Under the pieces are notes generated by a model. That model had not been told where the DNA came from. It saw nothing but the letters and a program-made list of their open reading frames with translations, and searched no databases. A stretch of 34,149 nucleotides of DNA from a virus. The position numbers and the translations under genes are program-made. The stretch lies in the IMG/VR virus record IMGVR_UViG_3300032238_001228, positions 1 through 34,149 of that record, one strand, 5' to 3'. Positions 1-34,149 of the stretch are shown piece after piece. The stretch's first letter is position 1. Each line of letters starts with the position of its first letter.

Positions 1-1
1 A

Positions 2-460
2 TTATTTCTTGCCCTTCTTTTTATTCTTTTTTGCTTCTGCTCTACAATAAGGACAATCTTTACAATCAGCAATATGTGTGATTTTTAAAGTATATATGTT
101 TTGTTTTTTTCCTTCATCAATATAAGCAGCTAAAGAACATACAAACAATTCAACATCGCTTTCATTGTTCGGATTATAAACTGACATATCGTTATGGAAT
201 ACTTGTGTAATAAATCTGTTGCTATCAAACTCTACTAAACAATCAGCATAAAAATCTGTGAATTCTTTTAGTAAATAAGTTTCTAATGTAATTATGCTTG
301 TATCTGTTTCAAAGTCAAAATTATAGTGGAAAGTATCTATAACTTCACCATCATTACGCCAATCAATTTCCTCACCTAAAGACTTAACAATCTTTACTAC
401 TTCTATTTCTAATTCCTGCGTTTTCATTACACCAGGCATTTTGTTCATTTTAATACTCAT
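2..460 (-). CDS. Orphan 152-aa protein with Cys-rich, Lys-rich tail
   Basis: No family recognised. The frame is open upstream to 532, but that extension is encoded by the promoter itself (residues CNKWYNNS are the TGT-AAT-AAG-TGG-TAT-AAT stretch), so the start is the ATG at 460, preceded by an AGAAAGAG ribosome binding site. The body is mildly acidic and aromatic-rich, like the small proteins at 30-34 kb. The last 25 residues carry a CxxCxxC cluster (CKDCPYC) followed by a run of lysines, which could bind metal or nucleic acid; this is inference. It has its own promoter and resembles the right-flank cassettes in organisation. The stop codon lies at bases 2-4, so the gene is complete. Confidence 0.75.
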   Translation of the reverse strand: MSIKMNKMPGVMKTQELEIEVVKIVKSLGEEIDWRNDGEVIDTFHYNFDFETDTSIITLETYLLKEFTDFYADCLVEFDSNRFITQVFHNDMSVYNPNNESDVELFVCSLAAYIDEGKKQNIYTLKITHIADCKDCPYCRAEAKKNKKKGKK

Positions 461-496
461 TTTTAAAACTCTTTCTTTTGTATTTCTTACACTATT

Positions 497-515
497 ATTA
501 TACCACTTATTACAA
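497..515 (-). promoter_or_regulatory. Promoter of the 2-460 gene (TTGT-N9-TATAAT family)
   Basis: Reading the minus strand: TTGT at 515-512, nine bases ending AGTGG, then TATAAT at 502-497. TGG-TATAAT is an extended -10. No good -35 is present. The TTGT-N9 spacing is shared with most other promoters of the window, and a 22-base stretch around this one is identical to 33341-33362. Confidence 0.75.
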
Positions 516-750
516 CTAAACAGTACAGTCATTATAGAAATATTTATTTTATTTTTAAGAAGAAATATCCAGCCCCCAATTTTTATATATGTATGAGAAG
601 CAAGATATATAGTAAAATAAAAATAAGAGGCAATTTAGGCGTTTTTATAATGCAGTAAAGCAAAGACATTAGAAGTGTGTAATAATGCCGTTATTCGCAT
701 TGTTTTGAGCATAAAAATCAGATGTTAAATTATAGGAAGAGGCTGGATAA

Positions 751-849
751 ATGAAACAAGATAAAGTTAGTAAATTATTTAAGATTTCGCTTGGAGAATA
801 TTTATTAATAAAGTATTTGAAGGAAAGGTCTGAATATGAAAAAAATTAA
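751..849 (+). CDS. Candidate 32-aa small protein
   Basis: ATG at 751 is preceded by GAAGAGG eight bases upstream, a good ribosome binding site for this genome. The 32-residue product (MKQDKVSKLF...ERSEYEKN) is basic and probably helical. A second tiny frame, 836-889 (17 codons), overlaps its end and has AAGGAAAGG seven bases before its ATG. No clear promoter was found, although a TATAAT occurs at 646-651, and a plus-oriented terminator closes the region at 1078-1105. Whether any of these is translated is unknown. Confidence 0.3.
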   Translation: MKQDKVSKLFKISLGEYLLIKYLKERSEYEKN

Positions 850-913
850 ATATATGAGTATCTGTGAAGCTCTATGTAAAGCAGATTAATTATAGGATTA
901 GGAATTTTTATAT

Positions 914-1042
914 ATGTATGAAGCAAAGGTAATTTTATTTATTAATGTGATTTTTTTATTTATTATGTATGAAGCAAGATTGTATTTTTTATATAGCAAA
1001 ATAAATGAGCTTGAAGAAAGAATTAAACATAAGAGCGTTTAA
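914..1042 (+). CDS. Candidate 42-aa membrane peptide built on the repeat
   Basis: This frame starts on one ATGTATGAAGCA repeat (Met-Tyr-Glu-Ala) and reads in frame through the next copy 51 bases later. It predicts one hydrophobic segment (residues 6-18, VILFINVIFLFIM) and a charged helical tail (SKINELEERIKHKS). The ribosome binding site is weak (TAGGA about 12 bases upstream). It may be a chance frame in AT-rich DNA. The membrane/charged-tail pattern and the plus-oriented terminator downstream are the only reasons to keep it. Confidence 0.2.
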   Translation: MYEAKVILFINVIFLFIMYEARLYFLYSKINELEERIKHKSV

Positions 1043-1077
1043 AGCAGGTGTTTTATTTGTTTATTTATGTATGAAGC

Positions 1078-1109
1078 AGAGGGACTTTTTAGGTCCCTCT
1101 TTTTATTTT
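1078..1109 (+). terminator. Hairpin terminator, U-tract on the plus strand
   Basis: Stem AGAGGGAC (1078-1085) with GTCCCTCT (1093-1100), then TTTTTATTTT on the plus strand. On the minus strand the hairpin follows the stop of the 1108 gene, but no U-tract follows it there, only GCTTCATACATA. It is therefore better as an end for plus-strand transcription of the repeat region, or a 3' stabiliser for the minus gene. Confidence 0.65.
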
Positions 1110-1413
1110 AATCCCACATAAGGATTTCATCATCTTCTATAGCTTGGAAGAAGAAATTATTTAAAGCCATGTAATGTTGGAAATCTTTATGTTTTTCATT
1201 TTCTTTTAACCACAAGCATAGTTGTATGAAGCAATATCTAATTCCATCTTGATTTAAAAAAGAAATTTGTTCTGCATAAAGGAAGTAATTTTTTAAATTA
1301 GTTTTATCTACATTTGGAATATCATAACTTGTTCTAAATATTCCGTTTGTTCCATCAAGAGTATATTCTAATTCTCTTTTGTATCTTTTAAAGTTTGTTA
1401 ATTCTAAACTCAT
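1108..1413 (-). CDS. Orphan 101-aa protein
   Basis: Not recognised. The frame extends upstream to 1467, but that ATG lies inside the promoter's -35 (TTGCAT), so the start is ATG 1413 with AGAGG eleven bases upstream. The product (MSLELTNFKRYKRELEYTLDG...) is mixed alpha/beta in appearance, rich in aromatic residues, and has no signal peptide or membrane segment. It is a single-gene transcription unit with its own promoter, like the right-flank genes, and the downstream DNA carries the TGAAGCA repeat. Confidence 0.7.
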   Translation of the reverse strand: MSLELTNFKRYKRELEYTLDGTNGIFRTSYDIPNVDKTNLKNYFLYAEQISFLNQDGIRYCFIQLCLWLKENEKHKDFQHYMALNNFFFQAIEDDEILMWD

Positions 1414-1438
1414 CTTTTGTTTAACCTCTACTTTTATT

Positions 1439-1467
1439 ATCTTACCATAGAGGATTTTTAGATGCAA
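1439..1467 (-). promoter_or_regulatory. Promoter of the 1108-1413 gene
   Basis: Minus strand: TTGCAT (1467-1462), 17-base spacer ending ATGG, then TAAGAT (1444-1439). The -35 sequence TTGCAT recurs at the promoters near 30266, 32063 and 1692. This one lacks the TTGT spacer element. Confidence 0.65.
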
Positions 1468-1606
1468 ATTTTTATTCTTATTTAGCTCTGGATTTTATAT
1501 AGAAGATAATTAAATATGAGCAAGCGAAGCGAAGCTCTTTTATTATTGTATTTTATTGTATTGAGAATGTATATACAAGCGAGGCATTATTTAGGATAGG
1601 AAAAAT

Positions 1607-1683
1607 CCGCATAAGTAAAAAGTATGCGGAAAAATAATACCAGTTATGCGGAAAAATATTAGTACTTATGCGGAAAAATAATA
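1607..1683 (+). repeat. Iteron array, three 17-bp repeats at exact 22-bp period
   Basis: TATGCGGAAAAATAATA occurs at 1623-1639 and 1667-1683, with one mismatch at 1645-1661, giving start-to-start spacing of exactly 22 bp (about two helical turns). An inverted core CCGCATA at 1607-1613 makes a perfect inverted repeat with the first copy's TATGCGG (9-base loop). A protein would see all three on one face of the helix. It ends about 60 bp before the main promoter of the 1773 gene, so operator or origin are both possible. Confidence 0.8.
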
Positions 1684-1691
1684 ATTTAGAT

Positions 1692-1719
1692 TTGCATGTT
1701 TTGTAGCAGGTGATACGAT
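1692..1719 (+). promoter_or_regulatory. Possible upstream promoter of the plus operon
   Basis: TTGCAT (1692-1697), 16-base spacer ending GGTGA, TACGAT (1714-1719). Its spacer end and -10 resemble the promoter at 30243-30271 (TGGTGA-TACTAT). Weaker than the promoter just downstream. Confidence 0.4.
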
Positions 1720-1733
1720 CATTTATGTAGAAG

Positions 1734-1752
1734 TTGTTATTTGTGGTATAAT
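1734..1752 (+). promoter_or_regulatory. Main promoter of the plus operon (TTGT-N9-TATAAT family)
   Basis: TTGT at 1734-1737, nine bases ending TGTGG, TATAAT at 1747-1752. Expected start of transcription is about 1759-1760, leaving a short leader with GAGGTG before ATG 1773. Confidence 0.8.
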
Positions 1753-1772
1753 ATAGTTAGTGAGGTGTTAGA

Positions 1773-2702
1773 ATGTTTGAGACGTATGAAGATGAGAGAG
1801 CTTATTACAAAGAGATGAACCGTCAGGCGTATGGTTTTAATTCTGGCGGTAGTAAGAAGAAGTCGCAAGATCAGGTTTGGTTTTCATTTCTTACAGCATT
1901 ACAGTTTAGGTGTCGTTTTGATTTTGAGAGTTATCCTGACAAGTATCCAGGCATTATAACCTACAAGCGATATCCAGGTTTATCGGATGCATTAGCTCGT
2001 AGTGGTGATAAGAACTTTTATCAGCTTAAAGGTTGGTTCAATAATAATTTCCAGGATAAGTGGTGTTATTGGAGTTCTGAAGATTGGAAATTTGCAGGTA
2101 AAGGTAATCCTGTATTAGAGGACGCAATAAAAGATGTATTGATGCCTTTTGCAGATAAAATCCAAGCGTTTAAGAGTAAGGATAAGCCAAAGGATGATAT
2201 CGTTATAGAAAGTCCTAAAACAGAGGTTATTGAGGCTAAAAACGAAGAGATTAAAAGAGGTAAAGGACGACCACTGGGAAGTAAGAATAAAAAGGCCCCA
2301 AAAGAATTATATATGCCTGATAACATTGTCAAGATTGATGATGGCAAGGTCAATATGGAAAGTTTTATATTGGCAGTGGCAGATTTGGTGTGGCGAAAAC
2401 CTGGCATGATGGATGGTTATTATTTAGATTTATTAAATTTGAATGAAGGTCAGCGTAAATATATCAATAAATTATTTATGATAGGTTCTGACCTTTTATG
2501 CAATAAGTATTGGTCTGTAGAGAAAAAAGGCAAGATCAATGTTATTAATCCTAAAATGCGTAGAGCAGGTTATTACTCTAACAAGCAGCATAAAATATTA
2601 AGTCTTACTTGGATGAGCGAACAAACAGGCATTCCAATGAAGACCTTACAAGATAGGTTGCAAAAAATGTCTATAGGAGATGCAATAAAAAAATCCCAGT
2701 AG
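1773..2702 (+). CDS. Putative DNA-binding protein with AT-hook and C-terminal HTH
   Basis: A 309-aa protein. Residues 161-173 read KRGKGRPLGSKNK, an AT-hook-like basic GRP motif common in phage DNA-binding proteins. Residues about 276-307 (LSLTWMSEQTGIPMKTLQDR...) look like the small helix-turn-helix found at the C-terminus of phage HNH/NUMOD-type proteins. The N-terminal 130 residues, rich in Trp, Tyr and Phe, are unrecognised, and no nuclease motif is visible. GAGGTG precedes the ATG. It is the first gene after the iteron array and the divergent control region, so an autoregulator or a replication/partition initiator are reasonable guesses, but neither is shown. The frame is single and intact. 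Confidence 0.75.
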   Translation: MFETYEDERAYYKEMNRQAYGFNSGGSKKKSQDQVWFSFLTALQFRCRFDFESYPDKYPGIITYKRYPGLSDALARSGDKNFYQLKGWFNNNFQDKWCYWSSEDWKFAGKGNPVLEDAIKDVLMPFADKIQAFKSKDKPKDDIVIESPKTEVIEAKNEEIKRGKGRPLGSKNKKAPKELYMPDNIVKIDDGKVNMESFILAVADLVWRKPGMMDGYYLDLLNLNEGQRKYINKLFMIGSDLLCNKYWSVEKKGKINVINPKMRRAGYYSNKQHKILSLTWMSEQTGIPMKTLQDRLQKMSIGDAIKKSQ

Positions 2703-2703
2703 G

Positions 2704-2732
2704 TTGTATTTTTTGTTAGATAGTGGTATAAT
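2704..2732 (+). promoter_or_regulatory. Internal promoter before the 2763 gene
   Basis: TTGTAT (2704-2709), 17-base spacer ending AGTGG, TATAAT (2727-2732). It also carries an internal TTGT at 2713-2716, ten bases before the -10, so it belongs to the same family as the promoter at 1734-1752 with one extra base. It begins at the stop codon of the preceding gene. Confidence 0.8.
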
Positions 2733-2762
2733 GTTAGTGTTAGTTGAAAAGGAGGCGCAGAA

Positions 2763-3434
2763 ATGCCCAAAGATTATGGTATGAGAGATCGTGAATTTCG
2801 GATGTTGCAGTTGAAGCAGCGTCATGCAGAGTTAAGTTTTATGTTGGCTGATATTGAGAGTAATATTACCAATTTCCAGAACGAGATTGATGAAGAGATT
2901 ATCTTAAGTCAGTTGATGGACCAGGACGATAAAAAGATTAAGGATATGCCAAGAGTTGATGACGATGAGCATCCAACTATCTTGATGGAGACTGGCAACG
3001 GTAAGAGTATCCCTTATTTCTTTACTGAATATAAGAAGATTACCAATTATTTTCCTTATGAGTATGGAATGTCTGGTTATAACTGGAATGTTGCGTCAGC
3101 TGTAGCAGATGAGTGTAAGCGTCCTTTGATTTACGTTGAATATAACTGGGATGATTGGTATGCTAATGATGACGATATGGTTATGAATGAAGGACAAAGA
3201 ATGATTACATTTTTTGTTTATGCAGCTAATCAATATGCAAAGGATAGATTTGATGAATTAGAAATTCCTCATCAAATTTCCTGCAGTCAGTATCAGTTTG
3301 TTTATTTATCACATAAGCTTCGTGATAAATCTACAGACAAGATTGTAGAGAATAAAAATATGTTTATGCGTAAGAGAGCGGATGAAGTTACAAGAGAAAG
3401 ATATTGGAAGAGGTTTAATAAGAAACATGGATAG
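2763..3434 (+). CDS. Orphan 223-aa protein with N-terminal coiled coil
   Basis: Not recognised. An excellent ribosome binding site, AAAGGAGG, lies seven bases before the ATG. Residues about 8-50 are predicted to form a helical coiled coil (heptad-like QLKQRHAELSFMLADIESN). The middle is acidic with many aromatic residues (NWDDWYANDDD near 130), and the C-terminus is basic (KRADEVTRERYWKRFNKKHG). The gene overlaps the next one by 8 bases. Its position between a DNA-binding protein and two nuclease-family proteins suggests nucleic-acid metabolism, by association only. Confidence 0.75.
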   Translation: MPKDYGMRDREFRMLQLKQRHAELSFMLADIESNITNFQNEIDEEIILSQLMDQDDKKIKDMPRVDDDEHPTILMETGNGKSIPYFFTEYKKITNYFPYEYGMSGYNWNVASAVADECKRPLIYVEYNWDDWYANDDDMVMNEGQRMITFFVYAANQYAKDRFDELEIPHQISCSQYQFVYLSHKLRDKSTDKIVENKNMFMRKRADEVTRERYWKRFNKKHG

Positions 3435-3798
3435 GATTTTGAAGAATATAACCAAAGACATTAGTGGATGTTGGATTTGGAACGGTGGTAAAACTGGTCA
3501 TGGATATGGCAATATTAAAATTAACGGCATAAATGTTTCCACTCACATTTATTCTTACGAGCAAAAATATGGCAAGATACAAAAGCCTGGTAAATTGAAA
3601 AGATTATGCGAGAATAAAGCTTGTTGTAATCCTGATCATTATAAGCTTGCAGATGTACATGAGCCAAATTATTCTTATGATTTTAAGAGTATTGCTGAAG
3701 ATATTAAGAGTGGAATGCGTGAGAAAGCTATAAGACAAAAATATAATTGTTCTCACATGACTTACCATAGGTATAGACGAATTGCCCAAGCAAGTTGA
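3427..3798 (+). CDS. HNH-type protein, first HNH histidine replaced by Arg
   Basis: A 123-aa protein from ATG 3427. The frame extends back to 3382, but 3427 overlaps the previous stop as expected for coupled genes and starts where family members start. GCWIWNGG (14-21), STHIYSYE (38-45) and CENKACCNPDHYKLA (61-75) align with phage HNH proteins such as the one at 22576-23109, whose motif is RHSCNDSLCVNPEHL. In this alignment the first catalytic His is Arg59 here, while Asn68 and His71 remain. Nuclease activity may be lost or altered. The C-terminal 40 residues look like a DNA-binding helical domain. Confidence 0.75.
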   Translation: MDRILKNITKDISGCWIWNGGKTGHGYGNIKINGINVSTHIYSYEQKYGKIQKPGKLKRLCENKACCNPDHYKLADVHEPNYSYDFKSIAEDIKSGMREKAIRQKYNCSHMTYHRYRRIAQAS

Positions 3799-4165
3799 GA
3801 GTCATATACAAGTAGAGGTTTTTGACTGGATAAGAGAGAATAAAGAATCTTATCCAGTTCTTAAACTTATTCATCATTATCCATCATCATTTTTTGGTGT
3901 AAATTATGGTGTTATTGTTTGGTTAAAGAAGCTTGGTTGGCTTAAAGGTATTCCTGATATTTTTATTCCTGTAGCTCGTGGAGGATACTCTGGATTTTAT
4001 ATAGAGATGAAAACTGCTAAAGGCAAGCTATCACCAGAGCAAAAGGAATTTTTTGAGATGATTAACTTTTATTCAGAAGTTCCTTTTAAAACTGAAGTAT
4101 GCAGACGAAGTGATGAGGCTATAAGGTCAATAAAAAATTACTTGGAGATTACTGAAGATGGATGA
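3782..4165 (+). CDS. VRR-NUC domain nuclease
   Basis: A 127-aa stand-alone VRR-NUC protein, a PD-(D/E)xK nuclease family that in phages is small and thought to act on branched or recombining DNA. Diagnostic features: N-terminal ESHIQVEVFDWI, GIPDIFIPVARGG in the middle (catalytic Asp of GxPD), then GFYIEMKTAKGKLSPEQ with the E-x-K pair. No ATG is available ahead of the domain; the likely start is TTG 3782, overlapping the HNH gene by 17 bases, with a weak AGG upstream. It overlaps the next gene by 8 bases, so the four genes are translationally packed. Confidence 0.88.
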   Translation: MPKQVESHIQVEVFDWIRENKESYPVLKLIHHYPSSFFGVNYGVIVWLKKLGWLKGIPDIFIPVARGGYSGFYIEMKTAKGKLSPEQKEFFEMINFYSEVPFKTEVCRRSDEAIRSIKNYLEITEDG

Positions 4166-4385
4166 GCAAGAAGAAGAAGAAGATGGTAAGCGTGTATTTG
4201 ATATTTTGCCTATGGTTAGAGTTTATTTATCTGCATCTACTATAACAGGTGATCAATTAGAGGTAGATGAACTTAAAGCATGGATAAGTCAAAAAGGTGT
4301 CAAAGAAACAATTTTAAAGTTATTGGACGATGGATTAATAAATGTATATCTTACTTGTTTTGATGCTTGCGACAGACTTTATTAA
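4158..4385 (+). CDS. Small acidic protein, 75 aa, unknown
   Basis: Not recognised. It begins with an acidic run (MDEQEEEEDGKR) and overlaps the VRR-NUC stop. GGAG lies about ten bases upstream. The rest could be a small helical domain (VDELKAWISQKGVKETILKLLDDGLI resembles a winged-helix fold, tentative). A promoter-like sequence (4367-4395) overlaps its 3' end and a terminator follows. Confidence 0.6.
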   Translation: MDEQEEEEDGKRVFDILPMVRVYLSASTITGDQLEVDELKAWISQKGVKETILKLLDDGLINVYLTCFDACDRLY

Positions 4386-4395
4386 TCAGTATAAC
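4367..4395 (+). promoter_or_regulatory. Promoter-like site ahead of a terminator
   Basis: TTGCGA (4367-4372), exactly 17 bases, TATAAC (4390-4395). A transcript starting near 4402 would meet the terminator at 4427-4459 after about 58 bases, so it would be a short RNA unless the terminator is bypassed. Confidence 0.4.
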
Positions 4396-4426
4396 TTGGT
4401 AGTCATTGGCGTTTTATTCCTTTTTC

Positions 4427-4459
4427 AGAGCTACCGAGAAATCTGTAGCTCTTTTTTTT
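4427..4459 (+). terminator. Rho-independent terminator / possible attenuator
   Basis: Stem AGAGCTAC (4427-4434) with GTAGCTCT (4445-4452), then a run of eight T. Upstream TTGGTAG (4396-4402) can pair with CTACCGA (4431-4437) and would break the stem in read-through transcripts, an antiterminator-like arrangement. Confidence 0.8.
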
Positions 4460-4474
4460 ATGTGAGGTATTAGT

Positions 4475-4717
4475 ATGAAAGATGGTTTGTTATATGACAG
4501 TGGAAATTATCGCAAGATTGGTAACATTTTGCAGAGTTATGAAACAGCAGATTTAAGCAATGAAGAGCTTAAACAACTTAAAGAGTTTAGTAAAAGAGCT
4601 ATGGACATATGTATAGCCGAAGATGATAAAGACACTTGGAATTTAAGAATGTTTGATTTGGATCAAGAAGTATCCAAGTTTATTAATGAAAAAAAAATTA
4701 GAATATATAGGAAATAA
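4475..4717 (+). CDS. Small protein, 80 aa, unknown
   Basis: Not recognised. GTGAGG lies about eight bases before the ATG. The product is largely helical and charged (LSNEELKQLKEFSKRAMDI). It lies behind the terminator at 4427-4459, so its expression depends on read-through or on the site at 4367-4395. It is followed without a gap by the next gene. Confidence 0.65.
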   Translation: MKDGLLYDSGNYRKIGNILQSYETADLSNEELKQLKEFSKRAMDICIAEDDKDTWNLRMFDLDQEVSKFINEKKIRIYRK

Positions 4718-4993
4718 GTGGTAAATTACGATATGGAAAATAAAATGATGACTGAAGAGCAGATAGCAGAAGAACTGTCTGGTGAAGTTTTAAATGATGC
4801 AATCTTTGAAATGTTGCAAGGTGATGATCAAATCTTTTTTGAATATTTTATTGAAGGCATGAGTGAAGAAGACCTTATGCTGAAGTTTAATATTTCGCAA
4901 GAAGAATATGATAAAAAGATTGATAACTTTAGAGGTGTATGGCAAAAGATTTTAGATGAGAAATTACAGGATTTAAAATTATGCAGCGAGTAA
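4718..4993 (+). CDS. Small acidic protein, 91 aa, possible HTH
   Basis: Not recognised with certainty. GTG 4718 directly follows the previous stop and has AGGA at a suitable distance; ATG 4733 is an alternative giving 86 aa. The segment FIEGMSEEDLMLKFNISQEEYDKKIDNFR has the look of a sigma region-4-like helix-turn-helix (loop-helix-turn-helix with NIS at the turn), but the match is by eye only. It overlaps the next gene by 13 bases. Confidence 0.6.
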   Translation: MVNYDMENKMMTEEQIAEELSGEVLNDAIFEMLQGDDQIFFEYFIEGMSEEDLMLKFNISQEEYDKKIDNFRGVWQKILDEKLQDLKLCSE

Positions 4994-5295
4994 TAAAACC
5001 TGAAGATTTTGATATGTTATTAAAGATATATTTTGAATCTTATAATAAAGTAAAACTTTTGGAAGAAGAAATTGGTAAATTAAATCAAAAATACGCTAAC
5101 AAAAGAGAAGAAGAAACAGATAAGTCTTGTAGATTAATTTTCATAAAAAAAGTATTAAAAGGTGAGAGAGATGCTGAACTTGACCTTTTATTATTTGAAA
5201 TCTTACAATGTACAAAAAACATTGATAAAGAACATTTATTGTTAAAAGCAAGAACAAATTATATAATTAATTTCTTAAATCATGCAGGTGTTTAA
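4981..5295 (+). CDS. Helical 104-aa protein, unknown
   Basis: Not recognised. It starts inside the end of the preceding gene, with AGGA eleven bases upstream. Mostly charged helix with a coiled-coil-like stretch (KLLEEEIGKLNQKYANKREEE) and a leucine-rich second half. Last protein gene of the plus operon; a strong extended -10 follows eight bases after its stop and starts a separate RNA. Confidence 0.65.
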   Translation: MQRVIKPEDFDMLLKIYFESYNKVKLLEEEIGKLNQKYANKREEETDKSCRLIFIKKVLKGERDAELDLLLFEILQCTKNIDKEHLLLKARTNYIINFLNHAGV

Positions 5296-5302
5296 ACACT
5301 TA

Positions 5303-5311
5303 TGGTATAAT
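5303..5311 (+). promoter_or_regulatory. Extended -10 promoter of the putative RNA
   Basis: TGG-TATAAT (TG at 5303-5304, TATAAT at 5306-5311) with no clear -35. The predicted start, 5317-5319, coincides with the first base of the closing stem of the RNA below. Confidence 0.7.
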
Positions 5312-5318
5312 AAATAAT

Positions 5319-5472
5319 GTAAGATCAAGACAGCAAACAGGACTAACTGGTATTTCTACCGGAAGATGAAAATGAGCAATACGATGATCTTACTTCTTTT
5401 GGTTCATACTCATCATCTGAAAAAAACTCCTTACTAACAAAAGAAAACCAGGCTTAAAAACCTGGTTTTTTT
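5319..5472 (+). ncRNA. Putative structured phage RNA, about 150 nt, with embedded 21-codon frame
   Basis: Promoter, closed structure and terminator are all present. GTAAGATCA at 5319-5327 pairs perfectly with TGATCTTAC at 5385-5393, enclosing a hairpin CTGGTA/TACCGG (5347-5352 with 5357-5362, loop TTTC). A terminator ends the RNA at 5444-5472. Inside it, ATG 5372 opens a 21-codon frame (MSNTMILLLLVHTHHLKKTPY, stop at 5437) with GGAAG six bases upstream; its first codons form part of the closing stem, so translation could be structure-controlled. It could be a small RNA, a short hydrophobic peptide gene, or both. No known RNA family was recognised. Confidence 0.55.
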
Positions 5473-5474
5473 AT
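5444..5474. terminator. Bidirectional terminator between convergent operons
   Basis: Stem AAAACCAGG (5444-5452) with CCTGGTTTT (5461-5469), loop of eight bases, T-run to 5472 on the plus strand and an A-run giving a U-rich tail on the minus strand. It closes both the plus operon/RNA and the minus structural operon, whose last stop is at 5476. Confidence 0.85.
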
Positions 5475-5475
5475 T

Positions 5476-5997
5476 TTAGTCCATATTTACAAAACCGCCG
5501 TAAATACCAATGTTAATCATTTTCCTGTTACGGTTATAAACACCATCACCTTCACGATTTACATTAGATTCATCTGAAGTATTACCTTCACAAGTTTTAA
5601 ATACTGAATTAACAGATCCAAAATTCTCGACAAATCCAACATGAGCAACTCTTCCTAATTCTTTAAAATAAAACAGTACTAAATCACCTTTTTTAGGCTT
5701 ATATTTACCAGCCTTAACTGTTTCTGCTGATACAAATCTATCGTGTTTTTTAGCCCAGTTTAAGACATCAGGAACATAACCACTTCTTGGATAATCTTCT
5801 AATTCTTCTCCAGCTTCATTGGCCGCTTTTAATAATCTAAAATATACGAAAGCGCAACACCAAGGCGCTGGAAATTCAATACCAACACTTTGTAAATATA
5901 ATTTGATAAAAGGAGACCAGTTTTCACTTTTCTCCTTTACACCTACATTTTCAAGAGCATCATCAGTTGCTCGTATTGCGATATCTCTATATTGCAT
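5476..5997 (-). CDS. CHAP-type peptidoglycan hydrolase (endolysin)
   Basis: A 173-aa single-domain protein of the CHAP (NlpC/P60-like cysteine amidase/peptidase) group that cleaves peptidoglycan for lysis or at DNA entry. Visible catalytic elements: APWCCAFVYF with Cys47 or Cys48 as nucleophile, RVAHVGFVE with His119, and TCEGNTS with the polar residue near Glu137/Asn139. There is no separate cell-wall-binding domain and no signal peptide, so export would need a holin. The start overlaps the stop of the preceding gene (TAATG). As the last gene of the tail operon it could be a lysin or a virion-associated hydrolase; position alone does not decide. Confidence 0.85.
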   Translation of the reverse strand: MQYRDIAIRATDDALENVGVKEKSENWSPFIKLYLQSVGIEFPAPWCCAFVYFRLLKAANEAGEELEDYPRSGYVPDVLNWAKKHDRFVSAETVKAGKYKPKKGDLVLFYFKELGRVAHVGFVENFGSVNSVFKTCEGNTSDESNVNREGDGVYNRNRKMINIGIYGGFVNMD

Positions 5998-6179
5998 TAG
6001 AGTCTCATAGATTTAGGATTATAGGCTGTTGGGCCACAAGTTGGACATTCTCCAGGTGTAGCAGGAATACCAGCTCCAGCATTATCAGGATCACCCATAA
6101 CAACTAACTGACTTACTATAAAAACAGGATGGTCTGTAGGTTGATCTACAGGAGCATCAATAATTGGATCGTCTTCCAT
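5997..6179 (-). CDS. Small Pro/Cys-containing protein, 60 aa
   Basis: Not recognised. Acidic, proline-rich N-terminus (MEDDPIIDAPVDQPTDHPVF) and a GECPTCGP element near the C-terminus that could be half a zinc site or a structural turn. AGAGG lies before the ATG, and its stop overlaps the lysin start. Proteins of this size between the fibre and lysin genes are often small tail or lysis accessory proteins; no evidence chooses between them. Confidence 0.6.
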   Translation of the reverse strand: MEDDPIIDAPVDQPTDHPVFIVSQLVVMGDPDNAGAGIPATPGECPTCGPTAYNPKSMRL

Positions 6180-6203
6180 AATTTACCTCTATATTTAATC
6201 TTA

Positions 6204-9203
6204 TCAGGAGAAAGTCTGACCGTTATCAGAAGAGACAACAGTAATAATATTTCCACTTGTATTTCTATATAACAATACTAATTTTTGACTGTAAGGATAT
6301 TGATAGCAAGTAATGTCATCATCTGCTACTACGCCACCAGTAACAACATCAGATGCAGCTATGAGTGTATTACCTTGTAAATCTCTATAAAGTCTTGTAA
6401 TGTTCCCACCAGTACTCCGCCAAAATATAAATTCACCACCAGATTGAGTAATGAGCATTGTGGGTCTTGTTCCAGTAGTTGAAAGTGTTGTAGCCATGTA
6501 GAAATTAACTCCGTCATCAGATGTCCTTTGATATGTTATATTGGTTCCGTTGCCAATAACTACTACTAATGTTTTAGTCATTGCGTAAGGATTCCATCTA
6601 ACAGTTAAATCATCAGCAGTAATACCTGTATTAACTTCTACCCAGTTAGTAGGTGTAGCATCATAAGAAAAATACAAATGAGCTTTACCTATCTTTACTG
6701 CGCCATAAACTTGATTACCTGCTGCATGACAAGCTGATGTTAATCTTTGTCCAGTAGTAGCAGTATATTTAAATACTGACCTGTGTTTTTTACTCCAATG
6801 TACAGGCAATAAACCTACAGTGAGCGAAACATAATTTGAATTATGATCTCTATCACCTTTTGCATAAGGTGTAGTAGTTTCAAACATACCAAGAGCATTT
6901 GGTGTTGCTGAACCTCTGTTAGATGAATCAGAATTCAGGATTAAATTCACTGGGTTGGTTGCTGATGTATTTGGAGTACCATCGCTGTTCAGGAGCAATC
7001 CATGATTTGCTCCCCGAATTATAGTTCCTGATCGGAGGTACAAACCTTCTTTTACTGCTGGACTTGTAACTGCGACAACATTGAAAGGATCTGGAATGTC
7101 TGGAATAAAGTCGCCGTTTATCCTGTTGAATATTGTTTGAGCAGTTATAGAACCTCCTGTAAAATTGAAGCCATAACTGTAAGAAGAACCGTTTGCTTGA
7201 GTTGCATCTGGAGTAATTAAAACTCCACCACCAAATAACCATGTTGCGTATCCTGTATCACCGTTAAGATAACAATTAGTTAAAGGAGGTTGGCTAACAC
7301 TACAAGTACCAGAACCAGGATAGGCTGTAGTATTTGTAGCAGACCAACCAGGATGTCTAATAACAGCTCCACCTGTAGGATAAGTATCAGTAGCTGTTAT
7401 TGATGAACAAATATTTGTAATTGTTTGTGGTAGTAATGTTGCAAAAGCTACACCACTTACACCACCAGTAGTATATTGCCAATGAATATCACTTTCTTCC
7501 TCATCTCTACCATCAGTATTTTGTTGGAAAAAACGTCTGCAATAATATAAAGTTTGTGTTCCAGATACAGGAGCAACAAGACTATCAGTAATGCGTTTAT
7601 CACGATGCCAATAACCAGAAGGAATAATATTAAAAAGATTAGTAGTATCTTTTTTAAGCGTAGTAGTTCCAATATTAAAATTTGTATTACTTACTACTCT
7701 TAATCTGCTTATGCGTGATACTCCATAATATTTAAGATTTCTTTGTTCTTGTGATTGGAATGTGGTGTCAGAAATATTTAAGCGTGGATATGGATCATCT
7801 TGGTTATCAGTTGTAGATGTTATATTTGTTGGTGAGCATAAATCTATGGTTTTTGTTTCAAATGTTGAGCTTGATGTAGTAAGAGACCAAGTTTTTATTA
7901 ATCCACCTGGTTGTTCAGTAATTTCGATGGTAGCAGTTTGAGAGCCAGATAAAGACTTAACTTGAATATCAAGATAACGATATCCACTAAAATTTGGATA
8001 AGGTGAGTAGTTTCTATCATCGCCAGTACCTGATATGGAATAAGTATTTGCTTGGCTAATTGACGCTCCTGGAAAGCGCCAACCTCTAAATCTAACCCAT
8101 CTTGCATCAGCTCCAGTAAATAAATCTCCACCAGTAAGAGTTGCTAATGCTAATTCTGCAGAAATGTATGTTGGTACTTCATCAAGAGTAGTTGTTTTAG
8201 TATCTGAACCATAAGCTTCTTCTGTAAGTGTAGTTGATGCTGAATATCTTGCCATCACTTGAGTACCAGAATACTCACCGTTAGAAGTATTCATAGCAGT
8301 ACGCAAATATCCAGTAGTAGTTTTATTAAAGCCTAAAATGTCAATACTTTGAGCGTCATCATAATGTGACAGCCAACTTCTAAAACGGCCTGAAACATTG
8401 CATTTTCTGGTCAAATATGACGTTGTTGAAATACTTCCGTTTGCTCCAGTTGCAATACCAAAAGCATCATAACCACCAAGCAAACTATAAGACCACTCTG
8501 TTGCAGATTGACTATGCCATGTATGTGAATGAGGTATATCTTGAACAACTACATTATTAACTTTAATGTTAGTTAATCCAAAACTATGAGTAGCATTACC
8601 AAGACAAGAACCTGTAGCTCCAAGAATTGCATTATAAGCTGCTGTTGCTCTTGTTGTGGATACAGTACCAGTAGCAGTAGCAGAACCCTTACCTGTGACA
8701 GTTGTGGTGATTACAGCAGTACTTCCTACTGTTGCTTTTTCATACCAATTGTAAGTTGTGTATCTTGGAAATGTTGCATAATCAAAGACAGAAGGATCAG
8801 CAGTTTCTGATACATCCCAGAGAACATCCGTACCAACACTCGCAGAATGATTACCACTAATGCTTCCACCGTAATCAATATAAGTAGTAGCCCCAGAAAT
8901 ACCAAGACTACTGAAGATAAGAATATCCGTTGTATTAGAGGTTCCTGCTCCATTATTGCTTAATATCCTTAAGTACATCCATACATTCCACGCTGTTCCA
9001 GGACCACCAGGTTGAGTTTTAACTTCTATCCAAGTACAGTTAGCAGAAAAGCCTAAATGACCACTAAATTGCCAGTTAGTTTTATAAGAGTTCCAAGTTT
9101 GATCAAAAGGTGTAGGAAATGTTGGATTGTAAGATCTGAACTGATAATTTGTACTAAAATCAGCATACAAAGTACTTGTTCTTGTAGTGTCAAGAAAAGG
9201 CAT
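6204..9203 (-). CDS. Large tail fibre/tip protein with sialidase-like Asp-box repeats
   Basis: A 999-aa, Ser/Thr/Gly/Asn-rich, beta-dominated protein typical of phage receptor-binding or tail-tip fibres. The C-terminal 150 residues contain Asp-box (BNR) motifs, SDDGVNFY at 895-902 and SSDNGQTF at 991-998, the signature of sialidase-type beta-propellers; whether it has enzymatic activity cannot be judged. The N-terminal 400 residues have several repeated beta-sandwich-like stretches. Its start overlaps the stop of the hub gene (TAATG), so the two are translationally coupled. The stop is a double TGA TAA right after the last Asp-box. The likely role is host surface (glycan) recognition, by inference. 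Confidence 0.75.
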   Translation of the reverse strand: MPFLDTTRTSTLYADFSTNYQFRSYNPTFPTPFDQTWNSYKTNWQFSGHLGFSANCTWIEVKTQPGGPGTAWNVWMYLRILSNNGAGTSNTTDILIFSSLGISGATTYIDYGGSISGNHSASVGTDVLWDVSETADPSVFDYATFPRYTTYNWYEKATVGSTAVITTTVTGKGSATATGTVSTTRATAAYNAILGATGSCLGNATHSFGLTNIKVNNVVVQDIPHSHTWHSQSATEWSYSLLGGYDAFGIATGANGSISTTSYLTRKCNVSGRFRSWLSHYDDAQSIDILGFNKTTTGYLRTAMNTSNGEYSGTQVMARYSASTTLTEEAYGSDTKTTTLDEVPTYISAELALATLTGGDLFTGADARWVRFRGWRFPGASISQANTYSISGTGDDRNYSPYPNFSGYRYLDIQVKSLSGSQTATIEITEQPGGLIKTWSLTTSSSTFETKTIDLCSPTNITSTTDNQDDPYPRLNISDTTFQSQEQRNLKYYGVSRISRLRVVSNTNFNIGTTTLKKDTTNLFNIIPSGYWHRDKRITDSLVAPVSGTQTLYYCRRFFQQNTDGRDEEESDIHWQYTTGGVSGVAFATLLPQTITNICSSITATDTYPTGGAVIRHPGWSATNTTAYPGSGTCSVSQPPLTNCYLNGDTGYATWLFGGGVLITPDATQANGSSYSYGFNFTGGSITAQTIFNRINGDFIPDIPDPFNVVAVTSPAVKEGLYLRSGTIIRGANHGLLLNSDGTPNTSATNPVNLILNSDSSNRGSATPNALGMFETTTPYAKGDRDHNSNYVSLTVGLLPVHWSKKHRSVFKYTATTGQRLTSACHAAGNQVYGAVKIGKAHLYFSYDATPTNWVEVNTGITADDLTVRWNPYAMTKTLVVVIGNGTNITYQRTSDDGVNFYMATTLSTTGTRPTMLITQSGGEFIFWRSTGGNITRLYRDLQGNTLIAASDVVTGGVVADDDITCYQYPYSQKLVLLYRNTSGNIITVVSSDNGQTFS

Positions 9204-11491
9204 TAAATTTGCTCCAATACATAAGTAGCATATCTAACATCTAATTTATTTGTTTGATCTTCTAATACAAACTCTATATTTGGAATACTAATAACTCTCA
9301 TATTTACATATGATGACAAACCACTTGGGTTCCATACTTTTACTACATCACCAATCCAGATAGGTACATTGTCAGTATTATTAACTAAAAATTCTGTTTT
9401 TATAGTTAATAAATTACGGCCTTGAGTTAGTCTTGTATATAACATTCCTAATGCAGTATTAGCAGCTGAAACTGAATTAATACCAGGATCTGTAAGAATA
9501 TAATCAATTGGTCTTCCTGCCCAGTTTCTTGGACGTGATGCTGGAGCAGTAGTTGGATCTTCAGCAGCAGCATCTCTTTGAGTTACTCTAATAAGTTGGT
9601 TAATTCCAGGATCATAACCAATAACAGATACAGCAGTAGCTTCTGGTGGCTCATAAACAAATTCACGCTCAAAAATAATTCTGTTATGAGCTAATGCCCT
9701 TGGAACACCATCAGTTATAGCATCTGCCCATGTGTTATATAATGCAATCTTTGGTGTGGTAGATAAAGTTGATCTATCAAGGAAATTATATTTATATCCT
9801 GATGCTGATGGAAACCAACCTTTTAACCAGGTAGAGCAATATGTTTGATGTAAATCATCAATCTTTTTACCTATGGTGTCTCCCCACTCTGGAATAAAAC
9901 TATATTTACCTTTACCAATATCTGAAGATCGTGGTATTGTGAAAGTAGAAGTTGAAATGTTTAAATAAGATGAATTATAACCACATTGCAACCATAAATC
10001 TTGGAGTGTAGTTGCTATGGTATTTGAGTCATAAGGTACAGCTGCAAACATAAACATTGTATTTGCATCACCTAATCTATCAACGCCATCATAGGTTAAT
10101 AAACTTGAATAAGCAGTTGGATCACCTTTTTCATACATGATAGTTGGAGCTTTTAATGTTCCACGGAAAAAATCAATGTATGTTGGTGTAGGTGTAGCTC
10201 CATCACCAAGAGCTAATCTTACTGGTCTATCTTGTTGAAATTGATAGTTAGGAACTCCAAGAGTTACTAAATCTTGTCTGATAGCAGATAGTTGTATTTT
10301 AGCTGCTCCGTTCTCTTCAACACTCATTGTAAGAGATTTAACAGCAGTTGTTATATCAATTGGAGCATTAGCAGTTGATGATAGTGGTGGATCATACCAA
10401 ACATCCACACATTCTACAGCTATAGAACCATCACCGTTACCAGTCCAAGTAACTTTACAAACAACATCTTTATCTACACCGTTAGCAGTGTATGTAGTTA
10501 AATCACTTTTTACTAAACCATAAGCTCCATATGTAAAAGTAGGATTAACAATACCAGCATCAGTGTAATATGCTTTTGTAGAAAAACTTGCTCCTGTTGG
10601 TGGAGCATATTTCCAAGTTATAGGAGCTCCATAAATCCATCCAGAAGTGGCAAATTTTACTATAGCAGCTTGTATTTTAGTACCTCTGTTTGGCATATAA
10701 ATATACAATTTATCATTAGGCAAAATTGTATTACCAGATGCATTTGGAAGGTCATTAAAAATATGATTTATAGCAAATCCATCACTTGACCAAATAAGTA
10801 TCTCTCGGTTCTTGTAAGGCAGAATCATGAGGTTTTTATAGCCAGATTGAACAGAAGCATTAGTAGTTTTAGTTCTTTGAGCTTTTAAATCATCATTACC
10901 CTTATTGTAAGAACCTACTTGCTTACCACCCTTAAAAACTAAAACAGAACCATCAGAAAGAAGTTGTATTTCTACTCTGTTAGCATTAGAGTATTGGCCA
11001 AATCTAAACTGAATTAAAATCTCTACTGTATTTTGATTAACTGGCGGACAATAAAAAGAAAAATACATTGGAGTATTAGCAGCAAGAGGCAAAGTAGTAT
11101 TAATTGTTGCTTGTTGAGCTGTTAATAAACTACCAGCAGAGTCTTGTACTTCTAAATAATAATCTCCAGAAGCATTTACTTGATGTTCTTTCCAAGTAAC
11201 TCCAGTATATGTGAAAAAGTCTGTTAAACGTAATCTTGAATAATTCCCAGAATAATTAGTTTTCCACTGTGGAGTAGTACATAACGGAGCAAGCATAATA
11301 ACTCCAGTAGCAGGACATTGCCATAATGCCTCCATAGAGTTTTCTTCCCAAGGATTCGGTGTAACAGGCGTAAGTTTTAAAACATTTTTTGATACAAGTG
11401 TAGTACCATCTGCAGCTGCTAAAAGTCTGGATCCACCTGGTCTTGGTTCTGGACAATCTACCTCAACCTTTAAATTCCATCTGTTAGCCAT
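9203..11491 (-). CDS. Tail tip/hub protein downstream of tape measure
   Basis: A 762-aa protein directly after the tape measure, the position of the distal tail/hub (Tal-like) proteins of siphoviruses. The N-terminal 300 residues are beta-rich and look like a jelly-roll carbohydrate-binding domain. Residues about 380-762 have the feel of a hub fold (VKSLTMSVEENGAAKIQLSA, then several short beta modules and the C-terminal RVISIPNIEFVLEDQ). No peptidase motif was seen. AAGG lies nine bases before the ATG, three bases after the tape-measure stop region. It would form the tail-tip ring that holds the fibre below. Assignment rests mainly on position and composition. Confidence 0.65.
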   Translation of the reverse strand: MANRWNLKVEVDCPEPRPGGSRLLAAADGTTLVSKNVLKLTPVTPNPWEENSMEALWQCPATGVIMLAPLCTTPQWKTNYSGNYSRLRLTDFFTYTGVTWKEHQVNASGDYYLEVQDSAGSLLTAQQATINTTLPLAANTPMYFSFYCPPVNQNTVEILIQFRFGQYSNANRVEIQLLSDGSVLVFKGGKQVGSYNKGNDDLKAQRTKTTNASVQSGYKNLMILPYKNREILIWSSDGFAINHIFNDLPNASGNTILPNDKLYIYMPNRGTKIQAAIVKFATSGWIYGAPITWKYAPPTGASFSTKAYYTDAGIVNPTFTYGAYGLVKSDLTTYTANGVDKDVVCKVTWTGNGDGSIAVECVDVWYDPPLSSTANAPIDITTAVKSLTMSVEENGAAKIQLSAIRQDLVTLGVPNYQFQQDRPVRLALGDGATPTPTYIDFFRGTLKAPTIMYEKGDPTAYSSLLTYDGVDRLGDANTMFMFAAVPYDSNTIATTLQDLWLQCGYNSSYLNISTSTFTIPRSSDIGKGKYSFIPEWGDTIGKKIDDLHQTYCSTWLKGWFPSASGYKYNFLDRSTLSTTPKIALYNTWADAITDGVPRALAHNRIIFEREFVYEPPEATAVSVIGYDPGINQLIRVTQRDAAAEDPTTAPASRPRNWAGRPIDYILTDPGINSVSAANTALGMLYTRLTQGRNLLTIKTEFLVNNTDNVPIWIGDVVKVWNPSGLSSYVNMRVISIPNIEFVLEDQTNKLDVRYATYVLEQI

Positions 11492-11493
11492 AA

Positions 11494-13620
11494 TTAAAAC
11501 CTTCTAATATATTGTTGATTCGTTGTTCTAAAAACTTCTGCTTGTATGCTTTTTTGTAGTTGATTTACTGGATTTAGCAATGCAAATGATGGTGGTATAG
11601 CAGCTCTCATAACACCAGCAGTTGTACCAGCTTGATTTACATTAATACCCATACCAAGTTGAGCAAGAGGACCACCACGGCCACCAAGATTTGCTTTTCT
11701 TAATTCTAATGCATCAGCTGCTCTTGCTGTATTATTTTTAATATCTTCAAGATTTTGACCTTGTTCTTCCATCTGCCTTTTTACTGTTTGATCTTTTAAA
11801 TATGGATTAATATCTACGCTTTCAGGAGTTCCCATCTTTTTACGAAGTTCAGCAGATCTGTTATATAAATTACCCATAAAAGCTCCAGGTGTATTAACTA
11901 ACCAGCCTTTTGAACTATCACCACCTGTACCTGATAACATAGCTCCAATCATACCAAGTCCGTTAGCTGGACTAACAACTGTCATGAGAGTTGGAAGAAT
12001 ACTGCGTAATAATCCATATAACCCAGCAATAAATCTTGTGAATTTTTGGAATTCATTACCAGCTTCAATCAAAAATGCTAATAAATCATATGCAAACTGT
12101 TGAATAAAATTAGCAACAGCTGGTTCTTGGAATACTTTAGCTAAACTTGCAAATGCTTCACCTATAGCTTGACCACCTCCACCAGCAATAAAACTATCAA
12201 TGAAGGTTTGTAGTTGTTGAAGAATTGGAACAAGACCTTGATTTATAGGCTTACCTATAGTTTCAAGTAATGTAGTAAATTTTTCTTGAGCAGATGCCTT
12301 TTCAGGACCAAATGTACCTTTTTGAAGATTATAAAGTTGAGCATATCTATCTTCAATAATTTTCAATAATACTTCTAATCCTTGAGCTGCAGTACCAGCA
12401 AGTTTTCCAGTTTGCTTATCAACAAGATCACCAAAACCCATCTTCCCTGATTGAATATTTAAATCATTTTTACTTAAACCAAAACGTGATAAAACTTCAA
12501 TATCAGGAAGGTCTCCACTTGCCATACGTCCAAACATTCTTGTAACCATCTCAAGGTCATCTGGCATTCCACCAAAAACTTCAGCAAGTTTTAATGCTGT
12601 GTTTAATACCTTTACAGAGTTTAATCCAAATGCTTCAAGACGTTGTCCAGCTTCACCAATTTGTTGAGTAGTAAATACAGATGGTTTAGATAATTCTTTA
12701 TATGCTTTCAAAAGATTTTCAGATTGTGTTAATGCAGATGAAGATGTTAGATTTTTATCTTGACCCATCAAACCTGCTGTAATTCTTAATTTCATTTTTT
12801 CAAGATTGTCAGCAGCTTCAGATGCAGCAGTACCTATTGCTACTATAGCAGGTACAGCCACTGCAAAAACACCAGCATAAAACTTTGCTGTTTGGCCAAT
12901 AAAACTACTAAAAAAACTTATAAAATCTTTACCAATACCTCTAAAAAATACAGGTAATTTATTATTTAATCCATTAAATTGATTATAAAGTCTTGTAATT
13001 TTACTTATGCCATCACTTACTTTACCAGCATAAGCAGTTGCCCAATCATTTCTTTTGAAAAATTCAACTGTATCTCCATGTTCTTTTTTAAAAGCTCTGG
13101 CTAAATTTCTTACATTATTTACTTTCTGTTTAACTTCTTCATCTGAAAAACCTTTTTTTTCAAGACGCTGAACAAAACTCATATCAACTTTGCCACGAGC
13201 TCTTTCCATTATTTCATCTAATGCTTTTTGCCCACCCATAGTACGAACTACTTGTGATCCAGCAGTTGTGAATTTTTGACCTTGAAAATATTTTAAACCT
13301 AAATTAAATTTTGCTAAACTTTTGAAAGGATTTTGAAATTCTTGTCCGTTTAATAAAGTTTTAAGAATACCAACTGTTTGAATAAGGTCAAGAAAATTTG
13401 TATTTGCAACTTTTACTCCACCAGCCATATTAGTAAGGCCAACACTTGCAGAACCTGATCCACGAGCAAGAGTAGCAAAAAATTGAGCTGCAGAAGCATT
13501 AGAAGCAGAAAAAGATCTGCCAGTATTAGTTGCTGTTTGATTAACTCTTTGTATTGATGAAACTGCTTGAGCTTCACCTTCTACTTTAATTTTAATTAAC
13601 AAATCACCTAATACTGGCAT
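11494..13620 (-). CDS. Tape measure protein
   Basis: 708 aa, the longest helical protein of the operon, placed right after the tail assembly chaperone: the standard tape-measure position. The sequence is mostly helical, with a hydrophobic segment at about 248-266 (YAGVFAVAVPAIVAIGTAA), a further hydrophobic region near 500-550 (FIAGLYGLLRSILPTLMTVV), and Gln/Lys/Ala-rich helices between. These proteins set tail length; at roughly 1.5 angstrom per residue this would be a tail of about 100 nm (rule-of-thumb inference). AAGG precedes the ATG. No lytic transglycosylase or peptidase motif was seen. Confidence 0.9.
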   Translation of the reverse strand: MPVLGDLLIKIKVEGEAQAVSSIQRVNQTATNTGRSFSASNASAAQFFATLARGSGSASVGLTNMAGGVKVANTNFLDLIQTVGILKTLLNGQEFQNPFKSLAKFNLGLKYFQGQKFTTAGSQVVRTMGGQKALDEIMERARGKVDMSFVQRLEKKGFSDEEVKQKVNNVRNLARAFKKEHGDTVEFFKRNDWATAYAGKVSDGISKITRLYNQFNGLNNKLPVFFRGIGKDFISFFSSFIGQTAKFYAGVFAVAVPAIVAIGTAASEAADNLEKMKLRITAGLMGQDKNLTSSSALTQSENLLKAYKELSKPSVFTTQQIGEAGQRLEAFGLNSVKVLNTALKLAEVFGGMPDDLEMVTRMFGRMASGDLPDIEVLSRFGLSKNDLNIQSGKMGFGDLVDKQTGKLAGTAAQGLEVLLKIIEDRYAQLYNLQKGTFGPEKASAQEKFTTLLETIGKPINQGLVPILQQLQTFIDSFIAGGGGQAIGEAFASLAKVFQEPAVANFIQQFAYDLLAFLIEAGNEFQKFTRFIAGLYGLLRSILPTLMTVVSPANGLGMIGAMLSGTGGDSSKGWLVNTPGAFMGNLYNRSAELRKKMGTPESVDINPYLKDQTVKRQMEEQGQNLEDIKNNTARAADALELRKANLGGRGGPLAQLGMGINVNQAGTTAGVMRAAIPPSFALLNPVNQLQKSIQAEVFRTTNQQYIRRF

Positions 13621-13623
13621 AAT

Positions 13624-14186
13624 TTATAACCTTGATCCTAATAACGCTTCAATAAGAGCTTTAGCCTGTTCTGCTTGATTTTTTTCATATTCTCTTGCTA
13701 TATAGGCTACCTCTGCAATTTCATCCAATGTAAAATCTAATTCTCTTGGATGTCTTTTTAAATAAATTACGGAATAGTACAGGGCAAGCCCTGCTATTCC
13801 GCCAAGTCGTTTCCCACTTCATTTACTTTATCTTCAAAATCAGATACAGAAAAATGTTGAAGAAACTCTGTTAGAATATAGAAAAACGCTTCTTTGTTTG
13901 ATTTAGCAAGATTACCAAAATCTATAGCAGGTTTTTGTGTATCCTTGTCATCTGGATGTAAAACATAACAACGACCTAAAAGATAAACTTGATAGAGCAT
14001 TTGATCTGTAAATTCAGGAAACCACTTTTTAAGCTCTTTATTTGCTTCACTGTTAGGAAACAAATCTGCGGCAGCTGGTTCGTGAAATCTTAATTTACTT
14101 TCAGGATCATTTGTAAATTCAATCAAATCAACGATAAGATCTGTCATTTTATCTTTGACAGGAACATTTTGTAAGCCTTTAATCAT
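13624..14186 (-). CDS. Tail assembly chaperone, -1 frameshift fusion (gpGT-like)
   Basis: Full-length product made by -1 ribosomal frameshifting on G-GGA-AAC (slippery heptamer GGGAAAC at 13815-13809), as in the lambda G/GT pair. 126 codons of the first frame are followed by 61 codons of the second (RLGGIAGLALYYSVIYLKRH...EALLGSRL), ending at 13624. A stem-loop begins eight bases after the heptamer: GGAATAG (13800-13794) pairs with CTATTCC (13777-13771), with an inner CAGGGC/GCCCTG stem. The stop of the unshifted frame lies inside this stem. The second frame has no start codon of its own, fits exactly in the gap before the tape measure, and has the helical character of T domains. Confidence 0.85.
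13794..14186 (-). CDS. Tail assembly chaperone, unshifted product (gpG-like)
   Basis: A 130-aa acidic, helical protein between tail tube and tape measure. The start is ATG 14186 with AGAGG seven bases upstream; one codon earlier is a TTG. In lambda-type phages gpG coats the tape measure and gpGT recruits tube subunits. The C-terminus (SVSDFEDKVNEVGNDLAE) contains the slippery site four codons before its terminal residue. Confidence 0.85.
   Translation of the reverse strand: MIKGLQNVPVKDKMTDLIVDLIEFTNDPESKLRFHEPAAADLFPNSEANKELKKWFPEFTDQMLYQVYLLGRCYVLHPDDKDTQKPAIDFGNLAKSNKEAFFYILTEFLQHFSVSDFEDKVNEVGNDLAE
13809..13815 (-). promoter_or_regulatory. -1 programmed frameshift site GGGAAAC
   Basis: X XXY YYZ heptamer in the correct phase (G GGA AAC), eight-base spacer, then a two-part hairpin (13800-13771). 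It fuses the two tail chaperone frames. Confidence 0.88.
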
Positions 14187-14206
14187 CAATTAACCTCTAT
14201 AAAAAA

Positions 14207-14662
14207 TTATGCAACACCAAGTTTGATGGTCGCTTTTTCAGTCAAAACACCATCAATTTCAACACCAGTAGATACATTTGTAATAACACCTACATACTGT
14301 TGAACTGCTAATCCAGATGCTGTTCCACCAACTGGAGAATCTGGATCAAAACTAATTCTACAATACTTACCGATAGCATTTTGGAATACATATCCGTTAA
14401 AACCACCAGTAGCTACTGTAGCAGGATTGAGATACACTTCAATATCAATTTGACCAGATTGTCGTGTATTAAATGATTTTTCTTCAGTATCACAAATACC
14501 TGCTAAATCAACTTGATTAAATGTACGAGAAATACTTAAACTCTTTACGTTACAAGTAGTTGCTGATGCTGTGTAAGATGTTGTGTAAGTTGGAGTAAGT
14601 TGGTCTTGAGTTTGACCAACTTCAATCAACACAGAACTGTTATTAAATATTAACTTTGCCAT
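14207..14662 (-). CDS. Tail tube-like protein, copy 2
   Basis: A 151-aa paralogue of the neighbouring upstream gene. Both start MAKLIFNN, share TTCNVKSLSISRT, SFNTR, GQID and end in TEKATIKLG. Differences and indels are mainly in the middle (residues 80-115), where this copy has about ten extra residues. Position (before the chaperone) and size fit a major tail protein or tube-like protein that stacks around the tape measure. One of the two may be a tail-tube variant or an ornament; the sequence does not tell which is major. Confidence 0.75.
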   Translation of the reverse strand: MAKLIFNNSSVLIEVGQTQDQLTPTYTTSYTASATTCNVKSLSISRTFNQVDLAGICDTEEKSFNTRQSGQIDIEVYLNPATVATGGFNGYVFQNAIGKYCRISFDPDSPVGGTASGLAVQQYVGVITNVSTGVEIDGVLTEKATIKLGVA

Positions 14663-14670
14663 AATTTATC

Positions 14671-15093
14671 CTATGCAATTCCTAATTTGATTGTCGCTTT
14701 TTCGGTGATCGCTCCGTCAATTTCAACGCCAGAACTTACATTAGTAACTACGCCATAATAAGTTTGAGCAGTCATACCAGTTGGAGTAAAAGTAATTCTT
14801 ACATAATAACCAAGACGACCTTGGAATACATATCCACCAAATATTGCTTGGTTAAGATATACTTCAAGATCAATTTGACCAGTTGTACGAGTATTAAAAG
14901 ACTCTTCAGCAGTACTACATACACTTGCTAAATCAATCTGATTTACAGTTCTTGAAATGCTCAAGCTCTTCACATTACATGTAGTGTCAGAAGCAGCAAC
15001 AGTTACATCAGTATATGTAGGTGTAGTTTGGTTTTGAGCAGCAGCAGAAAAACCTATAGTTACTGTCTGGTTATTAAAAATTAATTTTGCCAT
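14671..15093 (-). CDS. Tail tube-like protein, copy 1
   Basis: A 140-aa paralogue of 14207-14662. Beta-rich, Thr-rich, compact, with conserved TTCNVKSLSISRT near residues 36-48 and a C-terminal EIDGAITEKATIKLGIA. It follows the tail terminator gene, the usual site of the major tail protein. The two copies are separated by eight bases and were probably created by tandem duplication, then diverged clearly at the protein level. Confidence 0.78.
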   Translation of the reverse strand: MAKLIFNNQTVTIGFSAAAQNQTTPTYTDVTVAASDTTCNVKSLSISRTVNQIDLASVCSTAEESFNTRTTGQIDLEVYLNQAIFGGYVFQGRLGYYVRITFTPTGMTAQTYYGVVTNVSSGVEIDGAITEKATIKLGIA

Positions 15094-15107
15094 AATTTAT
15101 ATTATCC

Positions 15108-15590
15108 TTAAAACCTGTTTGCAAAGTAAAATTCTAAAACAGCAGCATAATAAACTTTTCCATCGTCTGCTATCTCTACTATTGTATCTGTATTTTGTCT
15201 TAAGCAATTAAAAGGTGGATTTGCTGTTGTATTTAAGACATTATTTAGTAATACATCTACTCTATCAGCAATATCTTTTATACTTTTCATTGCAACTGCT
15301 TTAGTTCCACCTGACCATATAGTAACTCTATAATTCGGATAGGAAAAAGCAACATTACCACATAATGAATGTTCATCATTTTGTTGGTTGCCGTTACGCT
15401 GAAATACAATGTAAGGTAATACTGGAGTAGTTTTACTAACAGGATCTAATTCAGGAGCTACATAAGCATAAACACCAATTTGAAAGTTTTTGGCGTGATT
15501 TGCTGCTTTAGCAAGAAGAGTATTTAATGTTGAATCTCCATGCAAAGTAGTATATAACCAGTTTTCTATATTAAAACTTTCAAATGCCAT
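15108..15590 (-). CDS. Tail terminator-like protein
   Basis: A 160-aa protein of the small, single-domain type that caps siphovirus tails (gpU / gp17-like group). Supporting features: the N-terminal helix (FESFNIENWLYTTLHGDSTLNTLL), the central strand LPYIVFQRNG, followed by YRVTIWSGG, a helix KSIKDIADRVDVLLN and the C-terminal strand YYAAVLEFYFANRF. It lies between the gp10-like neck gene and the tail tube genes, the canonical order. AGAGG precedes ATG. Confidence 0.72.
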   Translation of the reverse strand: MAFESFNIENWLYTTLHGDSTLNTLLAKAANHAKNFQIGVYAYVAPELDPVSKTTPVLPYIVFQRNGNQQNDEHSLCGNVAFSYPNYRVTIWSGGTKAVAMKSIKDIADRVDVLLNNVLNTTANPPFNCLRQNTDTIVEIADDGKVYYAAVLEFYFANRF

Positions 15591-15592
15591 AG

Positions 15593-15976
15593 TTAGCCTC
15601 TAAATAATTCCGTAATTCTTTCAACCATCTTTTCAAAATGCTTCATAATAAAACGCATAAAGAAAGGACGAGCAGCCATCTTTGGAGTACCAAACTCTAA
15701 TAAATATGCTTTCTTATCACTTGCTTTAATAATGAATTTATTTTTTTGAAGTTTTCTCCAAGATAAACTTTTAATCAAACTTCCACTTTGAACTGCAGGA
15801 CTTTCACCTGGACCTGATGATCTTTTCTTACCAAAATGAGTTTCTCCAGATTTACTCGTGTTCATATCTTTCTTGATGTCTTTTATTGTTTGCTCTAATT
15901 CGCTTTCAATAATTCCATCAATTTTAGATATATTTGCTAATACTTTATTATTAACACGATACTCTGAAGTTATCAT
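15593..15976 (-). CDS. HK97 gp10-like neck / tail completion protein
   Basis: A 127-aa protein. SGSLIKSLSWRK (about 65-76), YLLEFGTPKMAARPFF (about 91-106) and a C-terminal amphipathic helix are characteristic of the HK97 gp10 family, which joins head to tail. Its stop is two bases before the tail terminator start region. Its start overlaps the stop of the 237-aa adhesin-like protein by one base. In standard genomes it would directly follow head closure; here five genes intervene. Confidence 0.8.
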   Translation of the reverse strand: MITSEYRVNNKVLANISKIDGIIESELEQTIKDIKKDMNTSKSGETHFGKKRSSGPGESPAVQSGSLIKSLSWRKLQKNKFIIKASDKKAYLLEFGTPKMAARPFFMRFIMKHFEKMVERITELFRG

Positions 15977-16689
15977 TAAAGAGCCTTGACTTTAAGTTGC
16001 AAAGGTCCAAAACTTACACTATCACTTGCTCCAACCCTATTTACATAAACATTATATGTACCAGCAGTAGCAGTAACAGCAGATGTTAAATTAAATGACA
16101 ATTCACCGTTAGCATCAAACTGTATTGTTGGTGTGTAAGTAGTAATTAATGTATTTGCTACATCATATACTTTTATAGAACAAGTACGACCACCTATTGC
16201 GATTGGAGCATTAAAAGCATCTACTGTTTGAATATTTACTGTTAATGCTGAACCTACATAAACATCTAATTTTTCATCATTTACTACTTGGTCTGATAGT
16301 AATTTATAAGCAGGTGTAGCAATTTGATTTTGACTTACAATGCCACCAAGTTGCATAAAGAAATAAGCAGTAGAAGATGCTGAAAAACCATGGAAACTAA
16401 TCATTACTTGATCAGATCCAGTTGCTAATGCTACATTTGGGATGTCAAATCTATAAAGACCAGGACAGTTAGTAGAATCAATTTCTACAAAACCACCACT
16501 AACATAAGTTCCTGTAACAGTTTGAGTTGCAAGTGTTATTGCTACAGGAGCTGCCCCTGGACGAGTGTATCTAACTACTAATCCTGCAGTATTCCACGCA
16601 AGACCAGTTACTGGGTTGTTGTTATTTGCTCTAATTTCAAACAAAACTGTTTCACTGGTACTACCAGCTGGCATAATGTGATAGTTCAT
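15976..16689 (-). CDS. Beta-sandwich virion protein (adhesin/fibre-like), 237 aa
   Basis: Two predicted beta-sandwich units. Residues about 5-120 resemble the N-terminal domain of many phage fibre and head-decoration proteins (PAGSTSETVLFEIRANN, then LVVRYTRPGAAPV and CPGLYRFDIP). Residues about 150-237 are an Ig-like unit (IQTVDAFNAPIAIGGRTCS, YNVYVNRVG). The second unit is similar in layout to the C-terminal domain of the 717-aa neighbour. Its start overlaps the neighbour's stop. Probably a virion surface or assembly partner of the 717-aa fibre; this is inference from composition and pairing. Confidence 0.6.
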   Translation of the reverse strand: MNYHIMPAGSTSETVLFEIRANNNNPVTGLAWNTAGLVVRYTRPGAAPVAITLATQTVTGTYVSGGFVEIDSTNCPGLYRFDIPNVALATGSDQVMISFHGFSASSTAYFFMQLGGIVSQNQIATPAYKLLSDQVVNDEKLDVYVGSALTVNIQTVDAFNAPIAIGGRTCSIKVYDVANTLITTYTPTIQFDANGELSFNLTSAVTATAGTYNVYVNRVGASDSVSFGPLQLKVKAL

Positions 16690-18842
16690 TATAATTTAAC
16701 CTCTATTAGTAATCCACCATATATAGTGTCAGCAACTCCATCATTGATAACAAGCATTGTTTTGTAAGTACCAGTTACATTTGTAGTAGTTGTATCTATA
16801 GTGAAACTTACAAGACCACCATTTGCATAATCAACTGTTCCAGCGTATGTGGCAACTAATGTACTACTTATATCGTAAATTTTAACTGTATGAGTGTATG
16901 CAGGATTTAGTGGCATATTCTCTTCATTTTCATCTACAACTGATAATTGGATGCTTCTGTTATCACCTTTAATTAAATCAAGAATATTATTAGTACCTGT
17001 ATCAACTGAAGATACTTTAAAAGGTCCTTGCTTAATAATAACACCACCACCAGAACCAGTTCCACCAGCAGTACTTACACGAGAATCTAAATAATAACCA
17101 AATGTACCAGCAGCAGGAATACCACCAGTTGGAGATGCTGTTGCTCTTGATTGATTCCAGAGAGCTTGCATGATTTGTGTGGTAGTTGGAGGAACAGTAT
17201 ATGTAAATGAGGCCATCCTTGAAGTTATAGTGTCATTCAGGTTAGTACCTAATACATAGCCAGCCTGACCAACTGTAAATGTAGAAGGAACAGTTTGTTG
17301 CCATATTTGAGCAACAGTAGGAGCAGCAGTATATGAAGAACTTGCAAGTCTTGTACTTATTTGAGCATCTACATTTGTTTTGAGTTGTAAGCCAATACTA
17401 TTAGTTGTAGTAATATTAGATACAAGATGATTCCAGATAGTAGAAGGATCACTTATTGATCCCACTGATCCAGTAACAGACCCAACACTTCCTGCAACAC
17501 TACCTCCCACGCTTCCAACCACATTATTAACTGAACCATTTACATTGCCTCCTAAATTACCCACAACGGAGGCGACACTGCCACTAACATTTCCAGTTAC
17601 AGAACCAACGGAACCAGATAAATTTCCAGTGATGTTTCCAGTCATATTAAATGTTTGAGTGGATGCAAGACTGAAGTTGGCCTTATCAGTTAATGCTCTC
17701 GTAGCATAAGACCAAACTAACGCATCTGTTAATGTTGATCTTGAAGAAACAGTTGTATCAAGTCTGTTAGCAAGTATGTTTCCAGCTGTATTAACTGCAT
17801 AGGATCCTGGAAGTACTGTAGCCCAAGGATCTCCTGCAGACGAGGCTGAATTCAATTTAGCTGCAGCAGAACCAACTCCAAAACTACCTGGAATTGGTTC
17901 AGTCCAAACTTGTGTTGATATAGAAGCAGCTGTTGGAGGTGTAGTATATCCACTTGTTGCTAATCTTGATGAAATTGTAGTGTCAATATTAGTTTTAAGT
18001 TGAAGTCCAATACTTGATGCAGTTGTTACGTTTGCTGCAAGTACATCCCAAACTGATTGGCTTGTGATATCGTTAAAACCAGTAATTCCAGTACCCTTGG
18101 ATAAAACTATATTAGTTCCAGCAGACAAAGTACGAGTAGTAGCAGCCCAAACGTCAGTAGCAGCAATATCATTGAACCCAGTAATACCAGTTCCTTTAGC
18201 CAGTATAATATTAGTACCAGCTGTAAGAGTTCTTGTACCTGCTGCCCATACATTTGTTGCTGATCCTTGATTTAAAATATTGCCAGCTTGTGTGGCGGTA
18301 TAGGACCCTGGAAGAGTTTCACTCCATACTTGAGTAGCGATAGCTGCTGCTGTTGGAGGAGCTGTTGCTAATGAATATCCAGTTTTATCACTAACGGTTC
18401 CTGCTGTAACTGCTCCAGAAGCCAAAGCAATTTGTCCTGTACCTGAACCGACAGTAGGTATAGCGCCAGCAGAACCAGTAGCCACAGCAGGCAAGGCAGT
18501 AAGCCCAAGATTCGTGATTGCATAAGCATCATATGCCATGACCTGTATTACAGCATTAAATTGGCGACAGTTGGTACTTTGAACATTAACATTAATAACA
18601 CCAAGAGTTCCAACTTCGGCAGCAGTTAATTCTAAATAATAACAACCTGATGCTGATTGTCCAGCAGCAAGTGTTTCTAATGTTACAGCATTAGTTGTAG
18701 CAGTAAATGTACCACCATTAACGCTAATATAAGCAGCAGGAGAAGTAGGTGTAGTAGGTGTAAATCCATCAGTAGAACTTACAAATAATACAGGAATTCT
18801 ACGTCTTGCAGCTGTTGCTTCACTTTGTTTGATTTGATACAT
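16689..18842 (-). CDS. Large repeat-containing virion fibre, 717 aa
   Basis: A beta-rich, Ser/Thr/Ala-rich fibre-like protein. The N-terminus (about 12-105) has the domain RIPVLFVSSTDGFTP...YYLELTAAEVGTLG found in many phage structural proteins. From about 165 to 390 come repeats of the type IATQVWSETLPGSYTATQAG and VWAAGTRTLTAGTNI, including a near-perfect internal duplication (GTGITGFNDI twice). Residues about 397-461 form a glycine/valine/serine repeat (GSVGSVTGNVSGSVASV), a likely trimeric beta-helix shaft. The C-terminus (about 625-717) is an Ig-like unit. TTGAGG precedes the ATG. Location near head-neck genes suggests a head or neck fibre rather than a tail-tip fibre. Confidence 0.72.
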   Translation of the reverse strand: MYQIKQSEATAARRRIPVLFVSSTDGFTPTTPTSPAAYISVNGGTFTATTNAVTLETLAAGQSASGCYYLELTAAEVGTLGVINVNVQSTNCRQFNAVIQVMAYDAYAITNLGLTALPAVATGSAGAIPTVGSGTGQIALASGAVTAGTVSDKTGYSLATAPPTAAAIATQVWSETLPGSYTATQAGNILNQGSATNVWAAGTRTLTAGTNIILAKGTGITGFNDIAATDVWAATTRTLSAGTNIVLSKGTGITGFNDITSQSVWDVLAANVTTASSIGLQLKTNIDTTISSRLATSGYTTPPTAASISTQVWTEPIPGSFGVGSAAAKLNSASSAGDPWATVLPGSYAVNTAGNILANRLDTTVSSRSTLTDALVWSYATRALTDKANFSLASTQTFNMTGNITGNLSGSVGSVTGNVSGSVASVVGNLGGNVNGSVNNVVGSVGGSVAGSVGSVTGSVGSISDPSTIWNHLVSNITTTNSIGLQLKTNVDAQISTRLASSSYTAAPTVAQIWQQTVPSTFTVGQAGYVLGTNLNDTITSRMASFTYTVPPTTTQIMQALWNQSRATASPTGGIPAAGTFGYYLDSRVSTAGGTGSGGGVIIKQGPFKVSSVDTGTNNILDLIKGDNRSIQLSVVDENEENMPLNPAYTHTVKIYDISSTLVATYAGTVDYANGGLVSFTIDTTTTNVTGTYKTMLVINDGVADTIYGGLLIEVKL

Positions 18843-18867
18843 TTAATACCTCAAATTGTTTTATCCG

Positions 18868-19932
18868 TTAAAAATCTAACTGATTAAATCCTGCTGGCAA
18901 AGAATAAACTGTAGTTCCACCTGTTTGGTCATATTGTATTTTGTCAAACAATAAATATCCTTGACAAGTATTAGAAGTTGTTTCAGTAAATGTAGTACCA
19001 TCATATTCAACAAGATTAGCTACAATTCCATTACGCAAATCAGTCATAAATGCAGAAGATAAATTTACACAAGAACGCATTAGTGGTGGTGTTCCAGAAG
19101 TACCTGAAAGCATAATATAGTATTTAGTACCAGCAATAAAATCTACTGGATTGTTAAATTCAAAATATGGAAGAGTAGAAGTAGTATTTAAGTCACCATC
19201 AACAACTGCTGTTGCTAATAATGTACCAGAAGTGTTTCTAACCCTAACTTCAAAAGTAGTACCAGTAGTTACAGTTACAAGGTTAAATTGCATACTTTTT
19301 AGTGTAAGAGTTGGATGACCAGTAGGAAGTTGAAATGTAGTACCAATTTCATTAGGAGAACTTCTTGCTGTGGAAGAACCTGATACTGGATAACATCCAT
19401 AACCGTAATATTTGCTTCCAGAATATAACCATATTCCTCCACCAGGTCTTGTACTTGCAGTTCCCCAGACACCAGAAGTACGAGTATGAGAACCTGCTAC
19501 TTTATGAAATGTATTGTTAGAACAGTTAGCTAATATACTTACGGAACCTGTATATCCACTAACAGCATTACGGATAACAATGTAGTATTGAGTTCCTTTG
19601 ACCATCGAAAATGATGTGACAGCAATATTGGCAAAACCACTTCCAGAAGATGGAGCTGTCCAAGTACCACTTGTTACAAAAGTACCATCAGGAAGTCCAG
19701 TTGTAGCATTAAAGCCTTGAATCCCGATATCAAACGTATTTGGAGATGGTGTTGTAGATATTGTATAGTTAATTATAATATTAGTAAGAGTAAAGTTTTC
19801 TGTTGGAATAAACATGGTGGCTAATCCACCGTTACTACCACCTATAACTCCATTTGCTCCACCAAAACTATTTGTAGCATATCCATCAAGAGAGATTATA
19901 AGTTTATCTGTTGGAACTGTTATTGTTGCCAT
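18868..19932 (-). CDS. Beta-sandwich virion protein, paralogue 2, 354 aa
   Basis: Shares its plan with the upstream gene: start with a short LDGYATNSFG stretch, then a jelly-roll (MFIPTENFTLTNIIINYTI...), the pattern TGLPDGTF, KGTQYYIVI, a central GGGIWLYSGSKYYG, a second jelly-roll (FQLPTGHPTLTLKSMQFN, GTKYYIMLSG). These are carbohydrate-binding-like folds by appearance. Start overlaps the stop of the paralogue by one base. Probably exposed on the virion for adhesion; no catalytic motif seen. Confidence 0.65.
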   Translation of the reverse strand: MATITVPTDKLIISLDGYATNSFGGANGVIGGSNGGLATMFIPTENFTLTNIIINYTISTTPSPNTFDIGIQGFNATTGLPDGTFVTSGTWTAPSSGSGFANIAVTSFSMVKGTQYYIVIRNAVSGYTGSVSILANCSNNTFHKVAGSHTRTSGVWGTASTRPGGGIWLYSGSKYYGYGCYPVSGSSTARSSPNEIGTTFQLPTGHPTLTLKSMQFNLVTVTTGTTFEVRVRNTSGTLLATAVVDGDLNTTSTLPYFEFNNPVDFIAGTKYYIMLSGTSGTPPLMRSCVNLSSAFMTDLRNGIVANLVEYDGTTFTETTSNTCQGYLLFDKIQYDQTGGTTVYSLPAGFNQLDF

Positions 19933-21038
19933 TAGCCTGAAAACCCTCCTGAAAACATTGGAGATGCATTAACGTATCCACCTGCTCCTCCACTCGCATT
20001 ATCAAATCTTATAGCATCAATTTCAAGGTGAAATAACATAAATGCTGTTGAAGTTTCTGTTATAGTTCCACCTGATGATCTTTCTGCATAGTTTGAACTA
20101 AATGCTCCTTGAGCTGCTGAAAGAGTATTATCATAAACAAAATTGGTCCATTGAGAAGAACCAGTAAATGTACCTGTCATTCCTAACATTAAATAATATT
20201 TTGTTCCAGGTTCAAACCAGATATCAGAACCAGTTGCATTAAAAAAATAAGCATCACCACTTGAGTTAGTAGAGTTAAGCCTATCTGTATCTTGTGTATT
20301 AAATGTATATAACAATGTTCCAGCAGCATTATAAATTTTGCTATAAAATGTCATACCTGCTGAACCAGAAGTAGAACCATTTAAACTGTTGTGAAAAGAT
20401 ATTCCTTTTACTTTTACTGCTGGATGATTAGCATTTAACGTAAAAGCAAGTCCATATTCAGTACCAACAACAGGAGTAATAACTGTTGGACTATCAGGTA
20501 CAGTTGGAGCATCAACGCTATACCATCTTGTACTACTACCAACAATTACGTTAGAACCAGTTACTCCAGAACGAGACCAGACTGATGATGTTCTTGTAGC
20601 AGATCTCCATTGACCATTATATGAAAGAGTAACAGTAAAGTTTTGATATATAGACAAAATACCAGAAAAAGAAGCATTAGGTTTAAAAACTAACCAATAA
20701 ACTTGACCTTTTGTAACTGCCACAGAGTTAGTTAAGTTAATTATAAGATTTGAAGGTGTAGCATTAACTGTTCCACTTATAGTATTTGGTGTTTGTAAAA
20801 ATGTATCTGATGGAAGATCACCAGTAGCATTACTTGCCATCAATCCTACATCAAGGTTTGTATAGCTTGTTTGAACAGTATGAGACATTATTACACGAGT
20901 AATATTTCCAGTAAATTGAGCATAAAAAGGTAATGCTAAACCACTTGTAGAAGCATTTACAGTAAAAAGGTTAGTCGATGGAAATGTTCTTTGATCAAAA
21001 CCAATTTTTAATAATGTATTAGTTGTTACAAGAGCCAT
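19932..21038 (-). CDS. Beta-sandwich virion protein, paralogue 1, 368 aa
   Basis: Paralogue of 18868-19932. Matching landmarks are TGDLPSDTF, KGQVYWLVF, FTLNANHPAVKVKGISF and GTKYYLMLGMTG. Two predicted beta-sandwich domains, a Gly-rich C-terminus (GGAGGYVNASPMFSGGFSG). It begins at the stop of the 89-aa gene (overlap of one base). Tandem duplication followed by divergence gives two related surface proteins, which may form hetero- or homomeric spikes; inference. Confidence 0.65.
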   Translation of the reverse strand: MALVTTNTLLKIGFDQRTFPSTNLFTVNASTSGLALPFYAQFTGNITRVIMSHTVQTSYTNLDVGLMASNATGDLPSDTFLQTPNTISGTVNATPSNLIINLTNSVAVTKGQVYWLVFKPNASFSGILSIYQNFTVTLSYNGQWRSATRTSSVWSRSGVTGSNVIVGSSTRWYSVDAPTVPDSPTVITPVVGTEYGLAFTLNANHPAVKVKGISFHNSLNGSTSGSAGMTFYSKIYNAAGTLLYTFNTQDTDRLNSTNSSGDAYFFNATGSDIWFEPGTKYYLMLGMTGTFTGSSQWTNFVYDNTLSAAQGAFSSNYAERSSGGTITETSTAFMLFHLEIDAIRFDNASGGAGGYVNASPMFSGGFSG

Positions 21039-21307
21039 TAAACAATCCTTACAATATTGCCATTTGGTTCAGATAAGTCAAAAATCATCTTTTTACCTGC
21101 TAATGACGCTCCACCAAAGTGAGCGCAATAACAAACAATATATTTACGCAAATTTTCAATTACTTCATTATCATATGAAACGCAATCTTGGTCTAAACTT
21201 AATTCATTAACATAAGTAAAAGCAACATTATCACTAAATGAAACAACAATCATTCCATTGTCAAGAACATCATAAGAAGCAAGACCTAATTCAAAATATT
21301 CATTCAT
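21038..21307 (-). CDS. Small protein, 89 aa, unknown
   Basis: Not recognised. Mixed beta with a Cys-containing centre (YIVCYCAHFGG) and no membrane segment. Starts by ATGA overlap with the holin-like gene's stop and ends at the start of the 368-aa protein, so it is part of the same coupled operon. Confidence 0.65.
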   Translation of the reverse strand: MNEYFELGLASYDVLDNGMIVVSFSDNVAFTYVNELSLDQDCVSYDNEVIENLRKYIVCYCAHFGGASLAGKKMIFDLSEPNGNIVRIV

Positions 21308-21624
21308 TTGTCTTTATTGCCCTCTAATTTTTGAATAATTATGTGTTCGATTTTATCCGTAATTAATTCAATAATTCTTAAACCCATACATCCAAAAAGA
21401 AAAGAAAAACCAAGTAAATATTTAGGCTCGTGAAGATTAAATACACTACCTACTATTGGTTCTGTTAAATAAACTGCAGAAGCTGTACCTGCTAATACTG
21501 CAGAAATTTGTTGAGCTCTACTTCGTTTTCTTGGATCTCTCATGACCATAATAATACTACCAAGAAGACCTGCTATAGCTTGCTGACCACTTAAAAGTAA
21601 TTCGTAATTATTATTATGTTCCAT
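21304..21624 (-). CDS. Holin-like small membrane protein
   Basis: A 106-aa protein with about three hydrophobic segments (16-28, 40-61, 68-87) separated by basic loops (RDPRKRSRAQQ) and ending in a charged tail (EGNKDK): the usual plan of phage holins that permeabilise the membrane to release lysin. It resembles holin families with the core AVLAGTASAVYLTEPI. It lies among head genes, more than 15 kb from the CHAP lysin, which is an uncommon separation. An alternative is another small virion-associated membrane protein. Confidence 0.6.
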   Translation of the reverse strand: MEHNNNYELLLSGQQAIAGLLGSIIMVMRDPRKRSRAQQISAVLAGTASAVYLTEPIVGSVFNLHEPKYLLGFSFLFGCMGLRIIELITDKIEHIIIQKLEGNKDK

Positions 21625-22004
21625 TAATCCATTCTCTCTTTTGCAGTAATTGTATTAAATAAACCATCTGTAACAGCAGTATCTACTTTAATTATTTCAA
21701 AACTTCTTTCAATGTAAGGATCATTTTTTTTATATAATTTATCAGTTGGCCTAATTAAAATATCACTTGAAATAACGATAGAGTATTCAGCATGAATATT
21801 AATACTTCCAGCATTAGGTTGAACATTAGAAGCATTATTATTTAAGATAAATCTACAAGGTACTTCTTTCCATAATCTAAAATCATTACTTACTCCACCA
21901 TATTCATCAATCACATTTTCAGAACGGTAAATTAAAAGAATATCTGTAAGATTGTATATATTAGAAGCATTTCTTAACTGATTTAAATAATTAGCATTAA
22001 TCAT
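21624..22004 (-). CDS. Head closure / head-tail joining protein
   Basis: 126 aa. The N-terminal segment DILLIYRSENVIDEYGGVSNDFRLWKEVPCRF is typical of SPP1 gp16-like stopper proteins (a 'DEYGG' loop followed by a strand ending in CR/CF), which close the head and bind the tail. Follows the connector gene with a TAATG overlap. The mid-chain NNNASNVQPNAG loop is probably the stopper-type insertion. Confidence 0.75.
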   Translation of the reverse strand: MINANYLNQLRNASNIYNLTDILLIYRSENVIDEYGGVSNDFRLWKEVPCRFILNNNASNVQPNAGSINIHAEYSIVISSDILIRPTDKLYKKNDPYIERSFEIIKVDTAVTDGLFNTITAKERMD

Positions 22005-22486
22005 TAATAAATACCTATACTTCTATATTTTTCTGCCATTTTATGGCAATGATCAAGCAATGTAGAAATTTGTAAATCTTGTTGGCCATCTTTGACATCT
22101 ACAAGGTGAGCAATTTTACTGGCTTTCATCATCCAGCCTTCTCTTGCTGCTGCTCTTACATCATAAGTTTCTACATAAGCAGCTCCAACATCACGCCATA
22201 CTAAATCTAATCCATCACTATACATTTGACCTGTATAGCCAAAATCTGGAAATAATGTTGAATCTGTAATGCTTGTTCCTGCTTTTACACACTCATATAT
22301 TCTTCCGTTTTTAATTATTGGTTGAACTCTGTCACCAACTACATAAGAAGTAGAAGCAGTCCAAACATTAGTTCTTATATGCTCATCAATCAATCCACCA
22401 AGTTCATCATTGGACAATTCAGGATAAGAATCAGCTGAAACCATCCATTGTAATTTTTTTAATGCTTCTAATCTTGTTAATGCCAT
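22004..22486 (-). CDS. Head-tail connector (gp6/gp15-like) with CBM-like insert
   Basis: 160 aa. Helical N-terminus (LTRLEALKKLQWMVSADSYP) and C-terminus (VRAAAREGWMMKASKIAHLV) match the plan of connector proteins that bind the portal. Between them, residues about 38-101 read NVWTASTSYVVGDRVQP...GRIYECVKAGTS...SDGLDLVW, the layout of a small carbohydrate-binding module (CBM5/12-like). The longer frame to 22528 is not used here; ATG 22486 has GAGAGG six bases upstream, and the frame extension runs through a TATAAA box. Confidence 0.72.
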   Translation of the reverse strand: MALTRLEALKKLQWMVSADSYPELSNDELGGLIDEHIRTNVWTASTSYVVGDRVQPIIKNGRIYECVKAGTSITDSTLFPDFGYTGQMYSDGLDLVWRDVGAAYVETYDVRAAAREGWMMKASKIAHLVDVKDGQQDLQISTLLDHCHKMAEKYRSIGIY

Positions 22487-22496
22487 AATTAACCTC

Positions 22497-22504
22497 TCAT
22501 TTAT
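22497..22504 (-). promoter_or_regulatory. Weak promoter-like site before the connector gene
   Basis: Minus-strand TACTATAAAT lies just after the terminator of the HNH cassette and ahead of the connector gene. No good -35. It could restart transcription downstream of that terminator. Confidence 0.3.
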
Positions 22505-22512
22505 AGTATCGG

Positions 22513-22545
22513 AAAAAAACAAGCCCACGGAAAACCATGGGCTTG
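22513..22545 (-). terminator. Terminator after the HNH cassette
   Basis: Stem CAAGCCCA (22520-22527) with TGGGCTTG (22538-22545), with GG/CC extension inside; a run of seven T follows on the minus strand. Lies between the HNH stop (22576) and the connector start. Confidence 0.85.
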
Positions 22546-22575
22546 CATGTACTGGCTTACAAAGTACAAATTATG

Positions 22576-23109
22576 TTATCTTGGTAAATGTTTCCAAATT
22601 CTATTATGTTTAATACCGAATATAGTTTCTCTTTTAACGCCATATTCTGGAGCAATTTTAGTTGGAGATTCACCATTGTTGCATCTTTTAATAATTTCTT
22701 GAACTTGATCTTGATTTAATTTATTTCTATATCCACAATGACCTTCTCCAAATGAATGTCTTTTAGAATCAATACTATCTTGCTTATTTTGTTTATGATT
22801 ACCAAGTTCTAAATGTTCAGGATTTACACACAATGAATCATTACATGAATGTCTAACAAGCATACCTTCTGGAATTTCACCTTTAAAAAGCATATATGAA
22901 CATCTATGAGCCCCTATATTTTTTGCATTTTTAAATGTGGAAATCCATTTAAATGATCCATATTTACCATATTTTTTATTTAAATAAGTTTCATCACTTC
23001 CACCTTTTGAATAATAAGTGGAACCTTGCCATAACCAACAACCGTTTTCTTCAATTTTAATTTTTAGCATAAATCTCTCAAGACGAGATTTGTTTGAAAT
23101 ATTTCCCAT
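22576..23109 (-). CDS. HNH homing-type endonuclease cassette
   Basis: About 177 aa. GCWLWQGS (23-30), AHRCSYMLF (67-75) and RHSCNDSLCVNPEHL (86-100) give the complete HNH set His87, Asn96, His99. The C-terminus (KLNQDQVQEIIKRCNNGESPTKIA) is a DNA-binding domain of the kind found in homing endonucleases. It sits between capsid and connector genes, which are normally adjacent, with its own -10 (23116-23121) and terminator. Start is uncertain: 23127 runs through the TATAAT, 23109 would be nearly leaderless, and ATG 23070 has GAGAG upstream. Likely a self-transmissible intruder. Confidence 0.85.
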   Translation of the reverse strand: MGNISNKSRLERFMLKIKIEENGCWLWQGSTYYSKGGSDETYLNKKYGKYGSFKWISTFKNAKNIGAHRCSYMLFKGEIPEGMLVRHSCNDSLCVNPEHLELGNHKQNKQDSIDSKRHSFGEGHCGYRNKLNQDQVQEIIKRCNNGESPTKIAPEYGVKRETIFGIKHNRIWKHLPR

Positions 23110-23115
23110 AGTATT

Positions 23116-23121
23116 ATTATA
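23116..23121 (-). promoter_or_regulatory. -10 box of the HNH cassette
   Basis: TATAAT on the minus strand directly upstream of the HNH frame and behind the capsid terminator; -35 weak (TTCTTT at 17 bases). Gives the cassette its own transcription. Confidence 0.5.
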
Positions 23122-23134
23122 CATCATGTTAGAC

Positions 23135-23173
23135 TAAAAAAGAACAAAACCTCCTTTTTTAGGGGAGGTTTTG
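23135..23173 (-). terminator. Terminator after the major capsid gene
   Basis: Stem GGAGG/CCTCC extended by AAAA/TTTT (CAAAACCTCC at 23145-23154 with GGAGGTTTTG at 23164-23173), then TTCTTTTTT on the minus strand. Would raise the molar yield of upstream capsid transcripts relative to downstream genes. Confidence 0.8.
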
Positions 23174-23208
23174 CTATTATTTATAGGAAATACTATAATT
23201 ATGTCATA

Positions 23209-24510
23209 CTACGTCAAACGGTTGAGGACTACTACACCACCAGCAGCGGATGCAGTACCCTTATCATGGCAGACAAAACCAATTCTTTCTGTAAGACGAT
23301 ATACAATTTCATCTGTGTTGAAAGCATATTGATCAGAAACTTGAATTCTTGCCATTCTACGATCACCAAGGATAGTAGCCTTCTTGAGGTCACCAAATGC
23401 TACAAGTGGAGTAGCAGTTGTACCAGCAGCAGTATTAGTCATACCTTGAACAAATACAACTGGATAACCAAACAAAGTTGGATTATTTGTAGCTGCATTT
23501 GCGATATCATTGAAGCCGTTGCCAGACAATGCGTCAAGTTTAGCTGCAATTACACTATGATAGAAGTTCTTTGAGCAGTAGAACTTTGCGTTAGCTTCTG
23601 CATAAGTTGGAAGAACACCAGTCATAGAGCGAAGGTTAGCAAGAGTAACTGCTGTCCAGTTAGCTGCAGAACCAGTAGCTGCAGAAATCTTACCAGGACC
23701 AGCAACACCATTAACAGCTGCAAGAATACCAGTGATAGAACCATAAGTTGCAGTACCATCACCAAGGAATACAGCAGCATCCTCTTGTTGAGAAACCTTC
23801 CATGCCATGTCTTCAGCCAACATTGCGCCAACATCAATAATGCTGTCTTCTGCCAATTCTGAAGAAACATAAGTAAGGATTGCAAGCTTTTTAGCAAGAA
23901 CTTCAGCTCTGTCCAAAGTAACTTGACTTTGTGTTGGAGCAGTTGATTCTCCTACCCAGTAGCCAGTTGTACTTGCTGAATTGACTGGGTACCATTGAAC
24001 ATCAGAAGCCATTGGCATAACACGACATTCACGTCTTGCAACGCCATATGCTTCACGGAGGAAGATCAATTCACGCATTAATTCATCTGGGACGAGGTAT
24101 CCACCCGCTGCGTTGCTGGTCTCATTTTGAGCTTTAATTGATTCAAAATAACCGTTTTGATCTAACCAATTGGTAGCTTTAACATCTTTATTAAGATGCT
24201 TGAAATATTGACCAAAAGCATATGCAGTTTTAGCTTTATGCTCGGAAGTACCTTCAAAAGGAAGGTTTTTAGAAGCTCTCACAGAGCTATATTTATTAAA
24301 TTCCATAGTTTTTACACCTTCTTCAGCAGACTTAACTTCAACAGGAAGGATCTGCTCATTTACACGCTTGATAGCATCAATCTTAAGATCGATAGCATCA
24401 TTATCAGAGAGAAGTTTTTGAGCTTCATCAATGCTATCAGTTTCAAGATATTCCTTGGCTTTGATTGCATTGTCAAGCTTTTGTTTGTTTAAAACTTCGA
24501 TATTATCCAT
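23209..24510 (-). CDS. Major capsid protein, HK97 fold
   Basis: 433 aa. The N-terminal helical, charged segment (about 1-70, NKQKLDNAIKAKEYL...) is a delta-domain-like scaffold likely removed by the protease encoded next. The body has hallmark stretches of HK97-type capsids: ETSNAAGGYLVPDELM (about 131-146), then RRECRVMPM, SELAEDSIIDVGAMLAEDMAW (E-loop/spine helix), FLGDGTATYGSITGI and the C-terminal GDLKKATILGDRRMARIQVS. GGAG is seven bases before the ATG; the start overlaps the protease stop by eight bases. Confidence 0.95.
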   Translation of the reverse strand: MDNIEVLNKQKLDNAIKAKEYLETDSIDEAQKLLSDNDAIDLKIDAIKRVNEQILPVEVKSAEEGVKTMEFNKYSSVRASKNLPFEGTSEHKAKTAYAFGQYFKHLNKDVKATNWLDQNGYFESIKAQNETSNAAGGYLVPDELMRELIFLREAYGVARRECRVMPMASDVQWYPVNSASTTGYWVGESTAPTQSQVTLDRAEVLAKKLAILTYVSSELAEDSIIDVGAMLAEDMAWKVSQQEDAAVFLGDGTATYGSITGILAAVNGVAGPGKISAATGSAANWTAVTLANLRSMTGVLPTYAEANAKFYCSKNFYHSVIAAKLDALSGNGFNDIANAATNNPTLFGYPVVFVQGMTNTAAGTTATPLVAFGDLKKATILGDRRMARIQVSDQYAFNTDEIVYRLTERIGFVCHDKGTASAAGGVVVLNRLT

Positions 24511-25609
24511 GTTTTAACTCCAAAATTGTTGTCATTGCTTTTTTGAGAAGCATTTGTTTATCTATAGATTTAGTTTCGTTAGCAACTTCTTTTTCGTCAG
24601 AACTTACAGGCATTTCATCTATAGTTTTTTCAGTTTGTTTTATTTCTTCAGATTCTGCATCACACAGAGCATTCCAAAGAACATTTGCGAGTTTCTTACT
24701 CTCGCTTCTGCTTAAACGCATTGCCTCTCGCAATGTTTTTTCAGCATCTCTAACATCTGCAGGTCTATGAGGAAGTTTGCCATAATAATATTTAAGCTCT
24801 TTGCCCATATCAACATTTGCAGACAATTTATTAATTAAATCAATACTATAAGATCCAAAATCATTAAATAATTTATTTAAATCTACTAATTCTGGTGATT
24901 CTAAATGTAATCTTACAGCTTCTACCAATCTTTCAGAAAGAGTTTCAATACCTTCTAAAATTAATTCACTATTAATGTTACCAAAAATGTCAGAAGGATT
25001 TAGAGGTTCTTCGTACATATCATCCTCTTCCATATCCTTCATTGGCTTATAACCACATCTTTTACATTCAATACCATCCCAAGCTGATTTACACATAGGA
25101 CAAGAACCAGCTCCTTTGGTTTCATCAATTAATTCTTTTAAATTTTTAACCATATTTCTACTCTCCGCTGGTCTTGGTGTCAAACTACCCTCGGCAAGAT
25201 TCCACTGTAATATTTCATAAACATTATTAGAAACTTGCTTTCTATTTACGAGATGACTTGCAGCTCCAGAAGAATAACCAAGTCTTCCTTCTTTTGCTAA
25301 TTTTGCTATCATTTGATTGTATTTATCACTCATATCAATTTGAGCTTCATACCATAATCCATATTCGTCCATCTTTACAGTACCAACACCAATTTGTTTA
25401 GTACCAATAACTTCATCTTGACCATGATTATAATAAAGATTTAGAGGAAATGAACCATCCATAGGTCTGCCAAAATTAGTATTTTGAGTAAAATAATCAC
25501 CTTCTAAATCAGTGTTATTTTTACTACCAAATCTTACTAAATAACCTTTAACACGACCATCAGAGGTAAATTTAACACTATCGCCAAAAAAATATAAGTT
25601 CTCGTTCAT
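24503..25609 (-). CDS. HK97-type prohead protease with zinc-ribbon insert
   Basis: 368 aa. Peptidase U35-like domain at about 5-160: FPLNLYYNHGQDEVIG (His62), then EGRLGYSSGA (Ser113 or Ser114) and LQWNLAEGSLTPRPAE, the usual order of catalytic His, Ser and the 'E.SL...P' strand. It matures the capsid by cleaving the scaffold. Directly after it, CPMC (170-173) and CKRC (182-185) form a zinc-ribbon-like four-cysteine element, followed by a long charged helical region of about 170 residues that may act as scaffold. AGAGG precedes ATG. The zinc element is uncommon in the family. Confidence 0.85.
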   Translation of the reverse strand: MNENLYFFGDSVKFTSDGRVKGYLVRFGSKNNTDLEGDYFTQNTNFGRPMDGSFPLNLYYNHGQDEVIGTKQIGVGTVKMDEYGLWYEAQIDMSDKYNQMIAKLAKEGRLGYSSGAASHLVNRKQVSNNVYEILQWNLAEGSLTPRPAESRNMVKNLKELIDETKGAGSCPMCKSAWDGIECKRCGYKPMKDMEEDDMYEEPLNPSDIFGNINSELILEGIETLSERLVEAVRLHLESPELVDLNKLFNDFGSYSIDLINKLSANVDMGKELKYYYGKLPHRPADVRDAEKTLREAMRLSRSESKKLANVLWNALCDAESEEIKQTEKTIDEMPVSSDEKEVANETKSIDKQMLLKKAMTTILELKHG

Positions 25610-25618
25610 TATATGCCT

Positions 25619-26965
25619 CTAATTAATACTATCTTTATTTATTGGAGTGTTTAAAATCTCTTCTGCAATTTGTTTTGCAAATTCTTTACCTGATTTCTCA
25701 TTTAAAGGTCTTGCTGGCCCCTCATAATAACTACCAACATCACCAGGTAATACTTTTAATTTACAAATAATTTTAGCTTCAGATTTATCAATAATTCCAG
25801 CTAAAAATAAACGTTCAGCTCTTTTACTTGCAGCTTCAACATCATCTGCTAATGCTCTAACTTCAGAAAGGTCATATTCTATATAATCTCCAACCTTATA
25901 TTCTGGAAATTCATAAATTAAACTCTGTGTTAAAACCTCTGCTAATTGTTTTAAAAGAGGTACTATACCATCTTCCCAGGCCGCTTGTTGGGCCCTCTCA
26001 TAATTACTATAGGTACTGTGATCAAGGCCAGCTCCTAATCCTAAAACCATCACATTTAAGCCCAAAGCAGCTACAATTCTTTCCTCTGGTAATCTTCTTA
26101 ACTGCTCAAGATTCATCTCTTCTGGAGACCAACTTGCCCTCTCTAATTTAAAAGGACCAGTCATAACAGCAACACCGCCAGCATTATCACCAGCAAAATC
26201 CTGCATCAAACGCTTTTTAACTGTACGAGCATCATCCTCACTAATATCTACAGTAGCATCATTAGCATCTGGACCTAAAATGATTGCTGGCATTGCGTTA
26301 TTAGCCATCAAACCATAACTTGTAGAAGCTGCAGCATTATCAGTAGCAATTTCTCTTAATACAGAGGATATTGGACTTCTACCTAATCTAAAATCATTAA
26401 CATCACGACCATAACGGAAATGAATAATGTCTTTGAGAGAAATAACATAATCTTTGCCCTCAACATTATAAATCCAATGAATTAAACCGTTATCTTTGTT
26501 TCCATAAGGTCTAACACTATCTCCAGGAAGATATTGAAGAGCAACAACCTCTCCATCAACTCTAATCTTTCTTAAAAAAGCATTACCAAGAATCTTATAA
26601 TCTTTGATAATCCATCCCCAAAAAACACTATATGGAGCATTCGTAGTTGGATTTTGTAATAAATTAATAACAGAAGCTTCCATAGGTTTTGCTACTAATT
26701 CATTATCTTTACGCATATATCTAACTGGACATTGTGGAAAATTTCTAATGTAATAATCCATAGCTATTGTTACTATAGAATTAAGATCCAAATCTCCACA
26801 AATATTCTTCCAAGCTTTTAAACTACCAGGTAATCTATTAGTATTTAAAGAATAAAGATTACCCATACCAATTCCAGTAATAAATCCGTTTCTGGAACTG
26901 TTAAAAGGCATTGGTAAGTCACCAGTTTGCTTTACAGATCTTTTAAATAAATTCTTAATGTCCAT
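25619..26965 (-). CDS. Portal protein, HK97-type
   Basis: 448 aa, family-typical size. Recognisable strings: DLNSIVTIAMDYYIRNFPQC near the N-terminus, LLQNPTTNAPYSVFWGWIIKDYKILGNAFLRKIR, ALQYLPGDSVRPY, DIIHFRYGRDVNDFRLGRSPIS (about 180-200), the LGAGLDHSTYSNYE element (about 300-315) and a C-terminal SKRAERLFLAGIIDKSEAK. It forms the dodecameric ring at the packaging vertex. AGGA is seven bases ahead of ATG, ten bases from the protease start. Confidence 0.93.
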   Translation of the reverse strand: MDIKNLFKRSVKQTGDLPMPFNSSRNGFITGIGMGNLYSLNTNRLPGSLKAWKNICGDLDLNSIVTIAMDYYIRNFPQCPVRYMRKDNELVAKPMEASVINLLQNPTTNAPYSVFWGWIIKDYKILGNAFLRKIRVDGEVVALQYLPGDSVRPYGNKDNGLIHWIYNVEGKDYVISLKDIIHFRYGRDVNDFRLGRSPISSVLREIATDNAAASTSYGLMANNAMPAIILGPDANDATVDISEDDARTVKKRLMQDFAGDNAGGVAVMTGPFKLERASWSPEEMNLEQLRRLPEERIVAALGLNVMVLGLGAGLDHSTYSNYERAQQAAWEDGIVPLLKQLAEVLTQSLIYEFPEYKVGDYIEYDLSEVRALADDVEAASKRAERLFLAGIIDKSEAKIICKLKVLPGDVGSYYEGPARPLNEKSGKEFAKQIAEEILNTPINKDSIN

Positions 26966-26979
26966 ATATGTATCCTATC

Positions 26980-28398
26980 CTAAACTGATAACCAACCACC
27001 TGTACGTTTCATATATAAAAAATTATATGCATCACTTAAGGCATCAATAACATCATCATGCTTACCATTAGGAAAACCTTTAAGCTCATTTAATGCAGTT
27101 GATACCCAATTTACTCCCTTTGGAAATACTACATTTCCACTTGCAACATAACTGGCAAAAGGAGCTGCTCTTGTTTCTTTACTTCCTGTTACTGGCAAAC
27201 TAATAAACTTAAATCCTGATAACATTCTTGCAAAATGATTCTTTTGACTCTTACCAGCTTGACCAGGATCTTGAGGAATAACTACTATTGTTCCCTTTGG
27301 ATCTAAATTTGCAGCTTCAGTAATACACCTATCACGTCTAAATGAATCATACTGACCTCTTATAATATCCAATACCCACATTCGATCATTGTCATCTATG
27401 CCAGCAAGAACTCCAACACTATAGTCACCACGCCCTTGTGATGATGCAAGGTCCCAAGCTCTAACCAATTTTTTAAATTTTACTGGAGGTTGGTTGTCAT
27501 ATAAGAGATTAGATAAATTAAAAAAGGAGCCCTCTTTTCCAGTTGGTCTTCCTTGATATAAACTATTCCAACCATAAAGACCCTGATTACTTACAAGAAC
27601 AGTTTTAATACGCTGAAAATCATCAAAACTGTAACGCTCTTTCCATAAAGGCTCATCTAATTCTCTGTTAAGTGGATCATTCTCTGGATCATCACATAAT
27701 GCTGGAAGATTTAATACAACCCATTTGCCTTCTTCAGATGCTATAGCTCTACTAATAACATCGTCCTCATGCCAACGAGTAGATACAATTACCATCCTTC
27801 CGCCAGGCTCTAATCTCGTATATAAGTCATCTGAAAACCAGTCAAATGCTTTATCACGATAAGTCTCTGACTCCGCCTCTTCTCTACTTTTAATTGGATC
27901 GTCAATAACAATTAATTTAAATCCAACACCAGTCGGAGGAGAGCCAACGCCACGAGCCATAAATGTTCCACCAGGCATTAAACTCCACTCATCCTGGGCT
28001 GCATTATCTTTTTGTAATATTTGACGCTCTTTTACTATAGTTCTTGCTTTTCTACTAAAACGTCTTGCAATACGCTCATTATAACCAGTAACAAGAACAT
28101 TATCCTTTTGATTGCGCTCAAAGAAATAAGCTGAAAATCTAACTGTTATTGTTTCTGTTTTTCCATGACGAGGTGGAAGACTAATACATAATCTTGTTAT
28201 CTCACCACTATCTACTTTTTGTAAATATTCAGATAATAATTTAATGTGTGGAGCATCATATTGCCATCCTTTAGGCAATGTATCCTTTAAATACTCCAAA
28301 AAAGAAAGGTTATCAGTCCTCTTCTTCGCTACTGTTGCTACGCTCTGCTTGTCCTGCTGCTTGGAGAAGTTGAACCGAGAAGTTGCTAATTTTGTCAT
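26980..28398 (-). CDS. terL: Terminase large subunit
   Basis: 472 aa. ATPase: Walker A-like PPRHGKT (75-81), GxxFMARGVGSPPTG (144-157), Walker B LIVIDDP (162-168), and the coupling motif MVIVSTRWHEDD (202-213). Nuclease (RNase H fold): RAWDLASS with Asp316, PQDPGQAGK with Asp377, and HDDVIDALSDA with Asp448/449. It packages the genome into the prohead and cuts concatemers. AGGA lies upstream of the ATG. Its start overlaps the small-subunit gene by 86 bases. The 'RHGKT' Walker A and 'GVGFKLIVIDDP' are typical of the Terminase_6 group. Confidence 0.95.
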   Translation of the reverse strand: MTKLATSRFNFSKQQDKQSVATVAKKRTDNLSFLEYLKDTLPKGWQYDAPHIKLLSEYLQKVDSGEITRLCISLPPRHGKTETITVRFSAYFFERNQKDNVLVTGYNERIARRFSRKARTIVKERQILQKDNAAQDEWSLMPGGTFMARGVGSPPTGVGFKLIVIDDPIKSREEAESETYRDKAFDWFSDDLYTRLEPGGRMVIVSTRWHEDDVISRAIASEEGKWVVLNLPALCDDPENDPLNRELDEPLWKERYSFDDFQRIKTVLVSNQGLYGWNSLYQGRPTGKEGSFFNLSNLLYDNQPPVKFKKLVRAWDLASSQGRGDYSVGVLAGIDDNDRMWVLDIIRGQYDSFRRDRCITEAANLDPKGTIVVIPQDPGQAGKSQKNHFARMLSGFKFISLPVTGSKETRAAPFASYVASGNVVFPKGVNWVSTALNELKGFPNGKHDDVIDALSDAYNFLYMKRTGGWLSV

Positions 28399-28702
28399 AT
28401 AATATTCCTAAACTGTTTGCGTTTTGTTCCTTACACCATTCTTCATTTTGCGCTGTTTTAACAATCTCATTCATAGCCTTACAGTTCTCAACTATCATAT
28501 TAGCTAAAACATCATCCAAGTTATACTTTTCTTGTTTCATTATCCATTTTCCTATCAAATTCTTCTTAAGTATATCTCTCTTACTCCATGCAAGACTCTC
28601 ATATACTTTACGCTTATCACAATCTAATAATTTTGCTACATCTTCAGTACTATAACCACCAAGTTTATAAAAATGTATTATAAAATCACGCTTATAATTC
28701 AT
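28313..28702 (-). CDS. terS: Terminase small subunit-like protein
   Basis: 129 aa, directly upstream of and overlapping the large subunit. The N-terminal helix-turn-helix (FYKLGGYSTEDVAKLLDCDKRKVYESLAWSK, 11-41) would bind the pac/cos site, and a helical mid-part (about 55-115) would oligomerise; the C-terminus is acidic (RSNSSEEED). Assignment by position, size and HTH, not by a diagnostic motif. Start overlaps the sigma-factor stop (ATGA). Confidence 0.75.
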   Translation of the reverse strand: MNYKRDFIIHFYKLGGYSTEDVAKLLDCDKRKVYESLAWSKRDILKKNLIGKWIMKQEKYNLDDVLANMIVENCKAMNEIVKTAQNEEWCKEQNANSLGILYDKISNFSVQLLQAAGQAERSNSSEEED

Positions 28703-29385
28703 AAATCTCTACTTATTATCTCTCTACACTGGTCTATAGCTTCATTATATAATCTATCAAAATCTCTTCTGCTTAATCCAAATTCACTCATAAGCTTTTT
28801 CTTACTTATTTTTTCACTATGCAAACCAAATAATCCACTCAAAATTCCAACTTTAACAGGCTCTAATTCATTAAAAATAAGGCTAAAATCAATGTTTTCT
28901 GGCTCTTTTTTATCTGCAACATCTAAACTTACTGAATCTATATTAATTACGCTTATATCACTGTTTTTAACTGCTTTTTCCAATACAATTAAACTTTTAT
29001 TTTCCTCTATAGAACACTCTTCCAATGTATCGTATTTTTCTATGAGCTTTAATGTATCTAAAATATGAACAGGTATTTTTATTAAATTAACATTTTTCTC
29101 AATATACCGCTTAACACCCTGCAAAATCCAATAATAAGCATAAGTAGTAAATTTAACGTCTTTTTCTATATCAAACTTATCATATGCAACTATAAAACCA
29201 ATTCTTGCTTCACTATATAAATCTTGCTCATCTACTTTGCAGTTTTCTATAAAATATTTGTATCTCCAAACAATTTTCCATAACAGAAGATTGTGTCTAT
29301 TCAAAAGTTCTTCTATCGCTTGATCTCTTGTGACGCTGGTTCGTAAATTTATGAGGCAGACTTCGCTTTTCCTTTTTACATTCAT
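28699..29385 (-). CDS. Phage sigma-70 family transcription factor
   Basis: 228 aa. Region 2 at about 30-97: NLLLWKIVWRY, DEQDLYSEARIGFIVAYDKF, KFTTYAYYWILQGVKRYIEK (compare the classic 'DLxQEGxxGLxxAxxKFD...FSTYAxWWIRQxIxR'), then IKIPVHI (103-108) opening region 3. Region 4 at about 180-225: GLFGLHSEKISKKKLMSEFGLSRRDFDRLYNEA. This redirects host RNA polymerase, plausibly to late promoters, but its target sites could not be identified; the TGG-TATAAT promoters look like host sigma-A sites. AGGAG lies eleven bases before ATG. The first 89 bases overlap the preceding gene out of frame. Confidence 0.88.
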   Translation of the reverse strand: MNVKRKSEVCLINLRTSVTRDQAIEELLNRHNLLLWKIVWRYKYFIENCKVDEQDLYSEARIGFIVAYDKFDIEKDVKFTTYAYYWILQGVKRYIEKNVNLIKIPVHILDTLKLIEKYDTLEECSIEENKSLIVLEKAVKNSDISVINIDSVSLDVADKKEPENIDFSLIFNELEPVKVGILSGLFGLHSEKISKKKLMSEFGLSRRDFDRLYNEAIDQCREIISRDL

Positions 29386-29689
29386 CTATAATTTTTCTCC
29401 TGTTCTCATAAGTGTAATCTAACAATTTTTTCAATTTCCAGTATTCTTTTCCAATTAAATCTGCCCAAACCCTTATATGATCAGAAGGAAACTTATAGGA
29501 TCCGTGTATAGCATCCTCAACATAATAAAAATGAACACCAATATGCTTTGCTATGGTATTTATTTGAATGCCGTTAGTAAAATTATAGTAGTGGTCTTCT
29601 TTTTGCAGTTTTTCCTCAATATATGGCCTTTTTTTCCATAGTTCTTTCTGGTTAAACTCACCAATAATAATCTCGTTAAAATCTTCCAT
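29297..29689 (-). CDS. Putative DNA-binding protein, 130 aa
   Basis: Not recognised as a family. GIQINTIAKHIGVHFYYVEDAI (about 40-61) looks like a helix-turn-helix, and the C-terminus is strongly basic (CKKEKRSLPHKFTNQRHKRSSDRR). First gene of the structural operon; no clear ribosome binding site. TATAAT (29713-29718) lies about 25 bases upstream without a convincing -35. A regulator of the operon or a packaging accessory are possible, from position only. Confidence 0.65.
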   Translation of the reverse strand: MEDFNEIIIGEFNQKELWKKRPYIEEKLQKEDHYYNFTNGIQINTIAKHIGVHFYYVEDAIHGSYKFPSDHIRVWADLIGKEYWKLKKLLDYTYENRRKIIDECKKEKRSLPHKFTNQRHKRSSDRRTFE

Positions 29690-29712
29690 ATTAAATGTAT
29701 TTTACTGGCAAA

Positions 29713-29718
29713 TTATAG
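29713..29718 (-). promoter_or_regulatory. -10-like box ahead of the structural operon
   Basis: TATAAT on the minus strand, no recognisable -35 and no TTGT spacer element. If this is the structural-operon promoter it would need an activator or a different sigma factor, which fits a late promoter. Confidence 0.35.
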
Positions 29719-29793
29719 CTGCTGTATGTTGATGCTTGGTGTGGCCTTTTTTCGAGCTTTTTCTTACTCGTTTTTTCCATGGAGGCATATAGC

Positions 29794-29822
29794 AATAAGG
29801 GGCCCGTAGGCCCCTTATTTTT
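29794..29822. terminator. Strong GC hairpin after the 29824 gene
   Basis: Stem AATAAGGGGCC (29794-29804) with GGCCCCTTATT (29809-29819), loop CGTA. The minus strand reads CCCCTTATT then GCTATATG; the plus strand reads TTATTTTTC. Separates the cassette region from the structural operon. Confidence 0.7.
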
Positions 29823-29823
29823 C

Positions 29824-30210
29824 TTACAAGTTATCTATCAGGACATCAGGTACTTCATCATCAGTCAGAGCCTTATAATATGCAAGAAGTTCTTCTGCGT
29901 TCTTCAACATCTTCAAGCGGTCTTCTTGTGATACTGCTGTCTCAACCCACACCTTGTTATCTTCAATCCACTCATATGAGCCAGAATAAATCTCATCATC
30001 AAGCTTAAGTACTTCAACGGCATCTTCAAGCGCAAGTTCAACACTTACCAATACACGGCAGTCTTCAGCATCAAACCAACACTTATCACCTTCAGAGCCA
30101 GCGCATACCATCTGATAATATGCAAACTCCACACCGCAACCTTCACCAATCTTTGCTTCCAGAGCGGATAAGGATACTGTCCTTATCACCATCGTAGTTT
30201 CTTCAATCAT
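29824..30210 (-). CDS. Acidic orphan protein, 128 aa
   Basis: Not recognised. About 30 Asp/Glu against about 10 Lys/Arg (by eye). The frame is open back to 30261, but that part encodes the -10 region; ATG 30210 with AAGGA seven bases upstream is the start. The composition is uniform from end to end (DAEDCRVLVSVELALEDAVE...). Own promoter and terminator. Such small acidic early proteins sometimes mimic DNA or block host enzymes, but this is only a possibility here. Confidence 0.75.
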   Translation of the reverse strand: MIEETTMVIRTVSLSALEAKIGEGCGVEFAYYQMVCAGSEGDKCWFDAEDCRVLVSVELALEDAVEVLKLDDEIYSGSYEWIEDNKVWVETAVSQEDRLKMLKNAEELLAYYKALTDDEVPDVLIDNL

Positions 30211-30242
30211 CGTTTCTTCCTTCATACCATCAGGTACTCTGT

Positions 30243-30271
30243 ATAGTATCACCATAAACAACCTTATGCAA
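30243..30271 (-). promoter_or_regulatory. Promoter of the 29824 gene (TTGT family)
   Basis: TTGCAT (30271-30266), 17 bases containing AAGG-TTGT (TTGT 30261-30258), nine bases ending GTGA, TACTAT (30248-30243). Confidence 0.8.
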
Positions 30272-30281
30272 CCCTTGACAA

Positions 30282-30310
30282 AGAAAAAGGCCCCTATTTT
30301 TAGAGGCCTT
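30282..30310 (-). terminator. Terminator of the 30330 gene
   Basis: Stem AAGGCC/GGCCTT with inner CT/AG, then CCTTTTTCTTT on the minus strand. It directly precedes the promoter of the next cassette. Confidence 0.8.
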
Positions 30311-30329
30311 GTAGTAATGCGCCAGAGGT

Positions 30330-30566
30330 TTATAACACAGGAATGTTATAGAACGCTATTGCTTTGACGTGAGTCCAGATATCTTCAGCAGTCATCTTCT
30401 TCTTGAATAACCCGTTATACCAAGTATTCACCCACGCTTCGACGCTGTAGCAATCAAACATATTGCCGTGTCCATAAACAGCAAACTTATTGACTGACAC
30501 GCCACGCTTCTTCAGTTCTGCAACCACACGGCGAGCCTTAAGTTCAAGCAACAAACTCTTCATCAT
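30330..30566 (-). CDS. Basic orphan protein, 78 aa
   Basis: Not recognised. Unlike its neighbours it is basic at the N-terminus (SLLLELKARRVVAELKKRGVSVN) and aromatic in the second half (VEAWVNTWYNGLFKKK, DIWTHVKAIAFYNIPVL). AAAGG lies nine bases before ATG 30566; ATG 30575 overlaps that site, so is less likely. One gene per transcription unit, with its own promoter and terminator. Opposite charge to its neighbours makes a paired action conceivable, unproven. Confidence 0.7.
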   Translation of the reverse strand: MMKSLLLELKARRVVAELKKRGVSVNKFAVYGHGNMFDCYSVEAWVNTWYNGLFKKKMTAEDIWTHVKAIAFYNIPVL

Positions 30567-30589
30567 CGTACCCATCCTTTACTGTATCT

Positions 30590-30618
30590 ACTATACCATC
30601 ACTAACAACACACTGCAA
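30590..30618 (-). promoter_or_regulatory. Promoter of the 30330 gene (TTGT family)
   Basis: TTGCAG (30618-30613), 17-base spacer with TTGT at 30608-30605, nine bases ending ATGG, TATAGT (30595-30590). Confidence 0.8.
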
Positions 30619-30628
30619 GCCATCAAGC

Positions 30629-30656
30629 AAAAAAAAGAGGAAGTTTTACCTTCCTC
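30629..30656 (-). terminator. Terminator of the 30664 gene
   Basis: Stem GAGGAAG (30637-30643) with CTTCCTC (30650-30656), six-base loop, then eight T on the minus strand. Confidence 0.85.
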
Positions 30657-30663
30657 CTCTTTA

Positions 30664-31104
30664 TTAACCTTCTCTGTAGGTCATCGTTACAGTTCGCCAT
30701 CTTTTAGTATCTGGTTCAATAAGAAGGTCAAACAGTTCTTGCTCCCAGTTATACTCTTCAGACTCCAGTTCATTATCAAGGTCCTCTGCCAAGCAACGTA
30801 CAAAGGAATCAAGGTGGTAGAACGTGTATAGCCCATCACCAGAAGTAGCGGTAGCGTCACACCAGTTACCATCAGAAGCCCAGTCCTGTTTTGTGGCAAA
30901 TGTCGTGTTATACTGTAGGTTCAGGATAGATACAAGGAAGTTAGCCAGTTCGTTCTCTTCAATAAAGAAGTGGAAGTCACCATCCTTATCAACCCAGTAC
31001 TCAACCTCTGCTTCAAGGTCACGGTAGCCAATAACATACCGTGTTCCTTGCCAATCCGTCTCGCCTCTTTCAGGGCGGTCAAACAGTTCAATCTTTTCCA
31101 TCAT
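30664..31104 (-). CDS. Strongly acidic orphan protein, 147 aa
   Basis: Not recognised. By eye about 34 Asp/Glu to 12 Lys/Arg, the most negative of the cluster, and rich in Trp and Tyr (TDWQGTRYVIGYRDLEAEVEYWVDKDG...). The longest frame begins at 31143, where MYGIK is encoded by the promoter; the GGAGG six bases before ATG 31104 decides the start. A possible beta-rich fold with acidic helices at the end. DNA mimicry or protein inhibition would be the first things to test given the charge, but nothing in the sequence proves either. Confidence 0.75.
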   Translation of the reverse strand: MMEKIELFDRPERGETDWQGTRYVIGYRDLEAEVEYWVDKDGDFHFFIEENELANFLVSILNLQYNTTFATKQDWASDGNWCDATATSGDGLYTFYHLDSFVRCLAEDLDNELESEEYNWEQELFDLLIEPDTKRWRTVTMTYREG

Positions 31105-31129
31105 CAGTACCCTCCATAGGTACATCTCT

Positions 31130-31159
31130 TTTATACCATACATAACAACCTGATGTCAA
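31130..31159 (-). promoter_or_regulatory. Promoter of the 30664 gene (TTGT family)
   Basis: Consensus TTGACA (31159-31154), 18-base spacer with TTGT at 31148-31145, nine bases ending ATGG, TATAAA (31135-31130). The strongest -35 of the set. Confidence 0.85.
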
Positions 31160-31161
31160 GC

Positions 31162-31410
31162 CTATTTACGAATCCTGTTATAAACTTGTCCAACAAATGT
31201 TCCTGCATCATAAGCATCATCACGGCCCCACAAAATGTTCCATGATTCGTTTAGCATGGTTCTTAAGTCCTCGTCTGATTCTATTAAGAAGTGGTCAGTA
31301 AGTTCATCATCTTCATCAACTCTGGAATCATGTTCAATTCCGTTAATGTCCAACCATTTGCTAAACTTGTAGCCATCGTTATCAGTACATACCAAATAAA
31401 ATTCGTTCAT
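31162..31410 (-). CDS. Acidic orphan protein, 82 aa
   Basis: Not recognised. About 20 Asp/Glu to 8 Lys/Arg, rich in Asp runs (EHDSRVDEDDELTDHF...). AAGGAG seven bases before ATG 31410 sets the start (the longest frame starts at TTG 31440). No separate terminator is evident; its stop is just upstream of the next promoter. Upstream is a promoter-like TATACT, weak -35. Probably alpha/beta with a C-terminal helix (VGQVYNRIRK). Confidence 0.7.
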   Translation of the reverse strand: MNEFYLVCTDNDGYKFSKWLDINGIEHDSRVDEDDELTDHFLIESDEDLRTMLNESWNILWGRDDAYDAGTFVGQVYNRIRK

Positions 31411-31578
31411 CTTAATTCTCCTTAAATAATTCACTAACAATTCTATAGGTCCAATCTTATTTTTTAGTATAATTTTGTCCTACTACTATAGAATCATCTC
31501 TCACGTTTTTAAGATAAATTTAAATAAAATATATATATAAATACCCACCCAGCTGCATAAGAATTTAGAATTATATAT

Positions 31579-31640
31579 ATGTGTGTGTAAAGCAGTGAAG
31601 TAGCGTTAGAATTATCTTTTATGATCATGTGTGTAAAGCA
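31579..31640 (+). repeat. Right repeat cluster A (TGTAAAGCA / TGAAGTA)
   Basis: ATGTGTGTGTAAAGCAGTGAAG at 31579-31600 and ATGTGTGTAAAGCA at 31627-31640, in the region upstream of the 31162 gene and just beyond the terminator of the 31687 gene. Same orientation as all other copies. Confidence 0.75.
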
Positions 31641-31642
31641 AC

Positions 31643-31671
31643 AAAAAAGGGGCCTTTTGGGCCCCTTTTTT
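31643..31671. terminator. Bidirectional terminator of the 31687 gene
   Basis: Stem AAAAAAGGGGCC with GGCCCCTTTTTT (31643-31654 and 31660-31671). A U-run follows on both strands. On the minus strand the next bases are GTTGCTTTACACACATG, the repeat. Confidence 0.88.
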
Positions 31672-31686
31672 ATCTTTTTATGCGAG

Positions 31687-32019
31687 TTATGAACCTAAAC
31701 ATACATAAGTGTCAGTATCGCAATTTATAACTAATTCTCTACCTTGGTCATCTGGTTCTACGCAGTCCTTCAATGCTCTGTGATACGCAACATAAAGGAA
31801 CTCATACAAACTTACTAATGTGTCGTCAGCATCACCAAAACTCCAATCAAGGTCTAAAGAAAAGAAATATTCTTCCAATTCTTCTTTACATGGTAGATTC
31901 TTCCAGTCTAAATCTACTGCAACTTCAAGCAATTCATCCAAAACTATAGAAGGAGTGGTGGTTTTTCTTGTCTCCACATAACCACTCATCATCCAAACAT
32001 CACCGTTCTTTACAATCAT
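31687..32019 (-). CDS. Acidic orphan protein, 110 aa
   Basis: Not recognised. About 24 Asp/Glu to 8 Lys/Arg (net near -16). Characteristic DELLEVAVDLDWKNLPCKEELEEYFFSLDLDWSFGDADD stretch with aromatic and acidic residues mixed. GAGG precedes ATG 32022/32019; 32019 has the better spacing. Own promoter (TTGCAT/TATAGT) and terminator. Same architecture as its neighbours; a candidate host-interaction protein by location only. Confidence 0.75.
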   Translation of the reverse strand: MIVKNGDVWMMSGYVETRKTTTPSIVLDELLEVAVDLDWKNLPCKEELEEYFFSLDLDWSFGDADDTLVSLYEFLYVAYHRALKDCVEPDDQGRELVINCDTDTYVCLGS

Positions 32020-32039
32020 CATAAACCTCACTTGCTAAT

Positions 32040-32068
32040 ACTATACCACTACATACAACCTAATGCAA
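32040..32068 (-). promoter_or_regulatory. Promoter of the 31687 gene (TTGT family)
   Basis: TTGCAT (32068-32063), 17-base spacer with TAGG-TTGT (TTGT 32058-32055), nine bases ending AGTGG, TATAGT (32045-32040). Confidence 0.85.
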
Positions 32069-32092
32069 ACAATTTCATCAACAAACAACAAT

Positions 32093-32122
32093 AAAAAAGG
32101 GGGCCAGAAAGCCCCCTTTTTT
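32093..32122. terminator. Bidirectional terminator overlapping the stop of the 32121 gene
   Basis: AAAAAAGGGGGC (32093-32104) pairs with GCCCCCTTTTTT (32111-32122). Same design as those at 31643 and 33529, differing mostly in the loop. Confidence 0.88.
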
Positions 32123-32453
32123 ATAACACCAGTCCTTGTCTAACCAATCTATCTACTGTAATAACTTGGTTCTGGTGAATGTAGGTGAAGTAAAGTCTGT
32201 CTTCCATCTTACATAACTTTACAAACTCATCCAAATCAAAACCTGGAAGAAAATCTACACCAATTTGCTCATTATAGGCAACTAAACCATCTTCCACATT
32301 ATCATAATCAATACACCACTCAACGGTATCCATCAGGTCAGCATTGTAATAAAACCAACCTGAATAAAATGTCTCGCAAAAGGAAACATACTTCTCTTCA
32401 TCAACACTACCAAACGCTCTTTTGATAGCTTCCCGTAAATCATAAACTGTCAT
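32121..32453 (-). CDS. Acidic orphan protein, 110 aa
   Basis: Not recognised. About 21 Asp/Glu to 9 Lys/Arg, rich in Tyr/Phe (ETFYSGWFYYNADLMDTVEWCIDYD). The longest frame begins at 32510 in the promoter, but AAGGAG nine bases before ATG 32453 sets the start. Its leader sequence (32451-32468) is repeated exactly before the 33159 start. Own promoter and terminator. Confidence 0.75.
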   Translation of the reverse strand: MTVYDLREAIKRAFGSVDEEKYVSFCETFYSGWFYYNADLMDTVEWCIDYDNVEDGLVAYNEQIGVDFLPGFDLDEFVKLCKMEDRLYFTYIHQNQVITVDRLVRQGLVL

Positions 32454-32483
32454 CTTTATAGGCTCCTTGGTTCCTATGTCATT

Positions 32484-32512
32484 ATTATACCACAATCTAC
32501 CACCATACAAGC
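32484..32512 (-). promoter_or_regulatory. Promoter of the 32121 gene (variant)
   Basis: GCTTGT (32512-32507) at 17 bases, TGGT instead of TTGT at the spacer position, then nine bases ending TGTGG and TATAAT (32489-32484). Confidence 0.7.
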
Positions 32513-32614
32513 GAAAAACAGAAAAAATCTTGGCAAATTTGGATTTATAATATTTATTTTTTATTTATTAATATTTGTAGCTATGATCTTAAAAAAATAA
32601 ATTTATATATATAC

Positions 32615-32703
32615 ATGTGAAGCAGTGAAGCAAAAGAATTATATATATGTGAAGCAGTGAAGCAGGGATATTTTGTAAATATCCCTGCATGTGTGAAGCG
32701 GAG
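32615..32703 (+). repeat. Right repeat cluster B: tandem 18-bp TGAAGCA repeats
   Basis: ATGTGAAGCAGTGAAGCA is perfectly repeated at 32615-32632 and 32647-32664 (32-bp period), each after a TATATATA run. A third, partial copy (ATGTGTGAAGCGG) is at 32689-32701. The DNA just left of it (32520-32610) is extremely AT-rich. Each 18-mer is itself two GTGAAGCA units. Confidence 0.85.
32662..32688. terminator. Perfect 12-bp hairpin without U-tract after the 32704 gene
   Basis: GCAGGGATATTT (32662-32673) with AAATATCCCTGC (32677-32688), loop TGT, no U-run on either side; repeats flank it on both sides. Its position matches the terminators of neighbouring genes. Confidence 0.55.
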
Positions 32704-33159
32704 TTATTTTACTGATGCAATAACTCTCTTTTTATATTCTTCTAACTTCTTTTCATATGAGGCGATCTTTTTAAGTTCTTTTTCTGCTTTGTATTGCGGT
32801 GAGTTTATTAAGGTAAAATATTCTTTATCAATATCATTACCTTCAAAATAAGTAAAAATAAAGTCCAATTCTTCTTCAGATTTATCTTTGCCATAAATAT
32901 TCATAAAACAGTCAGATATTGGTTCGTGATATTTAACGCCCCTATATATTTCAACGCCATAAATATCTTCTTGAGCTGACAATAAACGTAAGGCATAAAT
33001 GTTTTCTTCGTTCATATCTTCTTTAGGTAGAACAAATTCGATATATGATTTGTTTTTAGTAATAATCACATCTTCATTACTAAACGCATTCTTAACTTCT
33101 TGCAAAACCTCTTCTGTACCGTGAATTCGTACAGTACCAACTTTCATATTCCACTTCAT
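32704..33159 (-). CDS. Orphan protein, 151 aa, helical C-terminus
   Basis: Not recognised. Slightly acidic overall with a basic, coiled-coil-like C-terminus (EKELKKIASYEKKLEEYKKRVIASVK). The N-terminal beta-rich part (MKVGTVRIHGTEEVLQEVKNAF, SYIEFVLPKEDM) could be a ferredoxin-like alpha/beta domain, tentative. AAGGAGCCTATAAAG leads to ATG 33159, the same leader as at 32453. Own promoter. Confidence 0.72.
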   Translation of the reverse strand: MKWNMKVGTVRIHGTEEVLQEVKNAFSNEDVIITKNKSYIEFVLPKEDMNEENIYALRLLSAQEDIYGVEIYRGVKYHEPISDCFMNIYGKDKSEEELDFIFTYFEGNDIDKEYFTLINSPQYKAEKELKKIASYEKKLEEYKKRVIASVK

Positions 33160-33188
33160 CTTTATAGGCTCCTTACACCCACATTCTT

Positions 33189-33217
33189 ATTATACCATAC
33201 TTTACAACCATACAAGC
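33189..33217 (-). promoter_or_regulatory. Promoter of the 32704 gene (TTGT family)
   Basis: GCTTGT (33217-33212), GG-TTGT (TTGT 33207-33204), nine bases ending ATGG, TATAAT (33194-33189). Confidence 0.8.
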
Positions 33218-33230
33218 AAAAAACAGAAAT

Positions 33231-33314
33231 ATTTTGCGTTTAAAGAAGATCTACCTTTATTTTAATAATTTTGGCCCCTTATTATGTATTTTTAGATTTT
33301 GCGTTTAAAGAAGA
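33231..33314 (+). repeat. 19-bp perfect direct repeat pair
   Basis: ATTTTGCGTTTAAAGAAGA at 33231-33249 and again at 33296-33314. The core GCGTTTAAAG also occurs at 1035-1044. The second copy is followed by a possible hairpin (AGAAGAAT/ATTCTTCT). Confidence 0.85.
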
Positions 33315-33343
33315 ATTATTGCCCGTTTATTCTTCTATACTTT

Positions 33344-33362
33344 ATTATACCACTTATTACAA
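33344..33362 (-). promoter_or_regulatory. Orphan promoter of the TTGT family
   Basis: TTGT (33362-33359), nine bases ending AGTGG, TATAAT (33349-33344); this block is identical to that at 497-515. No start codon or ribosome binding site follows before the next promoter; it is probably the remains of a lost cassette or starts an untranslated RNA. Confidence 0.7.
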
Positions 33363-33463
33363 CAAAAACATACATTAATATAGAAAAATGTGTGAATTTT
33401 TTAAGAAGGAAATAATTATATAAATATTGGCCCCCTTTTATTTAATTTTGTATTTATGCGCCT

Positions 33464-33523
33464 ATGTGAAGCAGAACGATCTTTTATGCATGTGTGAAGC
33501 TGTGTGTATGAAGCAGTGAAGGA
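33464..33523 (+). repeat. Right repeat cluster C (TGAAGCA)
   Basis: Copies at 33464-33473 (ATGTGAAGCA), about 33490-33500 (ATGTGTGAAGC) and 33506-33523 (GTATGAAGCAGTGAAGGA). They lie between the terminator of the 33572 gene and the orphan promoter. Confidence 0.78.
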
Positions 33524-33528
33524 ATACC

Positions 33529-33558
33529 AAAAAAGGGGGCTTTTAGGCCCCCTTTTTT
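33529..33558. terminator. Bidirectional terminator of the 33572 gene
   Basis: AAAAAAGGGGGC (33529-33540) with GCCCCCTTTTTT (33547-33558). Near-identical in stem to the hairpin at 32093-32122. Confidence 0.88.
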
Positions 33559-33571
33559 GTGTGTTTTAGAA

Positions 33572-33970
33572 TTACCATAGTTCGCCTATAGTTTTGTCTG
33601 TAAAGTAGTAATATGCATCTGTTTTAAAATGTTTTACTACTTCTACTATATCTGTAAAGCAAACAGTTCCATACTCTAAATAAACTCCATCAACTAAACC
33701 TTCAAAAGTAGCTGGCCCTAATTCATCACTTAAATACGAGCATACATACCACTCCCAGCCTATAGAAGGAACAGAAATTACAAACATAGGAATTTTTTTG
33801 CTTGTAGTTTCTTGGCAAATACATTTTTCATACATTTCTTCTGTCAATGTAGGTGGTGTAATATTTTCACTGTCAAAACTAAACAATGAATTAAAATTAT
33901 CTTTTATTGGTAGTGGATTTTTTGGATCACTTAAAACTACATCTACTAAACTCACACTGAAAACTTCCAT
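33572..33970 (-). CDS. Orphan protein, 132 aa
   Basis: Not recognised. Moderately acidic, rich in aromatic residues and Ser/Pro; Cys pair (KCICQE near 50). WEWYVCSYLSDELGPATFEG in the second half. AGGAG seven bases before ATG. Own promoter (TTGCTA/TAGAAT) and terminator. Right-most complete gene. Confidence 0.72.
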   Translation of the reverse strand: MEVFSVSLVDVVLSDPKNPLPIKDNFNSLFSFDSENITPPTLTEEMYEKCICQETTSKKIPMFVISVPSIGWEWYVCSYLSDELGPATFEGLVDGVYLEYGTVCFTDIVEVVKHFKTDAYYYFTDKTIGELW

Positions 33971-34000
33971 TTATTTTCTCCTATACTTAACCAACAGAAC

Positions 34001-34029
34001 ATTCTAACATCTCTACAACATTATAGCAA
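34001..34029 (-). promoter_or_regulatory. Promoter of the 33572 gene
   Basis: TTGCTA (34029-34024), 17 bases with TTGT at 34018-34015 (eight, not nine, bases from the -10), TAGAAT (34006-34001). Confidence 0.65.
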
Positions 34030-34059
34030 GCGGTGAGAGATTTTTAAGAGAGATTTATC

Positions 34060-34096
34060 TGAATAAAAAACACTTTACTGGTCAGTAAAGTGTTTT
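34060..34096 (-). terminator. Terminator of the gene entering from the right
   Basis: Perfect inverted repeat AAAACACTTTACTG (34067-34080) / CAGTAAAGTGTTTT (34083-34096), two-base loop, T-run on the minus strand (TTTTTTATTC). It implies a minus-strand gene ending near the window edge. Confidence 0.85.
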
Positions 34097-34104
34097 GAGA
34101 AGGC

Positions 34105-34149
34105 CTAAATCCTCCTCTTAATTCCTACTAAAAAGGTCGGAATTATCAA
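34105..34149 (-). CDS. Possible 3' end of a gene truncated by the window edge
   Basis: A minus-strand frame enters at 34149 and stops at 34105 (…LIIPTFLVGIKRRI). Another frame stops at 34118 (…DNSDLFSRN) and is as plausible. The terminator at 34060-34096 supports a gene ending here, but which frame is real cannot be told from 45 bases. Confidence 0.3.
   Translation of the reverse strand: MIIPTFLVGIKRRI

Follow-up and report, generated by a model that had tools for sequence, protein, structure and literature searches.

A row of small, largely acidic ORFan genes with a shared promoter motif is probably an early accessory array of an uncultured tailed phage

Rows of small early phage genes are a main source of new proteins that inhibit bacterial enzymes or defences. 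We ask here whether such a role fits a row of eight genes at positions 29,824 to 33,970 of an uncultured tailed phage (IMG/VR record IMGVR_UViG_3300032238_001228; the window is the whole stretch of 34,149 nucleotides, positions 1 to 34,149 of that record). In our reading the row is probably an array of early accessory genes that can be likened to the host-takeover module of phage SPO1. The case for host takeover is built on layout and charge, since the cassette proteins yielded neither a homologue nor a fold.

The row comprises eight minus-strand ORFs of 78–151 aa, with starts chosen by ribosome-binding site. Named here by their first coordinate, they encode proteins of 128 aa (29824..30210; net charge -20, AGGA-type ribosome-binding site), 78 aa (30330..30566; about +6), 146 aa (30664..31104; -22), 82 aa (31162..31410; -12), 111 aa (31687..32022; -16), 110 aa (32121..32453; -12), 151 aa (32704..33159; -6) and 132 aa (33572..33970; -13), all of them ORFans. 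Two further minus-strand genes on the other flank, encoding proteins of 152 aa (2..460; -7) and 101 aa (1108..1413; -5), bring the array to 10 small genes. Ribosome-binding sites of the cassette genes are strong (e.g. AAGGAG), and the leader AAGGAGCCTATAAAG of 32704 is identical in 32121. A preliminary description of the locus had each gene unrelated to the next, and this was borne out by all-against-all BLASTP, in which the eight row proteins gave nothing better than E 0.17.

Charge counts confirmed that five row proteins (29824, 30664, 31162, 31687 and 32121) are strongly acidic, at -12 to -22 or -11 to -16 per 100 residues. At a cut-off of -10 or lower per 100 residues, chosen after the data had been seen, 5/8 row proteins qualified versus 10/107 small proteins from four other phages, which formed a convenience sample (P 3e-4, binomial). 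The same cut-off was passed by 2/17 of this phage's other small proteins (P 9e-4). Strong acidity is not confined to the row (the protein of 4718-4993 has -16 in 91 aa and that of 4158-4385 has -9 in 75 aa), nor are all cassette proteins acidic: 30330 is basic, and 32704 and both flank genes are just mildly acidic. The flank genes, which had been thought to share the design of the row, thus do so in layout but not in strong acidity. A salt-loving host was ruled out as the source of the acidity because the structural proteins of the phage are near neutral.

We found a common promoter, GTTGT-N7-GGTATAaT, at nine sites scoring 29.9–38.3 bits, against best matches of 9.9–17.2 bits in five simulated genomes. 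Six of these, all on the minus strand, precede cassette genes: 30330 (30590..30609; GTTGT-N7-GGTATAGT, 32.7 bits), 30664 (31130..31149; 35.3 bits), 31687 (32040..32059; 37.8 bits), 32121 (32484..32503; 33.2 bits, with GGTGGT replacing GTTGT, and left out of matrix building), 32704 (33189..33208; 34.6 bits) and flank gene 2-460 (497..516; 38.3 bits). Two plus-strand sites serve the opposite-strand operon, one before its start at 1773 (1733..1752; 33.3 bits) and one ahead of 2763 (2713..2732; 29.9 bits). The ninth is an orphan on the minus strand (33344..33363; 35.2 bits) with no ORF ahead of the next promoter. All strong promoters belong to one family, which the putative replication operon also uses. 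A generic sigma-70 scan showed no excess (17 found versus 19.1 expected), and significance was limited to the specific motif that the sites share. Weaker variant promoters on the minus strand, assigned partly by direct reading, lie before 29824 (30243..30262; 13.1 bits, TTGCAT-17-TACTAT, the spacer containing GGTTGT) and 33572 (34001..34029; TTGCTA-17-TAGAAT, with GTTGT one base closer). For 31162 no convincing promoter was found. In IMG/VR, the exact pattern of promoter plus ribosome-binding site gave six single matches, about the chance expectation, with no genes in common.

Hairpins lie directly downstream of 7/8 row genes, or 9/10 counting the flanks, and the region holds nine terminator-like sites versus 2.0 expected. 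On the minus strand the hairpins follow 29824 (29794..29819; -17.8 kcal/mol), 30330 (30287..30310; -14.2 kcal/mol, T-rich tail), 30664 (30631..30662; -16.2 kcal/mol, T8 tail), 31687 (31640..31674; -21.7 kcal/mol), 32121 (32091..32124; about -18 kcal/mol), 32704 (32662..32688; a 12-bp hairpin of -16.0 kcal/mol with no clear T tract), 33572 (33528..33559; -20.9 kcal/mol) and 1108 (1078..1100; -12.3 kcal/mol). The terminator assigned to 2-460 (34067..34096, minus strand; -12.9 kcal/mol) is meaningful only with the contig ends joined. The sole gene lacking a hairpin is 31162, which is not a clean single-gene unit because it has no terminator and the next promoter comes directly after it. The earlier view that nearly every gene has its own promoter and terminator holds for most units, with 31162 as the exception.

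Similarity searches left the cassette proteins without relatives. In tblastn against 50,697 phage records none of the eight row proteins found one (a single match at E 0.6 was ignored), and IMG/VR scans with four acidic row proteins and the 1773 protein gave no match. No cassette protein passed threshold in PHROGs, Pfam, PADLOC or NCBIfam; sub-threshold matches, such as those to CdiA_C (E 0.006) and Vac_ImportDeg (E 0.008), were taken as chance. A PDB sequence search with six row proteins reached E 0.24 at best, Rfam gave no match, and phmmer of the cassette proteins gave no match to T7 proteins and none at E 0.05 to the ORFs of SPO1 0-20 kb. AlphaFold2 single-sequence models had mean pLDDT values of 44 (30664) and 39 (32121), insufficient for searching by fold. 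The preliminary description had named clear homology to virion or replication proteins as evidence against its reading, and none was seen. A terminase scan of bacterial genomes for the host returned one distant match only.

The closest parallel in layout that we compared is the takeover region of SPO1, whose genes are small and early with strong promoters and ribosome-binding sites, 8/26 of them slowing host growth (PMC6873191). Our row likewise consists of small, unrelated and apparently early genes whose promoters and ribosome-binding sites are strong. Of 31 small proteins encoded in the first 20 kb of SPO1, seven have a charge of -10 or lower per 100 aa, and 6/7 of these are in the host-takeover gene cluster. 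The two differ in that SPO1 is a 132-kb phage with terminal repeats whose units are often multi-gene operons, and in that its takeover function is proven whereas ours is putative. No GTTGT motif was seen in the same 20 kb of SPO1, and phmmer at E 0.05 detected no homology of the cassette proteins to SPO1 takeover proteins. Strong sigma-70-type promoters scattered before many small early genes are also known from T4, where an early promoter has a -35, a TGn and a -10 element together (PMC2988021), and from a Kayvirus with 58 sigma-70-type early promoters (PMC7698491). The promoter described here, of extended -10 type, differs from these by its additional GTTGT block just downstream of the -35 position, which is better conserved than the -35 itself. 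Cluster K mycobacteriophages similarly carry a repeated regulatory sequence, SAS/ESAS, before many unrelated small genes in nearly one orientation (PMC3203893), but SAS is associated with start codons and partly consists of 17-bp inverted repeats, whereas here there are a promoter and a separate GCTTYAYW element.

We infer early timing from the promoter type. If the row is a takeover array, host RNA polymerase would read the shared promoters as soon as the DNA has entered, so that every protein is made in a burst whose size depends on the promoter and ribosome-binding site of its gene. Host enzymes would then be the targets, and acidic products would most probably attach to surfaces that are basic or bind nucleic acids, such as those of RNA polymerase, nucleases and nucleoid or defence proteins. 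A sigma factor gene lies downstream on the same strand (28699-29385; Pfam Sigma70_r2, E 2e-11), and its product may then switch transcription to the late operon. Self-contained units could be gained or lost without disturbing their neighbours, which would account for the many ORFans, for GC3 values that vary along the row and for the scar-like remnants at about 33160-33571. Since the promoter motif marks early genes without homology, it could help to find more of them.

The charge of the five proteins, together with their small size and early-type promoters, also raises the possibility that they are DNA mimics or otherwise counter defences such as restriction, BREX or CRISPR, in the manner of Ocr, ArdA or Acr proteins. 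T7 Ocr (gp0.3) and ArdA are likewise small, strongly acidic and early. In SPO1 the DNA mimic Gp44, an early protein and also acidic, acts on RNA polymerase (PMC8208478). However, Ocr, the best-known example, carries -28 in 117 aa (-24 per 100 aa), so that the charge density here is about two thirds of its value or less; no sequence similarity to Ocr or ArdA was detectable, no Pfam, NCBIfam, PADLOC or PHROG family passed threshold, T7 and SPO1 gave no phmmer match, and the AlphaFold2 models were unusable for judging a DNA-like charge surface. We regard this alternative as unlikely. The original proposal of a host take-over or anti-defence locus thus retains its takeover half, through layout and the acidity parallel with SPO1, whereas anti-defence and DNA mimicry drew no support from families, phmmer or models. 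A somewhat unlikely explanation is that the row mixes accessory genes resembling morons, such as genes for superinfection exclusion or metabolic tweaks and decayed genes, whose products share no role and are acidic only incidentally. Their base composition is unlike that of the rest of the genome and most units have their own promoter and terminator, as in moron cassettes; the proteins are unrelated, composition varies along the row, one protein is basic and some are mildly acidic, and scar-like remnants are present. Against this, acidity is enriched (5/8) and the strong promoters all belong to the one family shared with the putative replication operon. Most descriptions of morons come from temperate phages, whereas no integrase or lysogeny module was found in this phage, which looks strictly lytic.

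The early assignment itself could be questioned if GTTGT-N7-GGTATAaT were a middle-promoter class, with GTTGT as the site for an activator made earlier by the phage. Conservation of GTTGT above the -35 and the lack of a recognisable -35 at sites 502, 1747 and 33349 agree with such a class, and T4 middle promoters follow the same logic, with MotA boxes replacing the -35 (PMC2988021). Several sites nevertheless carry a -35-like TTGCAT, TTGCAG or TTGACA at 17-18 bp together with an extended -10 TGG, which suffices for host RNA polymerase; moreover, no activator gene was identified and no other promoter class was found strong enough to come first. We judge a middle class improbable. That the row consists wholly or partly of reading frames arisen by chance in non-coding DNA, as the lack of homologues and the opposite-strand shadow ORFs of up to 113 aa in the same stretch might suggest, is highly improbable, given that promoter, ribosome-binding site, ORF and terminator are correctly ordered and spaced in most units.

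Base composition bears on the origin of the cassettes. GC3 is 0.44 in the first three (29824-31104; about 0.4, 0.5 and 0.46 individually) versus 0.16 in the structural genes (P 3e-32), which suggests that they were separately acquired; it is 0.33 in the next three (P 4e-12 versus the same 0.16) and 0.21 in later cassettes. A higher GC3 could also stem from selection on codons for expression instead of a foreign origin, but the capsid gene shows no such rise. GGCCCC terminator arms without a partner occur at 33273 and 33429, and with the orphan promoter they look like lost cassettes. The one close relative, L002 (91% TerL), stops before the cassette region.

The gaps after terminators hold a further element, GCTTYAYW, in 16 copies of a single orientation on the minus strand. 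Ten lie between 31586 and 33514, in the gaps after 31687, 32704 and 33572, and six, plus a variant at 601, between 601 and 1077 in the 461-1107 gap. The repeat pattern gave four single matches in IMG/VR, and both it and the promoter motif are previously undescribed. Stoperators of cluster A mycobacteriophages are similarly asymmetric and mostly in one orientation relative to transcription (PMC6550527); here, in contrast, no immunity repressor was found and all copies sit behind terminators in the gaps between cassettes. A more speculative and rather doubtful proposal is that near-identical promoters, leaders and GGGGCC-type terminators form a plug-in platform, serving as recombination handles by which early genes are swapped between phages, with GCTTYAYW involved in exchange or silencing. 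Were this so, the acidic products would form a changing repertoire of proteins with new folds that block the host or its defences, and cassette exchange by way of common promoters and terminators would reveal how phages replenish their arsenal. As a T4 MotA-type middle promoter (WWTGCTTYA box 12 ± 1 bp before a -10), GCTTYAYW was rejected, there being no -10 at a fixed distance and at most 3/17 at any single gap. A coding role for ATGTATGAAGCA was likewise ruled out; many copies read ATG-TGA.

The cassette row consists of eight minus-strand genes (29824-33970) encoding proteins of 78-151 amino acids when gene starts are chosen by the presence of a ribosome-binding site. With these starts we reproduced the charges given for five of the row proteins in the preliminary description, and its statement that the proteins are mutually unrelated was borne out by an all-versus-all comparison (best E value 0.17). 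Five of the eight carry a charge of -10 or lower per 100 residues, compared with 10 of 107 similar-sized proteins from T7 and three terminase-bearing phages (binomial P = 3e-4) and 2 of 17 other small proteins of the same phage (binomial P = 9e-4), an excess that is only rough in size because the phages compared were chosen for convenience and the threshold was fixed only once the data were known. Of the 31 small proteins encoded in the first 20 kb of SPO1, 7 are equally acidic, and six of these map to the takeover gene cluster.

A general sigma-70 scan of the cassette region found no excess of sites; a specific motif, GTTGT followed by seven bases and GGTATAaT, is repeated upstream of cassette genes. 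Using a matrix derived from eight sites and five simulated genomes as background, we identified nine sites of at least 29.9 bits, scores that are inflated since the matrix was built from those sites; the next non-overlapping site reached 16 bits, and the top scores in the simulated genomes were 9.9-17.2 bits. The ninth site (32489) was outside the training set, yet scored 33 bits. Six sites are upstream of cassette genes (502, 30595, 31135, 32045, 32489 and 33194), two stand in front of plus-strand genes (1773 and 2763), and the site at 33349 is an orphan with no ORF ahead of the next promoter. The GTTGT block, directly downstream of the -35 position, is more conserved than the -35 itself. Weaker variants lie upstream of genes 29824 and 33572, and upstream of gene 1108 is TTGCAT-17-TAAGAT, which includes no GTTGT block. 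The proposal that the genes have their own promoters thus holds for most, through the shared motif or weaker variants; no convincing promoter was found for gene 31162.

Terminator-like sites numbered nine against 2.0 expected, and folding placed a strong hairpin directly 3' of nine of the ten cassette genes, including those on the other flank (2-460 and 1108-1413), which supports individual terminators for all but 31162. At some of these hairpins, among them the ones following 29824, 32704 and 1108, the T tract is poor or missing. The contig ends share no terminal overlap that would prove joining. In the linear record no same-strand gene lies upstream of the hairpin at 34067-34096; joining the ends would place it after gene 2-460. 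Since only joined ends explain this hairpin, we infer that the record is a complete, circularly permuted genome, or nearly so, and that the row forms a single array in which ten cassettes run from 1413 across the junction to 29824. The description of the row was correct, and its regulation, by shared promoter and terminators, is stronger than a reading of the sequence alone could tell.

None of the cassette proteins was credibly matched in the libraries and collections searched (PHROGs, Pfam, NCBIfam, PADLOC, phage records for the eight row proteins, PDB for six of these and IMG/VR for four acidic ones) and AlphaFold2 models of two of them (30664 and 32121) were uninformative, so function is inferred from layout. 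Small, fast-changing, self-contained, promoter-marked genes ahead of a same-strand sigma factor and late operon would suit a role in host takeover. Among described systems the row comes nearest to the SPO1 host-takeover module (PMC6873191), and its promoter motif and a one-orientation repeat are the parts of specialist interest. The acidic SPO1 protein Gp44 illustrates one route of action for such proteins, RNA polymerase (PMC8208478). In mycobacteriophage Adephagia, 25 of 66 tested non-structural genes were toxic or strongly growth-inhibiting to the host (PMC11373665), and host inhibition is therefore common among such genes. Takeover, as originally suggested, is reasonable from the layout; the anti-defence part of that suggestion is unproven, no family having been matched, and we consider it unlikely that the proteins are DNA mimics or anti-defence factors.

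Structural genes have a third-codon-position GC of 0.16; within the row the value is 0.44 for cassettes 29824-31104 (P = 3e-32), 0.33 for cassettes 31162-32453 (P = 4e-12) and 0.21 for the remainder. Separate acquisition of cassettes is the simplest reading of these differences. Codon selection for expression could also raise the cassette values, but the capsid gene, at 0.25, shows no such shift. Besides the orphan promoter, region 33160-33571 holds partnerless GGCCCC terminator arms at 33273 and 33429. It also contains a direct repeat of 19 bases, TCTTCTTTAAACGCAAAAT. These features may mark cassettes that have been lost or, alternatively, a small non-coding RNA.

The one-orientation repeat, GCTT(C/T)A(C/T)(A/T), occurs in 16 minus-strand copies in 3.4 kb of non-coding DNA (0.9 expected; maximum of 5 in 500 simulations), with zero copies on the opposite strand of the same DNA. 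All copies fall within the gaps 461-1107, 31411-31686, 32454-32703 and 33160-33571, usually after a terminator and 100-570 bp ahead of the next shared promoter. Its core resembles the T4 MotA box (PMC2988021), but a MotA-type promoter is unsupported because a -10 at fixed distance is absent; stoperators are likewise placed predominantly in one orientation (PMC6550527). The otherwise non-coding 461-1107 gap contains a plus-strand 32-aa ORF (751-849; MKQDKVSKLFKISLGEYLLIKYLKERSEYEKN). Between the row and the sigma factor, 29297-29689 encodes a basic protein of 130 aa that includes a helix-turn-helix-like stretch and matched no family; it is a candidate regulator of an early/late switch. Three tandem 22-base repeats (TATGCGGAAAAATAATA...) at 1623-1688 lie just upstream of the shared promoter of 1773-2702, a 309-aa basic ORFan; together these may constitute an iteron origin and the gene for its initiator.

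The window is the complete IMG/VR record (34,149 bases, linear, 34% GC). Profile searches identified the terminase large subunit (26980-28398), sigma factor (28699-29385), endolysin (5476-5997), portal, head protease, major capsid protein, tail terminator and neck proteins and two HNH endonucleases, with no integrase among the proteins scanned. The terminase is at most 40% identical to those of cultured phages and 52-59% identical to those of about 80 viral contigs (L003-L081), whose GC content, where measured, is 51-57% versus 34% here; one terminase lineage spans this large shift among the contigs measured. The sole close relative, contig L002 (91% terminase identity, 8.7 kb), ends short of the cassette region. 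An adjacent gene pair at 14207-15093, with 75% DNA identity over 143 bases, probably reflects duplication of a gene for a tail-tube-like protein. At the end of the plus-strand operon, a TGGTATAAT box (5303-5324, plus strand) is directed into the endolysin antisense.
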